A stretch of DNA of 64,000 nucleotides from Luteibacter sp. 9135 (GTDB lineage Bacteria; Pseudomonadota; Gammaproteobacteria; Xanthomonadales; Rhodanobacteraceae), in the NCBI RefSeq assembly GCF_000745005.1, contig NZ_JQNB01000001.1:1729501-1793500 (forward strand). Reading direction: 5' to 3'. Below, one piece after another: positions 1-64,000 of the stretch. The notes beneath the pieces are model-generated. The model was given only the letters and a program-made list of their open reading frames with translations, ran no database searches and was not told the DNA's origin. The position numbers and the translations under genes were made by a program. How positions within the stretch are numbered: the stretch's first letter is position 1; each line of letters opens with the position of its first letter.

Positions 1-2324
1 ATGGTGTCAGGTACACAGTCAGGATCAAGTATGCTTGCGGCCGGGCAAGGTAGCTTCCTCGACGCAAGATACATTGCCCGTTGCGCCAAGCAGTGCCAGG
101 CGAAACGGATTGGATGAAACGGGGAAACGATGATTGCGTTCGGGACTTGCTCAAGCGTAACTCCGTCGTTCTCCAGCCCCATTACCAATCCGATGTCGCA
201 CCAGCAAGCCTCGCTGGGCGACGAAGAAAGCCAATCAAGGTAGGACCGGATATACGCGTCAACTGAAGCCTCGAATTCGCGATCGGTCGCTAGCAATTCA
301 CCCAAATTGGTCGACTCGACCAAGTCATTGCCTTCAGCCCCTCGCACCTTGCGCGCGAGCTCGACCCTTGCCATGGTAAACGTTTCTGGCGGGCGCATCT
401 CGGAAGGCTGTGGGCGGGGGTCGTTCAAGAACCTACCGGCTGAAAAGATTGTGTCTTCGGCCGAAGACCACTCGCGACGCCGCCAGTCAGCCGCGTAGTC
501 TGGTGCAAGAACGAATGGGTAGTACGAGCGGGCAGCGCATGATTCTTCGATGAGCCAGCCTTGTAGCTGAGCGCATCGAGCCTGATTATCGGCGTGCACC
601 GTGCGTGGCACACGTCCGTTGTCACGTCGAGCGTTCCGTGCAAGATGGAATTCGAAGTAGCTCTTGCATGCTTCGCCAGCCGCTTCCTCGGCCAATAAAT
701 GGATTTGAAACTTCTCGGATGCTTTCGACTCGGGACGTTTTACATCGAACTGGTAGGCGCGCTCACCACCAGCTTCGACTTCCAGCCCGTACTCACATTC
801 AGCGACTTGGCCAATGCGTGTGGGCCCGGTAGCCTCGGGATCAACGCCGTCGTCTTCGCTTATAACGAGCGCGCATTGCGACAATATTTCGACGCCTGGC
901 CTCACGTAAATGTCAAGGTAATGACGACCTACGCCGGACATCTCTAGTGTCGTCTCAATCGGCTTTCCTGGGGCAGCCTTGGGAATTTTTACCTTGTTGG
1001 CGGAACGCGAGAAAACGACAAGCCCAGGTTCCCAAGTTGCGAGGGAGATAAGCTTTGTCGTTGCCTTTCCTGCGTCGATGCTCACCGCCTCGACCGTGTA
1101 CTTAATCGGCGTTCTGTGCATCGGGATCGCTTCGTCATCGAATTCGATGAACCGATCGCCTGAGAGAACCCATTCTCGCCGGTTAGCCGCTCCGCCAGGT
1201 GCGTCGCGCGTGACGCGAACTGTTATTTCCTCGTTCTCTTCCGTGGCTCTTATCTCAATGCGCAGTCGTGCGATATCGCGTACGACGGGCACCGCGCTCT
1301 TGCCCTGAACCGCAAGAGGATTGATGCATGATAGGGCGATCTCCGCATTTCGCGCCTCCTCTTCTAACAGGTTTTCCCACCGATCGAGCGTCAGGCCGCT
1401 CCACCAAGCTGGCGGCGGGCTAATATCGTCGGGCGCGTAAAAGTACGGCATGGACCTCTTTAGCGCCGTGACGATTTCGCACTTTCGCCGGATATGCGCG
1501 AGAAATGCGTCCAGAAGATCTTTCTCCGTCGGGTTTGCTGCACGCTCTTTAAGCTGCTCTATCCCGATTCCCAAGTTGGCGCTTTCAAATTTCTCCACCA
1601 GAGCGTCAAGAATGGATGCTTTTCTTTCGGCGTCTAGTCGCTGGTCTTCGGATGGCGGAAAGCCCGCAGCCAAACTTACGCGGTCGTTCAGCGTCATTCC
1701 GCCGTCACGCAGTTCCCAAAGCCGTCTTATGACTTCCCAGGCCCCGATCCTGCTCACGTCATGCTGGTCTGCAGCGTCTGCGGCCACGACTGCTTTGAGA
1801 ACTAGGCTGCGCGCTTCATCAAGCTGGGCTGCATCACCATCGCCGATACCACCATCAACCATTTCCTGTACAAAAGAGGAGTTCCACCAGGTTGTTATCG
1901 AGGATCCTCCCTCATTCGCGGCGGACGGGACGCCAAATGCCTTCCGAGTAGATTCGTGCGTGTCACTCGCCTGTCCGCCCGGTGAAACGAGCGTTAGAAA
2001 AATGCCGCAGTTCGGATCATTTCGAATTGACGCGAGGCCATGGAACGAGCTTAGGCCCGACTGATGTACGCCTGCGTGTAACGAGCCGGGCGGAACTTCG
2101 TCCACTTGAAGTACCACTGGATACTTAATCTCGTCTCCATCGGCGGAAAATGCGACGGCTAGTCGACCGTCACCGGCTAATTGCTGGAACACCTCCACGA
2201 GAAGCGGGTAGGGGGGTGCACAAAACACCGCACGACATTCCCGGCTCCCGCTTGGTAGCGAGACGATCTCGGCTGCCATTCGGCCATTTACCCATGCAGC
2301 CATTGCATTAGCGAGCTTGCTCAC
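1..2324 (-). CDS. Very large protein, third gene of a putative defence operon (3' end outside window)
   Basis: The reverse strand is open without a stop from a GTG at 2324 to the window edge, giving at least 774 residues. The frame runs off the left end, so it is easily missed. GTG 2324 lies 13 bp after the stop of the preceding gene; an in-frame ATG at 2303 is an alternative. No catalytic motif is visible in the part seen. The N-terminal half contains SSITTWWNSSFVQEMV and a stretch of mixed charged helices. Around residues 350-560 the pattern looks beta-rich, and near the edge is a hydrophobic IIVSPFHPIRFAWH segment. Gene order (ATPase, ~500-aa protein, very large protein) and sizes recall dptF-dptG-dptH of phosphorothioation-dependent restriction, where the third protein carries a HerA/FtsK-type ATPase towards its C-terminus. 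That would lie outside this window. Family assignment is inference; the reading frame itself is certain. Confidence 0.8.
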   Translation of the reverse strand, partial: MSKLANAMAAWVNGRMAAEIVSLPSGSRECRAVFCAPPYPLLVEVFQQLAGDGRLAVAFSADGDEIKYPVVLQVDEVPPGSLHAGVHQSGLSSFHGLASIRNDPNCGIFLTLVSPGGQASDTHESTRKAFGVPSAANEGGSSITTWWNSSFVQEMVDGGIGDGDAAQLDEARSLVLKAVVAADAADQHDVSRIGAWEVIRRLWELRDGGMTLNDRVSLAAGFPPSEDQRLDAERKASILDALVEKFESANLGIGIEQLKERAANPTEKDLLDAFLAHIRRKCEIVTALKRSMPYFYAPDDISPPPAWWSGLTLDRWENLLEEEARNAEIALSCINPLAVQGKSAVPVVRDIARLRIEIRATEENEEITVRVTRDAPGGAANRREWVLSGDRFIEFDDEAIPMHRTPIKYTVEAVSIDAGKATTKLISLATWEPGLVVFSRSANKVKIPKAAPGKPIETTLEMSGVGRHYLDIYVRPGVEILSQCALVISEDDGVDPEATGPTRIGQVAECEYGLEVEAGGERAYQFDVKRPESKASEKFQIHLLAEEAAGEACKSYFEFHLARNARRDNGRVPRTVHADNQARCAQLQGWLIEESCAARSYYPFVLAPDYAADWRRREWSSAEDTIFSAGRFLNDPRPQPSEMRPPETFTMARVELARKVRGAEGNDLVESTNLGELLATDREFEASVDAYIRSYLDWLSSSPSEACWCDIGLVMGLENDGVTLEQVPNAIIVSPFHPIRFAWHCLAQRAMYLASRKLPCPAASILDPDCVPDT

Positions 2325-2337
2325 GTGATCACCACAT

Positions 2338-3837
2338 TCAGATTGCAAAAGGAGGAACGAGCAGCATGCCGCTTTCCGCATCGGGACTATCGAGGACGAG
2401 GCCGAGCATGCGTAGCTGGCGACCAAGATCGCTGTCGTTCAGACCATGAAGGTCAAATTCGATTCCGTACGATGCAAGGTGAGCAGCCAGCCTCTGAACC
2501 GATCGCGGTCCATTTACTTCATGTAGGCAGCAGTGAGCCATGGCGAGGACGGAAGCGGGGCCAAGGGCAAGAATCCACGGCGCGCTGCGAGAGCTTCCGC
2601 GTTTTTTCAAGAAGTAGCCCTGATCGTATCCGCGGAGCGTCTCATCCATTGTCTGACGTTGTCCGAGGGTGTACTGCGCGAACTCCATCAGATTCGCGCC
2701 GACGCCTTTTCTGCAGGTAATCGTACGAACTTCGCGATCGTGCACTTTGTGGTACGCCGCGATCAACCCAGAACCGGATAGTCGCGCGGCGTTCTGCAAC
2801 ACAGATGATAGGAGAGCACGAACCCCCTCTATCGACTCGATCTTCCCGACCTTGATACCCATGTCGGCAAGTGACCAAAGCGTCATGTTTATACCCAGAC
2901 GGGCCGCCAGATACTTAGAGGAGTAATCTCTTAGCATCGGTATGGCAGGATGCCCGAATGAGAGCATCCGCTTCTTTACCGTGAACACCTGTTCGATCAC
3001 TTCGTGTTGCGAGACTGCCACGTTAGAGAGGCTGCCTTCGACGACCGCCCGGATGATCTTCCAAATCCTATCGTTCACATCGCAGAGCCAGAGCATGTGG
3101 CTTACCGAGCCTATCCGGAGGACAGACTCCAATAAACTAATCCACTGACGCCGCGTCATTGCGGACTTTGCGCTAATAATTCCGTCTAGGTCCGCGACAA
3201 ACTGCTTCGCAGGATAGTTGAAGCTCGATCGATCAGCGGGGGGGAATGCACCGAGGTGCGGTAGGTTTGTGGCGCTCCAGCTGATGTCGCCGTTGCGCCG
3301 ACCCTTGAACTCTTCCTCGAGCCAGCAGGCCCAAACGTCATCGTTCTCGCCGACGCTAAGCGCGTCGTGCAGGCGCCGCCATACATCCGTTGCCGCGTCG
3401 TCAGATGGCGCGCCCATTTGAATCATTCGTTTGACAAGCTGGCCAGGATTCCACGGGCTTCCCGCAAGTCTGGCAGCTCCGGAGTAGAGCGCGACGTCGG
3501 GAACGACTGGCGACAGTGACATGAAGCGCTTCGAAGATTGCTGCGCGACTTTCGGGCTCTGAACTAATCTATCGAGGACGGTACGCCATGTGTCGGGTTG
3601 TATTGAACCGTCGTTTGTCGCCTTCTTGCGTGCCTTGTCGGCAGCCTTGCCAAGCTCGTCTCCCTGACTCTTGACCCTGTTCTCGGCGATCCCGGCGAAA
3701 CCGGAGGCGCGGTATAAGGAAGAGAGAAGTACCTCGCCGGTCGAGAACTCAGGGGCCGGGCGAATGTTGAAAACGGAATCCTCGAACGCCTCATGCGACT
3801 TTTTCCACGGGCTTGCCAAAAAATCGTCAATAAGCAT
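2338..3837 (-). CDS. Unrecognised 499-aa protein, second gene of the putative defence operon
   Basis: I chose ATG 3837 because the previous gene stops as TGATG, so stop and start share one base and translation is almost certainly coupled; a TTG one codon upstream is also open. The protein begins LIDDFLASPWKKSHEAFED and appears soluble and mostly helical, with no signal peptide or membrane segment. The C-terminal ~100 residues contain LALGPASVLAMAHCC and then a winged-helix-like stretch ending LLVPPFAI. No enzyme motif was found. Its place between a P-loop ATPase and a very large protein, with 0-13 bp spacing, makes it a dedicated subunit of the same system. The DptG-like position is suggested only by order and size. 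I do not recognise a family with confidence. Confidence 0.85.
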   Translation of the reverse strand: MLIDDFLASPWKKSHEAFEDSVFNIRPAPEFSTGEVLLSSLYRASGFAGIAENRVKSQGDELGKAADKARKKATNDGSIQPDTWRTVLDRLVQSPKVAQQSSKRFMSLSPVVPDVALYSGAARLAGSPWNPGQLVKRMIQMGAPSDDAATDVWRRLHDALSVGENDDVWACWLEEEFKGRRNGDISWSATNLPHLGAFPPADRSSFNYPAKQFVADLDGIISAKSAMTRRQWISLLESVLRIGSVSHMLWLCDVNDRIWKIIRAVVEGSLSNVAVSQHEVIEQVFTVKKRMLSFGHPAIPMLRDYSSKYLAARLGINMTLWSLADMGIKVGKIESIEGVRALLSSVLQNAARLSGSGLIAAYHKVHDREVRTITCRKGVGANLMEFAQYTLGQRQTMDETLRGYDQGYFLKKRGSSRSAPWILALGPASVLAMAHCCLHEVNGPRSVQRLAAHLASYGIEFDLHGLNDSDLGRQLRMLGLVLDSPDAESGMLLVPPFAI

Positions 3838-5912
3838 CAAGCTTTCTCCACCTGCACCAGGAACCTGCCGAAGTTTCTGACGATTACATCGTCCCTAATG
3901 CCCAGGCGGATCTCGCTCTCGTCGAGTGCCTGCTCGTCTCGCACCACCGAGCCGGCCAGCTTTGCCCTAGTTGTATCAAGCAGGGCGACCACGGAGCGGG
4001 GGAGCGAGGCGGGTACCATCCCCCTCCGGAGCGACTTCGTCGCTTTGAAGAGTTCGTAGGTCAAGGCGACCGACTGGTTCGCGCCGCCGGAGCCGACGCT
4101 CAGGAATCTAACTGGTGACCGGGGCCTCTTTCCTTCGGACGGCGCGGGCATTGCGCGAACCTTCTGAATGTCTGTTATCAGCATCACGCGCCGCTCGGGT
4201 GGCGGAAGCGGCTCACCGAAAGTCGTGTTCAGACTTACAAGAAAACGCCGGTTCTTGTTAAGGAGCCCTTCCACTTGTTTTGCTGCGACTTGCAGGGCCG
4301 CGATGCCGCCTTTGAGGATTTGATTGAACTCATCCAGTGCATCCGAGTCTTTGGTGACGCCCGACCGTACTCCTATTGAACGGCGAGCGATTCTGCAAGC
4401 TATGAGCCTGATAAAGGCTTGTACACGTTCCGCCACGGCTGGCTTCCGGCGGCGAACTGACTCATCCGACAGGAGTTCATCTGCTTCTTCAAGAGCTTTC
4501 AGCAGATCAAGCTCGATTATCGATAAGCACTGATACTTAATGAGGTAGGTCCTTGCCTCCTTGACGGAGAGGCTGAAGCGCCTATCCAGCTCTTCAAACT
4601 TGATGGTGGTGCTAGCGCTGACCGCTACATCGAGCGTTGGGCTCGCGAACGCAGGATCGAGATAGCCGCTCATGCCCGCCAACTGAGACCGCAGGGTATT
4701 CGTTGACTCTTTACGCTTGTCTAGGGCGAGAAATTGTTGAAGGCCCGCAAGCGTCGGTTGTGAATCAAGCTTCAGTTCTTTCAGGTCAGCCTTCAGTGCG
4801 GATGACTTCTCGACTGGCCACGCGTTGAACATCGCATGTTGATATTGAGCCGTGACGAGCCTGAACATTCCCCTGGTGCGCTTGATGGCAGCCTTAGCGG
4901 GGTCGCGGTCCTTCGGGTTCAGTTGAGCCGAAGCCCAGTTGCAAGGCTGATAGCCCGTCGACGAGTTTGTCTCAGTGGTGCCCGCGAGAAGGAAGGCCGC
5001 TAGCGAAAATAAGTCACGGAAGTTCCAACGCTTACCGCTAGCCAATTCGAACCAACGTAACGTCTGAATGTACGACGACCGCTGGGTTTCCAGCGATAGC
5101 AATTTGCGATTAGTGCAGAAAGGACAGCGTTCACCCGCGGCGCACGACCCAAAGCTTGGCCAGTCACTCTCGGTGGTTGCGGCCGAAAGTATCTGGCGTG
5201 CAGCGGAGGGAGAGCCGTCGACTTCGTCCACCAAAGATTCCATATCCATGGGCCAAATTGCAAACTGCGGAAACGAATCAAGAGGCCAGCAGTCGAGGCT
5301 TCTGGCATTTAGCGAGGTCGACTGCACTACTTGCTTGATCAATCGGGCAACTTCGTCATCCCCGCGCTCTGTTGCAAGGATGAGTGCATCGTCGAGTACG
5401 CCACGGTTAACGCATGCCATGTAAACGTGGCCTTCTGGTCCTTGTAGTAGCCGCTCGATATCCCGGCAAAGGTGATCTGCCGGGGTGGCGACGTCATCAA
5501 GGTCGCCCTCTGACCCGTCTTGAACAATTGCAATCTCGGAAATGCGGCTGAGCTCGGGAAAGGTCGTAACTCTGCTACGGACGAGCCGTCCCGGCGGCCC
5601 AGCTTCCCCCGAGTACCGAGCGGCAAACTCCGCCTCGAGCGAACCGCCGAGCTGCATCGAGTTATCGAGCTCTCGTATCGTGTACTCGATTGCTTCTGTC
5701 TTGCCATTACCCGGCCCGCCAATCAAAAAGATGGCTCTGGGCGTATCCTGCGCACCATCAGCAATTTCTCGCGTCCAGCCGAGCAGCCTCTCTAGCAGGC
5801 GCGTGTTGATCACGCTTCCTGATGGACGTCCGCTGCCCTTATAGAAGAGCTTCTTTACTCCGCCCGACTTGTCTCCTGACCAGTCGAGCAATCCCTCAGG
5901 ATACTTATTCAT
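3837..5912 (-). CDS. P-loop ATPase, first gene of the putative defence operon
   Basis: This 691-aa protein carries a clear Walker A motif, GGPGNGKT at residues 65-72, after the hydrophobic strand AIFLI, as in AAA+/STAND-type NTPases. A little after the ATPase core is a cysteine cluster, CAAGERCPFC, that could bind zinc. The C-terminal third is helical with many charged residues. ATG 5912 is supported by a strong GAGGGGGGAG ribosome site just upstream. It leads a three-gene operon with one-base and 13-bp junctions, so it probably supplies ATP-driven sensing or remodelling for the two downstream proteins. The upstream ~1 kb has no gene and then an IS3 remnant, and codon use is visibly less GC-biased than in the right half of the window, all consistent with a transferred defence cassette. 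Whether it is a DptF homologue cannot be decided from sequence alone. Confidence 0.88.
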   Translation of the reverse strand: MNKYPEGLLDWSGDKSGGVKKLFYKGSGRPSGSVINTRLLERLLGWTREIADGAQDTPRAIFLIGGPGNGKTEAIEYTIRELDNSMQLGGSLEAEFAARYSGEAGPPGRLVRSRVTTFPELSRISEIAIVQDGSEGDLDDVATPADHLCRDIERLLQGPEGHVYMACVNRGVLDDALILATERGDDEVARLIKQVVQSTSLNARSLDCWPLDSFPQFAIWPMDMESLVDEVDGSPSAARQILSAATTESDWPSFGSCAAGERCPFCTNRKLLSLETQRSSYIQTLRWFELASGKRWNFRDLFSLAAFLLAGTTETNSSTGYQPCNWASAQLNPKDRDPAKAAIKRTRGMFRLVTAQYQHAMFNAWPVEKSSALKADLKELKLDSQPTLAGLQQFLALDKRKESTNTLRSQLAGMSGYLDPAFASPTLDVAVSASTTIKFEELDRRFSLSVKEARTYLIKYQCLSIIELDLLKALEEADELLSDESVRRRKPAVAERVQAFIRLIACRIARRSIGVRSGVTKDSDALDEFNQILKGGIAALQVAAKQVEGLLNKNRRFLVSLNTTFGEPLPPPERRVMLITDIQKVRAMPAPSEGKRPRSPVRFLSVGSGGANQSVALTYELFKATKSLRRGMVPASLPRSVVALLDTTRAKLAGSVVRDEQALDESEIRLGIRDDVIVRNFGRFLVQVEKA

Positions 5913-6896
5913 CGCTCCCCCCCTCGCCCGCGGAATATGTGTAAGTCCGTTACTTTCGAAGAAATTTTTTGGTGCCGTGATCGATTTCGACTTTGCTGTC
6001 GAGAGAAAAAGTATTCATGAGGTGTGATGAGTGCGATGCATGCGTGAGGCGCAGAAGATTGGGATCGCCTTCTCTTCAGTTCAGCCGCAAGTGAGGGCTC
6101 CGTCGGTCGCTGCACCACCGGATTCGACGACCGGCGTCCGCTCCACGGCCCTCACGGCGCTGCCCCGAACATCGATCGTCCGTCTGGTCGCGCGCCACAG
6201 ATCGCGGCAGTCTGATACCCAGATCGGCAGAGATCCTTTTGGCGACACTTCTTGCAATTTGTTCGCGCTGCTCCACACCACCAGACACTCCCTTCTGTTG
6301 AGAAGTATCGCAACATTTAAAGGCGTAGCAATAGTCTGGCGACGTTCTTCGGCCGACATTCTCAAATAATGATCTAGATCAGACCTCTAGTCGTACTCAC
6401 GGAAGCCTTAGCACGTCCCCGTTTGATGTGGCGAGACGTGAGTTGAGCACGCCGGAACGTCACATCTTTGCTTGAGCTGAAGCGCGTGGGTTTCCGCCGC
6501 CGCGTCGACATTTCGACGCTCCAGTATTGCTGCGCAGGTGAAAATTCCTTTGTTTTCGCCGGCTCGACCTCCCACCAGGAGGGACACAGAAAAGCCCCTA
6601 GCTGCGACGCCTTAAATGCCTAAAAAAGTTCTACGTAAATTTGGCATGAATTCCAAAAACGGAAGCCTCTGACGACTTGATGCCGCATCTGAAGGACCGT
6701 CGTGTTTCGGCGACGGGGTTTACCGACGCTGTGGTGCGCTGAGCTTTATGTCACCGACGCCTTCGAGTAACGAGGAGGTTGTCGCCCGCTAGAGGCGGGG
6801 CGGTAGCCGCGATGAATTACTGCACTCGGTTGCGTTGCCCGTTTTGAAACTTGGCCGGCGATCTCGCGCGCGCGGGCGCGGTGCGTTGCCATGCTA
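5913..6896. other. Gene-poor stretch upstream of the putative defence operon
   Basis: About 1 kb separates the ATPase gene from the IS remnant. Only short overlapping frames occur (for example 6031-6369 plus and 6081-6365 minus), with no convincing ribosome site or recognisable protein. Bases 6371-6380 form the palindrome GATCTAGATC, and 6785-6799 form a small CCCGC-TAGAG-GCGGG hairpin. The operon promoter must lie near 5925-6000 on the minus strand, but I cannot pick out a convincing -35/-10 pair. Confidence 0.5.
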
Positions 6897-6965
6897 GCGA
6901 CGTCCCCCCAGATTTGAGTAGTGCGCCGGTTTCGAGTTCAATTGCCCAGGAGAAGGAGATTGGAC

Positions 6966-7229
6966 GTGAAGAAGCGCTTTTCCGAAGAACAGATCATTGG
7001 GTTCCCGCGTGAGGTCTAGGCCGGCATGCCGGTAAAGGATCTCTGCCGCAAGCACGGCTTCAGCGAGGCCTCGTATTACCTGTGGCGGAGCAAGTTCGGC
7101 GGCGTGAGCGTGCCCGAGGCCAAGCGCCTGAAGGACCTGGAGGCCGAGAACGGCCGCCTGAAGAAGTTGCTGGCCGAACAGCTGCTGGAAAACGAGGTGA
7201 TCAAGGACGCCTTGCGAAAAAAATGGTGA
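6966..7229 (+). pseudogene. IS3-family transposase OrfA, interrupted by a nonsense codon
   Basis: Reading starts at GTG 6966 behind AGGAGAAGGAG. The product is KKRFSEEQIIGF, then a TAG at 7017-7019 (codon 18) where close relatives of this OrfA carry Glu, then AGMPVKDLCRKHGFSEASYYLW and a leucine-zipper-like tail to the end RKKW at 7229. The HTH of the IS3 OrfA (InsE-like) is plainly recognisable. A single GAG-to-TAG change explains the stop. A remaining 67-residue frame from ATG 7026 keeps most of the HTH and zipper but is unlikely to be functional alone. Confidence 0.85.
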
Positions 7230-7320
7230 GCGCACCGGACCGGCGCAAGCTGGTTATCTAGTTAGTCGAAAGCTGAGCGAGCGCCGCTCCCTGGCCATCG
7301 TCGATATGAGCGCAAGAACA
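7223..7320 (+). pseudogene. IS3-family transposase OrfB, N-terminal scrap
   Basis: ATG 7223 overlaps the end of OrfA. The start MVSAPDRRKLV is typical of IS3 OrfB (integrase, DDE type), but a TAG follows at 7259-7261. Similarity continues out of frame through SERRSLAIV to about 7310 and then stops. The catalytic DDE domain is missing entirely, so nothing here can transpose. Confidence 0.7.
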
Positions 7321-7352
7321 GTCAATCAAACCGTTGCGCCGACCGGTTGAGA

Positions 7353-8192
7353 TCACCCACTCATAGTAAAGTGCGGCGAGTCGTCCCCTATACATTGGAG
7401 AGGACCAAGCTTCTTGGTCGTCGGATACCAAATGGATGCTGTGGAGCCGCGTTGCGCGTAATAGACAAACGCCTTTGTATACTGTGAAGACTGCCCGCCG
7501 AAAACGTTCTTGAAGCGAATTCGCATCAATACCGGCACCTGCAGGAGGTTTGCGAATTCTGCTTTACCCGTTCCACGGCTTTCAGGATGGAAGAAGAGCG
7601 AGTAGCTTTCGCGTTCCAGCATATCAGTGCGCGCTTTTTGCTCGTCAGGATCCGTACCAATGCCAATCGAGGCATCATAGGCACAGTAGTCTCGGGGAAC
7701 TTGCGGCAGAATCATCGAAGCAAGATCTTCTATCGAGACAATGGGTAGCGTAATAGTAGATTTAGCATCGATCGAGAAGCTGTTAGCGTCCAGTTGCCGA
7801 AATATGCGGCTTCTGTGGATAGCGTATGGCTTCATATTGGTGAAGGCCTCCGCCGATTCTTGTCGAAGAACATCTATCTTGGTCGATAGCGCAGGGAGGT
7901 CGGAATCGTTCGTGAATTCAAGAGATAGGAACGGCGCCGAGTTATCCTCCACCCAAGTTGTGAATAGCGCGCCAGTGATCTTTACCCTTGTTGGGTGTGT
8001 GGCGATAAGGTAACTGTCCTGTACCGACGATCCACCATATGAGCAGCTAATCACAATGCTTGAATTAGCGTTCTGAGTACCTACACTGGGACTACAGCTG
8101 CCAGCTGTGGTCTGGCCTTGCATGGCATGAACATCAGCGATGAAGAGCGACAAAACTGCCGCGAAGATTACGCGCGATATTTTAGTTGCCAT
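7353..8192 (-). CDS. Exported protein of unknown function (279 aa)
   Basis: ATG 8192 is chosen over the longer frame beginning at 8249. It lies inside the last codons of the upstream gene (an 11-base overlap with its TAA) and gives a classical signal peptide: MATKISRVIFAAVLSLFIADVHA, cleaved before MQGQ. The mature part is beta-rich with Cys residues near the N-terminus (GSC, SCSYGG), in the middle (DYCAYD) and near the C-terminus (LQCIGD), so disulfides are likely in the periplasm or outside. No catalytic motif is seen. With the preceding exported 152-aa protein it forms a translationally coupled pair. The pair sits beside an IS remnant in AT-richer DNA, which suggests acquisition. Function unknown. 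Confidence 0.8.
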   Translation of the reverse strand: MATKISRVIFAAVLSLFIADVHAMQGQTTAGSCSPSVGTQNANSSIVISCSYGGSSVQDSYLIATHPTRVKITGALFTTWVEDNSAPFLSLEFTNDSDLPALSTKIDVLRQESAEAFTNMKPYAIHRSRIFRQLDANSFSIDAKSTITLPIVSIEDLASMILPQVPRDYCAYDASIGIGTDPDEQKARTDMLERESYSLFFHPESRGTGKAEFANLLQVPVLMRIRFKNVFGGQSSQYTKAFVYYAQRGSTASIWYPTTKKLGPLQCIGDDSPHFTMSG

Positions 8193-8640
8193 GATCATTG
8201 ATAACCATGGAGCCATTAAGTGTCTCGACGTTAGGGCTGTTCTTTCCATAACTCGTCTGCATCGACTGTGGAGGCTTTGGAATCATTCTCTCCACCAGAA
8301 GATCGAAGACATGCAACTTGCATCCATCAGCTTGTTTGGTTGCAGCCAAAACCTCATTTGCTAACACGCCCTCATGCGATTCCGCTTGATAAGCCCCGGT
8401 AGTGTTGACGCCAAGTTTCACCAATCTCTTGAGTAGCTTATCCAATTCGGCCTGTACAGTGGCCGAGGCATTGACCCTCCAACTCGTACCACCCGTAGCG
8501 GCTCTCGTGCATAGCTGGTCGGCTGTCCAGGTGATGTCCTGTAGGCTTTTTGCTCGAGCATTCTCCGGGACGGTCTGGCCTGCGGAAATGAACGGGATGA
8601 AGTAGAGGGTCATGCAGATCGCATAGGTGAAGCGTGGCAT
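8182..8640 (-). CDS. Small exported protein of unknown function (152 aa)
   Basis: The protein starts MPRFTYAICMTLYFIPFISAGQ, a probable signal peptide, behind an AGAAGGAAG ribosome site ending about 9 bases before ATG 8640. The mature part is mostly helical with two cysteines (QLCTR and DGCKL) that could pair. Its stop overlaps the start of the next exported protein by 11 bases, so the two are made together. No family is recognised. The low GC content compared with the flanking peroxidase gene is notable. Confidence 0.75.
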   Translation of the reverse strand: MPRFTYAICMTLYFIPFISAGQTVPENARAKSLQDITWTADQLCTRAATGGTSWRVNASATVQAELDKLLKRLVKLGVNTTGAYQAESHEGVLANEVLAATKQADGCKLHVFDLLVERMIPKPPQSMQTSYGKNSPNVETLNGSMVINDHGN

Positions 8641-9004
8641 ATACGTCTTCCTTCTGTAAAATAATGCCTATACCTCCAGGCGTTAACTTGATCGGCATGG
8701 CATGTTATTCCTTAATAGCCTTATGCGACTCGGTGCCGAATTTGCCTGATAGGACTGCGATCGAAAAGCACTATATTGTTTCTTGTGGCGTCCTACAGGT
8801 AAGGAGCATAGGTCTCCCAGTCCGCTACACGTCCAAACGGACATCAAAAACTGGCTGCGCTAATTTAGGAGCGACCGAATAAGTAACGGGCGACCGGCGT
8901 CTACGTGGAAGACAGTTACTGCAACCCTTTGTTCAAGGTTAGATCCCTAACGAAACCGGCCTTCGAAGTGCGAGCCCGGAATTTATTGAGACGCGCGATC
9001 GATT
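8641..9004. other. Intergenic, no gene seen
   Basis: This 364-bp AT-richer gap lies downstream of the peroxidase stop and upstream of the exported pair, so it should hold the promoter for the pair. Frames on the plus strand (8634-8882, 8905-9126) have no ribosome site or recognisable content. I see no clear terminator. Confidence 0.5.
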
Positions 9005-10027
9005 TCAAAGCGTCCCAAGGAACGCCTTCAGGTCCCCACGCTCCTGTGCAGTCAATCCAATCGGATAACCGGTATCAAGGCCCCGATAGTAGACCTCTCT
9101 GTCCACGGCATCGTCCAGCGTTCTAACGCTTCCATCGTGCATATATGGTGCCGTGAGTCGCACTTCACGAAGCGATGGCGTGGCGAACGTTTCGAGGTCC
9201 GCCACTTTATGGCTCACCATGAAGTGCCCAAGTTGGGCCTCGTTCGTGTGGGTCGCAACGCGATCACCTAATGAGGTTCCAGAAAGGTTCCGTTCTAACA
9301 CGCCCTGCGTGAGAGAGGGCAGGGCGTTGGCGATATCGTCCATGCTCACGCCCGATCGATGAAACAGATCGTCGGTCAGTCGTGCGTCTGAAAGCTTGTG
9401 GCAGGCGCCACACTGGCCCTTGCCAGCGAAGAGTTGCATGCCGAGTTTCTCTCGCTCATCAATGGCGGTGTCATCTCCGCGCGTGAATCGCTCAAATCGG
9501 GTGGGCGCCAACGGCAATCCGCGCAGGTAAGACGCTAAAGCGGCGGAAATCTTTCGGTCCACTTGCTCCGCTGGCTCGTTAGATGCGATCCAGCCCGAGT
9601 AGTCATTGAGGGATGTGACTTTCGACGCCACGGCGGTGCGATCATGCAAACCCATTTCGACTGGATTACTGAAAGGATCCATCACTGCGTCCTCGAGCTT
9701 GTCGCGCCGTCCGTCCCAGAAAAAGGTCGTCCGCCCAGATGCGAGGGTCGCCGTGAGCGACGGCGTATTGCGTGTGCCAGCAAGGCCGTGGTGTCCGATG
9801 GCGACCGGGTTTGCGTCACTAAATGCTGAGCCTGGGATATGGCACGTGCTACAGCTGGTCTTACCGTCAGCACTCAATCTTGGGTCGAGAAAGATCTTAT
9901 GCCCAAGCGCAACTGTCCTATCAGGCATCGCGCTTGACGTGCCCGTGCCCCATACAAGCGCGAGCCCACCCGCCCCGGCAAGGGCAAGGGCGAGTGCAAT
10001 GCAGGTGGCAAACGGACCGGGCCTCAC
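9005..10027 (-). CDS. Di-haem cytochrome c peroxidase / MauG family protein
   Basis: The 340-aa protein has an N-terminal hydrophobic export segment (residues ~8-27) and two haem c sites, CSTCH at 59-63 and CGACH at 206-210, the layout of bacterial di-haem cytochrome c peroxidases (CcpA/MauG). Family features seen between them include the TRNTPSL segment and FWDGR around 102-107; near the end is PYMHDGS, which supplies a distal ligand region. Such enzymes act in the periplasm, reducing hydrogen peroxide with electrons from small cytochromes or modifying a partner protein. It lies 24 bp downstream of a lipoprotein gene on the same strand, so the two are probably co-transcribed. Size is normal for the family. 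Peroxidase versus MauG-type function cannot be separated here. Confidence 0.9.
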   Translation of the reverse strand: MRPGPFATCIALALALAGAGGLALVWGTGTSSAMPDRTVALGHKIFLDPRLSADGKTSCSTCHIPGSAFSDANPVAIGHHGLAGTRNTPSLTATLASGRTTFFWDGRRDKLEDAVMDPFSNPVEMGLHDRTAVASKVTSLNDYSGWIASNEPAEQVDRKISAALASYLRGLPLAPTRFERFTRGDDTAIDEREKLGMQLFAGKGQCGACHKLSDARLTDDLFHRSGVSMDDIANALPSLTQGVLERNLSGTSLGDRVATHTNEAQLGHFMVSHKVADLETFATPSLREVRLTAPYMHDGSVRTLDDAVDREVYYRGLDTGYPIGLTAQERGDLKAFLGTL

Positions 10028-10051
10028 GGGATGTCTACCGAAGCGCGATAG

Positions 10052-10588
10052 TTACATCGACACGACGCGGGCTCGGGCGCCTGTGGGTGCAAGTGCCTTG
10101 GATAAGCTGTCCTTCTGCGCGGAGTCGCTTACGACAAGCACGGTGACGCCTTTGAGCGAATCTGGCTTCACGTCCTTGCCGAGACCTTCTACGAAGGCGC
10201 GGATAACTGTCGCATCTGGGCCGCCGATGATCAGCAGCGCACCCGGAATAAGCACCGAGCCTGCGCCATTGACGATGGATTCGGTTTCGTTCTTGCGGCG
10301 GTCCTCGCCCATCTGGCTATCACTGGCAGGGATTACGTAGATAAACGGCTTCATGCCGATGTCATCGGCGTGCACCTTGCCCTGATCGGCGAGATAAAGG
10401 CCCCAGCTGTTATCGTCGGCGCTGGCGGCTGGCCGTGCCACGGTCGCTTTCTTGGCTGCTGCCCCTGAAGCGGGTACGCCGGCTTTCTCAGCCTGGTCCT
10501 TGGAGCCACTGCAGGCGGCAAGAGCGAGCGTGGCGACGATGGCGCACGCGCTGGCAGTCCATTTGTTCATTGATGTCATTCCGGACAT
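10052..10588 (-). CDS. Putative lipoprotein (178 aa)
   Basis: A lipobox, LAAC, at residues ~22-25 follows a short hydrophobic stretch, so the protein is expected to be lipid-anchored at the outer or inner membrane. The linker after it is Ala/Lys-rich. The folded part, from about residue 60, has alternating hydrophobic strands (FIYVIPASDS, SVLIPGALLIIGGPD, GVTVLVVSD). ATG 10588 is preceded by GAGGGGGGA; ATG codons 3 residues and 6 residues further in are possible. It precedes the di-haem peroxidase gene by 24 bp and may be its partner. No family is recognised. Confidence 0.8.
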   Translation of the reverse strand: MSGMTSMNKWTASACAIVATLALAACSGSKDQAEKAGVPASGAAAKKATVARPAASADDNSWGLYLADQGKVHADDIGMKPFIYVIPASDSQMGEDRRKNETESIVNGAGSVLIPGALLIIGGPDATVIRAFVEGLGKDVKPDSLKGVTVLVVSDSAQKDSLSKALAPTGARARVVSM

Positions 10589-10705
10589 GTTCCGGTCCCC
10601 CCTCGGACCGTTGAGCCGCCGGATACGCGTCCCGGCGTGGGCATATCAATAGCAGATCGCGAGAAATCACGCACCTCAATAAGTGCTTCTCAAAATATTT
10701 TGTGA

Positions 10706-10723
10706 CGCGAATCTCATTTCGCG
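10706..10723. promoter_or_regulatory. Inverted repeat CGCGAA-N6-TTCGCG in a divergent promoter region
   Basis: A perfect 6-bp inverted repeat with a 6-base spacer sits in the AT-rich part of the 242-bp gap between the lipoprotein gene (minus) and the giant repeat protein gene (plus). The position fits an operator. A weak TTGTGA (10700-10705) lies just before it. The downstream ~100 bases are GC-rich with a GGCCGG-TAGGCG-CCGGCC hairpin (about 10797-10814) just before the ribosome site, so the leader of the long operon may be structured. Confidence 0.35.
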
Positions 10724-10830
10724 ATATGTTTCGACCGTACATTACGCGGTGCAAAGGGGGCCAGGCTTCAGGGGCCGATACGACGGGTACAAGGATAGGC
10801 CGGTAGGCGCCGGCCATAGGGGACGTGCGC

Positions 10831-13800
10831 ATGATTTCGCAAAGGACGCGTGCTCACCGCGCGTGCAGGACGCTGGCATTGTGGCTGGCCTTCGGGCTGG
10901 CGTTGATGCTTTCCGCCACGAGCGTACAGGCCACAAATTACGTCTATGACGCTAACGGCCGTCTGGTCGTGGTGACCAATGACGATGGAGAGAGCGCCCG
11001 GTACGTCTACGACGTGATGGGCAACATCATCCGCATCGAGCGGGTTGAAGCCTCCGAACTGCGCATCTTTGCAATGACGCCGAGCCATGGGACCGTGGAG
11101 ACGCTGGTTTCGATCCGTGGGCAGGGTTTCAGTAGCCAGTTGTCGGACAACACTGTTCTGTTCAATGGCGCGACCGCTACGGTTGCCTCGGCGACCGCCA
11201 ACGAGCTAAAGGTTACCGTGCCCTTTGGGGCGACGACGGGTCCGGTGACGGTGGCCGTCGGCACACGTAGTACGACCAGCGATGCGCCGTTCGTCGTCGA
11301 TGACACTGGGCTTCCACCTGTGATTGGTGAGGTGTCCCCCGACATCGCGGTTGCAGGCGATACCCTTTCCGTCAGCGGTTCTCACCTGTATCCGATTCCA
11401 GGTAAGACGTCGCTGCGTCTCGATAGCCGATCGCTGGACGTTGGGCCAGCCAGCAACAACGTCGCGCTGTCAGCGCTCGTATCGCCCAGCGCCAGTAGTG
11501 GGCATATTTCCGTACAAACGCCGTATGGCCTGGCGGAAGGTCTGCAGACAGTAATGGTAGTGCCGCCGGGGATAAGCCCAGCTTCCATTGCGTCGAAGGG
11601 CGTAGCTACGCTTGACGCAACCGCGGCGACGCTCACCATTGCCGATACTACCCATCAGGCAGCACTCTTATTCGACAACGCGGGCCAGTCGTGGATCACG
11701 CTGCAGTTTTCCAATGTTTCGATTCCTTCATCGGGGCTGAAATATTCGGTTTACGCGCCAGGAAACACACTCCTGTTTCAAGGGCTGTTCTACTCCGGCG
11801 GCCAGGCATCGATTCATTTGCCGAGGCTCTCCGGTACCGGTACGTATCTGGTGCTGTTCTCGGTCAGTGAGGGCGGTGCCAGCTTCACGGCCGGCGTCCA
11901 GGGCGCAGCGAAGGTAAGCGACGCAGTAACCACGCTCTCAGCTGAAGGGACATCGCAGAGTGTACGTGGCACGTTTTCCGCACGGGCCGGCGATACGCTG
12001 GCGCTGAAGATCGTAGGCGCCACGACGAGCCCTGCGAACGCAAACGTTGGCTACGAGGTACGCACGCCGGGTGGTGTTGCGTATACATGGGGTTACTTTG
12101 CCGGGGCCGGTGGCCTTAACATGCCTGCGATAACCGAAGCCGGTACGTGGCAGGTCATCGCGTGGCCCGGATTGGGGTACACCGGCAACGTCCAGGTCGC
12201 TGTAGTCAAGGGCCTGGTAGGTACGCTGCCCCCCGATGGGGACTTTCAGCACTTCGATGCAGCAACCTCTAAGCAGAATGCCTACCTTGACTTTGAAGCT
12301 TCAGCTCTCGGTAACTACGAGCTGGCGATAGCAAACGCTACCTTAGAGGGCACATCAAACACAGCCTATGACGTCAACGTATATGGTCCGGCAGGCAATC
12401 AGGTAACCTCGACAAGCTGCTATACCTCATCGCCTGGTGGCGGATGCGGTATACATCTTTGGTACCTGTCGCCCGGCCGCTATAGCGTCATCGTCAGCCC
12501 TGTCTATGACGGAAGACTTCATTTCGATGCGGCACTTAGGACGCATCTCAAGGGGCGTTCCCTTCCGCTCGATCAGATAGTGAACATCAATCTGTCGGCC
12601 GGGCAGGCTGAGCGGTTCACGTTTGCTGGTACGACCGGCCAAACCGTTGCCATCCAGGTGGCGAGCGCCGCCACGACACCAGCGGGGCAGGGTACAAGGA
12701 TTCTCATCTACCGACCCGATGCAGGCGCCATTATGCGGGGTACTGGTGCCTACGTAGATGTGACAGCTGGCACGTCCGGCACGATCAATCTTCCCAACCT
12801 TCCGGTGTCCGGAAACTATACGGTCATCGTGCTGCCCGACTACGGTCTCGCCGATGCTGTCCAACTTGCCGTGGTCTCGGGAGCAGCGAAGACGGTAGTG
12901 GCGGATGGCGACGTTGCTCATCTGGCCGCCACGGTGGACCGGCAGAACATCTACATCGACTTCGACGCGGAGCCGAATCGCCCCTATGAGTTGACGTTCA
13001 GCAACATCACGTTGACAGGGTCAGCGTATCCACAGTTCTACGTGACCGTGTATGACAACGTAGGTCGCCAGATCACGTCCGATTCGTGCACGACACAAGG
13101 CTGCGAATTGCACCTGTGGCGGTTGCCACCGGGTCACTACCGGGCGGAGGTGACCCCAAATTATGGTGGGATTTTAGGGTTTGATGTCAGCTTTCGATCG
13201 CATGTGACGGGACGTGTGATAGCTAGAGACATTCCCCTGCACTTCGACCTGGCCACGGGCCTGGCCGAAGAGATCGGTTTTGACGCCGAAGCTGGTGACA
13301 CGGTTGCGCTCCAAGTGGCGAACATCGCCAGCGACGGCGGTCGAGGCGTTCGCTTCCTCCTGTACAGCCCGGACGTCGGTGCGATCATGAATACAACGCG
13401 CGCCTATAGCGATTTCACAAGCGCCAGTTCGCAGCTCATCAATTTGCCCAATCTTCCTTCGACCGGCCATTACACGCTACTCGTCTTGCCTGTTGGCGGC
13501 TCCGCTGCAACCGGCGATGTGACCATGGTGTCTGGATCGGCAGGAGAGCAGGGTGCAGGCGATACGAGCGGAACGTACGAAACCCATGTCTCCGGCCAGA
13601 CGTCCTACATTCAATTCACTGCCGAAGCGAACGAAGATCTTGAGTTGACACTTGCCAATCTTTCGCAGACGGGTTCGGCGTATCCCCAGTTTTACGTCGA
13701 CGTCTACGACAGTGCGGGCCGCTATATCCGTGGTGACGGATGCGCTTCGAACAACGTCGGTGCGAGTTGCCAGCTACATCTCTGGAAGCTGGCTGCAGGT

Positions 13801-16800
13801 CGCTATACGCTGCAGGTGCAGGCGAACTACGGGGGTACATTACATTTCGACGCCCTGATTCGTCACCTTGGGGCGGGACCCACGTTGCAACGTGAGGTGC
13901 CGGCTCACGTTGTACTTCAGCAGGGGCAGCCTACGCAGATGACCTTCGACGCTGCGGCCGGCGAGACTGTGGTGCTGCATGTCGAGGGCGCCACGACGCA
14001 CCCCGCGGGCGCGACCATTCGTTACATTGTCTATCGCCCTGATGTAGGCCCGATCGTTGCTGCAACACCTGCGTATTCTGATTTTCAGGTCGGCGACAGC
14101 GGGGTAGTGAACCTCACCAACCTGCCGGTGAGCGGGAAGTACCGGATTTACATGCTGCCGTCTTACGGTCTAGCGGCCGAGGCGACCTTGACGGTCATGA
14201 ACGGGGTCGCGGCTGCAATGCAGTCGGGTGCGGCGGCGGTTCACTTCGAAACGCGCCTGAACGGACAGAACGGTTACGGGTCCATCACGGTCGGACCGAC
14301 GCAAAACGTCGAGTTGACGTTGTCCAACCTGGAACTGGTGGGAGCCAGTACGCCGGCGTTTTCAGTCTATGTCTATGACCTTGCCGGACGGCAGGTGGCG
14401 ACGCAAACCTGCTACACGTCGTATCCGGGCTCCAGTTGCGAAGTACATCTCTGGGGCTTTGCCGCGGGTAAGTACAATTTTATAATCTGGCCAAACTACG
14501 GTGGCACGCTCAGCCTGGACGCGATCGTACGTGCCCATGCGCAAGGACCGGCGCTATCGTCTGGCGTCTCGACAGGCTTCGCGCTCGGGACGGGGCAGGT
14601 CGAGCGCTTCACGATCAACGCCAATGCGGGCGACACGCTTGAGCTGCAGGCTTCCGAAGTGATCCCCGCTGCCATGGGTGCGGGGGTGCGCTTCATTGTG
14701 TATCGCCCTGACGCGGGCTATCTGACCACTGCTACAACCGCTATTGGTGATTTCACAACGGGTCAGGCCCAGACCATAAGTGTGCCTAACCTTCCCGTCG
14801 CAGGCGCGTACGTGATACTTGTCTTGCCAGACTACGGTCTGGCTGCATCGGGCAAGCTCCGTGCCACAGTGTCGGCAGGCAACGCCTCGCCCATACATCA
14901 GGCGACCAACCTGCCTCTGGATGGTGCAAAGCATGCCTTTGCGTCCACCGGCGAGTCGAAGGATGTGACGCTAACCTTCGATGCCACCTTGGGCGACAAC
15001 CTGCAAATCACGCTTGCGGACGAACTTCAGGATGGTGGGAAGGGAGGCTACTTCTATGTCCAGGTCTATGACCCATCGGGTCTGAACATCGACAACTACT
15101 ATTGTTATCCCGTCGATCCCGCTTGCGCTCGGAGCTTGTGGAACCTTGCGACCGGTACCTATTCTGTGGTCGCCAGGCCGACGGGAAGCACGCTGGCGTT
15201 CAACGTCGTAGGCCGGCCGAATACGGTGAAGGGCGCCTTGACCCCGGGCGTGGCGGTGGATATTACACGCGGACTTGGCGAGGCACTCCGATACACATTT
15301 CACGGTGATCAGGGGAGCACAGTGTTGCTCCGCCTGTCCGATCTGGCCTCGACGCCTGCCGGTTTCTACACCAACGTGCTGGTCTACCGTCCCGATGGTG
15401 GGAAGATTGTCGAGAGCAACCCGTATACAAGCTTCTACTCGCGTGACCACCTGTCCCTTAACCTGTCGAACCTGCCTGCTAGCGGTGACTACTTCGTCAT
15501 CGTGGGCGGTGATGAAGGGCTACCGCAAGCGGGAACATTGACACTCTTCAATGCTCAGGCGGACACCACGGTATCCGTGTCGCATCCGAATCACTTTGCA
15601 TCCAGTGCGGCAGGGCAGAATCTGTACATGCAGGTGGACACTGGCACGGGGGGCGACTTCGAGCTGAATCTTCACACTCTCACCGGTACGGGCGGAAGCT
15701 ATTACTACGTGTCGCTCTACGATCCGGACGGGATCAACGTCGATAACATCTATTGCTACCTTGCCGACCCCGCATGCAATCTGCACCTCTGGAACGCGCG
15801 TGGCGGTATCTACACCGCAGTCGCCCAGCCGGTCGATGGAATGGCCGTTGCCTTCGATGTGTCGCTGACCCGTGATGTCGATCGCGGTGTCCTGCAGGTC
15901 GGGACGCCTGCGGATACGACGCACGGCCTGGGTGAGGTGCTTCGCTACCGCTTCCACGCCGACCAGGGCCAATCGCTCGCGCTTCGACTGGACAACGCTA
16001 CGACATCAACCGCGGGCTACAGCACGTCTGTCCTGATATATCGTCCCGATGGCGGATTGATCCAGGGAAATAACTCGTTCAGCTCGATGTACTCGCGGGA
16101 TACACATCTCGTGGGCCTCACCAATTTACCGGTGAGCGGTGACTACATCGTTGTCGTGGCAAGCGACGCCGGGCTCGGTGGATCGGGCAGCCTGTCGTTG
16201 GTGAATGGGGTCACGGGAAGCACGGTGTCTGCAGATACCAGCCAGCACCTTCAGGCTAATACTTTGGGGCAGAACATCTATTTCAACGTAGATACAGGAG
16301 CGGGTGGCAACTTCGAGCTTGTACTCAGCGGTGCAGGCGGGGCCGGTCGGTCGAGCTATTCCTATGTATCGATCTATGATGCCAATGGTGTCAACGTCGA
16401 CAACTTCTACTGCTATTTCAGTGATCCGGCATGTACTCGTGATTTCTGGACAAAGTCTGGGGTGTATACGGTCATTGTCCAGCCGCAGTCGGACGACCAG
16501 ATCCACTTCGACGCTTCCCTGGTCAGGCATCGGGAAGCTGGCAGCATGATCTTGGGTCAGCCGCTCGATATAAGTCACGGTCTTGGCGAGTTCACGCGTG
16601 CGCGCTTCCATGCGGAACAAGGCGAGACGGTTGCTCTGCGGCTGAGCAATCTTGTTTCCACACCTGCGGGTTACAACACGGGCATCTCGGTCTTCCGACC
16701 CGATGGTGGTCTTATCGTCTCCGGTGTCCCGTACAGCAGCCTTTACTCTACTAACGGCCTCACCTTGAACTTGCCTAGTCTTCCGGTTTCGGGCGACTAC

Positions 16801-17532
16801 ACGGTGGTAGCGAGTACGGACTATGGTCTCGCCGGGAAGGGTAATCTCACCGTAGTCGAGGGTGTGACAGGCTCGGTCGTGTCGGAGACCACGGTGCAGC
16901 ACATTGCGACTTCTGTAGGTGCACAGACGGCGTCGATCGATGTGGATGTAGGACCGGGTGGAAACCTGGAGTTCGTCGTTGAGAACGTAAAGATCGTCGG
17001 AACTACAAACAATTACTTCCAGATGTTCGTATACGATCCCAAGGGCATCAATATTGCGAACTATTACTGCTACTCCACCGACCCCGCCTGTATCCAGGAC
17101 TGGTGGAATATGTCGCCCGGAACGTACCGAGTGTCAATGGTCCCTGCGGGAGATCAGATGCTCTCGTTCGATGCTTCCGTTACGAGGAACCTCGAGCTGG
17201 GGCCGATGACCTACGGTGTGCCAAAAGATCTGACGCATGGCCGTATGCAGGTGGCCCGGACGTCCTTTGATGCATCGATCGGCGATACGGTAAGGCTGAC
17301 CTTTGACGACATCGTCGCCGATACCGCGAGCCGATACACGACGATTTCGGTGTATCGCCCGGATGTCGGTCTGATCACGCTAGGTAATGCGTACGCACGA
17401 ACCAACGACAGTACGGTTAAGACGCTGACATTGCCCAACCTGCCTGTTGGCGGCACTTATATAGTAATGATTGGCACTGACTGGGGCGTGTCCGCTCAAG
17501 GGCATATCACCGCCGAAAAGGTGTCGCCATGA
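10831..17532 (+). CDS. Giant exported protein: YD repeats, IPT/TIG domains and eight tandem beta modules
   Basis: I prefer ATG 10831 (AGGGG eight bases upstream) over GTG 10825, giving 2233 aa. Order: signal peptide (1-34, ending SVQA); two YD-type repeats (~36-70, NYVYDANGRL and RYVYDVMGN); two IPT/TIG immunoglobulin-like domains (~75-245); two divergent beta domains; then from ~470 to the end eight copies of a ~220-aa unit. Each unit has a part with YRPD and NLPVSGxYxV, like bacterial pre-peptidase C-terminal domains, and a part with two nearby cysteines followed by a W, such as CYT..CxxHLW. The array ends with one extra YRPD part. The protein is therefore a long rod-like exported scaffold with predicted disulfides. 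Its stop overlaps the start of an Rhs gene (ATGA), so both proteins are made together. Role is inferred: adhesion or display for the Rhs partner. Confidence 0.88.
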   Translation: MISQRTRAHRACRTLALWLAFGLALMLSATSVQATNYVYDANGRLVVVTNDDGESARYVYDVMGNIIRIERVEASELRIFAMTPSHGTVETLVSIRGQGFSSQLSDNTVLFNGATATVASATANELKVTVPFGATTGPVTVAVGTRSTTSDAPFVVDDTGLPPVIGEVSPDIAVAGDTLSVSGSHLYPIPGKTSLRLDSRSLDVGPASNNVALSALVSPSASSGHISVQTPYGLAEGLQTVMVVPPGISPASIASKGVATLDATAATLTIADTTHQAALLFDNAGQSWITLQFSNVSIPSSGLKYSVYAPGNTLLFQGLFYSGGQASIHLPRLSGTGTYLVLFSVSEGGASFTAGVQGAAKVSDAVTTLSAEGTSQSVRGTFSARAGDTLALKIVGATTSPANANVGYEVRTPGGVAYTWGYFAGAGGLNMPAITEAGTWQVIAWPGLGYTGNVQVAVVKGLVGTLPPDGDFQHFDAATSKQNAYLDFEASALGNYELAIANATLEGTSNTAYDVNVYGPAGNQVTSTSCYTSSPGGGCGIHLWYLSPGRYSVIVSPVYDGRLHFDAALRTHLKGRSLPLDQIVNINLSAGQAERFTFAGTTGQTVAIQVASAATTPAGQGTRILIYRPDAGAIMRGTGAYVDVTAGTSGTINLPNLPVSGNYTVIVLPDYGLADAVQLAVVSGAAKTVVADGDVAHLAATVDRQNIYIDFDAEPNRPYELTFSNITLTGSAYPQFYVTVYDNVGRQITSDSCTTQGCELHLWRLPPGHYRAEVTPNYGGILGFDVSFRSHVTGRVIARDIPLHFDLATGLAEEIGFDAEAGDTVALQVANIASDGGRGVRFLLYSPDVGAIMNTTRAYSDFTSASSQLINLPNLPSTGHYTLLVLPVGGSAATGDVTMVSGSAGEQGAGDTSGTYETHVSGQTSYIQFTAEANEDLELTLANLSQTGSAYPQFYVDVYDSAGRYIRGDGCASNNVGASCQLHLWKLAAGRYTLQVQANYGGTLHFDALIRHLGAGPTLQREVPAHVVLQQGQPTQMTFDAAAGETVVLHVEGATTHPAGATIRYIVYRPDVGPIVAATPAYSDFQVGDSGVVNLTNLPVSGKYRIYMLPSYGLAAEATLTVMNGVAAAMQSGAAAVHFETRLNGQNGYGSITVGPTQNVELTLSNLELVGASTPAFSVYVYDLAGRQVATQTCYTSYPGSSCEVHLWGFAAGKYNFIIWPNYGGTLSLDAIVRAHAQGPALSSGVSTGFALGTGQVERFTINANAGDTLELQASEVIPAAMGAGVRFIVYRPDAGYLTTATTAIGDFTTGQAQTISVPNLPVAGAYVILVLPDYGLAASGKLRATVSAGNASPIHQATNLPLDGAKHAFASTGESKDVTLTFDATLGDNLQITLADELQDGGKGGYFYVQVYDPSGLNIDNYYCYPVDPACARSLWNLATGTYSVVARPTGSTLAFNVVGRPNTVKGALTPGVAVDITRGLGEALRYTFHGDQGSTVLLRLSDLASTPAGFYTNVLVYRPDGGKIVESNPYTSFYSRDHLSLNLSNLPASGDYFVIVGGDEGLPQAGTLTLFNAQADTTVSVSHPNHFASSAAGQNLYMQVDTGTGGDFELNLHTLTGTGGSYYYVSLYDPDGINVDNIYCYLADPACNLHLWNARGGIYTAVAQPVDGMAVAFDVSLTRDVDRGVLQVGTPADTTHGLGEVLRYRFHADQGQSLALRLDNATTSTAGYSTSVLIYRPDGGLIQGNNSFSSMYSRDTHLVGLTNLPVSGDYIVVVASDAGLGGSGSLSLVNGVTGSTVSADTSQHLQANTLGQNIYFNVDTGAGGNFELVLSGAGGAGRSSYSYVSIYDANGVNVDNFYCYFSDPACTRDFWTKSGVYTVIVQPQSDDQIHFDASLVRHREAGSMILGQPLDISHGLGEFTRARFHAEQGETVALRLSNLVSTPAGYNTGISVFRPDGGLIVSGVPYSSLYSTNGLTLNLPSLPVSGDYTVVASTDYGLAGKGNLTVVEGVTGSVVSETTVQHIATSVGAQTASIDVDVGPGGNLEFVVENVKIVGTTNNYFQMFVYDPKGINIANYYCYSTDPACIQDWWNMSPGTYRVSMVPAGDQMLSFDASVTRNLELGPMTYGVPKDLTHGRMQVARTSFDASIGDTVRLTFDDIVADTASRYTTISVYRPDVGLITLGNAYARTNDSTVKTLTLPNLPVGGTYIVMIGTDWGVSAQGHITAEKVSP
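12240..17510 (+). repeat. Eight tandem ~0.66-kb repeats inside the giant exported protein gene
   Basis: The cysteine pairs recur at about 12418, 13087, 13741, 14408, 15103, 15754, 16411 and 17068, a spacing of 651-693 bp. The YRPD-like codons recur at about 12712, 13366, 14032, 14701, 15388, 16040, 16695 and 17353. Copies 1-4 carry a variable gap between the two cysteines, while copies 5-8 share YCY-x2-DPAC. This points to two rounds of amplification from two founder units. Divergence at DNA level is considerable, so the array is old or diversified. Confidence 0.85.
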
Positions 17533-20500
17533 CAACGCGGAATGAGAAGGGAATGAAGGGGATTCGCATGGAAAAGTCGAGCATATGGGCTGTTGGCTCG
17601 GTCGTGGCTCTCAGCGCGCTGACGCTCGCGGTAGCGCATCGCTTCACGGTCGAGGCGCCTGCCTCGATGCCGACGCCGTTTCCCTTGGGTAGTTCACTGG
17701 ATCGCTCGGACGTGACGCTATCCGACGGGCGGACTTTGTCTCTGCGCGACGGAGCGCTTTCGCTAGCGGGTAAGCGGATTGCCTTGTCGTCGCCGCGCCG
17801 ATTCGCGTCGCTTACCGTGATGCCCACCGGTCAGGTGCTGGTCTGGGGCGGTATCGATGACGAAGGTCGGCTGGTGGAGACAGGGGAGTGGTTCGAGCCG
17901 TCGACAGGTGCGTTGGTGACGACGGGACGCCTAGGTCTGCCGCCGCGAGCGGCACATACGCTTAACGTGTTGTCAGACGGTACGTTGGCGATGACCGGTG
18001 GTTGGGGCGTGGGTAACGTGCCGGCGCATGATGTGGCGCTGTGGCGTCCGTTGGATCGTCATCTGGATCTGCTGGCTGGCGATCCGGCCCATGTACGCAT
18101 GAAGTCGGTAGCGTCGTTGCTGGCTGACGGCACGCTGCAGATTGTGGGCGGAGTCGACGAGATCGGCCGACCGATTAATGAGGCGTGGCTGTTTGGTCGT
18201 TCGGAGGCCATTACTGCGGTTAAGCCGCATGGCGTCGTTGCTTCGCTTCCCACGAAAGACAAAAGCGGTGCCTCGCCCATTGGGCCGCTCGCCCTACGCT
18301 TCAGCGAGCCCGTCGACGTTGCCGGGTTGGGTGGAACCGTGTCGCTATTGGGTCCCAGTGGCGTAGTGAAGACCCGTGTAATTGGCACCGAAGGGGGCAG
18401 GCTGGTCTTTGTCCAGCTGCCGGATGAACTTTACCCGTCAGCCCGCTACACGATCTTCGTCCAGGGGCTGCATACCGCCAAGGGCGATGTAGTGCCTTAT
18501 GAGGCGATTGGCTTTACGACCAAGGCCGCTCGTGGTGGTGTAGTCCTGGCTGGCGAAGGCCATCAGCCCGGTACCACGGCTCCAGATTCGGCTCAGCCGC
18601 CGATCTTCGTCATGGCTGGTGCCGGCAAGGTCGCGCCCTGCAAGCCGGTTGATGCCTTCCATCTTTGCCGCGACAAGGGCCAGGTCAAGGACGGGGCGTT
18701 CTACCCCGGCCAAGACAATGTTGCTACCAGCGATGGCGGACACTGGCGCCTCTACAGGGATCGCCAGATGCTTCCCGACACAAAGCAGCTCGAGGCCGAC
18801 TTACCCAAGGGAAGCACGGCTTTGATCGGACAGGTTCGTCAGATCGACGAGTCGCCGATTGCCAATGTTGAGATTAGCGTCGACGGGCAAAAAGTACGAA
18901 CGGATGGACAAGGCGTGTTCGTCCTGCAGCATGTGCTCGCGGGTCGCCGTGAGCTGTTCGTGGACGGTCGCCCAGCGGGCTCAGCGAACACGGAATACGG
19001 CCGCTTTATCGTGGGTGCCGATGTTACGGCGTCGACGGTTAACCACATGCCATTCGTGATGTACCTGCCGCGGGTGCTGGATCGCGACAAGATCGCGCTG
19101 CCCTCGCCGACCACGCGTGAAACGGTGCTGACACACCCGGACATGCCGGGCCTGGAGCTACGTATCCCTGCCGGTGCCGTTTTCAAGGACCGGGACGGTA
19201 AGGTGCTCAACGAGATCGCGATCGTGCCGACGCCCGTCGATCATGCGCCGTTTCCATTGCCCGATAACTTCCCGATGTACTTCACTATCCAGCCGGGCGA
19301 TGCAGTGGTGCAGGGTATGACGCCGGAGGCTGCGAAAGGTATCCAGGTGGTGTATCCGAACTACGGCAAGCAAAAGCCAGCGGATAAGGCGGACTTCTGG
19401 GTCTACTCGGCTGAGAAGGGCTGGGATATGTATGGCACGGGGCATGTGTCCGGGGACGCGAGTCAGCTGGTCGCCGACAAAGAAACACGGTTGGTCTGGG
19501 CGCTCGGCGCTGGCGCATCGACGAATCCGCCCCAGGAAGACAACGGTAAGAAGCCCAATAACAAATGCGCAGCCGATCCTGTTGATTTGAAAACAGGTCA
19601 GTTTTTGAAGCGTTGGCAGGACCTTTCGGTTGCGGATGTCATGCCCTTGAGTATCGACAGAACGGCGACAAATCTGGCAGCCGTGGGTTCGCCGTTCGGT
19701 CGTGGTACAGGCACTGCGCTTAACCTTACGCTTTCTGCTCAGCAGGGTTTCGATACCCCGCGGCTCGTTTTGGCTTGCGGTGAGGCAATCGAGTTTCACC
19801 TTGTTAGTGGGCAGGCTGTTTGGCCGCTTGTGGGGACGGTCTGGCGCCACAGCGATACGCAGTCGGTGTTTTACGGGGCGACGCTCCAGTTTCTCAACGA
19901 CTCTACCGCTGAAGGCGCCCACTGGATCGTTACGCTCAAGGACGGCAGCCAGTACTGGTTCAACAGGCACGCGCCTAACAATCTCTATCGCCGCGTAGAT
20001 CGCGCCGGAAATGTCACGCAATATTTGTACAACGGGGGCCTGCTTTCCCAGATAGTGTCGCCCAACGGACGAACGATCGATATCGGATTCACCAGTAATA
20101 ACGTTATAGGAAAAGTATCCGATCAATTGGGTCGCACCGTTCATTACGAATACGCATCGTTTTCCGGGACGCAGTCGGCGCTCGACGGGTGGATGCTAAA
20201 GCGAGTCACATATCCCGATGGGACCTCAGAGGAATACACGCACCGGATGGTCGACGGCGTGCAGGCATGGCTGATCGAATCGATCAAGGACAGAAGCGGA
20301 ACCGTCCAGTTTACGAATCAGTTTGAAACGAAGGTTAGCGGCGTCGTAACGGGTCAGGTTTATACGGACGGATCTTCCACAAGCATCGCTTACGAAAGGG
20401 GCGGTGCCGATAACAGCATCATGGCTGCGACGGTCACCGATCAAAATGGGCACAAGGAACGTACGGAATTCGATCCGGTCAGCGGCTATCCCATCGCTGA

Positions 20501-22937
20501 GACGTTGGCCTATGGAACGCCACTGGCTCAGACGAGAAGAACTGAACGATCCGCTGCTGGGCAAGTTCTCTCCCGAACTGACATCGCCGGGCGGAAAACC
20601 AATTATCAATACGATACGAACGGAAACGTGACGGCCGTCACTCGCATGGCTGGAACGTCCGACGAATCCACGGTTCGCTATACCTACACAAACGATGCGC
20701 GCATCGCGTCCATGACCGACGCTTTGGGCAACAAAACCGAGGTGGCTTACGAGGGGGCTTGCGCATCGATTCTAACTGATGCGACAGGGCGTTCGGTACA
20801 CTTCACATGCAACGGGGCGGGGCGGCTAACAAGTGTTTCCAACGATGCGGGGAGCACGTACCAACTCGGATACAGCGGTGGTGACTTAATCTCCATCACA
20901 GACCCTCTCGGTTCGGTCACCCATTTTGTCTATGACGTCGTCGGCCGCCGCGTGGCTACCATTGCGGCGGATGGATCAGTCACTCAATCCGCTTTCGACT
21001 CGAACGACCGCATCATCTCACTTGTCGATGGCGACGGGAAAATGTCGCACTTTGACTATGACTCCATGGGAGATCTAATCAAGGCAAGTTTGCCAAACGG
21101 CTCTGAGTTGACGTTCGACTTTGACAACATGGGTCATCGCGTATCATCAGCGGATGCGCTCGGGCGCGAGGAGAAGTTTGGCTATGACGCCAAAGGCAAT
21201 CTGACGTCCTTCGAAGATCGAAAAAGGCAGGTGACCACCATTACCTACAACGAGTTGGACCTTCCGACGCTGAAGACGTTTGCGGACGGTTCGGGTATCT
21301 CGTACACATATGGAACTAATAACAGGCCGGTTGAGGCTCTGGATACCAGCGGCGGACGACTTGCCTGGGCGTACGATTTGTACGATCACGTTTCTTCGGA
21401 GACGACTCCGCAAGGCAGCATTTCTTACACTTACGACTTCGCTGGTCGGCGAACTGGCATGTCGACAAGCGATGGTCAATCGCTTGCGTACGATTATGAT
21501 GCAGGCAATCGACTTCTAGCTATCCGTAACGGGCAAGGGGCCTATCGATTCGACTATGACATATCAGGTAGAAGGTCGTCGTTGTCGTTCCCGAACGGTG
21601 TTTCCGCCCGATATTCATATGATGCCGCGGGTTCATTAGTGGACCTCAGTTACCGTGACTCGTCGAATACCGTACTGAGTGAGTCCTCATACAGTTACGA
21701 TTCTGTGGGGCGTCGTCTGGTGCAGGGTGGGAACGTGGGTACGATGATTCTGCCGGGGGCGACGGCGTCCGATCATCAATTTGATCTGGCGAACAGGGTG
21801 ACAGTTGGCAATGCCGCTTCGTATGCGTACGACGAAAATGGAAACCTGACATCTGACGGTGCGCGAACGTTTACATGGAATGCTCGAAACCAGCTCGTCA
21901 AGGTCAGTTCCGGCGGAAGCGATCTGCTTGCGTTCGGCTACGACGCTTTGGGCCGACGTATCACGAAGACGTCGGACGTTACCAAGATCTATCGCTACGA
22001 CGGACTTTCCGAAGTGGCGGAGACGGTCGGTGGTAAGACATTCTTGCTTATTACTGGCGATTCAGTTGACGAGAAGCTCTCTCGAACTGATGGAAGCACT
22101 TCCGAGTATTACTTGGCAGATGCACTCGGGTCATCGGTCGCATTGACTGACAGTCAGGGTCGCGTAAGCACTCGCTATGGCTATGACGCGTACGGCAAAA
22201 CTCAGGGCATTGGAACCTCGACAGAAAACCGCTATTTATATACCGGTCGTGAACTCGATGATGACGATCTCTACTATTACCGATCCCGATACTACGTGCC
22301 ATCTGAGGGACGATTCCTGAGCGAGGATTCGCTAGGCCTTTTGTCCGGGCAGCTCAATAACTATCAATATGTCGGAAGCGCACCCACCACGTATACTGAT
22401 CCTAGCGGGCACTGCCCGACCTGTCTTGTAGGGGCGATCGTTGGTGGCCTAATTGGCGGTGTGACGGGCTATATCTCCGACGGTTGGCGCGGAGCAGCGG
22501 CGGGTGCTCTGGCGGGCACAGTTACGGGTGCGCTGGGTGGACTGATTGGCCCTGCAGCGGGGGCCATCGGTAACAGCATCGCTGGGTCCATTGGCGCAGC
22601 ACTCGCGCGCGGCGGCGCCACTGCGGCTTATGGTGCTCTCTCAGGGGCCGCCGGAACCATTGCCGGTAATCTCTCAGCGAATAAACCGGCGATGAAAAGG
22701 GCTGGCTACGGTGCAACTCTTGGTGCTCTGGCTCCGCTGATGTCAGGCGAGGCAGGCGTTGCCGCGGCAGGGGATATTGGCCTTGGGCTCGCGGGCGAAA
22801 GCGTGTTCGGTGGTCTATCTGGAGTCATCGGTGGCATCGGAGGCGTGCTGGATCCACTTGGTGATTGCGCCGAGTCCGAGCCGCAGGCGCCTCCCCCGCC
22901 AGATAATCACTTCCCATGGGCTAGTATGAATTTTTAG
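17529..22937 (+). CDS. Rhs-family protein with kelch-like head and glycine-zipper C-terminal tip
   Basis: This 1802-aa protein starts at ATG 17529 (ATGA overlap) or ATG 17568, which has AAGGGG upstream and gives the export segment MEKSSIWAVGSVVALSALTL. Order: kelch-like repeats (~70-230); SbsA-type Ig domain (~235-340); a carboxypeptidase-regulatory-like fold (~430-490); a VDLKTGQFL entry segment near 690; YD repeats (~820-1580); and the Rhs core ending YYYRSRYYVPSEGRFLSEDS...YTDPSGH (~1580-1628). Rhs shells enclose a C-terminal toxin released after the core. Here the 175-residue tip is rich in GxxxG-type repeats and hydrophobic segments and ends with an acidic/proline tail. That suggests membrane insertion rather than a nuclease, but no toxin family is recognised. 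A small membrane protein follows 20 bp later, the usual place for immunity. GC drops towards the 3' end. Confidence 0.9.
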   Translation: MTTRNEKGMKGIRMEKSSIWAVGSVVALSALTLAVAHRFTVEAPASMPTPFPLGSSLDRSDVTLSDGRTLSLRDGALSLAGKRIALSSPRRFASLTVMPTGQVLVWGGIDDEGRLVETGEWFEPSTGALVTTGRLGLPPRAAHTLNVLSDGTLAMTGGWGVGNVPAHDVALWRPLDRHLDLLAGDPAHVRMKSVASLLADGTLQIVGGVDEIGRPINEAWLFGRSEAITAVKPHGVVASLPTKDKSGASPIGPLALRFSEPVDVAGLGGTVSLLGPSGVVKTRVIGTEGGRLVFVQLPDELYPSARYTIFVQGLHTAKGDVVPYEAIGFTTKAARGGVVLAGEGHQPGTTAPDSAQPPIFVMAGAGKVAPCKPVDAFHLCRDKGQVKDGAFYPGQDNVATSDGGHWRLYRDRQMLPDTKQLEADLPKGSTALIGQVRQIDESPIANVEISVDGQKVRTDGQGVFVLQHVLAGRRELFVDGRPAGSANTEYGRFIVGADVTASTVNHMPFVMYLPRVLDRDKIALPSPTTRETVLTHPDMPGLELRIPAGAVFKDRDGKVLNEIAIVPTPVDHAPFPLPDNFPMYFTIQPGDAVVQGMTPEAAKGIQVVYPNYGKQKPADKADFWVYSAEKGWDMYGTGHVSGDASQLVADKETRLVWALGAGASTNPPQEDNGKKPNNKCAADPVDLKTGQFLKRWQDLSVADVMPLSIDRTATNLAAVGSPFGRGTGTALNLTLSAQQGFDTPRLVLACGEAIEFHLVSGQAVWPLVGTVWRHSDTQSVFYGATLQFLNDSTAEGAHWIVTLKDGSQYWFNRHAPNNLYRRVDRAGNVTQYLYNGGLLSQIVSPNGRTIDIGFTSNNVIGKVSDQLGRTVHYEYASFSGTQSALDGWMLKRVTYPDGTSEEYTHRMVDGVQAWLIESIKDRSGTVQFTNQFETKVSGVVTGQVYTDGSSTSIAYERGGADNSIMAATVTDQNGHKERTEFDPVSGYPIAETLAYGTPLAQTRRTERSAAGQVLSRTDIAGRKTNYQYDTNGNVTAVTRMAGTSDESTVRYTYTNDARIASMTDALGNKTEVAYEGACASILTDATGRSVHFTCNGAGRLTSVSNDAGSTYQLGYSGGDLISITDPLGSVTHFVYDVVGRRVATIAADGSVTQSAFDSNDRIISLVDGDGKMSHFDYDSMGDLIKASLPNGSELTFDFDNMGHRVSSADALGREEKFGYDAKGNLTSFEDRKRQVTTITYNELDLPTLKTFADGSGISYTYGTNNRPVEALDTSGGRLAWAYDLYDHVSSETTPQGSISYTYDFAGRRTGMSTSDGQSLAYDYDAGNRLLAIRNGQGAYRFDYDISGRRSSLSFPNGVSARYSYDAAGSLVDLSYRDSSNTVLSESSYSYDSVGRRLVQGGNVGTMILPGATASDHQFDLANRVTVGNAASYAYDENGNLTSDGARTFTWNARNQLVKVSSGGSDLLAFGYDALGRRITKTSDVTKIYRYDGLSEVAETVGGKTFLLITGDSVDEKLSRTDGSTSEYYLADALGSSVALTDSQGRVSTRYGYDAYGKTQGIGTSTENRYLYTGRELDDDDLYYYRSRYYVPSEGRFLSEDSLGLLSGQLNNYQYVGSAPTTYTDPSGHCPTCLVGAIVGGLIGGVTGYISDGWRGAAAGALAGTVTGALGGLIGPAAGAIGNSIAGSIGAALARGGATAAYGALSGAAGTIAGNLSANKPAMKRAGYGATLGALAPLMSGEAGVAAAGDIGLGLAGESVFGGLSGVIGGIGGVLDPLGDCAESEPQAPPPPDNHFPWASMNF

Positions 22938-22957
22938 CGAACAGGTTCTCAAAGTAC

Positions 22958-23482
22958 ATGCCTGAAAAAATTACCTTCAAATATGGGAAGCTCCCGTTAC
23001 TAGCCTTGCTACTTTCGGCAGCTGTATTCGCCATGGCGGCTTATGCCTTTTTCAGGGCAGCTATAGTATTCACTTCCGGCGATCTGATCTATTTCTTGGT
23101 GGGTATTCCTTTTGTCATTGCATTTGTGACGTTCCCGATGTTCGCCTATCAAGATGTCGTGGTTTCTTCTGAAGGTATTGGTAGATCGTTCTTCGGTGTG
23201 CCAAACGGATTTGTCTCATGGGACAAGATCACAAGCGTACGCTGCGGCGATCTTTCCGCAGCGGATCGATCCGTAGGCAACTACCATCTCCGTGTAGGCA
23301 ATCGTGCGATCTTCGGAGGGGTTCGAGTCATGACAATGATCGATGATGTCGAGATGTTGGTTGCACGAATTGACGCAGAGGTGTCGAAGCGGGCAATTCC
23401 GATTACAGCCTGGGATGTCAATAAGCTGGTCACGTTGGATAGACTGCCTAGCCCCAAGAAAGGAGCGGCTGCCTGGAGCTGA
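22958..23482 (+). CDS. Small membrane protein, candidate immunity protein of the Rhs tip
   Basis: The 174-aa protein has two membrane segments close together (~13-34 and ~40-63, with SGDLIYFLVGIPFVIAFVTF) followed by a soluble ~100-residue part beginning VVVSSEGIGRSFFGVPNGFVSWDKITSV. That pattern resembles bacterial PH-like domains seen after paired helices. It starts 20 bp after the Rhs stop, on the same strand, and shares the low GC content of the Rhs 3' end. Rhs genes are typically followed by their specific immunity gene. A membrane location would fit a pore-forming or membrane-acting Rhs tip. No immunity family is identified; function is by position. Confidence 0.75.
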   Translation: MPEKITFKYGKLPLLALLLSAAVFAMAAYAFFRAAIVFTSGDLIYFLVGIPFVIAFVTFPMFAYQDVVVSSEGIGRSFFGVPNGFVSWDKITSVRCGDLSAADRSVGNYHLRVGNRAIFGGVRVMTMIDDVEMLVARIDAEVSKRAIPITAWDVNKLVTLDRLPSPKKGAAAWS

Positions 23483-23610
23483 GTGCTGGAAGAGTGGGTC
23501 GGAAGTAGTTTAAAAATGGCGTATCTAATCTTCCCAGTATGCGTGCTGTCCGTACGCACAAGTAGGTCGCGTGATGATATCCGGCTTGTCCCGTGCTTCA
23601 GTTATCTTCT

Positions 23611-23662
23611 TCCACTAAAAGGTTTAGTGGACGTGTGTAGGACGCTCCCTTCAAGGGGAGCG
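23611..23662. other. Two adjacent hairpins in the gap after the Rhs immunity candidate
   Basis: TCCACTAAA-AGG-TTTAGTGGA (23611-23631) is a perfect 9-bp stem. CGCTCCC-TTCAAG-GGGAGCG (23643-23662) is a perfect 7-bp stem. Neither has a T-run, so they are not classical terminators. A third inverted repeat, AATTATT-N10-AATAATT, lies at 23807-23830 just past the end of the converging monooxygenase gene. The 376-bp gap (23483-23858) otherwise shows no gene. Confidence 0.5.
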
Positions 23663-23858
23663 GCAGCTTGTCGTTCGCGTGACTGCAGTTAAATGGTCGT
23701 GGCATATGGTGACCAGGCTGCATGGTGCCCAGCTGCGGTGCGGTTATTCGGTTAGAAGCCGATCTGATTGTGTGAATTTCGGTCGGTGCGCTAAGTCCTT
23801 TGCCGCAATTATTGGTGTTCACAAATAATTGAAGCTGATGACCTTCGGTACGGTTGCG

Positions 23859-24935
23859 TCATCCGCCCGCCCCAAGCACCTGCCGACAGAACCCCACAGC
23901 CCCAGCCTGCACGTCCTCAAGATACGGCCGAAACCCCGCGTCGTACGCCGCGAATGCCGCCGCATACTCGCCACCATGCTGCTCAAAAGCATCCGCCAAA
24001 GCGGCCGCCCCATCCAACGCCAGCGACCCGCCTTTCCCCGCCGCCGGCGACGCGCAATACCCCGCATCCCCAACAAGCGCCACCCGTCCTTTCGTCCAGG
24101 CGGGCATCAAGATCTGCGTAATAGGCCCAAAGTAAAAATTCTCCGCCCGCTCCACTTCCGCAAGCAGCGCAGTGATAGGCCCCTCCATCGTGGCAAACCG
24201 ATCCAGCACAATGCGCCGCTGACTATCCTTGTCACGCCAATCCACATCCAGCTCATCTGCCGAAGCGAACAACAGAATGATGTCGGTCTTCCCGTTGTAC
24301 GTATTCACGGAAACGAACCGACCATCCTCCCCGAACATATTCGACGTGCCTTCCGGCAGCAAAAGCCTGTCGAGGATCGTGACCGCCCCATACGCCCCAA
24401 GGAAATGCGCATAGTCTTTTTCGGGACCAAACCAAAGGCTACGCACGTTGGAATGGATGCCATCACAGCCAAACACCAGGTCGAACCGACGGTCGGAACC
24501 CCTCTCAAACGACACCGACATACCCGCGTCGTCCTCCCGCATCGACCGAATACCGTCGTTGAATACAAACTCGACGTGGTCCTCAACCGTGTCGTACATC
24601 AGCCGAAGCAACACATCCCGCTCGATCTCGTAATCGACATCACCCGGCATACCTTCGCCGTCCTTCTCGTCCCGAAACCTCGCCTCCACATGCTCCGGCC
24701 CAGAAAACGCCGTCAGCGTCTTGATGATGCGATGTGACTCGATCTGCTCGAACAGCCCCATACGACGCACCACGTCGACGGTAGCGTCCTTAATATTGAC
24801 CGGCGTCCCTCCGCGCTTGAGAGCCGGCGCCGCTTCCACAACCGTCACGTCATAACCGAGGCGCCGCATCCAGTAGGCCGTCGCCAGCCCGGCGAAGCTC
24901 GCCCCCGAGATCAAAACGCTTTTACCCTGTGCCAT
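23859..24935 (-). CDS. FAD-dependent monooxygenase / oxidoreductase
   Basis: This 358-aa protein has the dinucleotide-binding start VLISGASFAGLATAYWMRRLG (residues ~7-27), the class A flavin monooxygenase DG motif (FGCDGIHSNVRSLW, ~155-170) and the FAD ribityl motif RVALVGDAGYCASPAAGKGGSLALDGA (~285-312). It belongs to the PHBH/TetX-like group that hydroxylates aromatic or polyketide substrates with NAD(P)H and oxygen. The substrate cannot be predicted. It is a single gene, convergent with the Rhs region and divergent from the GH76 gene; no regulator is adjacent. Length is slightly short for the family, but all three motifs are present. ATG 24935 gives a start directly before the Rossmann strand. 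Confidence 0.9.
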   Translation of the reverse strand: MAQGKSVLISGASFAGLATAYWMRRLGYDVTVVEAAPALKRGGTPVNIKDATVDVVRRMGLFEQIESHRIIKTLTAFSGPEHVEARFRDEKDGEGMPGDVDYEIERDVLLRLMYDTVEDHVEFVFNDGIRSMREDDAGMSVSFERGSDRRFDLVFGCDGIHSNVRSLWFGPEKDYAHFLGAYGAVTILDRLLLPEGTSNMFGEDGRFVSVNTYNGKTDIILLFASADELDVDWRDKDSQRRIVLDRFATMEGPITALLAEVERAENFYFGPITQILMPAWTKGRVALVGDAGYCASPAAGKGGSLALDGAAALADAFEQHGGEYAAAFAAYDAGFRPYLEDVQAGAVGFCRQVLGAGG

Positions 24936-25221
24936 GTCATCACTCGTGGTCGGCTAGTGGCTGGTATGTGATCCCCTTAGGCAGCCCGGCGCAAGCCCCA
25001 GGCGTCATCGCTCCCCTTGACCCAGTTCTCACTCCCCACCACCCCAACCCTGCAACACTCCCCAGACTCGCAACCGCCGTCCACCGCTCCACGCTTCAGA
25101 CGAACGGCCCTTGCGTGCACCTGTCCCGCCGGATCACCGCCCACGGTCCGGCGTTGAGCGGGGTGTGGGGGAGGGGAGCCTCCATGGCCCTTCGTGGGTA
25201 TCCAGAGGAGCGTTTCTCATC

Positions 25222-27114
25222 ATGCGAGTGCATACCCTGCTGGCAGCCGCCAGCCTGACGGCCTTGGCCGTCGTTTCTCCCACCTCGGCCACCGATCGTC
25301 CCCACCTGGCCGATCCCCAGTGGGATGGCCGCACCGCCGTCGCCCGTGCCCGCGTAGCGGCAGACGTACTGATGGCCTCGTACGACCCCGGCAAAGCCTG
25401 GTTCCCCGCCAGTTGGTGGAACTCCGCCGTCGCCCTGCAGACCATCGGCGACTACATGCAACGCACCGGTGACCGTCGCTACCTCGGCCAACTGGACAAC
25501 ACCTTCGAGAAGGACAAGGGTGCGTTCCCCGCCGGCGTGCTCTCGGGCGATCCGCTGCTGGGCAACTTCACCAGCCGCGCCATCGATGACTCCGAGTGGT
25601 GGGGTCTCACCTGGCTGCAGGCCTACGACCTGACCCACGATCCCAAGTACCTAGACATGGCGGTCACCATTGCCGACTACGTCAACGGCTACTGGGATAC
25701 CTCCACCTGTGGCGGTGGCGTCTGGTGGGATGGCGAGCGCACTTATAAGAATGCCGTGACCAACGGCCTGTGGATTCGTCTCACGGCCGAGCTGCATAAC
25801 CGCCTCCCCGGCGACACGCTGTGGCTGGGCCGCTCGCGCGCCGCGTGGTCATGGTTCCAGGGCAGCGGCATGGTCAACGCCGATGGCCTGGTCAACGACG
25901 GCCTCACCAACGCCTGCACCAACAACGGCCAGGCCGTGTGGAGCTACAACCAGGGCATGCTGATCGGTGGCGGCCTGGAACTGTGGCGCGCCACCGGCGA
26001 CCCCGCCATCCTCGTTAGCGTGCGCCGCCTCGCGGACGCCGCCATCGGCCCGAACGGTCTGGTCACCGATGGCATCCTGTCCGAACGCTGCGACGCGTCC
26101 GACCAGACCTGTGACGACAACGGCAAGCAGTTCAAGGGCATCTTCACCCGCTACTGGACGGACCTGGTCGACACCACCCACGACCGCCGCTACGCGGCCT
26201 TCCTCGATCGACAGGCCAAGAGCGTGTGGGACAACGATCGCGACGCCGCCGGACGTCTGGGCACCCGCTGGTCCGGCGCCACCAGTGATAGCCATCCCAA
26301 TGTATTCGACTGGCGCACGCAGGCCAGCGCCCTCAGTGCCTTGGTCGGCGATATCCCCGCCACGCCACCGCACGAATCGCTGGCGGCCACGCTGTCGCCG
26401 GCGCAGCCGGTCATCATGCCCTCGGCGTCGGGCGTCACCTCGGTCGCGCTCGATCTTGGCATCTCCGCCACCGGCGTGCTGCCTGTGCAGGCGTTGACGG
26501 TAATCGACACCCCCGCAGGATGGCGCACCACGCCACGCGCCGCCCGTCTCCCCCTGCACCCCCGCGGCAACGCAACGCCCGTGTACGGCAACGTTCCCTT
26601 GCAGCTCACGGTGCCGGCGACGGCGACCGACGGACACCATGCCGTCACCGCCAATGTCGCGGCCGCCGGCCTGGGCTTCAGTACGCAGGCCGACGTGCTG
26701 GTGGCGCACGCGATCGACTTCGACACCGGGACGGTAGATGAGAATCCTTGGCTGGTCGATGCCGGCGGCTCGCAGAGCAACGGCGTGCAGAACCGCTTCG
26801 CCGACGGCAATGCGCACTTCACCTATCGGTTCCCGTTCCCGGCCGATACCACGTCCGCCCACGTCACCCTGACCATCGATGCCGAGTACCTGGTGCAGGT
26901 CAGCCTCGACAACGCGCACTGGACCACCGTGTTGCAGGAAGACCGCCCGATCACCGACGGCTCCAACAAGGCCGACCACAGCATCGACCTGACCCCGTAC
27001 CTGGGCCAGGCCAGCAACGGCTCACGGCCGATCTATCTCAAGGTGTCGGACTCTTTCCCCAATGATGGGTGGGGCGGGCGCGTGTACCACGTGGCGGCCA
27101 CGATCGTGCAGTAG
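25222..27114 (+). CDS. Exported glycoside hydrolase family 76 (alpha-1,6-mannanase-like)
   Basis: ATG 25222 (630 aa) starts a signal peptide, MRVHTLLAAASLTALAVVSPTSA, with GAGGAG upstream, so the longer open frame from 25111 is not used. Residues ~30-390 show GH76 features: RARVAADVLMASYDPG, FPASWWNSAVALQTIGDY, the catalytic paired aspartates in AIDDSEWWGLTWLQAYDLT (~121-139), GGGVWWDGERTYKNAVTNGLW and AVWSYNQGMLIGG. The family hydrolyses alpha-1,6-mannan backbones, as in fungal cell walls. A beta-rich C-terminal ~240 residues follow, probably a carbohydrate-binding or stabilising region; its last part resembles galactose-binding folds. It is followed by a small exported protein on the same strand. 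Mannan from fungi or yeast is the likely target, inferred from the family. Confidence 0.9.
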   Translation: MRVHTLLAAASLTALAVVSPTSATDRPHLADPQWDGRTAVARARVAADVLMASYDPGKAWFPASWWNSAVALQTIGDYMQRTGDRRYLGQLDNTFEKDKGAFPAGVLSGDPLLGNFTSRAIDDSEWWGLTWLQAYDLTHDPKYLDMAVTIADYVNGYWDTSTCGGGVWWDGERTYKNAVTNGLWIRLTAELHNRLPGDTLWLGRSRAAWSWFQGSGMVNADGLVNDGLTNACTNNGQAVWSYNQGMLIGGGLELWRATGDPAILVSVRRLADAAIGPNGLVTDGILSERCDASDQTCDDNGKQFKGIFTRYWTDLVDTTHDRRYAAFLDRQAKSVWDNDRDAAGRLGTRWSGATSDSHPNVFDWRTQASALSALVGDIPATPPHESLAATLSPAQPVIMPSASGVTSVALDLGISATGVLPVQALTVIDTPAGWRTTPRAARLPLHPRGNATPVYGNVPLQLTVPATATDGHHAVTANVAAAGLGFSTQADVLVAHAIDFDTGTVDENPWLVDAGGSQSNGVQNRFADGNAHFTYRFPFPADTTSAHVTLTIDAEYLVQVSLDNAHWTTVLQEDRPITDGSNKADHSIDLTPYLGQASNGSRPIYLKVSDSFPNDGWGGRVYHVAATIVQ

Positions 27115-27253
27115 CGGTACGGGCACCTCCGCCCCTGCGTGAGCAGCGGCGGAGGTGCCTTCCTATGTTGCGGCCATGGGCAGGACGCCGGGCGGATAAA
27201 GCCGGAGGGATCGGATATCGTTCGTGCTACCACCCCGACCGAGTCCAGGCACG

Positions 27254-27889
27254 ATGCGCTTCCCTGTTCCGCTCGCGACGCTTCTCACCTGCCTCATCGC
27301 CCAGGCCGCCACGGCCCGCGACCTCGGCGTATCACCCCTCACGGGCGAGCAGCGCGATGACGTCGCCAGCTACTACGACAACGGCAGCCAGATGCTCAAG
27401 GCGCTGGCTTATCCGGATGCCTATAACAATCTGCGCATGCTGGCCTTCGGCGGTAACCGCAACGGTCCGACAATCGACGGCAAAAGCTACGTCTCGCTGC
27501 ATGCCTACGGCTTCATCGAAGACCACGGCGGCTATCTTGCCAAGTGGGAGATCAAGGACACCAACGGCAGCCCGCTCTGCGGCATCCAGCCACTGACGTC
27601 ACTGGTCGATGTGATCGACGCGGGTGACGGCAATGCCTTGGTGGTGGTGCCGTACTGGATCGATTGCGACGGCCTCGATCCGGCCACGGTGAAACTGATC
27701 ACTGTCTACAAGGACACGAAGTACGTGATCCGGGGAAGCCTTCCCCGGCAACCGGGAGACGAGATCACGCGTGTGCCGGGCGACAACTTCAAGGCATTGC
27801 CGGAGGCAGTGCAGAAAACGGCGATGGCGTATTACGACAAGGTCGAGGCGGCGGTGAAGAAGGCCTCGGGTTGGACGTCTCCGAACTAA
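27254..27889 (+). CDS. Exported protein of unknown function (211 aa)
   Basis: ATG 27254 gives a signal peptide, MRFPVPLATLLTCLIAQAATA, which the longer frame from 27224 would spoil. The mature protein is mixed alpha/beta with two cysteines (SPLCGIQ and IDCDGL) that may form a disulfide. No motif or family is recognised. It lies ~140 bp downstream of the GH76 gene in the same direction, so a shared transcript is possible but not certain. A strong GTCGCCTGCG-N17-CGCAGGCGAC hairpin (27976-28012) follows ~86 bp downstream and may end or stabilise its mRNA. Confidence 0.75.
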   Translation: MRFPVPLATLLTCLIAQAATARDLGVSPLTGEQRDDVASYYDNGSQMLKALAYPDAYNNLRMLAFGGNRNGPTIDGKSYVSLHAYGFIEDHGGYLAKWEIKDTNGSPLCGIQPLTSLVDVIDAGDGNALVVVPYWIDCDGLDPATVKLITVYKDTKYVIRGSLPRQPGDEITRVPGDNFKALPEAVQKTAMAYYDKVEAAVKKASGWTSPN

Positions 27890-27975
27890 AACGGAACGGC
27901 ATCCCGGACGAAATGGCCCGCTTTCTCATCCCCGCGACTACAGACAACCGCAAGTTGATTTGTTACGTTCGTCAC

Positions 27976-28393
27976 GTCGCCTGCGCCGGGTTCCACACGC
28001 ACCGCAGGCGACCACCGCATCAAGCGGTGAAGCGCGGCCCAAGGGTGCTACCAACACCCCTGGACCGCTGACCATAGCCAACTAAACGAGAGTTGATCAT
28101 GGCTAACACCGATCATACGGTACTCGCTCGCCCGCCGAATCCCCCCGGCGACACCCCCACCGGTTACCGGGCGGTCTGCATCCCTCGCAGATACGGTTGA
28201 AGAACCGCGGCGCCTGCCGTCGGAGTTGAGATTTTTCCCTGCCGAATCACGCGGCACGTTGTTGCGTGAGCGGCAGAAAGGCGAGCGCCGCTACACACGT
28301 CGTCAATCACACCGTCCGGCGCCCGGCCACGGGCAGCCGTGAACCCGCGAATCCGCATGATCCGCGGCACACCGCGTTCCCACGGTGTGCCGC
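27976..28393 (+). other. Hairpin-rich intergenic stretch
   Basis: Four strong inverted repeats occur within 420 bases. They are: 27976-28012, a 10-bp stem; 28034-28068, a 14-position stem with two mismatches and loop CTACCAA; 28239-28276, nested CTGCCG/CGGCAG and CACGC/GCGTG; and 28364-28393, a perfect 11-bp stem GCGGCACACCG-N8-CGGTGTGCCGC, 37 bases before the next start codon. None has a clean T-run. Together they suggest structured RNA, either an untranslated leader for the gene at 28431 or one or more small RNAs. No known RNA family is recognised. Confidence 0.5.
28099..28200 (+). CDS. Possible 33-aa small ORF
   Basis: ATG 28099 is preceded by AACGAGAG and reads 33 codons to TGA at 28198-28200. 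The predicted peptide begins MANTDHTVLARPPNPP and is proline- and arginine-rich with one cysteine. It sits between two strong hairpins upstream of the 101-aa gene and could be a leader peptide. The start MA with ARP nearby faintly recalls the 22-aa leaders found before the Mrr-like genes, though the spacing differs. Evidence for translation is weak. Confidence 0.3.
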   Translation: MANTDHTVLARPPNPPGDTPTGYRAVCIPRRYG

Positions 28394-28430
28394 ACCTGGA
28401 ATCGCGAACGACGGTCGAAAGGAGAATGCG

Positions 28431-28736
28431 ATGACTACTTCGAACGAGCATCCGACACCGGACCGGATGTGCTACCACGCCGACCCGGAAGCGACCGCCC
28501 ATGCGCTGTTGAACGAAGCTACCGAATGGCTGCAGTTTGCGCGCGGGCTGACCGGACTGCTGGCCGACCTGATCCACGAGGCCGATACCGTGGATTGCAA
28601 GCGCATGGCCTTGGGTCTGGAAGCCATTGGCGCACTGACGAACATGGGCGTGCAGTGCGCGGCACAGGCGCATGTGCGGGTGTGTTGGGAGCAGGCCCAG
28701 AGAGGATGCGAGCTGGGTGACGGAACGGGACGCTAG
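28431..28736 (+). CDS. Small helical protein of unknown function (101 aa)
   Basis: ATG 28431 has a good AAAGGAG site eight bases upstream, so the longer open frame from 28266 is rejected. The protein is almost entirely amphipathic helix: ATAHALLNEATEWLQFARGLTGLLADLIHEAD and MALGLEAIGALTNMGVQCAAQAHV. The pattern (an Ala-Leu-rich helix with LL..A) resembles small DUF3077-type pseudomonad proteins, but I would not assign it. A strong 11-bp hairpin lies just upstream in the predicted leader. It converges on the Mrr-like gene with a one-base gap (stop 28736, stop 28738). Confidence 0.75.
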   Translation: MTTSNEHPTPDRMCYHADPEATAHALLNEATEWLQFARGLTGLLADLIHEADTVDCKRMALGLEAIGALTNMGVQCAAQAHVRVCWEQAQRGCELGDGTGR

Positions 28737-28737
28737 C

Positions 28738-29634
28738 TTAGTTCGACCCCAGTTCCGGCGTCGTCTTCTCCAGGATCTTCATCGCCTTTGCGTTCTCCGC
28801 CTGCCATGCCGAGAGCTCGGCTTTGGTGGTTGGCGTCGATCCCGTAGCCCGGGGGTTACCATCGGTCGTGGTGATGGGTGCGTGCGCGTTGGCGGTGTTG
28901 CTCGCATTCCTTGCGGCATAAGGCGCCGGTGCTACCGCGTGCGACGCGTAGTAATCGGAGTAGGGCGCTGCGGGGCATGCCTGAACGTCGCGCGCATTCG
29001 CCCGGGCGTTAGCCGCGTTCTGCGAGTTCGCGCGGAGGATTTCGACGGACATGTTGCTGAACACGTGCGGGATATAAAAGCAGAAGATCAACACCATCGC
29101 GGCGAAAGCCACAAGTCTGGCGGCAATGGACTTCGCCGAGGCCGGATGCCTCCTTCGCCGGTGGCGCCTTTCCACCACCCAACTGGGCATCTCGTCCCGG
29201 GCCGAGGAATAGGGCATATCCATCTCCGGGATCGGACCCAGCATGGCGCGGATCTCGGCGCCGCCGATCAGCTGGATCGGCATGTACTTCTCCGCCGAGC
29301 GCATCGCATGATTGGTGAACTCACCGGACGATATAAGGACGGCGCGCTGTGCACCCTGGGTATGCATGACGCCGATCAATTCGTGCACGGCGTTATGCGG
29401 CACCTGACCGGTGTTCCAGTGCTTGCACTGCACCACGGTGTACTCGCCGCCGCGGAACAGCTTGAGGTCGATGCCGCCGTCGCTCATCCCCAGCGTGGCC
29501 CCGGTGCCGGTGTGCTCCACGCGGTAGCCTTGCCCGCGGTAGTACTCCGCCACACGGTGCTCGAAGTCGTCCCAACCCACCCGGGTAAGCGAATCGTCCC
29601 ACCGTGAGCGCACGGGCTTCCAGCGGTTACCCAT
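28738..29634 (-). CDS. Membrane-anchored Mrr-like restriction endonuclease domain protein (copy A)
   Basis: ATG 29634 gives 298 aa; the stop of a 22-codon leader ORF lies inside its first three codons. Residues ~15-140 form an Mrr-type PD-(D/E)xK fold: WDDFEHRVAEYYRGQGYRVEHTG, catalytic D56 in GGIDLKL, and Q69-x-K71 in VVQCKHW. VLISSGEFTNHAM and a strand before IPIQLIGG-type core complete the domain. A basic stretch and one membrane helix follow (~175-197, LVAFAAMVLIFCFYIPHVF), then an Ala/Asn/Thr-rich tail probably in the periplasm. Mrr-fold proteins cleave modified or foreign DNA; membrane-anchored versions are common and poorly understood. All three catalytic positions are intact here, unlike in copy B (32980-33609). 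Confidence 0.87.
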   Translation of the reverse strand: MGNRWKPVRSRWDDSLTRVGWDDFEHRVAEYYRGQGYRVEHTGTGATLGMSDGGIDLKLFRGGEYTVVQCKHWNTGQVPHNAVHELIGVMHTQGAQRAVLISSGEFTNHAMRSAEKYMPIQLIGGAEIRAMLGPIPEMDMPYSSARDEMPSWVVERRHRRRRHPASAKSIAARLVAFAAMVLIFCFYIPHVFSNMSVEILRANSQNAANARANARDVQACPAAPYSDYYASHAVAPAPYAARNASNTANAHAPITTTDGNPRATGSTPTTKAELSAWQAENAKAMKILEKTTPELGSN

Positions 29635-29695
29635 GACTGATCGCCGGGCACGCCGCACAGGCCGGGCGCATCTGCGCCGATACGATCGAAGCCAT
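29627..29695 (-). CDS. 22-aa leader peptide before Mrr-like copy A
   Basis: ATG 29695 has AAGGGG five bases upstream and reads 22 codons to TAA at 29627-29629. Those bases also lie in codons 2-3 of the nuclease gene (ATG GGT AAC), so the frames overlap by eight bases. The peptide starts MASIVSAQMRP and contains two cysteines. The leader before Mrr copy B has exactly the same length, and M1, A2, S6, A7, R10 and P11 are identical. The nuclease start itself lacks a good ribosome site, so translation probably depends on ribosomes finishing this leader. Confidence 0.65.
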   Translation of the reverse strand: MASIVSAQMRPACAACPAISHG

Positions 29696-29755
29696 GTGTT
29701 CCCCTTGATACGCGGTGTGCGGGTTCCGCAGGGATGAGCCGAGCGGTGAAGAATG

Positions 29756-29783
29756 ATTCTACGTGCACTGTCGAAACTCACAA
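29756..29783 (-). promoter_or_regulatory. Predicted promoter of leader A / Mrr-like copy A
   Basis: On the minus strand, TTGTGA (29783-29778) and TAGAAT (29761-29756) are separated by 16 bp, a reasonable sigma-70 pair. The expected start, near 29749, would leave a ~54-base leader before ATG 29695. GTGCAC occurs in the spacer (29763-29768) and twice more, 12 bp apart, at 29817-29822 and 29829-29834, possible regulator contacts. Confidence 0.45.
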
Positions 29784-29871
29784 TCGTCTTGTGCGTGCGT
29801 TTACGGCAGGCAGTGGGTGCACGTTCTCGTGCACTTATGGTGCGCCCGGAGGCTGATCAACTGGCTACAGT

Positions 29872-29957
29872 ATCTATTCACATGCTGACCTATCGATGAT
29901 TTAAGTTACTGAATATAAATATATTTGACGAAATAAATCTATTCATGTATCTATTCA
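29872..29957 (+). promoter_or_regulatory. Promoter/operator region of the HipA-like gene with three ATCTATTCA repeats
   Basis: ATCTATTCA occurs three times, at 29872-29880, 29937-29945 and 29949-29957, in a strikingly AT-rich island. TTGACG at 29925-29930 followed by 17 bp places a -10 over the last copy (TATCTA, 29948-29953). Transcription would then start at or next to ATG 29961, which has no Shine-Dalgarno sequence, so the message may be leaderless. The gene's own N-terminal HTH is the natural candidate to bind the repeats. Confidence 0.5.
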
Positions 29958-29960
29958 TTC

Positions 29961-31328
29961 ATGCCTGCATCTGCTATCGCTGATCGACTCCTGACTATTC
30001 TCCGTAAGGAGGGTGCAACTACCGCTCGCGAGTTAGGTCGGATTCTCGGGCTAAGCCAGCCCACGGTGTCTCGAGCCCTCACTTCGGTATCCGAGCACGT
30101 GGTTCGCGTTGGGCGTGCCCGACAGACTCGATACGCAGCGGTTCGCAATGTCCGCGGCCTCGGCTCCCAGTGGCCGCTTTTTCGCATCGATCAAGAGGGG
30201 CGTCCTCATTCGTTCGGTAAACTGACAACGCTATATGGGGCGGGTAGCTTGTTGTCCGGTGTGTCTTGTCCCTGGCTGAGAGACGAGTTTGCCGCAGGCC
30301 TGTTTCCTGGCGTCCCCTGGTTCCTTGATGACCAGCGACCGCAGGGCTTTCTGGGTCGCCAATTCGCTCAGCAATGGCATCGTGAGCTGGGATTGCATCA
30401 GGACGTCCTGCTTTGGAACGACGATGCCGTGCTCACGGCGCTTCTGCTGCGTGGAGAGGATGGGCCCGGCAACTTCGTGCTCGATGACGATGCGCTCGAA
30501 CGGGCTTTGCAAGCCAAGCCAAACGCGCTTCCGGAAAATACCCGTGCGTTGCGCTATGGGGAGATGGCAGAAGCTGCGCTGGCGGGAGATGTCGTCGGAT
30601 CATCGGCAGCCGGCGAACAACCCAAATTCACCGCGTCCGTCATCGACGCCGCAGGCCATATCCGACACGTCATCGTGAAATTCAGCGAGCCTGTCGACAG
30701 TGGCCCCATGGCGCGTCGCTGGGCGGATCTCCTGATCTGCGAACACCTGGCAGGCAACGTGCTGTCTGAACACGGCCATGCAAGCGCGCCAAGCGAGCTG
30801 GTCGAGTCGCAGGGCAGGGTATGCCTTGAGGTCACACGCTTTGATCGCATGGGCGCGTACGGACGTCGCGGCTGCGTAAGCCTGGCGGCATGGAGTGATG
30901 CGCATGACGGCATCCGTGACGATTGGGCTGCTGCGGCCACGCGTATGCATGGTGGTAACTGGATCGACGAGTTTGCGTTGGACCAGGCGCGGCAGCGATG
31001 GTGGTTCGGGCGCATGATCGGCAACACCGACATGCACTTCGGCAACCTGTCGTTCTTCCTCGATGACAGCCTTCCACTCACGTTGACGCCCAGTTACGAC
31101 ATGCTGCCAATGCTCTACAAGCCCGCCGCAAACGGCGCCATTCCCGTGCGTAACTACACGCCTGCCACGCCATCCCCGCGTGATATGGCCTATTGGCATC
31201 GTGCCGCGATCTGGGCCGAACTGTACTGGGCACGGGTGGCCCAGCATGCGGGCGTGAGTGACGCCTTCCGGCGCATCGCAGATGCAAACGGTGCCGCGGT
31301 GCGTGCAGCCATCGAGCGGTTCGCCTGA
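29961..31328 (+). CDS. HipA-family kinase with N-terminal winged HTH (YjjJ/HipH-like)
   Basis: This 455-aa protein has a winged-helix/HTH at ~4-60 (ATTARELGRILGLSQPTVSRAL) fused to a HipA kinase fold. Seen in order: GSSAAGEQPKF (ATP loop), VIVKFSEP (ATP-binding Lys), a central helical region, the catalytic loop IGNTDMHFGNLSF near residue 355, and SYDMLPM. This is the one-protein arrangement of E. coli YjjJ (HipH), in which DNA binding and kinase are on one chain instead of a HipB-HipA pair. HipA kinases phosphorylate aminoacyl-tRNA synthetases and slow growth; the target here is unknown. No separate antitoxin gene is adjacent. Repeats in the promoter suggest autoregulation. It diverges from the Mrr-like copy A unit, and GC at its 5' end is low. 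Confidence 0.88.
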   Translation: MPASAIADRLLTILRKEGATTARELGRILGLSQPTVSRALTSVSEHVVRVGRARQTRYAAVRNVRGLGSQWPLFRIDQEGRPHSFGKLTTLYGAGSLLSGVSCPWLRDEFAAGLFPGVPWFLDDQRPQGFLGRQFAQQWHRELGLHQDVLLWNDDAVLTALLLRGEDGPGNFVLDDDALERALQAKPNALPENTRALRYGEMAEAALAGDVVGSSAAGEQPKFTASVIDAAGHIRHVIVKFSEPVDSGPMARRWADLLICEHLAGNVLSEHGHASAPSELVESQGRVCLEVTRFDRMGAYGRRGCVSLAAWSDAHDGIRDDWAAAATRMHGGNWIDEFALDQARQRWWFGRMIGNTDMHFGNLSFFLDDSLPLTLTPSYDMLPMLYKPAANGAIPVRNYTPATPSPRDMAYWHRAAIWAELYWARVAQHAGVSDAFRRIADANGAAVRAAIERFA

Positions 31329-31338
31329 CGCGGTACCG

Positions 31339-31800
31339 TCAACCGCCAGGCAACTGCATCAACTCCAACGTGATTTTGTCCGGCCCCGACACATACACCA
31401 CCCGCGTCCCTTGCCTCGGCCCACCGGGAATCGCCTGAGGACTCCCTTTGACCATCCACCCCGCCGCCTCGATACGCGCGATCGCCGCATGTATGTCACG
31501 CACCGCCAGTGCCAGGTGCACGGCACCGATGGCCCCCGCACTTTCCGGCGCCGAACCATGGCGAGCACCCTGCGAGTACGCCAGCAGCTCGACCATGTAA
31601 CCACCCGGTGCCCTGACGATAGCCGTGCGCACGAGAGGGTCATCGACGCCTGTGACCTGATGCAGGAACGTGCCGCCCATCTCCGACTGGCGCTCGAGCG
31701 TGAAACCGAGGGCCTCTGTCCAGAAGCGTATGGCGTCGTCCAGCGATGACACGACGAAGCCCGTATGGTCGACGGCGATAACGCCTGCGTTGGTGTCCAC
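31339..31800 (-). CDS. VOC-family (glyoxalase/bleomycin-resistance fold) protein
   Basis: The 153-aa protein has the paired beta-alpha-beta-beta-beta units of the VOC superfamily: AVDHTGFVVSSLDDAIRFWTEALGF (residues ~9-33) and VHLALAVRDIHAAIARIEAAGW (~93-114). Candidate metal ligands are H12, the Glu of YMVELLAYS, H94 and the Glu of KITLELMQL, the usual His/Glu set. The full set suggests an active metalloenzyme, lyase or dioxygenase type, not merely a binding protein. Substrate is unknown. It converges on the HipA-like gene (10-bp gap) and diverges from the beta-barrel gene at 31923. Confidence 0.85.
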   Translation of the reverse strand: MDTNAGVIAVDHTGFVVSSLDDAIRFWTEALGFTLERQSEMGGTFLHQVTGVDDPLVRTAIVRAPGGYMVELLAYSQGARHGSAPESAGAIGAVHLALAVRDIHAAIARIEAAGWMVKGSPQAIPGGPRQGTRVVYVSGPDKITLELMQLPGG

Positions 31801-31922
31801 GGCGAATTTTTCCCAGCTGCGATGACGAAGATCGTAGCAGCACTCGTTTCCCGCCCTTCACTTCGTCGATAATTGCCGCCTGCATCGGCGCTACTGCCCA
31901 GGCATTCAGTGGAAAAAAACGA

Positions 31923-32975
31923 ATGAACCGTACTCACCGTCCCGCAGGGACCGGCTCCCCGCGGCTTTGCCAGGCGCTGCTGGCCGCCAGCCTATGCGTC
32001 TCCCTGTCACCCGCGTTCGCGCAGGATGCCTCGGGGGCGCCGCTCTCCGGCGATATCCACGCCAACCTGCCCGGCGCACTGGCCGATGATGGCCGCTACC
32101 AGCGCGAGGCGATCAACCAGCACCTGATCACGCAGTACGCCGACCAGACCGAAGACGCCGTGGCCACGTGGGCATCGGCGTGGGGCCATCGCGGCCACCA
32201 CGACGAGGACGGCAGCGCGGCCAGGCTGGACACCAAGGGCAGCGGCGTGATGGTGGGGGCCGACATGGGCGTGGGGGCACAGTCGCGTCTCGGTGTTGCG
32301 CTGGGCGGCGGTCGTGTCTCCGCGGATACGCGTGACGAGTCGGCCAGTGGCCGCTCGCTGACCGCCGCGATCTACGGCGGCGGCCAGTACGGCAACGTGC
32401 TGATCCAGGCGGGTGGGCTGTACACGCGCTACGACGTCGATACGCATCGCACGGTGGTGGACCTGGGTACGCTGGCCGCCCGGCTGGCAGGCAGCATGAA
32501 GAGCCAGGCGTTGCAGGGTTTCGTCGAGGCGGCCTATGAGTTTCGCTGGGATACCGGCGGGCTGGCGCCGTTCCTCAGCCTGGCGCAGCAGCAGTTGCGC
32601 ACGGGCTCGGTGAACGAGCGCGGCGGCGTGGCGGCGTTGCATGTGATGAGCGACAAGAGCGACGTGACCTACGGCACGCTGGGCCTGCGCGGCCGCAAGG
32701 ACTTCGGCGAGGATGGTCGCTTCGGGATATTCGGCAGCGTGGGTTGGCAGCATGCCGCGGGCGATACGCAGCCCGCCAGTCGCCAGCGCGTCATCGCGGG
32801 CGGCACCACCATCGAGTCGCTGGGTACACCCATCGCGGAGAACGCCGGCGTCGGCGTGGCGGGCATCCGCTTCCTGGCCACGCCCACGGTGACCGTGGAT
32901 GCGTCGTGGAACGGTCAGTTCGCCAGTGCGGCGAAGGACCAGTCGGCGCGCCTTGCGCTCAACTGGGTGTTCTGA
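31923..32975 (+). CDS. Autotransporter-type outer-membrane beta-barrel without passenger (copy A)
   Basis: The 350-aa protein has a signal peptide (to ~residue 34, SPAFAQ) and then runs almost straight into a barrel resembling autotransporter beta-domains: WASAWGHRGHHDEDGSAARLDTKGSGVMVGADMG, repeated G-x-G strands, SKSDVTYGTLGLRGRKDF-like strands, and a terminal LALNWVF ending in phenylalanine, as outer-membrane barrels do. An autotransporter would normally have a long passenger; here only ~45 residues precede the barrel. It therefore probably works as a stand-alone outer-membrane protein or is a remnant. A paralogue lies at 35214-36248. It converges on the Mrr-like copy B gene (4-bp gap). 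Confidence 0.82.
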   Translation: MNRTHRPAGTGSPRLCQALLAASLCVSLSPAFAQDASGAPLSGDIHANLPGALADDGRYQREAINQHLITQYADQTEDAVATWASAWGHRGHHDEDGSAARLDTKGSGVMVGADMGVGAQSRLGVALGGGRVSADTRDESASGRSLTAAIYGGGQYGNVLIQAGGLYTRYDVDTHRTVVDLGTLAARLAGSMKSQALQGFVEAAYEFRWDTGGLAPFLSLAQQQLRTGSVNERGGVAALHVMSDKSDVTYGTLGLRGRKDFGEDGRFGIFGSVGWQHAAGDTQPASRQRVIAGGTTIESLGTPIAENAGVGVAGIRFLATPTVTVDASWNGQFASAAKDQSARLALNWVF

Positions 32976-32979
32976 CCGC

Positions 32980-33609
32980 TCAGGGCATCGCCACCGTCGC
33001 CGCATGCGTGGCGGTGGCCTGCATCGACTGCATCTGGGCGCGCTGGATCTCGTGGATGTACACGCCGTACATCACGCACAGCATCAGGCCCATGACGATC
33101 ACCGCGCCCACGGCGGCGACCATGGGCGCACGGCTGCGCAGGTGATCCGCGTCCTCGGCCCAGGGCGGCACGCCACCCGGCAGCAGCACGGGCAGGGGCG
33201 GTTCGGGCACCTTGCCCAGGATGGCGCGGATGCGCATGCCATCGATCAGCGTGACGTGGGGCAGGCGTTCGGCGAACTCCACGGCCGAGCGGCTGAACTC
33301 GCCGGAGGTGATGGCGATGACCTGGCTGGCACCGGTGGCCGGCATGGCGTTGACCAGCTGGCGAACGTCCTGGTGCGGCACCTGCTGGGCGACCCAGTGA
33401 CGGCACTGGACGATGATGGAAGTGGCGCCGCGCGTGAGGGTCAGGTCCATGGCGTCTTCCGCGCGGTGGCGGCCGGCGCGACCGCCGGTGTGCTCCACCA
33501 CGTAGCCCTGCTCACGGTAGTGCGTGGCCACCAGGCGCCCGAACTCGTCCCACGGGATGCGTGTCAGCGCGTCGTCATGCCGAAAACGCACAGGCTTGGT
33601 GAACCTCAT
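32980..33609 (-). CDS. Membrane-anchored Mrr-like domain protein (copy B), catalytic Lys replaced by Arg
   Basis: This 209-aa protein is a shorter paralogue of the protein at 28738-29634. It shares WDEFGRLVATHYREQGYVVEHTG, the strand around D55 (AMDLTL) and VQCRHW, where Q68 is kept but the catalytic lysine is R70. The GG before the aspartate is also changed to AM. ISGEF-type ITSGEFSRSAVEF and a membrane helix (~165-190, VAAVGAVIVMGLMLCVMYGVYI) follow, with only a short tail. Cleavage activity is therefore doubtful, and it may bind DNA or regulate copy A. ATG 33609 overlaps the stop of a 22-codon leader ORF (ATGA). Confidence 0.83.
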   Translation of the reverse strand: MRFTKPVRFRHDDALTRIPWDEFGRLVATHYREQGYVVEHTGGRAGRHRAEDAMDLTLTRGATSIIVQCRHWVAQQVPHQDVRQLVNAMPATGASQVIAITSGEFSRSAVEFAERLPHVTLIDGMRIRAILGKVPEPPLPVLLPGGVPPWAEDADHLRSRAPMVAAVGAVIVMGLMLCVMYGVYIHEIQRAQMQSMQATATHAATVAMP

Positions 33610-33674
33610 CGCCGGTCTCCCGGGAGGTCACGCAGCAAGGAAGGGCGCACGTGGGCGCTGTACGGGACTGCCAT
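33606..33674 (-). CDS. 22-aa leader peptide before Mrr-like copy B
   Basis: ATG 33674 has GAGGGA seven bases upstream and reads 22 codons to TGA at 33606-33608, overlapping the nuclease ATG as ATGA. The peptide starts MAVPYSAHVRP; M1, A2, S6, A7, R10 and P11 match the leader before copy A, and both leaders are exactly 22 residues. Their C-terminal halves differ completely. Conservation of length, position, first-half pattern and stop/start overlap across two diverged paralogues argues for a real coupled leader. Confidence 0.65.
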   Translation of the reverse strand: MAVPYSAHVRPSLLRDLPGDRR

Positions 33675-33732
33675 GGTGCTTTCCCTCGTCCGAGCGTTGC
33701 GCACCCCCTTGGCACGTCGCTGGACGGTGTGG

Positions 33733-33787
33733 AATATAGCGGGTTGTTGCAGGAATTCCTGTAGGCGAACCCCTACATTTGTAGGCG
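33733..33787. promoter_or_regulatory. Palindrome CAGGAATTCCTG with flanking direct repeats
   Basis: In the 183-bp gap between leader B (minus) and the LprI-domain gene (plus) are a perfect 12-bp palindrome, CAGGAATTCCTG (33750-33761), and two GTAGGCG repeats exactly 20 bp apart (33761-33767 and 33781-33787). A minus-strand TATATT (33738-33733) would put the palindrome at the -35 position for leader B. This looks like a regulator-binding region; the regulator is unknown. Confidence 0.4.
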
Positions 33788-33857
33788 CAGTTGTGAACCC
33801 GTCTTCACACGGTGCCGGTAGATTTGGACGTCTTGCCATCCACTCCCTCTTGAGGAC

Positions 33858-35198
33858 ATGCCTCCCGTGCCGACCCCGACCCGATCGATCGCCCTTGCCG
33901 CGCTCTTGTGCTCCCCGGTGCTGGCACACGCTGCCGGCTTCGACTGCGCCAAGGCCGGTACCCCGGTCGAGAAAGCGATCTGCGCCTCGCCGAAGGTGTC
34001 CGCGCTGGATGGCGAACTGGGCCAGGCGTTCCGCGCGGCCCTCGCCGCGCATCCCGGCATGGCCGATGCCCTGAAACTGGACCAGCGCCACTGGCTGGCC
34101 GAGCGCGATGCCGCCGTGTGGTCGCAGCTGCGCATGGCGCCGGGCAAGCCGTTGCCGGCGACGGTAGCGAGCTACCGGGCACGGATCGACGTGCTCAAGG
34201 GCCTGGACACGCCGGCACCGGCGCCGCTGGATCGCATCCGTACGGTGTTGGGCAAGGTATCGGACGGATCGCGTGACGTGCTCGACCAGCTCGGCGAGCT
34301 CGGTGTGCCCATCACGCGATCGACAGACGGCGACGTGGAAAAACCGGGCGATTTTCCGTTCCAGCCGGACAAGACCGTCGCGGGCGCCCTGGCCTCCGCG
34401 AACACCACGTACTGGCGCAAGCTGCCCGGCTCGCCGGTGAGTTCGCTGTATGCCGTGGAAGGCACGATGCATTGCTGGGACGAGACGCCGTTCCGTATCG
34501 ACGGGAAAAAGGCGATCGCCGTGCCGACGCCGGTGTCCTGGAGCGGCGACTGCATGTCGCAGCACGACCTGGCGAAGATCGGTGACGACTACGTCGCCCT
34601 TTGGCTGGCCTATCCGACCCCGGACGAAATGATCCTGCAGACGGCGCGCTGGGAGGGCAAGGCATTTGGCAAGGACGCGCGGCTGGTCGCGCGTTTCGAT
34701 TACACCCTCTCGGTCAAGGGCAGTGCGTGCGCACCGAAGCAGTCGCCGTGCGACGATTTCGCCACGACGGCCATGGCGGCGGTCGCCCGCTACGATCGCA
34801 GCCCGATGGCAGCCACACTGGCGCGCAACCTCACCGGCAAGGACAAGGTGACCTACGATGCGCTGGTGGCCGCGGCGAAAGGCGGCAAGGCCCTGGCGAC
34901 GTCGAACGGCGGCGAGCCCCCCGAGCTTCCCGACTTCGGCAGCGGTTACGCCGATGGCGTGATGGCCGGCTACAGCGAGGATGCCGACGTTTTCCCGCTG
35001 ACCTTCCGCGGCGAGACCCTGCTGGGTTACATCGACCACGGTCACGTCGGCTGGCGCGTCAACGACGACTGGATGGTCTCGGCCTGGCGACTGAAAGGCG
35101 ACGCGCTGGAGCCGGTGGCCTCGGTGTATGTCGAGGTGAAGCGGGGTGCCTTCCTGCTCTCGTCGATGGTGCCGGTGCCGCCGCCGGAGGAACACTGA
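33858..35198 (+). CDS. Exported protein with N-terminal LprI (DUF1311) domain
   Basis: The 446-aa protein has a signal peptide (residues 1-26, VLAHAAG) and a DUF1311/LprI-type domain: FDCAKAGTPVEKAICASPKVSALDGELGQAFRAAL and LKLDQRHWLAERD (~28-85), with two conserved cysteines. LprI of Mycobacterium inhibits lysozyme; many proteobacterial relatives are uncharacterised. The remaining ~340 residues (Cys pairs near MHCWDE/GDCMSQ and SACAPKQSPCDDF) have no recognised family but look folded and periplasmic. ATG 33858 follows GAGG. It stands alone, convergent with beta-barrel copy B and divergent from the Mrr-like copy B unit. Confidence 0.82.
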   Translation: MPPVPTPTRSIALAALLCSPVLAHAAGFDCAKAGTPVEKAICASPKVSALDGELGQAFRAALAAHPGMADALKLDQRHWLAERDAAVWSQLRMAPGKPLPATVASYRARIDVLKGLDTPAPAPLDRIRTVLGKVSDGSRDVLDQLGELGVPITRSTDGDVEKPGDFPFQPDKTVAGALASANTTYWRKLPGSPVSSLYAVEGTMHCWDETPFRIDGKKAIAVPTPVSWSGDCMSQHDLAKIGDDYVALWLAYPTPDEMILQTARWEGKAFGKDARLVARFDYTLSVKGSACAPKQSPCDDFATTAMAAVARYDRSPMAATLARNLTGKDKVTYDALVAAAKGGKALATSNGGEPPELPDFGSGYADGVMAGYSEDADVFPLTFRGETLLGYIDHGHVGWRVNDDWMVSAWRLKGDALEPVASVYVEVKRGAFLLSSMVPVPPPEEH

Positions 35199-35213
35199 GG
35201 CTGACATGCGCCG

Positions 35214-36248
35214 CTACCAGCGCACGGTCACGCTGATCCGTACGCCCTGGTCCTTCGCGCCGCCGCCGAACATGCCGCGGTAGCTCGCGTCCACGGAAGT
35301 GCCCTTGCTGGTGGCGAAGGCGATACCGACATCGGCCACCACCGCGTGGCGCGGGGTTGGCACGCCGATGGCGCGGAACGGATCGCCACCGCTGGCATAA
35401 CGCTGCGTGTCCACGGGGCGCACGTCGTCGCCCCAGGCCTGCTGCACGCCGACGCCGGCGTGCCCCACCACGCCATCGGCGAATTGCATGGCACCGCGCA
35501 CGCCGATCGTGCCGATGTCGACATGGCCGCGGTTGGCATCGACGCGCAGCGCGGCGATGTCGTTGGTCTCGTGGATCGGATCCTGGTGCAGCTGGGCCCG
35601 CGCGAGGTTGACGAACGGGGTGATCGAGCCGCGGCCGAAACCGATGCGGTAGCCGCCGTCCAGCCAGGCCTGCGCAACGCCGCTGTCGTAGCGTGCGGAG
35701 GCGGTGTTGCCGATGCCCAGGCCGGCCACGCTGGCGCGGCGGTGGCTCTGCAACTGGCTCCATGAATAGCTGACGCCGCCCTGCCAGTGCCACGCACCGT
35801 GGGTGCCCGCGGCATACACGCCGACGATGGAGGTTTTGGACTGCACGTCGGCGCCCGGCGTGCGTGCCGTGAGGGTGCCCGCGCCGGCGATCAGGCCGAC
35901 GTGGGCCTCGCCCAGGTCGCGGTCGACACCACCGAGCACGCCGCCGCCATTGCTGCGCAGGCGTGCCGCTTCGTCGTTACGATCGTGGTCGCCCCAGTGG
36001 CCCCAGGTGGACGTCCACAGGCCGTCGTCCCGGGTGCCGCCTTCTTCCTGCACCAGCGAGTGGCGCAGCACGGTCGCCCGGATCTGCCGGGCGTCGTCCA
36101 GCATGGCGGTGCGCGTGGAGGTGAGCATGCTGCCGTCCACGATGGCCGCCGCGGAGGACGACGAAAACACGAGCAGCCCCGTGCCGGCCCCGAGGGCGGC
36201 AAGGATGGGCAGTTTCTGACGTGACGCGCAGTGACGGTACGGCGGCAT
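35214..36248 (-). CDS. Autotransporter-type outer-membrane beta-barrel without passenger (copy B)
   Basis: ATG 36248 gives 344 aa with a signal peptide (MPPYRHCASRQKLPILAALGAGTGLLVFSSSSAAA); the open frame upstream to 36332 is not needed. As in copy A, barrel sequence begins almost at once: LWTSTWGHWGDHDRNDEAARLRSNGGGVLGGVDRD matches WASAWGHRGHHDEDGSAARLDTKGSGVMVGAD of copy A, and the protein ends with an aromatic residue (SVTVRW). The two are clear but diverged paralogues, both lacking a passenger. It lies 120 bp downstream of the permease gene and is the last gene on this strand here. Confidence 0.82.
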   Translation of the reverse strand: MPPYRHCASRQKLPILAALGAGTGLLVFSSSSAAAIVDGSMLTSTRTAMLDDARQIRATVLRHSLVQEEGGTRDDGLWTSTWGHWGDHDRNDEAARLRSNGGGVLGGVDRDLGEAHVGLIAGAGTLTARTPGADVQSKTSIVGVYAAGTHGAWHWQGGVSYSWSQLQSHRRASVAGLGIGNTASARYDSGVAQAWLDGGYRIGFGRGSITPFVNLARAQLHQDPIHETNDIAALRVDANRGHVDIGTIGVRGAMQFADGVVGHAGVGVQQAWGDDVRPVDTQRYASGGDPFRAIGVPTPRHAVVADVGIAFATSKGTSVDASYRGMFGGGAKDQGVRISVTVRW

Positions 36249-36369
36249 GGGTGCTGGATTTCCCCGGTGAGGCGACGGGGAACCGACGCGCGTCGGCCCC
36301 CGGGGTGATCGCAGCAATGCCTGTGCCAGCACGTGTGAAGGCCTTCACATAGGTGAGGCGCCGGCGGGT

Positions 36370-37743
36370 TTACGCCTTGCGACGGCGCAGCGCATAGCCG
36401 ATCGCCAGCAGCGCGAACCAGGCCGGGCTGGCGATGAGCGCCTGGCGGGTGTCGCTTTCCAGGGCCAGCAGGCCCAGCACGAAGGCGAAGAACGCCAGGC
36501 ACACCCAGCACATCGCCACGCCGCCGGGCATCTTGTACGACGACACGGCGTGCAGCTCCGGACGCTGGCGCCGGTAGGCGATGTACGCCGCCAGGATCAG
36601 CGACCACACGAACATGAAGAGGATGGCCGCCAGCGTCGTGACCAGCGTGAACGCGGTGACGAGATTAGGCACCACGGCGATCAGCATGGCGCCGCCGAGC
36701 AGGCAGATGCACGAGAACAGCAGGCCGCGCGAGGGCACCGCGGCGCGGGACAGCCGGCGGAACGCGGACGGCGCGTGGCCTTCCTCGGCCAGGCCGAACA
36801 GCATGCGGCTGGTGGAGAAGATGCCGCTGTTGGCCGACGAGGTGGCCGAGGTGAGCACCACGAAGTTGATCAGGCTGGCCGCGGCGGGGATGCCGGCCAG
36901 CAGGAACAGCTCGACGAAGGGGCTCTTGCCCGGCACCACCTGGCGCCACGGTGTCACCGACATGATCACCACCAGTGACAGCACATAGAACAGGATGATG
37001 CGCACGGGGATCGAGTTGATCGCCTTGGGCAGGTTGCGCTCCGGGTCGGCCGTCTCGGCGGCCGTGGTGCCGACCAGCTCGATGCCGACGAAGGCGAACA
37101 CGGCGATCTGGAAGCCGGCGAAGAACCCGCCGATGCCCATGGGGAAGAAGCCGCCGTCCGCCCACAGGTTGGACAGCGAGGCCACGTGCCCGTCGGGCGA
37201 GGTGAACGCCCAGGCCATCATGCCGAAGCCGGTGACGATCAGCGCGCAGATCGCCACGATCTTGATCAGCGCGAACCAGAATTCCAGCTCGCCGAACAGC
37301 TTCACCGTGGTGAGGTTGAGCACCAGCAGCAGTAGCACGCACAGCACCGCCGGCACCCACGGGGCCAGCCCGGGAAACCAGAACTGCGCGTACGAGGAGA
37401 TGGCGATCACGTCCGCGATGGCGGTGATGATCCAGCAGAACCAGTAGGTCCACCCGCAATAGAATCCGGCCCAGGGCCCCAGCAGGTCGGTGCAGAAGTC
37501 GATGAACGACTTGTACTCGAGGTTGGACAGCAGCAGCTCGCCCATCGCCCGCATGACGAAGAACAGCATCACGCCGATGATCAGGTAAACGAACAGGATG
37601 GACGGCCCGGCCAGGCTGATCGTCTTGCCCGAGCCCATGAACAGCCCGGTGCCGATGGCCCCGCCGATGGCGATCAGCTGCAGGTGGCGGTTGGACAGGC
37701 TGCGCCTGAGGTGCTCGGGTGACGGCTCCTGCGGAAGGGACAT
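36370..37743 (-). CDS. Amino-acid permease, APC superfamily (CycA-like)
   Basis: ATG 37743 gives 457 aa with about 12 membrane segments. The open frame upstream (to 38499) is antisense to the reductase gene and is not used. The start, RRSLSNRHLQLIAIGGAIGTGLFMGSGKTISLAGPSI, is the signature of the amino-acid transporter family, including the unwound GAIGTG of helix 1. GIELVGTTAAETADPERNLPKAIN is the conserved helix 6-7 segment. It most resembles the D-serine/D-alanine/glycine transporters (CycA) and related permeases, which import neutral amino acids with protons. It lies 80 bp downstream of an aldo/keto reductase on the same strand. Substrate is not certain. Confidence 0.9.
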   Translation of the reverse strand: MSLPQEPSPEHLRRSLSNRHLQLIAIGGAIGTGLFMGSGKTISLAGPSILFVYLIIGVMLFFVMRAMGELLLSNLEYKSFIDFCTDLLGPWAGFYCGWTYWFCWIITAIADVIAISSYAQFWFPGLAPWVPAVLCVLLLLVLNLTTVKLFGELEFWFALIKIVAICALIVTGFGMMAWAFTSPDGHVASLSNLWADGGFFPMGIGGFFAGFQIAVFAFVGIELVGTTAAETADPERNLPKAINSIPVRIILFYVLSLVVIMSVTPWRQVVPGKSPFVELFLLAGIPAAASLINFVVLTSATSSANSGIFSTSRMLFGLAEEGHAPSAFRRLSRAAVPSRGLLFSCICLLGGAMLIAVVPNLVTAFTLVTTLAAILFMFVWSLILAAYIAYRRQRPELHAVSSYKMPGGVAMCWVCLAFFAFVLGLLALESDTRQALIASPAWFALLAIGYALRRRKA

Positions 37744-37823
37744 CGGGGTGCTCGGGTCGGGACGAAGCGACGAACATACGGGGAACCGCCCGGGCCCGCA
37801 AACGCTTCCGTCCCGAATGTCGG

Positions 37824-38888
37824 TCAGCGCGGCCGGGTGATGCTTTGCCCGCCGAACACCTGCGGCAGCACCTTCGGCAGGAAGCTGTGCGGGAAGACGG
37901 GAACGATGGCGCTCGCCTCGTCCAGGCGTCGGACGTGCGCCTCGGAGAGGGTGACCTCCAGCGCGCCCAGGTTCTCCTCGAACTGGGCGGCCGTGCGCGC
38001 GCCGATGATCGGGATGACCGTGGGCATCTGCCGGGCCAGCAACCATGCAATGGCGGTCTGCGGCACCGAATGGCCCACATCCTCGGCGACCTCGCGCAGC
38101 ACATCGACGATGTCGAGGTTGTGCTCGCTGAGCGCGCCCATGCCGGCGGCCACCGCCGCACGTGTGCCGTTCCACGGGTCGGCATCCTTGTGCCGGGCAA
38201 TGTCCTCGCGGGTGTATTTGCCGCTGAGCACGCCGCTGCCCAAGGGCGACCAGGCCAGTACGCCCAGGCCCAGTTCGTGAGCCATGGGTAGCAGATCGTG
38301 CTCCACGGTCCGCTCGATCAGGCTGTGCTCGATCTGCAGGGCGACCAGCGGTGCCCAACCGCGCAGGTCGGCCAGCGTCTGCATGCGCGCCACCTGCCAG
38401 GCGGGCGTATCGGAGATGCCGGCGTAGACGATCTTGCCCGCGCTGACCAGGTCGTCGAAGCCGCGCATCACCTCCTCGACCGGCACCAGGCCATCCCACA
38501 CGTGCAGGTAGTAGAGGTCGATGTAGTCGGTGCCGAGCCGGCGCAGGCTGGCCTCCACGGCGCGCACCATGTTGCGCCGGTGGTTGCCGCCGGCATTGGG
38601 GTTGCCCGGTTCCGTCGCCAGCGAATACTTGGTGGCGACCACCGCCTGTTCGCGGCGACCGGCGAGGAAGGTGCCCAGCAGGGTCTCGGACGTGCCGCCG
38701 GTATAGAAGTTGGCGGTGTCGATGAAGTTGCCGCCGCGCTCCATGTAGAGATCCAGCATGCGGCGGGATTCCGCTTCGGCGGCACCCCAGCCCCAGTCGT
38801 CGCCGAAGGTCATCGTGCCCAGCGACACTGGGCTGACGCGCAGGCCGGAGCGGCCGAGGGTGAGGTAGTCGTTCAGTCGCGTGCTCAT
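37824..38888 (-). CDS. Aldo/keto reductase
   Basis: ATG 38888 gives 354 aa. It has the family start LGRSGLRVSPVSLGTMTFG, the catalytic set D (FIDTANFYTGGTSE, Asp and Tyr), K (VVATKYSL) and H (YYLHVWDG), and the NADPH-binding end VIPIIGARTAAQFEENLGALEVTLS. This is a complete aldo/keto reductase of the YdjG/Tas-like type that reduces carbonyls with NADPH. It is divergent from a LysR-type regulator 111 bp away, with a perfect palindrome between them, so it is probably the target of that regulator. The permease follows downstream. Confidence 0.92.
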   Translation of the reverse strand: MSTRLNDYLTLGRSGLRVSPVSLGTMTFGDDWGWGAAEAESRRMLDLYMERGGNFIDTANFYTGGTSETLLGTFLAGRREQAVVATKYSLATEPGNPNAGGNHRRNMVRAVEASLRRLGTDYIDLYYLHVWDGLVPVEEVMRGFDDLVSAGKIVYAGISDTPAWQVARMQTLADLRGWAPLVALQIEHSLIERTVEHDLLPMAHELGLGVLAWSPLGSGVLSGKYTREDIARHKDADPWNGTRAAVAAGMGALSEHNLDIVDVLREVAEDVGHSVPQTAIAWLLARQMPTVIPIIGARTAAQFEENLGALEVTLSEAHVRRLDEASAIVPVFPHSFLPKVLPQVFGGQSITRPR

Positions 38889-38969
38889 CGTGCCGTCCTG
38901 TGGAGAGGAAACAGACCCGGACGATAGGCGTGTGGCTGGCGTGGATAAATCGGCCGGCGCGGCATAGGC

Positions 38970-38988
38970 TATGAAGCCCGGCTTCATA
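38970..38988. promoter_or_regulatory. LysR-type operator palindrome TATGAAGC-CCG-GCTTCATA
   Basis: A perfect 8-bp inverted repeat with a 3-base centre lies 12 bases before the LysR start codon and 82 bases before the reductase start. LysR-type proteins bind such interrupted dyads (T-N11-A class) in the gap between their own gene and a divergent target. The position suggests autorepression together with control of the reductase. Confidence 0.7.
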
Positions 38989-38999
38989 ATGGCTGCGCG

Positions 39000-39923
39000 A
39001 TGTCTTCCGAAATGCTGCCCGCCATCGCCGCCTTCGCGCGCGTCGCGCACCATGCCAGCTTCACCCGCGCGGCCGCTGAACTGGGTGTGTCGCCCTCGGC
39101 CCTGTCGCAGACGGTGCGGGCCCTGGAAAGTCGCCTGGGCGTGCGCCTGCTCGACCGCACCACGCGGCGGGTCGGCATCACCGAGATCGGCCGGCGTTTC
39201 CTCGACGATGCGCAACCCGCGCTGGCGGCGCTGGCCCAGGCGGTCGAGTCGGTGAACGAATCACGCGCATCGGCGGCCGGCCTGCTGAGGATCAACCTGC
39301 CGCGGGTGATCGCGGAAGTGATCGTGCTGCCGCACCTGGCGGACTTCGTCGTGGCCTATCCGGACGTGGTGGTGGACCTGCACTGCGACAACACCTTCGT
39401 CGACCTGGTGGACGGCGGCTTCGACGCCGGCTTCCGCATCGGCGAGAGCCTGGCGCAGGGCGTCGTGGCCGTGCCGGTGGGCGGACCCCAGCGCCTGGCC
39501 ACCTTCGCCTCGCCCGGCTACGTGGCGCGGCACGGTACGCCGGTGGACCTGGCCGACCTTTCGGGGCATCGCTGCACCAGCATCCGCCTGGCCAACGACC
39601 GCAGCCTGATGTCGTGGGAGTTCCTGGACGATGGCCGCATGGTGGAGCGGGATACCCGCCCGGCCATGGTCAGCAACGACGGCGAGGTGCTGTTGAAGGC
39701 GGCGCTGGCCGGCGTGGGCATCGGATGCCACTTCGAGGCGCTGGTGCGCGACGACCTGGCCGCGGGTCGTCTGGTCCCGGTGCTGGAGGCGTGCTGGCCC
39801 ACCTACGCGCCGTTCCATGTGTACTATCCCAGCCGCGTGCACATGCCGCGCAAGCTGCGCGTCTTCATCGACTTCTTTCGCGAGCGCCACGCGCCCGACG
39901 CCACCCGAGGATCCACCGCATGA
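39000..39923 (+). CDS. LysR-family transcriptional regulator
   Basis: The 307-aa protein has the N-terminal winged HTH FARVAHHASFTRAAAELGVSPSALSQTVRALESRLGVRLLDRTTRRVGITEIGRRFL (residues ~11-66) and a periplasmic-binding-protein-like effector domain ending PRKLRVFIDFFRER. It falls in the group related to regulators of aldo/keto reductases and quinone-type electrophiles (PigQ/AaeR-like naming is not certain). It is divergent from the reductase gene with a palindrome between them, and its stop overlaps the start of an NTF2-like gene (ATGA). The effector is unknown. The start codon at 39000 has no strong ribosome site. Confidence 0.92.
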   Translation: MSSEMLPAIAAFARVAHHASFTRAAAELGVSPSALSQTVRALESRLGVRLLDRTTRRVGITEIGRRFLDDAQPALAALAQAVESVNESRASAAGLLRINLPRVIAEVIVLPHLADFVVAYPDVVVDLHCDNTFVDLVDGGFDAGFRIGESLAQGVVAVPVGGPQRLATFASPGYVARHGTPVDLADLSGHRCTSIRLANDRSLMSWEFLDDGRMVERDTRPAMVSNDGEVLLKAALAGVGIGCHFEALVRDDLAAGRLVPVLEACWPTYAPFHVYYPSRVHMPRKLRVFIDFFRERHAPDATRGSTA

Positions 39924-40303
39924 CCGCCGACTACCACCAGGCCCTGATCGGGGCGTACATCGACGCCTATAACCGTTTCGACGTCGAGGGCATGCTGGTG
40001 ACGCTCACCGACGACGTGCGCTTCGAGCACCACGTGGCCGACCAGCTGGCGGTGGCCACGGACGGCAAGGCGGATTTCGAGAAACTGGCGCGGGTGGGGG
40101 CGGCGCTGTTCGCCTCGCGCAAGCAGACCCTGGTGGACCTGCGCGACGACGGCGATACGGTGGTCGCCACCATCGATTTCCACGGCGAGATCGCCGAGGA
40201 CATCCCGGACGGTCCCGGCGCGGGCACCATCATCGAGATGCAGGGTACGTCGGAGTTCGTCTTCCGTGACAACCGGATCGCCCGGGTGATCGATCGCGGG
40301 TGA
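39920..40303 (+). CDS. NTF2-like / SnoaL-like protein
   Basis: The 127-aa protein has the cone-shaped NTF2 fold pattern: LIGAYIDAYNRFDVEGMLVTLTDDVRFEHH at the start and a final beta sheet, AGTIIEMQGTSEFVFRDNRIARVIDRG. SnoaL-like proteins of this size act as small enzymes or ligand-binding proteins. ATG 39920 overlaps the LysR stop by four bases, so they are co-translated and probably serve the same response as the divergent reductase. Catalytic residues cannot be named. Confidence 0.85.
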   Translation: MTADYHQALIGAYIDAYNRFDVEGMLVTLTDDVRFEHHVADQLAVATDGKADFEKLARVGAALFASRKQTLVDLRDDGDTVVATIDFHGEIAEDIPDGPGAGTIIEMQGTSEFVFRDNRIARVIDRG

Positions 40304-40307
40304 TCGA

Positions 40308-40658
40308 TCAGGCGGCCAGACGCTCGATGGCGGCCAGCAGGGATTTGCGGTCGTACGGCTTGGCCAGGTAGCCCATCGGCTCCTGCACCCAGGCGTGCTG
40401 TTCCTTCGCCTCGCCGGAGGTGACCAGAATCGGCATGTCGCTATGTCGGCGGGCCAGCTCCTGTCCCGTGACCGTGCCCGGCATGCGCACGTCGGTGAAC
40501 AGAAGGTCGGCCTTGCGGGTTTCCAGCCAAGCCTCGGCTTCGTCGCCATTGCGCGCCGTGTGCACCTCGTAATCCCCCTCGAGGATCATCGCGGTCAGTT
40601 CGCGGATGGCGTCATCGTCCTCGACGAGCAGAACGACACGCTTGGGCTGTGATGTCAT
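40308..40658 (-). CDS. Single-domain response regulator (CheY-like)
   Basis: The 116-aa protein is a bare receiver domain: acidic pair E13-D14-D15 region (LLVEDDDAI), phospho-acceptor D56 in LLFTDVRMPG, T80 in ILVTSGEA and K100 in YLAKPYD. There is no output domain, so it must act by protein contact or phosphotransfer. It lies 141 bp upstream of and divergent from the stressosome operon, which ends in a hybrid kinase, so it may be a phosphorylation partner of that pathway. This link is inference from position. Confidence 0.92.
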   Translation of the reverse strand: MTSQPKRVVLLVEDDDAIRELTAMILEGDYEVHTARNGDEAEAWLETRKADLLFTDVRMPGTVTGQELARRHSDMPILVTSGEAKEQHAWVQEPMGYLAKPYDRKSLLAAIERLAA

Positions 40659-40753
40659 GGGGCAGGCACTTTTGAAGGAAGGAACGGCGAGGCAGATACC
40701 GGTTCTGGCGTGAATGCCTTGTCAACGTCAGGGGGTGCCCGGGTGCTATTCCA

Positions 40754-40782
40754 TTGCGCCTTGTGCCCACGCATCATATAGC
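40754..40782 (+). promoter_or_regulatory. Possible promoter of the stressosome operon
   Basis: TTGCGC (40754-40759) and TATAGC (40777-40782) are separated by 17 bp, upstream of rsbR. AGGGGG at 40787-40792 is the ribosome site for ATG 40800, so the leader would be very short (about 10 bases). The match to sigma-70 consensus is moderate. Confidence 0.35.
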
Positions 40783-40799
40783 TTTACAGGGGGATCACC

Positions 40800-41654
40800 A
40801 TGACCGCACTCAGCCAGCAGACCGTCGAAGCCATTCGTTCCAACGAGGTGAATATCCTCGCCAGCTGGAAGGTCAACCTGGACGCTAGTGGCGTGTCGCG
40901 CGATTCCCGCCTCAACCATCTCGAGTTCGACGCCCAGACGCGTGACTTCCTGCGCCTGCTGGTCAGCGGCGCTTATGTGGGCGACGCCACGCTGGCCAAC
41001 CAGGAATGGTCGGAAACCCGGGTGTTCCTCGAGAAACTCTCGCGCAGCCGCGCCATGCAGGGTTTCGACTCACAGAGCACGGCCAGCTTCATCTTCTCGC
41101 TCAAGCGTCCGTTGTTCGATCTGCTGCAGCGCGAGTACGCCACCGACCCGGCCGAGCTGGGCAACCAGCTTTGGGCTATTTCGGAGCTGATCGACGCGCT
41201 GGGCATGCACACCATCCGCGCCTTCCAGAAGTCGCGCGAGGACGTCATCGCCCGCCAACAGGAAGAACTGCTGGAGCTTTCCACCCCGGTGGTGAAGCTG
41301 TGGGACGGCGTGTTGGCGCTGCCCATGATCGGCACGCTGGATTCGCAGCGCACCCAGGTGGTCATGGAGTCGCTGCTGCAGCGCATCGTGGAAACCGGCT
41401 CGGAAATCGCCATCATCGACATCACCGGCGTGCCCACCGTGGATACGCTGGTGGCCCAGCACCTGCTCAAGACGGTCACCGCGATCCGCCTCATGGGTGC
41501 CGACGCCATCATCAGCGGCGTGCGCCCGCAGATCGCGCAGACCATCGTGCACCTGGGCCTGGACCTGCAGGGCATCGTGACCAAGGCCAACCTCGCCGAC
41601 GCCCTTGCGCTCGCGTTGAAGCGCCAGGGCGTCACCGTCTCCAAGGCCGCCTGA
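40800..41654 (+). CDS. rsbR: Stressosome sensor RsbR (RsbRD-type)
   Basis: The 284-aa protein joins an N-terminal RsbRD-like helical sensor domain (~1-160: ILASWKVNL..., EWSETRVFLEKLSRSRAMQGFD) to a C-terminal STAS domain (~165-280). The STAS part has IIDITGVPTVDTLVAQHLLKTVTAIRLMGADAIISGVRPQIAQTIVHLGL, including the threonines phosphorylated by RsbT in Bacillus RsbR. RsbR and RsbS build the cytoplasmic stressosome shell that holds RsbT until stress. The sensor domain carries no haem-binding globin pattern. It is the first gene of rsbR-rsbS-rsbT-rsbX-kinase-kinase with overlaps or gaps of four bases or less until 44274. Confidence 0.92.
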   Translation: MTALSQQTVEAIRSNEVNILASWKVNLDASGVSRDSRLNHLEFDAQTRDFLRLLVSGAYVGDATLANQEWSETRVFLEKLSRSRAMQGFDSQSTASFIFSLKRPLFDLLQREYATDPAELGNQLWAISELIDALGMHTIRAFQKSREDVIARQQEELLELSTPVVKLWDGVLALPMIGTLDSQRTQVVMESLLQRIVETGSEIAIIDITGVPTVDTLVAQHLLKTVTAIRLMGADAIISGVRPQIAQTIVHLGLDLQGIVTKANLADALALALKRQGVTVSKAA

Positions 41655-41658
41655 CGCC

Positions 41659-42021
41659 ATGGACCGCATCCCTATCCTGCGCATGGGCGAGTTCCTCTTG
41701 GTCACCATCCAGGTCGACATGCACGACCAGTTGGCCCTCACGCTGCAGGACGATCTGGCCGAGCGCATCAGCGCCACGTCCGCCCGCGGCGTGCTGATCG
41801 ACATCTCCGCGCTGGACATCGTGGATTCCTTCATCGGCCGCATGATCGGCACCATCTCCGGCCTGTCCAAGATCATGGACGCGGAAACCGTGCTGGTCGG
41901 CATGCAGCCGGCCGTCGCCATCACCCTCGTGGAACTGGGCCTCACGCTGCCCGGCGTGATCACCGCGCTGGACGTGGAGCGGGGCATGAAGCTGCTGCGC
42001 GAACGCGTGCAACGTCAATGA
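41659..42021 (+). CDS. rsbS: Stressosome scaffold RsbS
   Basis: The 120-aa protein is a single STAS domain: LVTIQVDMHDQLALTLQDDLAERI, then RGVLIDISALDIVDSFIGRMIGTISGLSKIMDAETVLVGMQPAVAITLVELGL. The serine in DSFIGR corresponds to the residue phosphorylated by RsbT (Ser59 in Bacillus). Unmodified RsbS binds RsbT; phosphorylation releases it. Length matches the family. It starts 4 bases after rsbR and overlaps rsbT by four bases. Confidence 0.93.
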   Translation: MDRIPILRMGEFLLVTIQVDMHDQLALTLQDDLAERISATSARGVLIDISALDIVDSFIGRMIGTISGLSKIMDAETVLVGMQPAVAITLVELGLTLPGVITALDVERGMKLLRERVQRQ

Positions 42022-42422
42022 CGGTCGTTCGCAGCGGATCGCAACCGGTCGGCATCGAGCAGGATGTGGTGCTCGCGCGCCAGACCACGCGCAAACTGGC
42101 GGTGGAATGCGGCCTGCGCCTGGTCGATCAGACCAAGCTGATCACCGCGGCCAGCGAACTGGCACGCAACACCGTCATCTATGGCGGTGGCGGCGACATG
42201 GACTGGGAAATCCTGCAGGAAGACGGACGCAAGGGCCTGCGCCTGCTGTTCCGCGACGAGGGTCCCGGCATCCCCGACATGAAGCTGGCCATGACCGACG
42301 GCTGGACCTCGGGCGGTGGCCTGGGCCTGGGCCTCACCGGCGCCAAGCGACTGGTCGACGAATTTTCCGTGGACAGCGCCCCGGGTGCCGGCACGCGCGT
42401 CATGATCTGCAAATGGACGTAA
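42018..42422 (+). CDS. rsbT: Stressosome serine/threonine kinase RsbT
   Basis: The 134-aa protein is a GHKL-type kinase: the N box is in ELARNTVIYGGGG, and DEGPGIPD and TSGGGLGLGLTGAKRLVDEF are the ATP-lid glycine boxes. RsbT phosphorylates RsbS and RsbR under stress and then leaves to activate a downstream partner. In Bacillus that partner is the phosphatase RsbU; none is encoded here, so the partner is probably the kinase encoded at 43423 or the hybrid kinase. It overlaps both rsbS (ATGA) and rsbX (10 bases). Confidence 0.93.
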   Translation: MTVVRSGSQPVGIEQDVVLARQTTRKLAVECGLRLVDQTKLITAASELARNTVIYGGGGDMDWEILQEDGRKGLRLLFRDEGPGIPDMKLAMTDGWTSGGGLGLGLTGAKRLVDEFSVDSAPGAGTRVMICKWT

Positions 42423-43426
42423 CCCTCAGCGGCAGCCTGACGCGCGTCGTGCCCATCGAGGAAACCAGCCAGATCGGACATGCGCGGCGCGTGGCGCAGC
42501 AGGTGGCGGCCGAGGCCGGCTTCGATACCACCGATGCGGGTCGCGTCGCCCTGGTCGCGACCGAACTGGCCACCAACGTGCTCAAGCATGCAAAGGGCGG
42601 CGAACTGCACATCGCCGCGCTGGACGGCATCGGCGCGCGCGGGGTGGAAGTGATCGCGGTGGATCGCGGCCCGGGTTTCAACCTGGTGGACTGCCTGCCC
42701 GACGGCTTCTCCACGGGCGGCACGCGGGGCGAAGGCCTGGGCGCGGTCAAGCGCCAGTCCGATGTCATGGACATGTATGCCGACCCGCGCGGCGCGATCG
42801 TGCTCGCCCGCCTCTATCCCAAGGGCTTCGGCAAGGCGGATATCCGCTTCGGCGCCAGTCACCATGCCTTGCATAGCGAGGAGGTGTCCGGCGACGGCTG
42901 GGCGCTGGCGCTGGACGACCAGCGTATCGCCGCCATCGTGGTCGATGGCCTGGGCCATGGTGAGGCGGCACACGAGGCGGCACGGGTTGCCGTCGGGACA
43001 TGGCTGGCCGAACCGATGGAGGACCCCGTCACCCTGATGGGCGCGCTGGCACAGGCCATGCTGGGCGGACGCGGCGGCGCCGTGGCGCTGGCGCGTTTCG
43101 ATGCGCGCACTGCCGGCCTGCGCTATGCCGGCATCGGCAACATCGCCGGCAGCGTGCACCTGCCCGAGGGTTCACGCGGGCTGGCCTCGCATCCGGGCAT
43201 TGTCGGCGTGCAGACCCGCCGCGCGCAGGCGTTCGATTTTCCGCAGGTGGCCGGCCGGCTGCTGGTGATGCACAGCGACGGGCTGCAATCGCGCTGGTCG
43301 CTGAAGGATTATCCCGGGCTGGTGTCGCGCCATCCCGCGCTGGTGACGGCGCTGCTGCATCGCGACTTCTGCCGCGGGCGCGACGATGCCACGGTTTTTG
43401 CGATCCGACTGGAGGCCACGGCATGA
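42413..43426 (+). CDS. rsbX: RsbX-like phosphatase with an extra N-terminal GHKL domain
   Basis: ATG 42413 lies inside the rsbT 3' end, giving 337 aa. Residues ~1-135 are a second GHKL ATPase domain (VATELATNVLKHAKGGELHIAALDG, DRGPGFN, STGGTRGEGLGAVKRQSD). Residues ~145-337 are a PP2C/SpoIIE-type phosphatase (IVVDGLGHGEAAHEAARVA, LLVMHSDGLQSRWSLKDYPGL, GRDDATVFAIRLEA). Bacillus RsbX is only the phosphatase and resets the stressosome by removing phosphates from RsbS and RsbR. The two-domain form occurs in proteobacterial modules and may combine kinase-like binding with resetting. It overlaps the next gene by ATGA. Confidence 0.9.
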   Translation: MDVTLSGSLTRVVPIEETSQIGHARRVAQQVAAEAGFDTTDAGRVALVATELATNVLKHAKGGELHIAALDGIGARGVEVIAVDRGPGFNLVDCLPDGFSTGGTRGEGLGAVKRQSDVMDMYADPRGAIVLARLYPKGFGKADIRFGASHHALHSEEVSGDGWALALDDQRIAAIVVDGLGHGEAAHEAARVAVGTWLAEPMEDPVTLMGALAQAMLGGRGGAVALARFDARTAGLRYAGIGNIAGSVHLPEGSRGLASHPGIVGVQTRRAQAFDFPQVAGRLLVMHSDGLQSRWSLKDYPGLVSRHPALVTALLHRDFCRGRDDATVFAIRLEATA

Positions 43427-44274
43427 CCGATGCCGACGAGATCCAGCGCCTGCGTGCCGAGAACGAGGCCATGCGCACCGAGCTGGAAGAAACCAACCAG
43501 GGTGTGCTGGCGCTGTATGCGGAACTGGACAACCAGGCCGAGCAGTTGCGCGAGGCGTCCGAACTGAAGAGCCGGTTCCTGTCGTACATGAGCCACGAGT
43601 TCCGCACGCCGCTTGGCTCCATCCTCAGCATGACCCGCTTGCTGGACGACGAGCTGGACGGCCCGCTGACCGTGGAGCAGCACAAGCAACTGGCCTTCGT
43701 CAGCGGCGCCGCGCGCGAGCTGAGCGACATGGTGGACGACCTGCTGGACCTGGCCAAGATCGAGGCCGGCCGGATCAGCATCTCGGCGGGATGGTTCGAA
43801 CTGATGGACCTGTTCTCCGCGCTGCGCGGTATGTTCCGTCCCATCGTCGACAACACCGACGCGGACCTGATCTTCGAAGCCCCGCAGGGCATGCCCAAGC
43901 TGTACACCGACGACAAGAAGCTGGCGCAGATCCTGCGCAACTTCATCTCCAACGCGTTGAAGTTCACGCCGCGGGGTGAGGTGCGCGTGACCGCGCAGCT
44001 GGAGGGCGACGGCCTCGTGCGCTTCGCCGTGAGCGACACCGGTATCGGCATCCCGGCCGACCTGCAGCACATCCTGTTCGAGGACTTCACCCAGATCGAT
44101 TCGCCGCTGCAGAAGCGCGTGCGCGGCAGTGGCCTGGGGCTGTCGCTGTGCCGCCAGTTCGCCCACCTGCTGGGCGGTGAAGTGGGCCTGGAGAGCACGC
44201 CGGGCGTGGGCTCCGTGTTCCATGTCACCTTGCCGTTGACGTTGCCCGCGGAGGCTGTCGATGCCGCGGAATAA
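43423..44274 (+). CDS. Histidine kinase, likely output of the stressosome
   Basis: ATG 43423 overlaps the rsbX stop and gives 283 aa, cytoplasmic. Residues ~5-48 are a coiled coil (LRAENEAMRTELEETNQGVLALYAELDNQAEQL). The phospho-accepting H58 lies in YMSHEFRTPLGSI, and the ATPase domain carries FISNALKFTPRG, VSDTGIGIP, the F box FEDFTQID and GSGLGLSLCRQ. It has no sensor or membrane segment, so it probably takes its signal from RsbT through the coiled coil. The next gene overlaps by 14 bases and encodes a hybrid kinase, a likely phosphotransfer partner. Confidence 0.92.
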   Translation: MTDADEIQRLRAENEAMRTELEETNQGVLALYAELDNQAEQLREASELKSRFLSYMSHEFRTPLGSILSMTRLLDDELDGPLTVEQHKQLAFVSGAARELSDMVDDLLDLAKIEAGRISISAGWFELMDLFSALRGMFRPIVDNTDADLIFEAPQGMPKLYTDDKKLAQILRNFISNALKFTPRGEVRVTAQLEGDGLVRFAVSDTGIGIPADLQHILFEDFTQIDSPLQKRVRGSGLGLSLCRQFAHLLGGEVGLESTPGVGSVFHVTLPLTLPAEAVDAAE

Positions 44275-46195
44275 CCGCATCCTGATCGTCGACGACAACG
44301 CCGCCACGCGCTACGCGATGCGGCGCACGATCGAGCGGCACGGCTACACGGTGATCGAGGCGGGCACCGGCACCGAAGGCCTGCAGATGATCGCGGCCAA
44401 CGACATCGCCTGCCTGGTGCTGGACGTGAACCTGCCGGACATGAGCGGGTTCGATATCGTGCGCCAGCTGCGCGATGCACCGGAGACGCTGCTGCTGCCG
44501 GTGGTGCACGTCTCGGCGGCGTCGATCGAAACCGGCGACATGATCACCGGCCTGGAAAACGGCGCGGACGCCTACCTGGTGCACCCGGTGGATCCGGACG
44601 TGCTGGTGGCGACCATCCGCACGCTGGTGCGCGTGCGCGACACCGAGCTGGCGCTGCGCGAATCGGAAGCCCGCTTCCGCGAGATATTCACCAGCATCGC
44701 GGCGCCCATTGCCGTCGTCGATGCGGGCCTTAACGTGGTGGAGGCCAACGAGGCCTTCCGCCGTCTGGTCCAGCCGGTCGGCGGCACGGAGCGGCTGGAC
44801 GGCTGTTTCGAAGAGGGCCAGGACGAGCTGCTGGCGCAGATGCGCGTGCACGTGGCGGAGCGGCATCGCTGGCGCGGCGTGCTGTGCATGGCCTCGCGCA
44901 CGGGCACCCGCGAGACCGAGTGGCGGCTGACGCCCCATCGCGACGGCACCGGCCTGGTTTTCGTCGACGACGTGACCGAGCAGCGCCGCCGCGAACGCGC
45001 GCAGCTGGAACAGATCGACACCGCCACCACGCAACTGGCGCTGGAGATCGCCGAGCGCGAGCGCACGGAGTCACAGTTGCTGCAGGCGCAGAAGATGGAC
45101 GCGCTGGGCAAGCTCACCGGCGGCATCGCGCACGACTTCAACAACCTGCTCACCAGCATCATCACCGGCATCGACCTGATCAACCGCCAGGTGGAAGCGG
45201 GCAAGCCGGAAAGCGTGCAGCGCTTTGCCGATGCGGCCCTGGGTTCCGCGCGTCGTGCCGCCGCGCTCACCCATCGCCTGCTGGCCTTCGCCCGCCAGCA
45301 GCCGCTGAACACGCGCGCCACCGACGTCAACGAGCGCGTGCGTTCGCTGGAAGACATGCTGCGCCGGACCATCGGCGAGCACATCAGCCTCGACCTGTTC
45401 CTGTCCACCTCGCCCGTGATCGCCAGCGTGGATGCGAACCAGCTCGAGAACGCGGTGATCAACCTGGTCATCAATGCGCGCGATGCGATGCCGGGTGGCG
45501 GCGCCATCCGCGTGTCCACGCGCCTGGCCCGCGTCGACGGGGACCCGCAGCTGGCCAGCGGCGAGTACGTGATGCTGACCGTATCCGACAACGGCTCGGG
45601 CATCGACCCGGCGATCCTGGACAAGGTGTTCGAGCCTTTCTTTACCACCAAGCCGGTGGGCCAGGGCACGGGGCTGGGCCTGTCGATGATCTACGGCTTC
45701 GCGCGCCAGTCCGGCGGCCATGCACGTATCGCCAGCGTGGTGGGCGAGGGCACCGACGTGTCGCTGCTGCTGCCCGTGGGCGAGGGCGAGGCGATCGCGT
45801 CGGCACCGCGGCGCGGGCCCATCGCCGGTGGCAACGGTGAGCGAGTGCTGATCGTCGAGGACACCGAGACCCTGCGCATGATGACGGCGGAGGTGCTCAC
45901 CGAAGCGGGTTACCACTGCATCGTGACCGAAGATACCGACGAGGCGTTGCGCACGCTGCGTGGCGACGACGATATCCACCTGCTGCTGACCGATATCGGC
46001 ATGCCGGGCATGGACGGCCGCGAGCTGGCCGACGTGGCCCGCGCCTGGCGGCCCACGCTGCCGGTGCTGTTCATGACCGGCTATGCGGAAAGCGCCGTGC
46101 AGCGCACGGGTTTTCTCGGCCCGGGCATGGACATGATCACCAAGCCGTTCGAGATCGACGGGCTGCTGGAACGCGTACGCCAGATGCTGGGCTGA
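44261..46195 (+). CDS. Hybrid protein: receiver - PAS - histidine kinase - receiver
   Basis: The 644-aa protein reads, in order: receiver 1 (D55 in CLVLDVNLPDMSG; K near YLVHPVD is replaced by a His context), PAS (~135-240, IFTSIAAPIAVVDAGLNVVEANEAFRRLV), a coiled linker, kinase core with H291 in GGIAHDFNNLLTSI (HWE/NtrB-like subtype), ATPase boxes NLVINARDAMPGGG, DNGSGIDP and GTGLGLSMIYGFARQSGG, then receiver 2 (D578 in LLLTDIGMPGMDG, K in MITKPFEIDGLL). It begins 14 bases before the end of the upstream kinase gene. Receiver 1 probably takes phosphate from that kinase; the final output protein is not encoded in this operon. The divergent CheY-like protein is a candidate. Confidence 0.9.
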   Translation: MPRNNRILIVDDNAATRYAMRRTIERHGYTVIEAGTGTEGLQMIAANDIACLVLDVNLPDMSGFDIVRQLRDAPETLLLPVVHVSAASIETGDMITGLENGADAYLVHPVDPDVLVATIRTLVRVRDTELALRESEARFREIFTSIAAPIAVVDAGLNVVEANEAFRRLVQPVGGTERLDGCFEEGQDELLAQMRVHVAERHRWRGVLCMASRTGTRETEWRLTPHRDGTGLVFVDDVTEQRRRERAQLEQIDTATTQLALEIAERERTESQLLQAQKMDALGKLTGGIAHDFNNLLTSIITGIDLINRQVEAGKPESVQRFADAALGSARRAAALTHRLLAFARQQPLNTRATDVNERVRSLEDMLRRTIGEHISLDLFLSTSPVIASVDANQLENAVINLVINARDAMPGGGAIRVSTRLARVDGDPQLASGEYVMLTVSDNGSGIDPAILDKVFEPFFTTKPVGQGTGLGLSMIYGFARQSGGHARIASVVGEGTDVSLLLPVGEGEAIASAPRRGPIAGGNGERVLIVEDTETLRMMTAEVLTEAGYHCIVTEDTDEALRTLRGDDDIHLLLTDIGMPGMDGRELADVARAWRPTLPVLFMTGYAESAVQRTGFLGPGMDMITKPFEIDGLLERVRQMLG

Positions 46196-46316
46196 GTCGT
46201 CGCCGTCCCAGGGCGGGTGGGCAGGGACATCGTGAGGCGTTCGCGCGACGCGCACGGCACGTCGACAGCGGGGTGCGATGCTGGGGCCACCCCTTCGCAC
46301 CGTCTGGAGCCCCACC

Positions 46317-47327
46317 ATGAACGACGACTTTTCTCCGGCCCGCCGCCGGCTCGTGCAGAACGCTTCACTGGGCGTTGCCGCCGCGGCCATGGCCACGCCT
46401 GCCTTCGCCGCGGTGGGTGGCACGGCCACGGGCGTGGGCGGTACGCGTGGCTTGTCCGATCCGCGCGAGGGGTTTCCCAAGCCGCCCTTTGCCGTGCAGA
46501 ACCAGCCATGGCCGGGCCTGGCCGGCAAGATGAACCCGCGGCCCGACCATGGCGAAACCAGCTACAAGGGCAGCGGTCGGCTGGCCGGTCGCAAGGCGCT
46601 GATTACCGGCGGCGACTCCGGCATCGGCCGTGCCGTGGCCATCGCCTATGCGCGCGAGGGCGCGGACGTGGCCATCAGCTACCTGCCGGACGAGGAAACC
46701 GACGCGAAGGAGGTGATCGACCTGATACGCAAGGCCGGCCGCAAGGCGCTGGCCCTGCCGGGCGACATCCGCGACGAGGCCTGGTGCGGCCAGCTGGTGC
46801 AGAAGGCGGTGGACGGACTGGGCGGGCTGGACATCCTGGTGAACAACGCGGGACGCCAGCACAGCTTCGATTCGATCCTGGACATCTCGACCGAGTACTT
46901 CGACTGGACGATGAAAACCAATCTCTACGCGCTGTTCTGGATCACCAAGGCCGCCGTGCCGCACCTGCCGCCGGGCAGTGCCATCGTCAACACCGCCTCG
47001 GTCAACGCCTACAACCCCTCGGCCAACCTGCTCGACTACGCCACGACCAAGGGCGGCATCATGATCTTCACCAAGGCGCTGGCCAAGCAGCTGATCAAGA
47101 AGGGCATCCGCGTGAACGGTGTGGCGCCGGGACCCTTCTGGACGCCGTTGCAGGTGTGCGGCGGGCAGACGGACGAGAACCTGAAGAAGTTCGGCGGGGA
47201 CACCCCGATGGGGCGCCCTGGCCAGCCTGCCGAAATCGCGCCGATCTATGTGCAGCTGGCCTCCACCGAAGCCAGCTACGAGACCGGGCAGATCGTGGGC
47301 GCGTCCGGCGGCGCCGGCAACCCCTGA
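46317..47327 (+). CDS. Tat-exported short-chain dehydrogenase (YghA-like)
   Basis: ATG 46317 gives 336 aa. The N-terminus has a twin-arginine-type signal (PARRRLVQNASLGVAAAAMATPAFA), unusual for this enzyme type. The enzyme part has the NAD(P) motif ALITGGDSGIGRAVAIAYAREGADV, NNAGRQ, a Ser-Tyr-Lys set in NTASVNAYNPSANLLDYATTKGG, and VAPGPFWTPLQVCGGQTDENLKKFGGDTPMGRPGQPAEIAPIYV, close to E. coli YghA, which lacks a signal. Such SDRs oxidise or reduce small alcohols and aldehydes. Tat would allow export with cofactor bound. The C-terminal GASGG is also as in the family. Confidence 0.88.
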   Translation: MNDDFSPARRRLVQNASLGVAAAAMATPAFAAVGGTATGVGGTRGLSDPREGFPKPPFAVQNQPWPGLAGKMNPRPDHGETSYKGSGRLAGRKALITGGDSGIGRAVAIAYAREGADVAISYLPDEETDAKEVIDLIRKAGRKALALPGDIRDEAWCGQLVQKAVDGLGGLDILVNNAGRQHSFDSILDISTEYFDWTMKTNLYALFWITKAAVPHLPPGSAIVNTASVNAYNPSANLLDYATTKGGIMIFTKALAKQLIKKGIRVNGVAPGPFWTPLQVCGGQTDENLKKFGGDTPMGRPGQPAEIAPIYVQLASTEASYETGQIVGASGGAGNP

Positions 47328-47412
47328 GTTTCTTGCCATAAACCGATGTCCGACCGTGGCGGCATCCCCTATGATTCGCCCAAAGTCGACAGGCGTTTTT
47401 CAGGGGAACGGG

Positions 47413-48678
47413 ATGTCGGATGCACGAGGAGGGGTGCGGCTGGGCGACCGTCGCTACGCCGCCGAGATGGATGCGCTACAGCGGTTCGGCCGCATGGAAA
47501 AGGCTGCCCAGCTGGGTGACGCGCAGGCCCAGTTCCGCATCGGCCAGGCGTATGTGGACGGCACGGCGCATGTCACACCGGACGCCCGGCGCGCGGTGCA
47601 ATGGTTTCGCCGCGCGGCCGACCAGGGCCACCTGGATGCGCAGTGCCGGCTGGCGTCGCATTACGCCGATGGCGCGGGTGTAACGCACGATCCGGTCGAG
47701 GCGGCGGGCTGGTACCGGCGCGCCGCGGACGCCGGCTTCGCCGAGGCGCAATGCGCCATGGGCTCGCTGTGCGCGCGCGGGCAGGGCGTACCCATGGATC
47801 GCCGGGAGTCCTTGCGCTGGTGGGGCCTGGCGGCTGACCAGGGCCATGTGCAGGCCTGCGTGAACCTGGGCGTGTCGCATTACTTCGGGCGCGGCGTGCA
47901 GCGGGATGCGGAACTCGCCTTCGCTTATTACAGCAAGGCGGTGGATTGCGGCCAGAGCGATGCCCGGGGCTATGCGGATGCCCTGTGCAGCGTCGCGCAC
48001 ATGCTGTGCGACGGCATCGGGGTGGCGCGCGACCCGGTAATGGGCACACGCTACTACCGCCGCGCGGCCGAACTCGGCAACGCCAGCGCCCAGTTCGCGC
48101 TGGGCCGGATCTACCTGGAAACCAGTCATCTCGACAGCGACCGTGCGCAGGCGCGGCAGTGGCTGGGCCGCGCCGCGGACCAGGGCGACAGCGAAGCGGC
48201 GCGCCTGCTCGATGAAATGGATGCGGCCGACCGGCAACGGGAGGCCGCGCAAGACGCCGGCGCACCCGCGCCGGCGGCGCTCGGCACGCAGCAGGACGCC
48301 GCCGCGCAGTTCGCGCTCGGCCAGCGGCTGGCCGTCGGTGACGGCGTGGCGCGCAACGAGCCGGAAGCGGTACGCTGGCTGGGGCTGGCCGCCGAGCGCG
48401 GCCATACAGGCGCGCAATACGCGCTGGCGCGGATGATCGACGGCGGCCGCGGCGTGCCGCGCGATGTGGACGCGATGCTGCGCTGGTATCGCCTGGCGGC
48501 GGGCGCCGGGCATGCCGACGCCCAGTTCGAACTGGGCTTGCTCCACGAGAACGGTGACGGCGTGCCGCCCAGCCTGGCCATTGCGCGGGCGTGGTACCGC
48601 AAGGCCGCTGCCCGCGGTCATCTGAAAGCCCTGCGCCGCCTGGAACGACGCGCGTGGTGGCGCTTCTGGTCGCCGTAA
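47413..48678 (+). CDS. Sel1-repeat protein
   Basis: ATG 47413 follows CAGGGGAACGG and gives 421 aa; the longer open frame is not needed. The protein contains about ten Sel1-like repeats (A-x2-W-x-R-x-A-A-x-Q-G-x3-A-Q-x-x-L-G pattern), for example RAVQWFRRAADQGHLDAQCRLASHYADGAGV and AEAQCAMGSLCARGQGVPMDR. Sel1 repeats form curved alpha solenoids that hold partner proteins. There is no signal peptide, so it probably acts in the cytoplasm. A linker without repeats (~275-300) divides the array. Partner unknown. Confidence 0.9.
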   Translation: MSDARGGVRLGDRRYAAEMDALQRFGRMEKAAQLGDAQAQFRIGQAYVDGTAHVTPDARRAVQWFRRAADQGHLDAQCRLASHYADGAGVTHDPVEAAGWYRRAADAGFAEAQCAMGSLCARGQGVPMDRRESLRWWGLAADQGHVQACVNLGVSHYFGRGVQRDAELAFAYYSKAVDCGQSDARGYADALCSVAHMLCDGIGVARDPVMGTRYYRRAAELGNASAQFALGRIYLETSHLDSDRAQARQWLGRAADQGDSEAARLLDEMDAADRQREAAQDAGAPAPAALGTQQDAAAQFALGQRLAVGDGVARNEPEAVRWLGLAAERGHTGAQYALARMIDGGRGVPRDVDAMLRWYRLAAGAGHADAQFELGLLHENGDGVPPSLAIARAWYRKAAARGHLKALRRLERRAWWRFWSP

Positions 48679-48791
48679 ATTCCTGCGTCCATGACTTCCG
48701 GCGCTTCTCACCGCCGGCGCCGGAGGCCACCATCGGCGAATCGACCCGCCGGACGTTCCCGGCGGCGCGACGAACCAAGGGCCCTCCAGCA

Positions 48792-51425
48792 ATGCGTACT
48801 CCTCTCGTCAGCGCGATCGCGTTCGCGCTCGCCGGTCTTTCCGCCGTGGCCGTGGCCACCCCGGTCACCGAAGCCAGCCAGCTCGCCACCACCCAGTTGC
48901 CGCGTAGCGTGCGCCCGACGCACTACGACGTCGCGGTAGTGCCGCATGCCGATAAACTGACCTTCGACGGCAAGGTGGCGATCGCCATCGACGTCCTGGA
49001 GCCCACCGCGTCCATCACGCTCAATGCCGTGGACATGACCTTCGCCCACGTGACGCTGCGGCCCGCGAAGGGCAAGGCGAGCTTCGCCGCGCCGAAGGTT
49101 GCCGTGGACGCGGACACGCAGACCGCCACCTTTACCTTCGACCATGCCGTACCGGCCGGCAGCTACACGTTGTCGATGGATTACATCGGCAAGATCGGCA
49201 CGCAGGCCAACGGCCTGTTCGCGATCGACTACGACACCAAGGCCGACGGCAAGAAGCGCGCGCTGTATACGCAGTTCGAGAATTCCGACGCCCGTCGCTT
49301 CATTCCCTCGTGGGACGAGCCGGCGTACAAGGCCACCTTCACGCTGTCCGCCACCGTGCCCTCGGCCGACATGGCCGTGAACAACATGCCCGCGGCGAAC
49401 AGCAAGGACCTGGGCAACGGCACCAAGACGGTGACCTTCGAGCAGACGCCGAAGATGTCCACCTACCTGCTGTTCTTCGGCCTGGGCGAATTCGATCGCG
49501 CCACCACGCAGAGCGACGGCGTGGAAATCGGCGTCATCACGCAGAAGGGCCTGACCTCGCAGGCGCAATTCACCCTGGAGTCCGGCAAGGCCGTGCTGCA
49601 GGAATACAACGCGTACTTCGGCGTGCCGTACCCGCTGCCCAAGCTGGACAACATCGCCTCACCGGGCCAGAGCCAGTTCTTCTCGGCGATGGAAAACTGG
49701 GGCGCGATCTACACCTTCGAATACGCGCTGCTGCTCGATCCGTCCATCTCCACGCAGTCGGACAAGCAGGAGGTGTTCAACACCGCCGCGCACGAAATGG
49801 CGCACCAGTGGTTCGGCGACCTGGTGACCATGCGCTGGTGGGACGACCTCTGGCTCAACGAGGGCTTTGCCTCGTGGCTGGCCTCGCGCACCACCGAGCG
49901 CCTGCATCCGGAATGGCACACCAACCTCGAGGCCGTCGCGATCCGCGAAGGCGCGATGGGGCGTGATGCCGTGGCCACCACCCACCCGGTGGTGCAGCAC
50001 GTGGCCACGGTGGAGCAGGCCAGCCAGGCGTTCGACGCCATTACCTACGCCAAGGGTGAGTCGGTCATCCGCATGCTCGAGGCCTATGTCGGTCCGGATG
50101 CCTGGCAGAAGGGCGTGCAGGCTTATATCAAGGCGCATGCGTACGGCAACACCGTATCCGACGACCTGTGGAAGGAGATCGACGCCGCCGCCGGCAAGCC
50201 GGTCAGCACCATCGCCCACGACTTCACGTTGCAGCCGGGTATCCCGCTGGTGCGCGTGGAATCGGCCTCGTGCGCCGGCGGGTCCACCACGCTGAAGCTG
50301 TCGCAGGGCGAGTTCACCCGCGATCGCCCGGACAAGAAGGCCCTGGCCTGGCACGTGCCGGTGATCGCGAAGACGGTCGGCGGCGCCACCGCCACAGCGC
50401 TGATCGAGAACGGCTCGGCCACGATGACCGTGCCCGGCTGCGCGCCGGTGCTGCTCAACGCCGGCCAGACCGGTTACTTCCGCACGCTGTACCAGCCGGC
50501 GCAGATCAAGGCGCTGACCGGTGCCTACGCGAAGCTCGACCCGATCGACCAGCTCGGCGTCGCCGCCGACGTATGGGCGCTGGGCATGGGTGGCCTGGAA
50601 CCGGCGTCCGACGTGCTGGACTTCATCAAGGTGACGCCGCTGGATGCGTCGCCGGCCCTGTGGGACCAGATCAACGGCGACTTCTATTCGCTGGACAGCT
50701 ACTACGACGGTGACGCGAAGCGCCAGGCCGTGCTGCGCAAGTACGCGCTGTCGCGCCTGTCGCCCAAGTTCGCCCAGATCGGCTGGGATGCGAAGCCGGG
50801 CGAGGAAGCGCCGGTGGCGATCCTGCGTTCCTCGCTGATCGGCACGCTGGGTCACCTGGGCGACGCGAAGGTCATCGCCGAAGCGCGTCGTCGCTACGAG
50901 AGCAACCAGATGTCGCCGGAGCTGCGCACGGTGATCCTGGGCGTGGTGGCCGAGCACGCGGACAGCGCGACGTGGGACAAGATGCATGCGGCGGCGAAGG
51001 CGGAGAAGACCCCGCTGGTGAAGGATCGCCTGTATGGCATGCTGGCCGCCAGCGAGGACAAGGCCCTGGCCCAGCGTGCGCTGGACCTGGCGCTCACCGG
51101 CGAAGCCGGCGCGACCAACAGCGCGCAGCTGATCTCCACCGTGGCCCGTCACCACCCGGAGATGGCGTTCGACTTCGCCGTGGCCCACAAGGACCAGGTG
51201 GACAAGCTGGTCGATTCCACGTCGGCGTCGCGCTACTACCCGATGCTGGCCGGTCGTTCGAGCGAGGTGGCCACGATCGACAAGGTCAACACCTTCGCCG
51301 AGAAGTACATCGTCGCCACGTCGCGTCGCGATGCGGAAACCGCCATCGCCGGCATCCGCTACCGCGCGATGGTGCGCGAGCAGCGCCTGCCTGCCGTGGA
51401 TGCGTGGCTGAAGAAGAACGGCTGA
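48792..51425 (+). CDS. Exported M1-family zinc aminopeptidase
   Basis: ATG 48792 gives 877 aa with a signal peptide (MRTPLVSAIAFALAGLSAVAVATP). The zinc site is H334-E335-M-A-H338 with E357 (HEMAHQWFGDLVTMRWWDDLWLNEG), preceded by the substrate-binding SAMENWGAIYT box (GAMEN variant with Ser). The C-terminal ERAP1-like helical domain (~530-870) is complete. The enzyme removes N-terminal residues from peptides in the periplasm or outside. It is monocistronic, 113 bp after the Sel1 gene and followed by a strong terminator and a REP doublet. Confidence 0.93.
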   Translation: MRTPLVSAIAFALAGLSAVAVATPVTEASQLATTQLPRSVRPTHYDVAVVPHADKLTFDGKVAIAIDVLEPTASITLNAVDMTFAHVTLRPAKGKASFAAPKVAVDADTQTATFTFDHAVPAGSYTLSMDYIGKIGTQANGLFAIDYDTKADGKKRALYTQFENSDARRFIPSWDEPAYKATFTLSATVPSADMAVNNMPAANSKDLGNGTKTVTFEQTPKMSTYLLFFGLGEFDRATTQSDGVEIGVITQKGLTSQAQFTLESGKAVLQEYNAYFGVPYPLPKLDNIASPGQSQFFSAMENWGAIYTFEYALLLDPSISTQSDKQEVFNTAAHEMAHQWFGDLVTMRWWDDLWLNEGFASWLASRTTERLHPEWHTNLEAVAIREGAMGRDAVATTHPVVQHVATVEQASQAFDAITYAKGESVIRMLEAYVGPDAWQKGVQAYIKAHAYGNTVSDDLWKEIDAAAGKPVSTIAHDFTLQPGIPLVRVESASCAGGSTTLKLSQGEFTRDRPDKKALAWHVPVIAKTVGGATATALIENGSATMTVPGCAPVLLNAGQTGYFRTLYQPAQIKALTGAYAKLDPIDQLGVAADVWALGMGGLEPASDVLDFIKVTPLDASPALWDQINGDFYSLDSYYDGDAKRQAVLRKYALSRLSPKFAQIGWDAKPGEEAPVAILRSSLIGTLGHLGDAKVIAEARRRYESNQMSPELRTVILGVVAEHADSATWDKMHAAAKAEKTPLVKDRLYGMLAASEDKALAQRALDLALTGEAGATNSAQLISTVARHHPEMAFDFAVAHKDQVDKLVDSTSASRYYPMLAGRSSEVATIDKVNTFAEKYIVATSRRDAETAIAGIRYRAMVREQRLPAVDAWLKKNG

Positions 51426-51441
51426 TCGTTGCCGTGAATTG

Positions 51442-51476
51442 AAAACCCGCTGGCCTTGCGGCCGGCGGGTTTTTTT
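51442..51476 (+). terminator. Rho-independent terminator after the aminopeptidase gene
   Basis: AAACCCGC-TGGCC / GGCCG-GCGGGTTT pairs around a TTGC loop with one G-T mismatch and is followed by a run of T (51470-51476). It sits 17 bases after the stop codon at 51425. Confidence 0.85.
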
Positions 51477-51503
51477 GTGCGCGTCGAAGTTCGCAAAGGT
51501 AAT

Positions 51504-51613
51504 GTAGGAGCGCACGCACGTGCGCGAAATCTTTTCGCCAAAAACCATCGGGCTGGCGCGTAACGCCGGACGTTCGGCCTCAACACATGTCGCGCACGTG
51601 CGTGCGCTCCTAC
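51504..51613. repeat. REP-type inverted doublet (GTAGGAGC family)
   Basis: The 24-base arm beginning GTAGGAGCGCACGCACGTGC (51504-51527) is repeated perfectly in reverse at 51590-51613. Each arm has the head GTAGGAGC and an internal GCGCAC/GTGCGC stem, the design of proteobacterial REP sequences moved by RAYT transposases. It lies between the aminopeptidase terminator and the kinase gene. A second, different-stem doublet is at 63086-63172. Confidence 0.85.
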
Positions 51614-51641
51614 CCACCTGCCGCGACGTGACGCGCTTGCT

Positions 51642-52490
51642 CTAAGCCGAACACGCCGCCATCAGCGCATCACGGAAACACGGCGCATCGACAAGCCGTG
51701 CGGCCAGCGTGCCCTTGAACGCATCGCCGGTGCCGCAGGTGGGCACGCGGTAGAGGTCGGCCTGGTCGCCGTAGCGGTCGCTGCCGTGGGAGACCAGGCA
51801 GCTCTTGTCCAGTGACACCACCACCGTGCCGGCGCACAGGCGGCGGGCGAGGGCGTTGATCGTGGTGTCGTCCATGCCAGTGACGGCGCTGGCGGTGATG
51901 TCGATGTTGAGGAAGCGGCCGCAGCAGCGGGCGAACTCGTGCAGGCTGAGCAGCAGCACGTCGGTGCTGGCGAACTCGCGCACGGAAAGACCGGGCGGTA
52001 GCGGACCGGGATCGAGGATGCGGATGAGGCGGTGCGTGCCGGCCAGGTCGAGCGTGGCGGCGATGGTGTCGATATTGGCTTCCGTCGACGCCAGCAGGAC
52101 CTTCGCGCTGGCGAACAGGTCCGCCTGCGCGGAGACGAAGGCGATCGACAGCTGGTCGTTGGCGCCCGAGGACAACGCCGAGAGGGTCTGGCCCTTGGCA
52201 TCGACGATGAGTGCGGTGCGGCCGGTGCGCACGCCGGTGGTGGATTGCCAGCGGGCATCGACCAGGGGCGGGACGCCCGAGGGATCGATCACGTCGTCGC
52301 CGATGGCGGCGATCAGGCCGGTGGCGACACCCGCCTGCGCGGCGGCGACGGCCTGGTGGAACGCCTTGCCGCCGGGGCGGCGTTCGAAGCGGTCGGCGTA
52401 GGCCGGTTCGCCATTGCGGGGAAGGGCCGGCGTCTGCCAGCGTTCTTCCTCGCTATAGCCACCGACAACGAGCAGGCGTACGCCGGACAC
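51642..52490 (-). CDS. PfkB-family carbohydrate/nucleoside kinase
   Basis: The 282-aa protein has the PfkB/ribokinase signatures: RRPGGKAFHQAVAAAQAGVATGLIAAIGDD (residues ~37-66; usual GGKGxNxA) and TCGTGDAFKGTLAARL (~251-266), with the catalytic Asp in GTGDAF. It is three bases downstream of a concentrative nucleoside transporter gene on the same strand, so it most likely phosphorylates an imported nucleoside or ribose. Size is slightly short but all key regions are present. Phe in place of the usual Gly/Ala-Asn (GKAFHQ) is a small oddity in the sugar-binding loop. Confidence 0.88.
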   Translation of the reverse strand: MSGVRLLVVGGYSEEERWQTPALPRNGEPAYADRFERRPGGKAFHQAVAAAQAGVATGLIAAIGDDVIDPSGVPPLVDARWQSTTGVRTGRTALIVDAKGQTLSALSSGANDQLSIAFVSAQADLFASAKVLLASTEANIDTIAATLDLAGTHRLIRILDPGPLPPGLSVREFASTDVLLLSLHEFARCCGRFLNIDITASAVTGMDDTTINALARRLCAGTVVVSLDKSCLVSHGSDRYGDQADLYRVPTCGTGDAFKGTLAARLVDAPCFRDALMAACSA

Positions 52491-52493
52491 GCC

Positions 52494-53798
52494 TCAGAAT
52501 CGCTCGAGCACGCCGGCGATGGTCGCCGTCATGAACGTGGCGATGGAGCCGCCCAGCACGGCACGCAGGCCGAGGCGGGCGAGATCGCCGCGACGGTTGG
52601 GTGCCAGGCCGCCGATGCCGCCGATCTGGATGGCGATGGACGAGAAGTTGGCGAAACCGCACAGCGCATACGTGGCGATCAGGCGGCTTTCCGGCAGCAG
52701 CTCGGGCAGGTGCTGGGCGAGCGAGGCGTAGGCCACGAATTCGTTGATGACCACCTTCTGGCCGATGAAGCTGCCGACCAGGGTGGCATCCTGCCAGGGC
52801 ACGCCGATCAGCCAGGCGATGGGCGAGAGCACCCAGCCGAAGATGGTCTCCAGGCTGAGCTTGACCTCGTGGCCGGTGGTGGCCAGCAGCCAGGCGTTGA
52901 TGCTGTGGTCGCCGCCGACGGTGCCCAGCCACTGCACGGGGCCGTTGACCAAGGCGATCAGCGCGATGAAGGCCAGCAGCATGGCGCCGACATTCATGGC
53001 CAGCTTCAGGCCGTCGCCGGCACCGGTGGCCGCCGCGTCGATGACGTTCGCGGTGGTCCGCTCCACGTCGATCTTGACGGTGCCGCGGGTAAGCGGCTCC
53101 TGCGTCTCGGGCACCAGGATCTTGGCCAGCACCATGGTGGCGGGCGCGGCCATGACGCTGGCGGTGAGCAGGTGCTTCGCATAGAACATGCGCTGCGCCG
53201 GGTCGTCACCGCCGAGCATGGCGACATAGGCGGCCATGACCGAGCCGGCGATATGCGCCATGCCGCCGATCATCACGGTCATCAGCTCGGCCTGGGTCAT
53301 CCGCTCGATATACGGCTTGATGGTCAGCGGTGCCTCGGTCTGGCCGATGAACACGCTGGCGCACACGCTGGTGGTCTCCGCACCGGACACGCGCATCACC
53401 TTGGTAATTACCCAGGCCATGGCCTTGACGATCTGCTGCATGACGCCGAGGTGGTACAGCACGCCGGTGAGGGCGGCGAAGAAGACGATGGTGGGCAGCA
53501 CCTTGACGGCGAAGATCACGCCGAACTTCGAGCTGTCCAGCAGGCTGCCGAAAATGAAGCGCGAGCCCACGTCCACATAGTCCAGCAGGCGGACGAAGCC
53601 GGTGGCGATGGCATCGAACACGTCGCGGCCCAGCGGCACCTTGAGCACCACGGCCGCGAAGGCGATCTGCAGGGCGACGCCCGTGGCGACCAGTTTCCAG
53701 TCGACCACACGCTTGTTGTTGGAGAAGCAGAACGCGATGCCGATCAGCACCGCCAACCCGAACAGGCCAAACAAAACGTGGCCAAGCAGACCCAGCAT
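52494..53798 (-). CDS. nupC: Concentrative nucleoside transporter (NupC/CNT family)
   Basis: The 434-aa inner-membrane protein has family features: VFIGQTEAPLTIKPYIERMTQAELMTVMIGGMAHIAGSVMAAYV (GQTEAP and the gate helices), FIGQKVVINEFVAYASL and ALCGFANFSSIAIQIGG near the C-terminus, all part of the nucleoside- and ion-binding core. CNT proteins import nucleosides with protons or sodium. The gene for a PfkB kinase follows after three bases, giving an import-and-phosphorylate pair. ATG 53798 is at the edge of the divergent gap with the LysE-type exporter. Confidence 0.92.
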   Translation of the reverse strand: MLGLLGHVLFGLFGLAVLIGIAFCFSNNKRVVDWKLVATGVALQIAFAAVVLKVPLGRDVFDAIATGFVRLLDYVDVGSRFIFGSLLDSSKFGVIFAVKVLPTIVFFAALTGVLYHLGVMQQIVKAMAWVITKVMRVSGAETTSVCASVFIGQTEAPLTIKPYIERMTQAELMTVMIGGMAHIAGSVMAAYVAMLGGDDPAQRMFYAKHLLTASVMAAPATMVLAKILVPETQEPLTRGTVKIDVERTTANVIDAAATGAGDGLKLAMNVGAMLLAFIALIALVNGPVQWLGTVGGDHSINAWLLATTGHEVKLSLETIFGWVLSPIAWLIGVPWQDATLVGSFIGQKVVINEFVAYASLAQHLPELLPESRLIATYALCGFANFSSIAIQIGGIGGLAPNRRGDLARLGLRAVLGGSIATFMTATIAGVLERF

Positions 53799-53926
53799 TG
53801 CGACTTACCCCTATGAAGGCCGGGGGTAGCCCCGTGACCGCTTTTAAAAACGCGAGGTTACGGGAGGTGGTCTCGTGGGGCAAGGCGCACTGCGAAATTC
53901 GGGTGAAGACGGGTAATCTTGGCCCC

Positions 53927-54562
53927 ATGAACCTGTTCCTGACCCTCGCCCTCGTTCAGATCGTCGCGCTCGTCACGCCGGGCCCCGACTTCTTCTTCGT
54001 CTCCCAGCTGGCCGCCAGCCGCTCGCGCCGCGAGGCCCTGGCCGGCGTGGTCGGTATCGCCCTCGGTGTGGCGGTGTGGGCCGCGCTGGCCTTGCTGGGC
54101 CTGCAACTGCTGCTGCACCGCCTGGCCTGGCTGGAGCGGGGCATCGCCATCCTCGGCGGCGCCTACCTCTGCTGGATGGGCCTGCGCATGCTGCGCGCCG
54201 CATGGCGGGCCCCGCCGAAGGCCGAGGCGGAAGCCGCGGCGCCCGTGGTGGACGTGCGCGGTTCCAGCCCGGGTCGCGCCCTGGCGCGGGGGCTCGCGAC
54301 CAACCTGGCCAACCCCAAGGCCGCGGTGTATTTCGCCTCGATCTTCTCGGCCTTCGTGGGCGAGGGCACGGATGGCGCCACCCGCTGGGGCCTATGGGCC
54401 ATGGTCACCGCGGAAACCGTGCTGTGGTTCGGGCTGGTCGCGGGCATCTTCGCCCTGCCGGCGATGCGCCGGGCCTACGTGCGCGCCGGCCGCTGGATCG
54501 ACGGCGGCGCTGGGGCGGTGTTTACCTTGTTCGGGTTGCACCTGGTGTTTGCGCGGCGCTGA
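53927..54562 (+). CDS. LysE/RhtC-family amino-acid exporter
   Basis: ATG 53927 gives 211 aa with about six membrane segments; the longer open frame overlaps the promoter region. The start NLFLTLALVQIVALVTPGPDFFFVSQLAASRSRREALAGVVGIALG is diagnostic (TPGPDFF). ATNLANPKAAVYFASIFSAFV is the second repeat hallmark. The RhtC type exports threonine and homoserine. It diverges from the nucleoside transporter; the gene for an unknown protein starts 16 bp later. Confidence 0.92.
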   Translation: MNLFLTLALVQIVALVTPGPDFFFVSQLAASRSRREALAGVVGIALGVAVWAALALLGLQLLLHRLAWLERGIAILGGAYLCWMGLRMLRAAWRAPPKAEAEAAAPVVDVRGSSPGRALARGLATNLANPKAAVYFASIFSAFVGEGTDGATRWGLWAMVTAETVLWFGLVAGIFALPAMRRAYVRAGRWIDGGAGAVFTLFGLHLVFARR

Positions 54563-54577
54563 CCTGACGCCTCCCCT

Positions 54578-55201
54578 ATGAATAACCGGTTCGATAGACG
54601 GCTCGATCAATCAGCTCTTGAGCGTCTCGGCCCCGGTCGCGCCGCAGCAGTGGCTGCGGCCGCATTGGATCGGATGAGTGTTGGGTATGGTCTGTGGGCA
54701 CCCCCGAACGGCCATACACCCGTCAATACTATTCTCGATAGCGTCTGGCACTTCGTCATCGAAGGCAGTGGGCTTCCGGTGCGGGAAGTGATCGAGCGGC
54801 TTTATCCATCGCCTGACGTGCCACCGATCACCGAGTCGCCGTATGCGGAATCTTTTCTGGAATCGTTCGAGCTACTTGTGGAGTTTTCGAAGACGCGAGA
54901 GATCAGGCGGCTGGTGGAGATACGGGAGGCTGCTTACAACATGGCGGACCGGGCGGCCGGACAGGTGCTTTTCAGTCACCTGGAGGTTGCCGGGTTTTAC
55001 AAGCTTACGGCGGAGATGGATAGGATGATTTCCCATCATCCTTGGGTTGATCGTGAATTGTCCTCCCAGGAAGCCGATGTTCTGGAAGCGGATCGACTTG
55101 CCGATTTTCATGCGCTGATCAAGTGTCTTCGCGAACGCGCGCGGTCTACGCCCGTGATTTCATCGAAACAACTGCACGAGATAAAGTTCTTGCAAGGCTA
55201 G
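54578..55201 (+). CDS. Soluble protein of unknown function (207 aa)
   Basis: The protein is mainly helical, without signal peptide or membrane helix. The middle (TPVNTILDSVWHFVIEGSG and ESFLESFELLVEFSKTREI) distantly recalls DUF416/YjaG-like proteins, but key regions are not clearly matched. GC content drops from the preceding exporter gene. It may be translated with the exporter (16-bp gap), though no ribosome site is clear before ATG 54578. The following two genes are also small and AT-richer and the last is Imm40-like, so this may be an orphan immunity-type protein. Confidence 0.7.
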   Translation: MNNRFDRRLDQSALERLGPGRAAAVAAAALDRMSVGYGLWAPPNGHTPVNTILDSVWHFVIEGSGLPVREVIERLYPSPDVPPITESPYAESFLESFELLVEFSKTREIRRLVEIREAAYNMADRAAGQVLFSHLEVAGFYKLTAEMDRMISHHPWVDRELSSQEADVLEADRLADFHALIKCLRERARSTPVISSKQLHEIKFLQG

Positions 55202-55291
55202 TTCCTGTTTTGCATAAGCTCGCAGCGGACCTCCTGTAAGGATTCATGCTCGATCGCGTGCTGACTCACTCATAGTGAGAGGAAATGGTTC

Positions 55292-55876
55292 ATGCTGACC
55301 GCGGAAGGACGAAAATATAAGGCTGAGCTCGAAGCCCGAATTGAAGCGAGGATCGCTGCGTTCAAGATCGAGCAGAGAGAACTTCTGGAAGAACTGGCAA
55401 GCGTCGGTATCCGTGTCGATATAGTAAATCGCCTTACCCATGTGTCCGCGAGCACGTTTCGACATGCTCTCCCGATAATCTTGAATCACCTCAAAAGACA
55501 TTATTCGGCTGGCACGCTCGAATCACTCGCCAGGTTGCTTGCAAGGAAAGAAGCGCAGCCACACTGGGACGACATTGTGTCCATGTACAAAGCTTCTGCC
55601 GGTCAAAAACACGAGGGTCCGGGTGATGTCAGCATGGCATTGGCTGCGGCTGTTGCCGCAAGCTGCCCGCCACGGCGAATACCCGAGCTTATCGAGCTTT
55701 TACGCGATCACGCTTTACCGAATAGGGTACTGCTCCTGGCTCCCATCCGGCGCAGGCGCGGAACAAACCGGGGCATCGCGGACGTCATCGCCGAGCTACG
55801 TCATGACCCCGAACTCTCGATCGAAATCAACTCCTGGAAGGTGCTCGGCCCCCACGAGCGGCCGTTATCGCACTGA
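55292..55876 (+). CDS. Helical protein of unknown function (194 aa)
   Basis: ATG 55292 follows GAGAGGAAATGG. The first ~50 residues form a charged helix (KYKAELEARIEARIAAFKIEQRELLEELASVG). The rest looks like short helical repeats (HALPIILNHLKRHYSAGTLESLARLLARKEA; RRIPELIELLRDHALPN), HEAT-like. There is no signal peptide. Small helical-repeat proteins of this style are common among immunity proteins, and the neighbour 135 bases downstream is Imm40-like, but no family is assigned. Confidence 0.72.
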   Translation: MLTAEGRKYKAELEARIEARIAAFKIEQRELLEELASVGIRVDIVNRLTHVSASTFRHALPIILNHLKRHYSAGTLESLARLLARKEAQPHWDDIVSMYKASAGQKHEGPGDVSMALAAAVAASCPPRRIPELIELLRDHALPNRVLLLAPIRRRRGTNRGIADVIAELRHDPELSIEINSWKVLGPHERPLSH

Positions 55877-56011
55877 ACGACAAGATGTGCGGATGATTTC
55901 GCCGGCTCGCTTCTAATGTTGGGTGGTCGATGCTCGCGTGACCCAGCGTGCCTCTTGGATGGCGACCAGAAAATTAGTCCAAGCGCATGTCCACAATCGA
56001 GGAGTAGTCTT

Positions 56012-56356
56012 TTGAGTCTTCCTGCGTCCTACGTGCAAGTGCTCCAAGAATGCGGCGTTCCCATGATGGAGTCGTTGGGAGTAGCCGATGTGGCGCTGCT
56101 GGCCGACGATGCGGTGGATGCCGCTGAGACGTTAGAGGGTACCGGGGTGGCGATTCTCGGCGGAGACGTTTTCTACGCAACAGCGCAGGGCTTTGAGATG
56201 CCGCGTGCCTACTGGGACACCAAGCCGAATCCGGGCGAGACTGCTGCTGAGTACGTCATTCGTTCCATCCTGGAGACTCGCGATTACATCCGCGGATATC
56301 AGGTGCCTGCGAACAAGACCGCGCTCTTTTCCATGGTAGTCGCCCAGGTGTTCTGA
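56012..56356 (+). CDS. Imm40-like immunity protein
   Basis: I chose TTG 56012 because GAGGAG lies seven bases upstream; the longer frame from ATG 55916 has no such site. The 114-aa product begins SLPASYVQVLQECGVPMMESLG and contains ALLADDAVDAAETLEGTGVAILGGDVFY, a Tyr-Trp pair (AYWDTKPNPGETAAEYVIRSILETRDYI) and a final hydrophobic strand. The order helix - VxxLGGDVxY - YWD - E..YV.RS...A/R.YI matches what I know of Imm40 family proteins that protect from polymorphic toxins. No toxin gene is adjacent, so it looks like an orphan immunity gene. It converges on the trehalose synthase-like gene (42-bp gap). Confidence 0.7.
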   Translation: MSLPASYVQVLQECGVPMMESLGVADVALLADDAVDAAETLEGTGVAILGGDVFYATAQGFEMPRAYWDTKPNPGETAAEYVIRSILETRDYIRGYQVPANKTALFSMVVAQVF

Positions 56357-56398
56357 TCCGTCGTCATGTCTGGCAAGTGGGCAAGCCCGCTTTCCGCC

Positions 56399-58054
56399 TC
56401 AAACCCCATCCACTTCCTTCCGCTTGAGGATGTAGCCAAGCCCACCCTCGCGGAACCAGCGGTACCCGTACGGTTCCAGCAGGATGCGATGCATGCCGCG
56501 CGCATCGGGTTCGCTGTGGTCGTCGGAGAGTACGTTGGTCAGTTGCCCGTCCCGGGAGAACACGGCCTCGCAGGGTGCGTCGGACAGGTTGTGCAGGAAC
56601 ACGACGGCGTTGCCGCGCCAGGTGTAGCGGATCATCAGGATCGCATCGTCGTCCAGCGGTATCGCCTCGAAATCGCCCCAGGACACCTCCAGGATTTCCT
56701 TGCGCATGCGGATGACGCGCTCCATCCAGTTCAGCAGCGAATCCGGGTCCCGCCGCTGTTCGGCCACGTTGACATGGGGGTAGCCAAACGGGCCTTCCGC
56801 GATCACCTTGCCGACGGAGCGCTTCGCGTCGGTAAAGCCGCCCAGCCGTTCGGTCGACCACTGCATGGGCGTGCGCGCGCATTCGCGCTCGGGTAGCGAC
56901 AGGTCGTCGCCCATGCCGATCTCGTCGCCGTAGCGGATCACCGGCGTGCCGGGCAGGGTGAGCATCAGCGAATAGGCCAACTCCAGGCGGCGGCGGTCGT
57001 TACGCAGCATCGGCGCCAGGCGCCGGCGGATGCCGCGGTCGTACAGCTGCATGTCCTTGTCCGGTCCGAACTCGGCAAACACCTTCGCCTGCTGCGCCTT
57101 GGTCAGGCGGCCCAGGTCGAGCTCGTCGTGGTTGCGCAGGAACAGTGCCCACTGCCCGGTGGCCGGACGCGGCTTGGTCTTCTCCAACGCCTTGACCAGC
57201 GGGCGCACGTCCGCGGCGGCCAGCGCATAGAACAGGTTCTGGTTGACCTGGAAATTGAACATCATCTGCAGGCGATCGCCGTCGTCGCCGAAGTACTGCA
57301 TATCGTCCTTGGGCAGGATGTTGGCTTCCCCCAGGATGATCGCGTCGCCCTTGCGCCACTGCAGCAGTTCGCGGAAGGAGCGCAGCATGTCGAACTGCTC
57401 CTTCGGCTTCTTCACGTCCGCGCCCTTGGTCGCGATGACGAAGGGCACGGCGTCCATGCGGAAGCCGGACACGCCCAGCTGCGTCCAGAAGCCCATGATC
57501 TTCAGGATCTCGGCCTGCACATAGGGATTGGCGGTGTCCAGGTCGGGCTGGAAGTCGTAGAAGCGGTGGAAATACCACGCCTTGGCCTGCGCGTTGTGCG
57601 TCCACGTGCTCTTTTGCACGCCGGGAAATACCATGCCCTCATCGGCGTTGGCCGGGCGCGTTTTCGACCACACGTACCAGTCGCGGTACTTCGAGGAGGG
57701 GTCGCGGCACGCTTCGCGGAACCAGGGGTGCTTGTCGGAGGTGTGGTTGACCACCAGGTCGATTAGCACGCGCATGCCGCGCTGGTGGGCGGCGTGGGTG
57801 AACTCGACGAAGTCGCCCAGCGTGCCGTAGCGTGGGTCCACGTTGTAATAGTCGGCGATGTCGTAGCCGCCGTCGCGCAGGGGTGAGGTCTGGAAGGGCA
57901 TCAGCCAGACGGCGGTGACGCCCAGGCCCTGCAGGTAATCCAGCCGCCGCGACAGGCCCTGGAAATCGCCGATGCCGTCGCCGTTGGAGTCCTGGAAGCT
58001 GCCGACGGACAGGCAGTAGATCACGGCGTTCTTGTACCAGAGGTCGTTGATCAT
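56399..58054 (-). CDS. GH13 trehalose synthase-like enzyme
   Basis: The 551-aa protein is a complete GH13 enzyme: start WYKNAVIYCLSVGSFQDSNGDGIGDFQGL, VIDLVVNHTSDKHPWF, nucleophile D201 in GFRMDAVPF, acid/base E243 in ILGEANI and D310 in FLRNHDELDL. The last, with RRRLAPMLRNDRRRLELAYSLMLTLPGTPV, is typical of subfamily GH13_16 (maltose alpha-D-glucosyltransferase/trehalose synthase), which converts maltose and trehalose. No maltokinase domain is fused. It is divergent from another GH13 enzyme (92-bp gap), so the two probably serve one alpha-glucan or trehalose pathway. Confidence 0.88.
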   Translation of the reverse strand: MINDLWYKNAVIYCLSVGSFQDSNGDGIGDFQGLSRRLDYLQGLGVTAVWLMPFQTSPLRDGGYDIADYYNVDPRYGTLGDFVEFTHAAHQRGMRVLIDLVVNHTSDKHPWFREACRDPSSKYRDWYVWSKTRPANADEGMVFPGVQKSTWTHNAQAKAWYFHRFYDFQPDLDTANPYVQAEILKIMGFWTQLGVSGFRMDAVPFVIATKGADVKKPKEQFDMLRSFRELLQWRKGDAIILGEANILPKDDMQYFGDDGDRLQMMFNFQVNQNLFYALAAADVRPLVKALEKTKPRPATGQWALFLRNHDELDLGRLTKAQQAKVFAEFGPDKDMQLYDRGIRRRLAPMLRNDRRRLELAYSLMLTLPGTPVIRYGDEIGMGDDLSLPERECARTPMQWSTERLGGFTDAKRSVGKVIAEGPFGYPHVNVAEQRRDPDSLLNWMERVIRMRKEILEVSWGDFEAIPLDDDAILMIRYTWRGNAVVFLHNLSDAPCEAVFSRDGQLTNVLSDDHSEPDARGMHRILLEPYGYRWFREGGLGYILKRKEVDGV

Positions 58055-58146
58055 GACGGCGCTCGCGGCAGACTGGGGGTGGCGGGAGCGTACGGGGCCG
58101 GGCGTGAAGGCGTTACCTACACATCCGCCGCGTCACCCTCGCTTGC

Positions 58147-59721
58147 ATGACGATGACAGCACGTAGCTGGTGGCGCGATGGCGTCATCTACCAGGTGTAC
58201 CCCCGCTCCTTCGCCGATGCGAACGGCGATGGGATCGGCGATCTCGAAGGGTTGCGCGGCAAGCTGCCCTACCTGGCCGACCTCGGCGTGGATGCGATCT
58301 GGATATCGCCGATCTATCCGTCGCCGATGGCCGACTTCGGCTATGACGTCAGCGACTACCGCGGCGTCGATCCCCTGTTTGGTGACATCGAGCGAATGGA
58401 CGCCGTGATCGCCGATGCGCATGCGCTGGGGCTGAAGGTCATCCTGGATTTCGTGCCCAATCACAGCTCCGACGAGCACCCGTGGTTCCGCGAGAGCCGC
58501 CGCGCGCGCGACAGCGTGTTCCGCGACTGGTACATCTGGCACGATCCCGCCCCGGGCGGTGGCCCGCCCAATAACTGGTTGTCCAACTTCGGCGGCAGCG
58601 CCTGGACGTTCGACGCGGGCACCGTCCAGTACTACCTGCACCTGTTCCTGGACAAGCAGCCCGACCTCAACTGGCGGCACCCCGCGCTTCGCGAAGCCAT
58701 GTTCGAGTCGATGCGTTTCTGGCTTCGCCGCGGCGTGGACGGCTTTCGTGTGGACGTGCTCTACCACGTGATGAAGGACGCGCAGTTTCGCGACAATCCA
58801 CTCAATCCGGCATACCGCGACGGCATCGATTCGGAGGCCAACCGCTTCCTGCCGACCCATATCGCGGACCTGCCGGAGACGATGGATGTGGTGGCGGCGA
58901 TGCGGGCGGTGGTGGATGAATTCCCGGACCGCGTATTGATCGGCGAACTGTACCTGCCGCTGGAGCGCATCGTCGCCTATTACGGCGACCGCCTGCAGGG
59001 CGCCAACCTGCCGTTCAACTTCCTGCTGATCGGTGCGCCCTGGCACGCGCGCGACATCGCTTCGCTGGTCGAACGCTATGAAGCGGCCCTGCCGCCGGGT
59101 GGCTGGCCGAACTGGGTGCTGGGCAACCACGACAAGCCGCGCATCGCCTCGCGCGTGGGCGATGCGCAGGCACGTATCGCGGCGATGCTGCTGCTTACCC
59201 TGCGGGGTACGCCGACGTTGTATTACGGGGACGAGATCGGCATGCATGATGTAGCCATCCCGCATGCGGAAGTGCGCGATCCGTTCGAACTCAACGAGCC
59301 GGACAAGGGCCTGGGCCGCGATCCGCAGCGTACGCCGATGCGCTGGACCCCCGGGCCGGGTGCCGGTTTCACCAACGGGGTGCCGTGGCTGCGCCTGGGC
59401 GACGACGTGGCGACGCGTAACGTGGCAACGGAGTCCGCCGATCCTGCGTCGATCTGGTCGTTGTATCGATCGTTGCTGTGGATGCGCCGGGCATCGCGGG
59501 CGCTGAGCGCAGGCAACGTACGCATCTTGGGCGTCAGCGACGCGGTGCTGGCTTATGAGCGCGTCGCGGGCGATGAACGTCTCGTGGTCGTGCTCAATGT
59601 CACCGACGCGCCTGCGCAGTTGCCGATCGACGAGCCGGTGGGGCCGTGCGTGCTTTCCACGCGCGGGGATAACCGGCGTGGTGTGCTGCAGGCGTCCGAG
59701 GGGCGTATCTACCTGGGGTGA
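58147..59721 (+). CDS. GH13 alpha-glucosidase
   Basis: The 524-aa protein has the oligo-1,6-glucosidase/alpha-glucosidase pattern: WWRDGVIYQVYPRSFADANGDGIGDLEGL, VILDFVPNHSSDEHPWF, nucleophile D203 in GFRVDVLYHVMKD, acid/base E267 in LIGELYLP and D329 in LGNHDKPRI. It has no signal peptide, so it acts on sugars already in the cytoplasm. ATG 58147 or 58153 may be used; neither has a strong ribosome site. It diverges from the trehalose synthase-like gene and converges on a tiny membrane protein gene. Confidence 0.9.
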   Translation: MTMTARSWWRDGVIYQVYPRSFADANGDGIGDLEGLRGKLPYLADLGVDAIWISPIYPSPMADFGYDVSDYRGVDPLFGDIERMDAVIADAHALGLKVILDFVPNHSSDEHPWFRESRRARDSVFRDWYIWHDPAPGGGPPNNWLSNFGGSAWTFDAGTVQYYLHLFLDKQPDLNWRHPALREAMFESMRFWLRRGVDGFRVDVLYHVMKDAQFRDNPLNPAYRDGIDSEANRFLPTHIADLPETMDVVAAMRAVVDEFPDRVLIGELYLPLERIVAYYGDRLQGANLPFNFLLIGAPWHARDIASLVERYEAALPPGGWPNWVLGNHDKPRIASRVGDAQARIAAMLLLTLRGTPTLYYGDEIGMHDVAIPHAEVRDPFELNEPDKGLGRDPQRTPMRWTPGPGAGFTNGVPWLRLGDDVATRNVATESADPASIWSLYRSLLWMRRASRALSAGNVRILGVSDAVLAYERVAGDERLVVVLNVTDAPAQLPIDEPVGPCVLSTRGDNRRGVLQASEGRIYLG

Positions 59722-59752
59722 GCGACGTCCGGGTGATGCTCGGCGCAGCAGG

Positions 59753-59929
59753 TCAAAGGTACTGCCGCAGGATCAGGCCGATAATGCCCAGCAGCACGGC
59801 CACGACAATGATGTGCCGCAGATAGGCGCCGCCGGATACGCCGCCGTCGTAACTGGCATCGTCGAAATCGTGCGTAGCGTCGCGTGGGTGACGCACGAAG
59901 GGCAGGCGAAGGCGGCGTTTGCGGACCAT
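59753..59929 (-). CDS. Small single-helix membrane protein (58 aa)
   Basis: The minus strand from ATG 59929 to TGA 59753-59755 encodes 58 residues. A basic N-terminus (MVRKRRLRLPFVRHPRD) and a short acidic/Gly stretch are followed by one C-terminal helix, LRHIIVVAVLLGIIGLILRQYL. This is the look of genuine small inner-membrane proteins. No clear ribosome site is seen. It lies 31 bp after the alpha-glucosidase stop (convergent) and 59 bp downstream of the zinc-domain gene. Confidence 0.6.
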   Translation of the reverse strand: MVRKRRLRLPFVRHPRDATHDFDDASYDGGVSGGAYLRHIIVVAVLLGIIGLILRQYL

Positions 59930-59988
59930 GGCGCCATCTTAGCGTCCCGCGGTCAACGCGGCGTCAGCGGGCCGCGGACGTGCACGGG

Positions 59989-60957
59989 TCATGCGCCGGG
60001 CTTTACCCGCGATGTGCTCGCCAGCTCCTGAAGGATCTCCGGCCCGCGCACGTCGATATGGTCCAGGTTGTTGGCATAGAAACGAACGAACGGTTTCTCG
60101 GCGTCCTTGGGCATCCACGGTTTCGCCCACACGAACACCACGCAGTAGCCGCCGGATTCGGCGATCAACTTGTCCAGACGGGCGCGCAACAGCTTGCGTA
60201 CGGGGTAGGCGTCGATGTCTTTCGCGGTGAGGGTGATGGTCGGGCGAAGTTCGTCGTCGCCGTGGCGGAACGGACGCGAGAACTTCAGGTAATACCCGCC
60301 TTCCTTCGTGGCTCGCAGGGAGGCCGCGCCCCACCATACCGCCCGGGTGCCGGTCAGGTCGGCCACCTTCTGCCGGAACACGTTACGGAACAGGGCTTCG
60401 TAGGTGGTGGTTTCCCCACCGATCGCCACCTGGGCCTCGCCGAGATCGTCGTCACGGCGGTGTTCGAGGAATTTCTGCACCAGTGACGAAAGGCGGTAGT
60501 AGTGGCTGGGCCGTCGGGTGGTCGCTGCCGCCGTGACGCGGCGCGGGCGGGGGGCGGCGGGATCGCCGGGCGTCGGCGGGCTTTGGTCGGGTGGTGTGCC
60601 TGGACTCGGCGGGATGGCTGCCAAGCCGCTCACCGGCGGCACCGCGCGGAAATGATCGGCGGGGCGCTCGGCTTCGAACACGTCGGGCTGCTTGTCGTTC
60701 CTGGCCTCGCCGGTGGCGTGCACCACCTCGCAGGTGTCCGCGTGGTCGTCGATCCGGCGGGAGCGGAAGTACGGGCGAATCCGTAGGTTTTGCTCCGGTT
60801 TTTCGAGGCAGGCGCAGATCAGCTGGGCGGTGCACCCCTGGCCGATGCAGTAGAAGACGGGTTCTTCGCCCAGCAGGTCGGCCCAGTACAGCTCATACGC
60901 GCGCTCCGCGGTCAGCGGCTCGCTTCGGGTGGGCGTGATCGCTTCTTCGATCGACAC
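59989..60957 (-). CDS. Unknown protein with CoiA-like N-terminal zinc segment (322 aa)
   Basis: The N-terminal ~75 residues contain paired cysteines and a terminal His-Cys ([16 protein letters not shown], then [17 protein letters not shown]), like the zinc-binding front segment of CoiA-type competence proteins and some DNA-repair/nuclease families. A proline-rich disordered linker (~105-145) follows. The C-terminal half ([54 protein letters not shown] and [20 protein letters not shown]) is mixed alpha/beta. No active site is assigned. It diverges from wrbA. A role with nucleic acid is only a guess from the front segment. Confidence 0.75.
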
Positions 60958-61071
60958 GAGGTAAAGGCGTCCGGTATGCCAGGTGGCTCACTTTACCGTC
61001 CCGCCACCACGTGGTGTAAACACCGACGGGCCTACGGTGGCGACTTCCCCGTTCGATACAGGAGATTCGCC

Positions 61072-61671
61072 GTGGCGAAGGTGCTCGTGCTCTATTACTC
61101 GGCCTATGGCCATATCGAAACCATGGCGCAGGCCGTGGCGGAAGGCGCCCGCGAGGCGGGTGCCCAGGTCGACATCAAGCGCGTGCCGGAGACGGTGCCG
61201 GACGACGTGGCGCGCAGTTCGCATTTCAAGCTGGACCAGGCGGCGCCGATCGCCCGGGTGGACGAGCTGGAGTCCTACGATGCGATCATCCTGGGCACGG
61301 GCACCCGCTACGGCCGGCTAAGCGCCCAGATGGCCACCTTCCTCGACCAGACCGGCTCGCTGTGGTCGCGCGGTGCCCTCAACGGCAAGGTGGGCGGCGC
61401 GTTCGTCTCGACGGCCTCGCAGCACGGCGGGCAGGAGACCACCCTGTTTTCCTTGATCACCAACCTGCTGCACCTCGGCCTGATCCCGGTGGGCCTGCCC
61501 TACAGCTTCCAGGGTCAGTTGAAGCTGGACGAGGTGACCGGTGGCAGCCCGTACGGCGCCACCACGATCGCGGCCAGCGACGGGTCCCGCCAGCCCAGCG
61601 AGAACGAACTGGCCGGTGCCCGTTTCCAGGGCAAGCATATTGCCGAGATCGCGGCGAAACTGTTCGGCTGA
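61072..61671 (+). CDS. wrbA: NAD(P)H:quinone oxidoreductase WrbA
   Basis: GTG 61072 has CAGGAG eight bases upstream and gives 199 aa, the usual WrbA length; the longer frame is antisense to the neighbour. Features: [28 protein letters not shown] (FMN phosphate loop), [54 protein letters not shown], and [31 protein letters not shown]. The enzyme reduces quinones by two electrons using FMN and protects from oxidative stress. It stands alone in its strand block with a YdcF-like gene 40 bp later. Confidence 0.95.
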
Positions 61672-61711
61672 CGCGCAACAAATGCCATGGGGCTTTGCTA
61701 CGCTCCGCCCC

Positions 61712-62485
61712 ATGACACTCACCTTTTTCCTGATCCTCCTGGCCGTCGCCCTGCTGTCGATGCGCCTGCGCCGCCGCCTCGCCGGTCGGCTGCTCATGCT
61801 GCTGGCCGTCGGCTGGCTGTTCTTCGCCGGCTGCGGGCCGCTGACCGGCCTGCTGCTGTCCAACCTGCAGGCGGGCTATGCGCCCGATGTGGCCCAGTGG
61901 GGGCAGCGCAACGCCATCATCCTGCTCGGTGCCGGTACGGTGCGTAGCGGCGTGGGGTCCATCGAGCCCAGCCTCTACGCTAATGGCCGCGTGCTCCGCG
62001 CGGCCGAGTTGTATCGGGCGTGCAAGGCCACCGGGGCCGACTGCAAGCTGGAAGTCAGCGGCGGCGATGCGGCCCACCTGGGCCAGGCCGAGGCCGATGT
62101 CTACGCGATCAGCCTGGCCCGACTGGGCATACCGCGCGCGGACCTGCTGCTGGAATCGCGCAGCATGAATACCTTCGAGAATGCGCAGTTCAGCAAGCCG
62201 CTGCTTATGTCCTACGGCGCGGACAAGGTGGTGCTGGTGTCCTCGGCGGTGCACCTGCGCCGGGCCATGATCTATTTCGCCCACTTCGGCATACAGGCTG
62301 AGCCCGTGCGCGGCGATTACGTGACGGCCCGCTACGACTGGCTGCCCACCTCGGAAAACCTTTCCTTTGCCGATTTCGCCATCCACGAATACGTGGGTGT
62401 GTGGCGCTACGATTTCTACAACCTGATGGGCTGGAACGGCCCGAAGCTTCCTGAAGGAAGCGCAACGCCGCCCACGAACACATAA
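61712..62485 (+). CDS. YdcF/ElyC-type membrane protein (DUF218)
   Basis: ATG 61712 gives 257 aa; an in-frame ATG at 61682 is the alternative. Two N-terminal membrane segments (~2-16 and ~27-50, AGRLLMLLAVGWLFFAGCGPL) precede a Rossmann-like DUF218 domain: NAIILLGAGT, LEVSGGDAAHLGQAEADVYA, LLLESRSMNTFENAQFSKPLL and KVVLVSSAVHLRRAMIYFAHFG. The family includes ElyC and SanA, which affect cell-envelope lipid-carrier use and vancomycin barrier function. Precise role here is unknown. Confidence 0.88.
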   Translation: MTLTFFLILLAVALLSMRLRRRLAGRLLMLLAVGWLFFAGCGPLTGLLLSNLQAGYAPDVAQWGQRNAIILLGAGTVRSGVGSIEPSLYANGRVLRAAELYRACKATGADCKLEVSGGDAAHLGQAEADVYAISLARLGIPRADLLLESRSMNTFENAQFSKPLLMSYGADKVVLVSSAVHLRRAMIYFAHFGIQAEPVRGDYVTARYDWLPTSENLSFADFAIHEYVGVWRYDFYNLMGWNGPKLPEGSATPPTNT

Positions 62486-62545
62486 CATCCGGCCACTTAA
62501 GCTATCGCCACGTCCACCACGGACCCGTCCCTGAAGGAGTTGCCC

Positions 62546-63070
62546 GTGAAGTCTCGTTATATCCTTGCCGCGCTGCTGGCCACCGCTACCGTGATGCCCG
62601 TGGCATCGTTCGCACAGCAGTCCGCACCGGCACCGGCCGCCGCCAATCCGGCGTCGCAGATTCCCGCCGCCGACAAGCAGGCCATCCAGAACTTCAACCT
62701 CACAGACGACGTGTTCAACCGCATCGTCAAGGTGTCGCAGGAAGCCAAGGCGCAGGGCATCAAGCCCAAGGACGCCAAGACCGATTTCTCGAAGATCCAC
62801 TCGCTCGACGACCTGGCCAAGCAGGTGACGGATTCCGATCCGCGCATCGCGCCGCTGATCAAGAAGTACGGCTTCACGCCGCGCGAGTTCCTGCTCGCCA
62901 ACCTCGCCGTCACCAATGCGGCCATCGCCTCGGAAGCGAAGGGCAACCCGCGGATGGCCGCCTACGTCGACCAGTCCAAGGTCAACCAGAAGAACGTGGC
63001 GTTCTACGAAGCGCACAAGGGCCAGATCAACGCGCTGATGAACGAAGAGCCCGATCCCGCCGCCAAGTAA
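62546..63070 (+). CDS. Exported helical protein of unknown function (174 aa)
   Basis: GTG 62546 is chosen because AAGGAG ends six bases upstream; a TTG two codons earlier abuts the site and is unlikely. A signal peptide (KSRYILAALLATATVMPVASFA) precedes a low-complexity Ala/Pro stretch and a helical part. No cysteines or catalytic motifs are seen. It is followed by a REP doublet and a terminator shared with the opposing gene. No family is recognised. Confidence 0.8.
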   Translation: MKSRYILAALLATATVMPVASFAQQSAPAPAAANPASQIPAADKQAIQNFNLTDDVFNRIVKVSQEAKAQGIKPKDAKTDFSKIHSLDDLAKQVTDSDPRIAPLIKKYGFTPREFLLANLAVTNAAIASEAKGNPRMAAYVDQSKVNQKNVAFYEAHKGQINALMNEEPDPAAK

Positions 63071-63085
63071 AGCAAAAACGCCGTA

Positions 63086-63172
63086 TAGGAGCCCACGATG
63101 TGGGCGATCTTTCGCTCTCTGTAGCTAACGCGAGAAGATCGGTTGGAAAATCGCCCACATCGTGGGCTCCTA
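63086..63172. repeat. REP-type inverted doublet (GTAGGAGC family, second copy)
   Basis: The 23-base arm beginning TAGGAGCCCACGATGTGGGC (63086-63108) is repeated perfectly in reverse at 63150-63172. The head matches the first doublet (51504-51613) but the internal stem is GCCCAC/GTGGGC, so stem bases have changed in compensating pairs. It lies between two convergent genes. Confidence 0.85.
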
Positions 63173-63189
63173 CCATGGCAGGTTACGGC

Positions 63190-63219
63190 GACAAAAAAAC
63201 GGGCCCAGTGGGCCCGTTT
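63190..63219 (-). terminator. Rho-independent terminator of the PA2169-type gene
   Basis: AAACGGGCCC-AGT-GGGCCCGTTT is a perfect 10-bp stem. On the minus strand it is followed by a T-run (the A7 at 63193-63199), so it terminates transcription coming from 63242-63700; on the plus strand it may also act weakly for the exported protein gene. Confidence 0.85.
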
Positions 63220-63241
63220 CTTCAACCGATCAATGGAAAGA

Positions 63242-63700
63242 TCAGTTCGTGCCGTGCAGCGCGTGCTTGAGGTCGCGCATCTGGTCGTGGCCGGTCTTGA
63301 CCGACACGTAGGCCTTCTCGATCACGGCGCGGCTCGCGGCCGAGACTTCGGTGTCCTTCAGCGCGTCTTCGTACTTGTGCTTGATGTGGTCTTCGCCACG
63401 CTCGACTTCGTCGACGATCGCGGTGTCGTCCTTCGAGCTCATCTTCGCGCGCAGCTCGACGAACATGCGGTGCGCCTTGGCAAGGATGGTGCCGTCGTCT
63501 TCCGGGTTGCCACCCAGTGCACGGACCTGCGTCTGCAGGGCCTGCGCGGCCTGGCGACGCTCGCCGGCGCGCTGCTGGAAGGTCGAGGCGTAACGGGTGT
63601 TCTCGGCATCCTTCGCGGCTTCGCCGTAGCCCTCGGCGCTGTCGATGGTGGTCTCGATGAGGCTGTTGAGAACCTTGATATCGTGGTCGTTGCTGGTCAT
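63242..63700 (-). CDS. PA2169-family four-helix-bundle protein (DUF2383)
   Basis: The 152-aa protein is almost all helix and matches the PA2169/DUF2383 pattern: DIKVLNSLIETTIDSAEGYGEAAKDAEN, STFQQRAGERRQAAQALQTQVRALGG, and EDHIKHKYEDALKD near the end. These ferritin-like bundles contain conserved acidic/His residues and are often found with stress genes; biochemical role is unproven. It ends at a perfect bidirectional-type terminator and is divergent from an SDR gene at the window edge. Confidence 0.9.
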   Translation of the reverse strand: MTSNDHDIKVLNSLIETTIDSAEGYGEAAKDAENTRYASTFQQRAGERRQAAQALQTQVRALGGNPEDDGTILAKAHRMFVELRAKMSSKDDTAIVDEVERGEDHIKHKYEDALKDTEVSAASRAVIEKAYVSVKTGHDQMRDLKHALHGTN

Positions 63701-63871
63701 GGTCGGGCTCCGTCGGATGACTCGGATCGAGTCGTTTTAAGGAGCCCAAGCATCGCGGTCACGGGGTGCATGAATCCGTGAAAGCCGCGTCTCATCCGTG
63801 AACACACGGGGGCCCCGTTCATGTAACGCGGGTGCATACTTCCCATCGCGAACATGTATCGAGGAACGTCC

Positions 63872-64000
63872 ATGGCATCGAATCGTCGCGCACTGGTCAC
63901 CGGCGCATCCGCCGGCATCGGCGAGGCGTTCGCCCGCGAACTGGCCCGTCGCGGCCACGACCTGGTGCTCACCGCACGCCGGGCCGACCGCCTGGAAAAG
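63872..64000 (+). CDS. Short-chain dehydrogenase/reductase, N-terminal part (3' end outside window)
   Basis: ATG 63872 follows GAGG and reads 43 codons to the edge. The sequence [39 protein letters not shown] contains the TGxxxGIG cofactor motif and the Arg pair typical of NADP-preferring classical SDRs. The catalytic Tyr-Lys region is outside the window, so substrate and exact family cannot be stated. Confidence 0.88.

Follow-up and report, generated by a model that had tools for sequence, protein, structure and literature searches.

Leader frames overlapping the starts of Mrr-type membrane nuclease genes in Luteibacter and their probable role in translational coupling

The analysed window is a stretch of 64,000 nt from Luteibacter sp. 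9135 (GCF_000745005.1, NZ_JQNB01000001.1, positions 1,729,501-1,793,500, forward strand), and all coordinates are given in window numbering (Table 1). Two of its genes, A and B, encode proteins with the Mrr_cat domain PF04471 (88.7 bits for A and 74.7 bits for B; cut-off 21). As a sequence-only reading of this DNA had described, each gene is preceded by a 22-codon ORF whose stop overlaps the gene start, by 8 nt at the ATG of nuclease A (position 29634) and by 4 nt at B. Ribosome sites before both leaders, also described there, are borne out by computed duplex energies, and the residues M1, A2, S6, A7, R10 and P11 are indeed common to the two leaders. Among the 42 window genes, which were called by a crude GC3 rule, leaders A and B are the sole intergenic ATG upstream ORFs with 4-45 codons, a Shine-Dalgarno (SD) energy no weaker than -6 kcal/mol and 1-8 nt of overlap between stop and gene start. 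One more match to these values sits within another gene.

Table 1. Features at the two loci, in window coordinates.
Feature	Position	Strand	Basis and details
Nuclease A	28738..29634	-	298 aa; Pfam PF04471 E=3.8e-25, hydropathy, alignment
Leader ORF A	29627..29695	-	22 codons, MASIVSAQMRPACAACPAISHG, stop TAA, 8-nt overlap with nuclease A start
Hairpin in leader A, GGCGC-AGAT-GCGCC	29665..29678	-	5 pairs; forms in a 23-nt piece folded alone
SD of leader A, AAGGGGA	29700..29706	-	sequence; duplex energy -7.4 kcal/mol
Promoter-like TTGTGA-16-TAGAAT upstream of leader A	29756..29783	-	consensus scan
Protein B	32980..33609	-	209 aa; Pfam PF04471 E=8e-21, alignment, hydropathy
Leader ORF B	33606..33674	-	22 codons, MAVPYSAHVRPSLLRDLPGDRR, stop TGA, 4-nt ATGA overlap with nuclease B
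Internal SD-like GGGAG of nuclease B, within the last codons of leader B	33617..33621	-	-7.4 kcal/mol
Hairpin in leader B, GCGC-CCACGT-GCGC	33645..33658	-	4 pairs; alignment, covariation, folding
SD of leader B, GAGGGA	33682..33687	-	sequence; duplex energy -6.4 kcal/mol
-10-like TATATT upstream of leader B	33733..33738	-	alignment; spacing common to many relatives
Inverted repeat TGTAGG-N6-CCTACA upstream of leader B promoter	33760..33777	.	sequence, alignment

Nuclease A consists of the Mrr_cat domain, a single hydrophobic segment around residues 170-188 (hydropathy peak 2.39), a linker and a conserved C-terminal tail. Protein B has an Mrr_cat-type domain and a single hydrophobic segment (hydropathy peak 2.45), without the tail. 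The motif D...QxK is expected of an intact Mrr nuclease. By alignment, it is intact in A (GGID...QCKHW), and B reads QCRHW, with K changed to R in QxK. The activity of protein B is doubtful because of this change and the missing tail; of the two Mrr-like nucleases proposed earlier, the domain is thus present in both and nuclease status is in doubt for B.

The sites further upstream are less distinctive. The TATATT before leader B was missed by the consensus promoter scan, and the promoter-like site before leader A is weak, since one was found and 0.9 were expected by chance. The inverted repeat was rejected as a specific operator, since it also lies near unrelated genes, one copy adjoining what we take to be a PII-like gene, and by eye occurs before B but is missing before A.

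Homologues were found in genome contigs by an alignment scan, a single-protein scan having given no match. By one fixed rule, the leader precedes 26 of the 27 Luteibacter genes of the Mrr-TM group, G149B being the gene without one, compared with 3 of 46 homologues of other genera (46 of 50 rows, the distant L155-L158 with unaligned starts being left out, and some near-copies of one another, e.g. L115 and L122) and 1 of 23 other Luteibacter paralogues. These group counts exclude G153 and G057 (Dokdonella, 28-codon leader, 10-nt overlap) as well as 11 further Luteibacter loci that repeat counted genes; G147B, G157B and G033B are represented by 68-70 codons only. The smallest tree fork holding all 27 group genes has weak support and contains 30 rows, so that the count becomes 26 of 30 when its three leaderless rows are included (G034, which belongs to another genus, and G000C and a G152 paralogue, whose branches are long and flagged). 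A profile match also identified an unused leader before a broken G152 gene copy, with 21 codons, an ATGA and the arms GACGCC/GGCGTC. Outside Luteibacter, most homologues are initiated directly at a strong SD.

Comparison within the group shows that the overlap is 4 nt in 25 of the 27 genes and 8 nt in copy A (G000A). In contrast, the 22 codons once taken as a conserved length are refuted by a family that includes leaders of 4, 8, 10, 12, 16, 17, 21, 22, 23 and 24 codons. Six sister pairs with unequal leader lengths (22/10, 16/8, 24/21, 21/22, 23/22 and 22/21) keep the stop-start overlap. Copy A is atypical, with a start-to-start distance of 61 nt, and the other 25 measured distances are all 2 modulo 3. 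A spacer-resampling null, limited to the 27 leader-bearing genes including G153 and taking no account of common descent, gave an expectation of 6.3 overlaps of 1-8 nt among 27 and a maximum of 17 in 200,000 simulated sets, against 26 observed.

Overall, the leader has stronger initiation signals than the nuclease start. The median SD energies are -7.7 kcal/mol for leaders (range -5.7 to -11.4, n=27 including G153) and -4.8 kcal/mol for nuclease starts. By a best-start rule, the nuclease SD is -5.1 kcal/mol in Luteibacter and -9.3 kcal/mol outside it. The earlier view that the nuclease genes have no good ribosome site of their own holds for A (-2.1 kcal/mol) and not for B (-7.4 kcal/mol, compared with -6.4 for its leader), and some other nuclease starts have their own SD down to -9.9 kcal/mol. 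The cost of opening the site is 8.8 kcal/mol at the leader and 12.7 kcal/mol at the nuclease (paired Wilcoxon P=1.3e-4, n=26). Coding sequence is generally more structured than UTR, and this gap may be partly due to that difference. Leader sites were not significantly more open than the direct starts elsewhere (P=0.057).

The encoded peptide is hardly constrained. For leader pairs of equal length, averages over five non-overlapping pairs, among the best 22 by nuclease similarity in which sequences recur, gave pN and pS of 0.32 and 0.29 for the leader, compared with 0.08 and 0.42 for the nuclease. The leaders of G076 and G101 differ by three nonsynonymous and no synonymous changes, and in the closest trio (G150, G089A and G154A) leader pS (0.24-0.36) exceeds pN (0.16-0.21). 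The codon of Ser6 is TCG in leader A and AGC in leader B. Peptide conservation was rejected on the basis of these values and of the lengths of 4-24 codons; the residues shared by A and B do not amount to a conserved peptide, and the expectation that an MA...SA..RP frame of about 22 codons always precedes the gene fails for both length and peptide. The residues in common seem to derive largely from a hairpin encoded inside the leader.

This family hairpin starts at leader nucleotide 16 in most members. Of its cells, 79% are paired, compared with 33-56% when the register is slid, and its covariation score was matched by 8 of 500 shuffles. Controls for the hairpin are mixed: 10 of 21 leave the outermost pair open, 84 of 500 shuffles reached its count of further pair types, and a slide of +2 gives more pairs changed on both sides than the hairpin register (6 vs 5). 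Support from covariation is moderate. The hairpin is absent by eye in 7 of 26 leaders (those of 4, 8, 10, 12 and 17 codons, G010 and G033B) and partial in G155 and G033A. In leader A, the 3' arm falls in line with that of the family hairpin and the 5' arm is shifted by 2 nt; other pairings win in a longer piece and the small hairpin does not form, a result against its importance there. The hairpin of leader B forms also in the minimum free energy structure of the longer piece, and is absent from its centroid. No large riboswitch-like fold is claimed, since folding of the whole leader region was no stronger than that of shuffles (z -0.63 for B and +1.21 for A), and an Rfam search around the leaders gave no family at its gathering score.

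A covariance-model profile, with 150 of 3,642-6,146 first-look candidates scored per genome in 23 genomes, gave 19 matches with E < 0.001, all at the Mrr-TM family. A mobile or dispersed repeat of the MIRU kind was rejected on this ground within the reach of that capped search, matches elsewhere beginning at E=0.0025. Leader B, one of the 17 training rows of the model, matched at E=5.8e-6; copy A, though likewise a training row, reached only E=0.019, behind off-family matches (the best two at E=0.0025 and 0.003).

Comparison thus shows the presence of the leader, the overlap, the SD strengths, the lack of peptide conservation and a hairpin with moderate covariation, whereas translation of the leader, reinitiation as the source of the nuclease and the function of the hairpin are inferred. 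The leader is probably a coupled upstream ORF that delivers ribosomes to the Mrr-TM gene by termination-reinitiation, with a neutral peptide. Ribosomes would load at the leader's own SD and translate 4-24 codons of little importance in identity, thereby unfolding the structured nuclease start. They would terminate upon that start, at ATGA, GTGA or TTGA or, in copy A, 8 nt inside, and reinitiate to produce the Mrr-TM protein. The hairpin found in most members may modulate the reinitiation step or stabilise the mRNA. A drifting peptide with an end fixed at the gene start suggests that the tiny frame is a landing strip that hands over ribosomes.

Translational gating by a leader peptide, as originally proposed, survives in the coupling, given the 26 of 27 genes with a leader, the kept overlap and the stronger leader signals, and is not supported in its peptide component. 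An attenuator, in which a functional or arrest peptide gates the synthesis of a toxic DNase, is highly improbable. A or E predominates at residue 2, a G/S-A...R pattern recurs, pS exceeds pN 1.5-2.3 fold in the one close trio, and a uORF sensing stalled ribosomes controls a toxin operon of E. coli, toiL-topAI (PMC12121999). However, no residue beyond Met1 is common to all of these 4-24-codon leaders, pN is close to pS over the five pairs, and the recurring residues coincide with the hairpin arms, the Ser6 codons of A and B being non-homologous. Protection from a toxic DNase is unproven in its own right: it is weakened by the leaders retained before six of seven B-type genes with altered catalytic motifs, and G149B has no leader, as homologues of other genera mostly initiate directly at a strong SD.

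The leaders could also be incidental, untranslated short ORFs whose apparent coupling comes from the scarcity of stops in GC-rich DNA and from an ATGA-type start that the family commonly has. An A follows the candidate start codon in 19 of 46 non-Luteibacter homologues as well, the chance that a stop overlaps is mostly 0.2-0.3 for a given gene, and the homologues share ancestry, so that the counts are not independent events. We consider this explanation quite unlikely, since a uORF with an SD occurs in only 3 of those 46 homologues, the stronger SD of Luteibacter on the whole precedes the leader and not the nuclease, and the overlap outlasts repeated changes of length. Very unlikely, in our judgement, is a conserved unit formed by the hairpin or inverted repeat itself, such as the site of an RNA or DNA regulator, with the ORF only keeping ribosomes moving through. 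Compensatory and G-U changes in the arms and the confinement of the strong profile matches, in the capped search, to one family favour it, but the seven leaders lacking the hairpin by eye keep the overlap, and RNA accounts for G-U pairs and double compensations better than a DNA operator does.

A further, tentative and rather doubtful proposal is that leader and hairpin together act as an RNA control element dedicated to a single nuclease family, in which the hairpin sets how many ribosomes are passed on to the nuclease start. Starting at leader nucleotide 16, the hairpin would lie close to the boundary of an initiating ribosome, and may be sensitive to ribosome stress or to a factor. Were this so, the element would evolve as a "codeless" uORF, its peptide free to drift, and the altered-motif B-type proteins, subject to this control as well, may moderate the active ones.

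Searches for conserved bacterial uORFs commonly rely on peptide conservation. The Mrr-TM leaders keep an architecture (SD, overlap, mostly the frame and often the hairpin) and not a peptide, and therefore peptide-based searches would miss them. The 26 natural variants before one gene family provide material on how length, overlap and hairpin affect the efficiency of termination-reinitiation. None of the titles listed by our searches of an open-access library deals with leaders of Mrr-type genes or of Luteibacter.

The coupled leader proposed here resembles several known systems. ORF-11 of the integron attI1 site is likewise a short ORF that has its own SD, and its termination serves a downstream gene lacking a good initiation region; amino-acid substitutions in ORF-11 had only a slight effect, and SD and start codon a large one (PMC8876359). 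The Luteibacter leader would do the same for nuclease starts that are on the whole weaker. ORF-11 sits in the integration site and serves any inserted cassette (PMC8876359), whereas the Luteibacter leader is passed on together with a single gene family, in most cases with a 4-nt overlap and usually with a hairpin. Ribosome-delivering uORFs, including those of mycobacterial MIRUs, likewise have ribosome hand-over as their sole role, and MIRU ORFs couple at -4 nt spacing; MIRUs are dispersed and apparently mobile (PMC12548453), whereas strong profile matches of the Luteibacter leader, in the capped search, lay only at the Mrr-TM family. Small upstream ORFs also boost toxin gene translation in mok-hok, where the hok SD is structurally inaccessible (PMC11228461), and in the axe-txe minigene (PMC8708949), the toxicity of Mrr-TM proteins being putative. 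A precedent for coupling at overlaps is a set of 14 tested overlapping pairs, 13 of which were strictly coupled (PMC6728339). In PvuII, too, an ORF overlaps the start of a restriction nuclease gene with predicted hairpins nearby, but it encodes a regulator protein, unlike the Luteibacter leader, and the C and R genes are translated independently (PMC2997769), a caution that overlap alone is no proof of coupling.

Both leaders upstream of the Mrr-TM genes, each of 22 codons with a stop overlapping the nuclease start, are present as the sequence-only reading had described them. Among 42 window genes, called by a crude GC3 rule, only A and B had an intergenic upstream ORF (uORF) with a Shine-Dalgarno (SD) sequence that overlapped the gene start by 1–8 nt; a third match in the same scan lay inside another gene. 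The further claim that the nuclease genes lack good ribosome sites held for A (computed SD energy −2.1 kcal/mol; leader A, −7.4) but failed for B (−7.4; leader B, −6.4).

Positions of the features in the window
Feature	Position	Strand	Description
Leader A	29627-29695	-	22 codons; TAA 8 nt inside nuclease A start
Leader B	33606-33674	-	22 codons; ATGA overlap with nuclease B start
Nuclease A	28738-29634	-	
Protein B	32980-33609	-	
SymR antitoxin model (Rfam) match	28031-28104	-	42.2 bits, below the gathering score of 61; E=1.3e-5
Short ORF	28093-28200	+	adjoins SymR match
HipA-family YjjJ-type gene	29961-31328	+	NCBIfam PRK09775, E=8.9e-146; divergent from leader A
Inverted repeat	33760-33777		TGTAGG-N6-CCTACA

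The SymR match is possibly a decayed SymE/SymR-type locus near nuclease A. The inverted repeat also occurs in the same genome at G000:C1 509087, 825961, 2904948 and 4216496. With up to one mismatch it has 16 genome sites, 5 of them exact, versus 5 for a reversed control pattern. The sites lie near unrelated genes, and the repeat looks like a regulator operator.

All 23 Luteibacter genomes examined contain at least one Mrr-like match, and the group analyzed comprises 27 genes out of 19 of them; the leaders at 11 Luteibacter loci were identical to those of genes named here by genome (G plus number, with a letter for the copy). One leader rule (start codon ATG or GTG, SD energy at or below −5.5, 4–45 codons, stop overlapping the candidate nuclease start by 1–8 nt) was run on three sets. 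It found leaders in 26/27 group genes, a group drawn from a tree with weak nodes, versus 3/46 homologues of other genera and 1/23 other Luteibacter paralogues. This comparison supports the proposed translational coupling of leader and nuclease. The only leaderless group gene, G149B, has an SD directly before its nuclease ATG. The smallest fork containing all 27 genes, drawn open, has 30 rows; its three extra rows are leaderless: G034 of another genus, plus G000C and a paralogue of G152, whose long branches are flagged unsafe. Including them gives a widest count of 26/30. G153, outside the fork and left out of the group counts, has an 18-codon ORF with a 22-nt overlap and a strong nuclease SD. 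A covariance model trained on 17 leaders was run against 23 genomes; among the candidates scored (the best 150 of 3,642–6,146 initial ones per genome), 19 matches had E < 0.001, all at the Mrr-TM family. Three were outside the training set: G033A, G076 (nearly identical to G101) and a broken copy of G152 that has a clean leader of 21 codons and ATGA. At loci outside the family, weaker matches set in at E=0.0025, ahead of trained copy A (0.019). A Mrr-TM relative in Dokdonella fugitiva (L022 / L152) has a 28-codon SD-bearing ORF overlapping the gene start by 10 nt, possibly an independent origin of the arrangement.

On group medians, the initiation signals lean the same way. Median SD energy was −7.7 for 27 leaders, G153 included, versus −4.8 for nuclease starts (Mann-Whitney P about 1e-5); under a single best-start rule, Luteibacter nuclease starts had −5.1 versus −9.3 for other-genus homologues (start found in 45/46). 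The median opening cost was 8.8 kcal/mol at leader sites and 12.7 at nuclease sites (26 pairs, P=1.3e-4). With equal windows, the medians were 9.2 for leaders, 13.1 for nucleases and 10.8 for direct starts elsewhere, from which nuclease sites differed (P=0.003) and leader sites did not clearly differ (P=0.057). Start-to-start distances were 2 modulo 3 in 25/26 pairs; copy A of the window (61) is the exception, its leader stop lying in another frame.

A conserved 22-codon peptide, as had been proposed, was not supported. Leaders have 4, 8, 10, 12, 16, 17, 21, 22, 23 or 24 codons; for G156 and G148B the automatic rule selects a start in the same frame that makes the leader longer. At six sister nodes read from the tree (bootstrap < 95 at 2/6), lengths differ and the overlap is kept: G000A 22/G143A 10, G155 16/G156 8, G147A 24/G112A 21, G157A 21/G149A 22, G112B 23/G157B 22 and G000B 22/G143B 21. 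In five non-overlapping equal-length pairs (G076/G101, G089A/G154A, G033A/G149A, G157A/G112A, G148B/G133), mean leader pS was 0.29 and pN 0.32, compared with 0.42 and 0.08 in the first 125 nuclease codons, which gives no clear sign that the peptide is under purifying selection. The opposite tendency is seen in the trio G150/G089A/G154A (leader pS 0.24–0.36, pN 0.16–0.21), on few changes.

The common S6-A7...R10 of leaders A and B appears, on the alignment, to be what the arms of a predicted hairpin encode. Across 21 leaders the first 39 nt can be aligned gap-free, and a helix of columns 16–21 and 26–31 has 79.4% of its cells paired, versus 33–56% with one side slid. Both sides change at 5/6 pairs. 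The arms are, for example, GACGCT/GGCGTC in G148B and GGTGCC/GGCACC in both G147B and G157B; G112A, G112B and G133 have G-U pairs. The covariation score was equalled in 8/500 shuffles, a test that related sequences may pass without structure. Against the helix, its outermost pair is unpaired in 10/21 leaders, its further pair types were equalled in 84/500 shuffles, and with a +2 slide both sides change at 6 pairs. By eye, the hairpin is absent in 7/26 leaders (G010, G033B, G148A and four of 4–12 codons) and partial in G155 and G033A; one arm is displaced in G076/G101. Copy A has its 5' arm displaced by 2 nt, and when a longer piece was folded, another pairing was predicted to beat the hairpin.

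Proteins A and B match PF04471 (Mrr_cat; E 3.8e-25 and 8e-21), and each has a single strongly hydrophobic segment. In protein A, GGID...QCKHW is intact. Its C-terminal tail, AMKILEKTTPEL, is found again in many relatives; in the alignment, many of them keep the pattern W..xNA..M.ILEKTTP.L past the membrane segment. Divergent paralogues such as G000D end similarly. Protein B has QCRHW and, in the alignment, no tail. Seven Luteibacter proteins of two B-type lineages have at least one motif change (G000B, G143B, G112B, G149B and, as partial sequences, G147B, G157B and G033B). The B-type changes (protein B, L060, L061, L063) include K to R, D to N and Q to T, and the B-type proteins with a complete sequence lack the tail; in G149A, which belongs to the other type, D is replaced by E. 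B-type proteins may be pseudo-enzymes.

The simplest reading of these sequence comparisons is that the leader works by termination-reinitiation: it would recruit ribosomes, its translation would open the nuclease start, and its ribosomes would be passed on to that start. The hairpin starts at leader nt 16, close to the edge of an initiating ribosome's footprint; it may delay the first step or shield the mRNA from decay. That the leader gates a toxic DNase, as was also proposed, is undemonstrated, and the idea is weakened because leaders also precede B-type proteins with altered motifs, 6/7 of which keep one (all except G149B).

In one study, strict coupling was seen in 13/14 overlapping pairs assayed (PMC6728339). 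An overlap suggests coupling and does not prove it, because the PvuII overlap was not found coupled (PMC2997769). The literature titles listed, several sets of them parts of longer lists, included no account of such a leader system. Ribosome-delivering uORFs are a recognised kind (PMC12548453); what appears to be new is a peptide-neutral uORF across a whole gene family, with a hairpin inside most copies. Integron ORF-11 is also said to act by ribosome hand-over and to tolerate amino-acid changes (PMC8876359).
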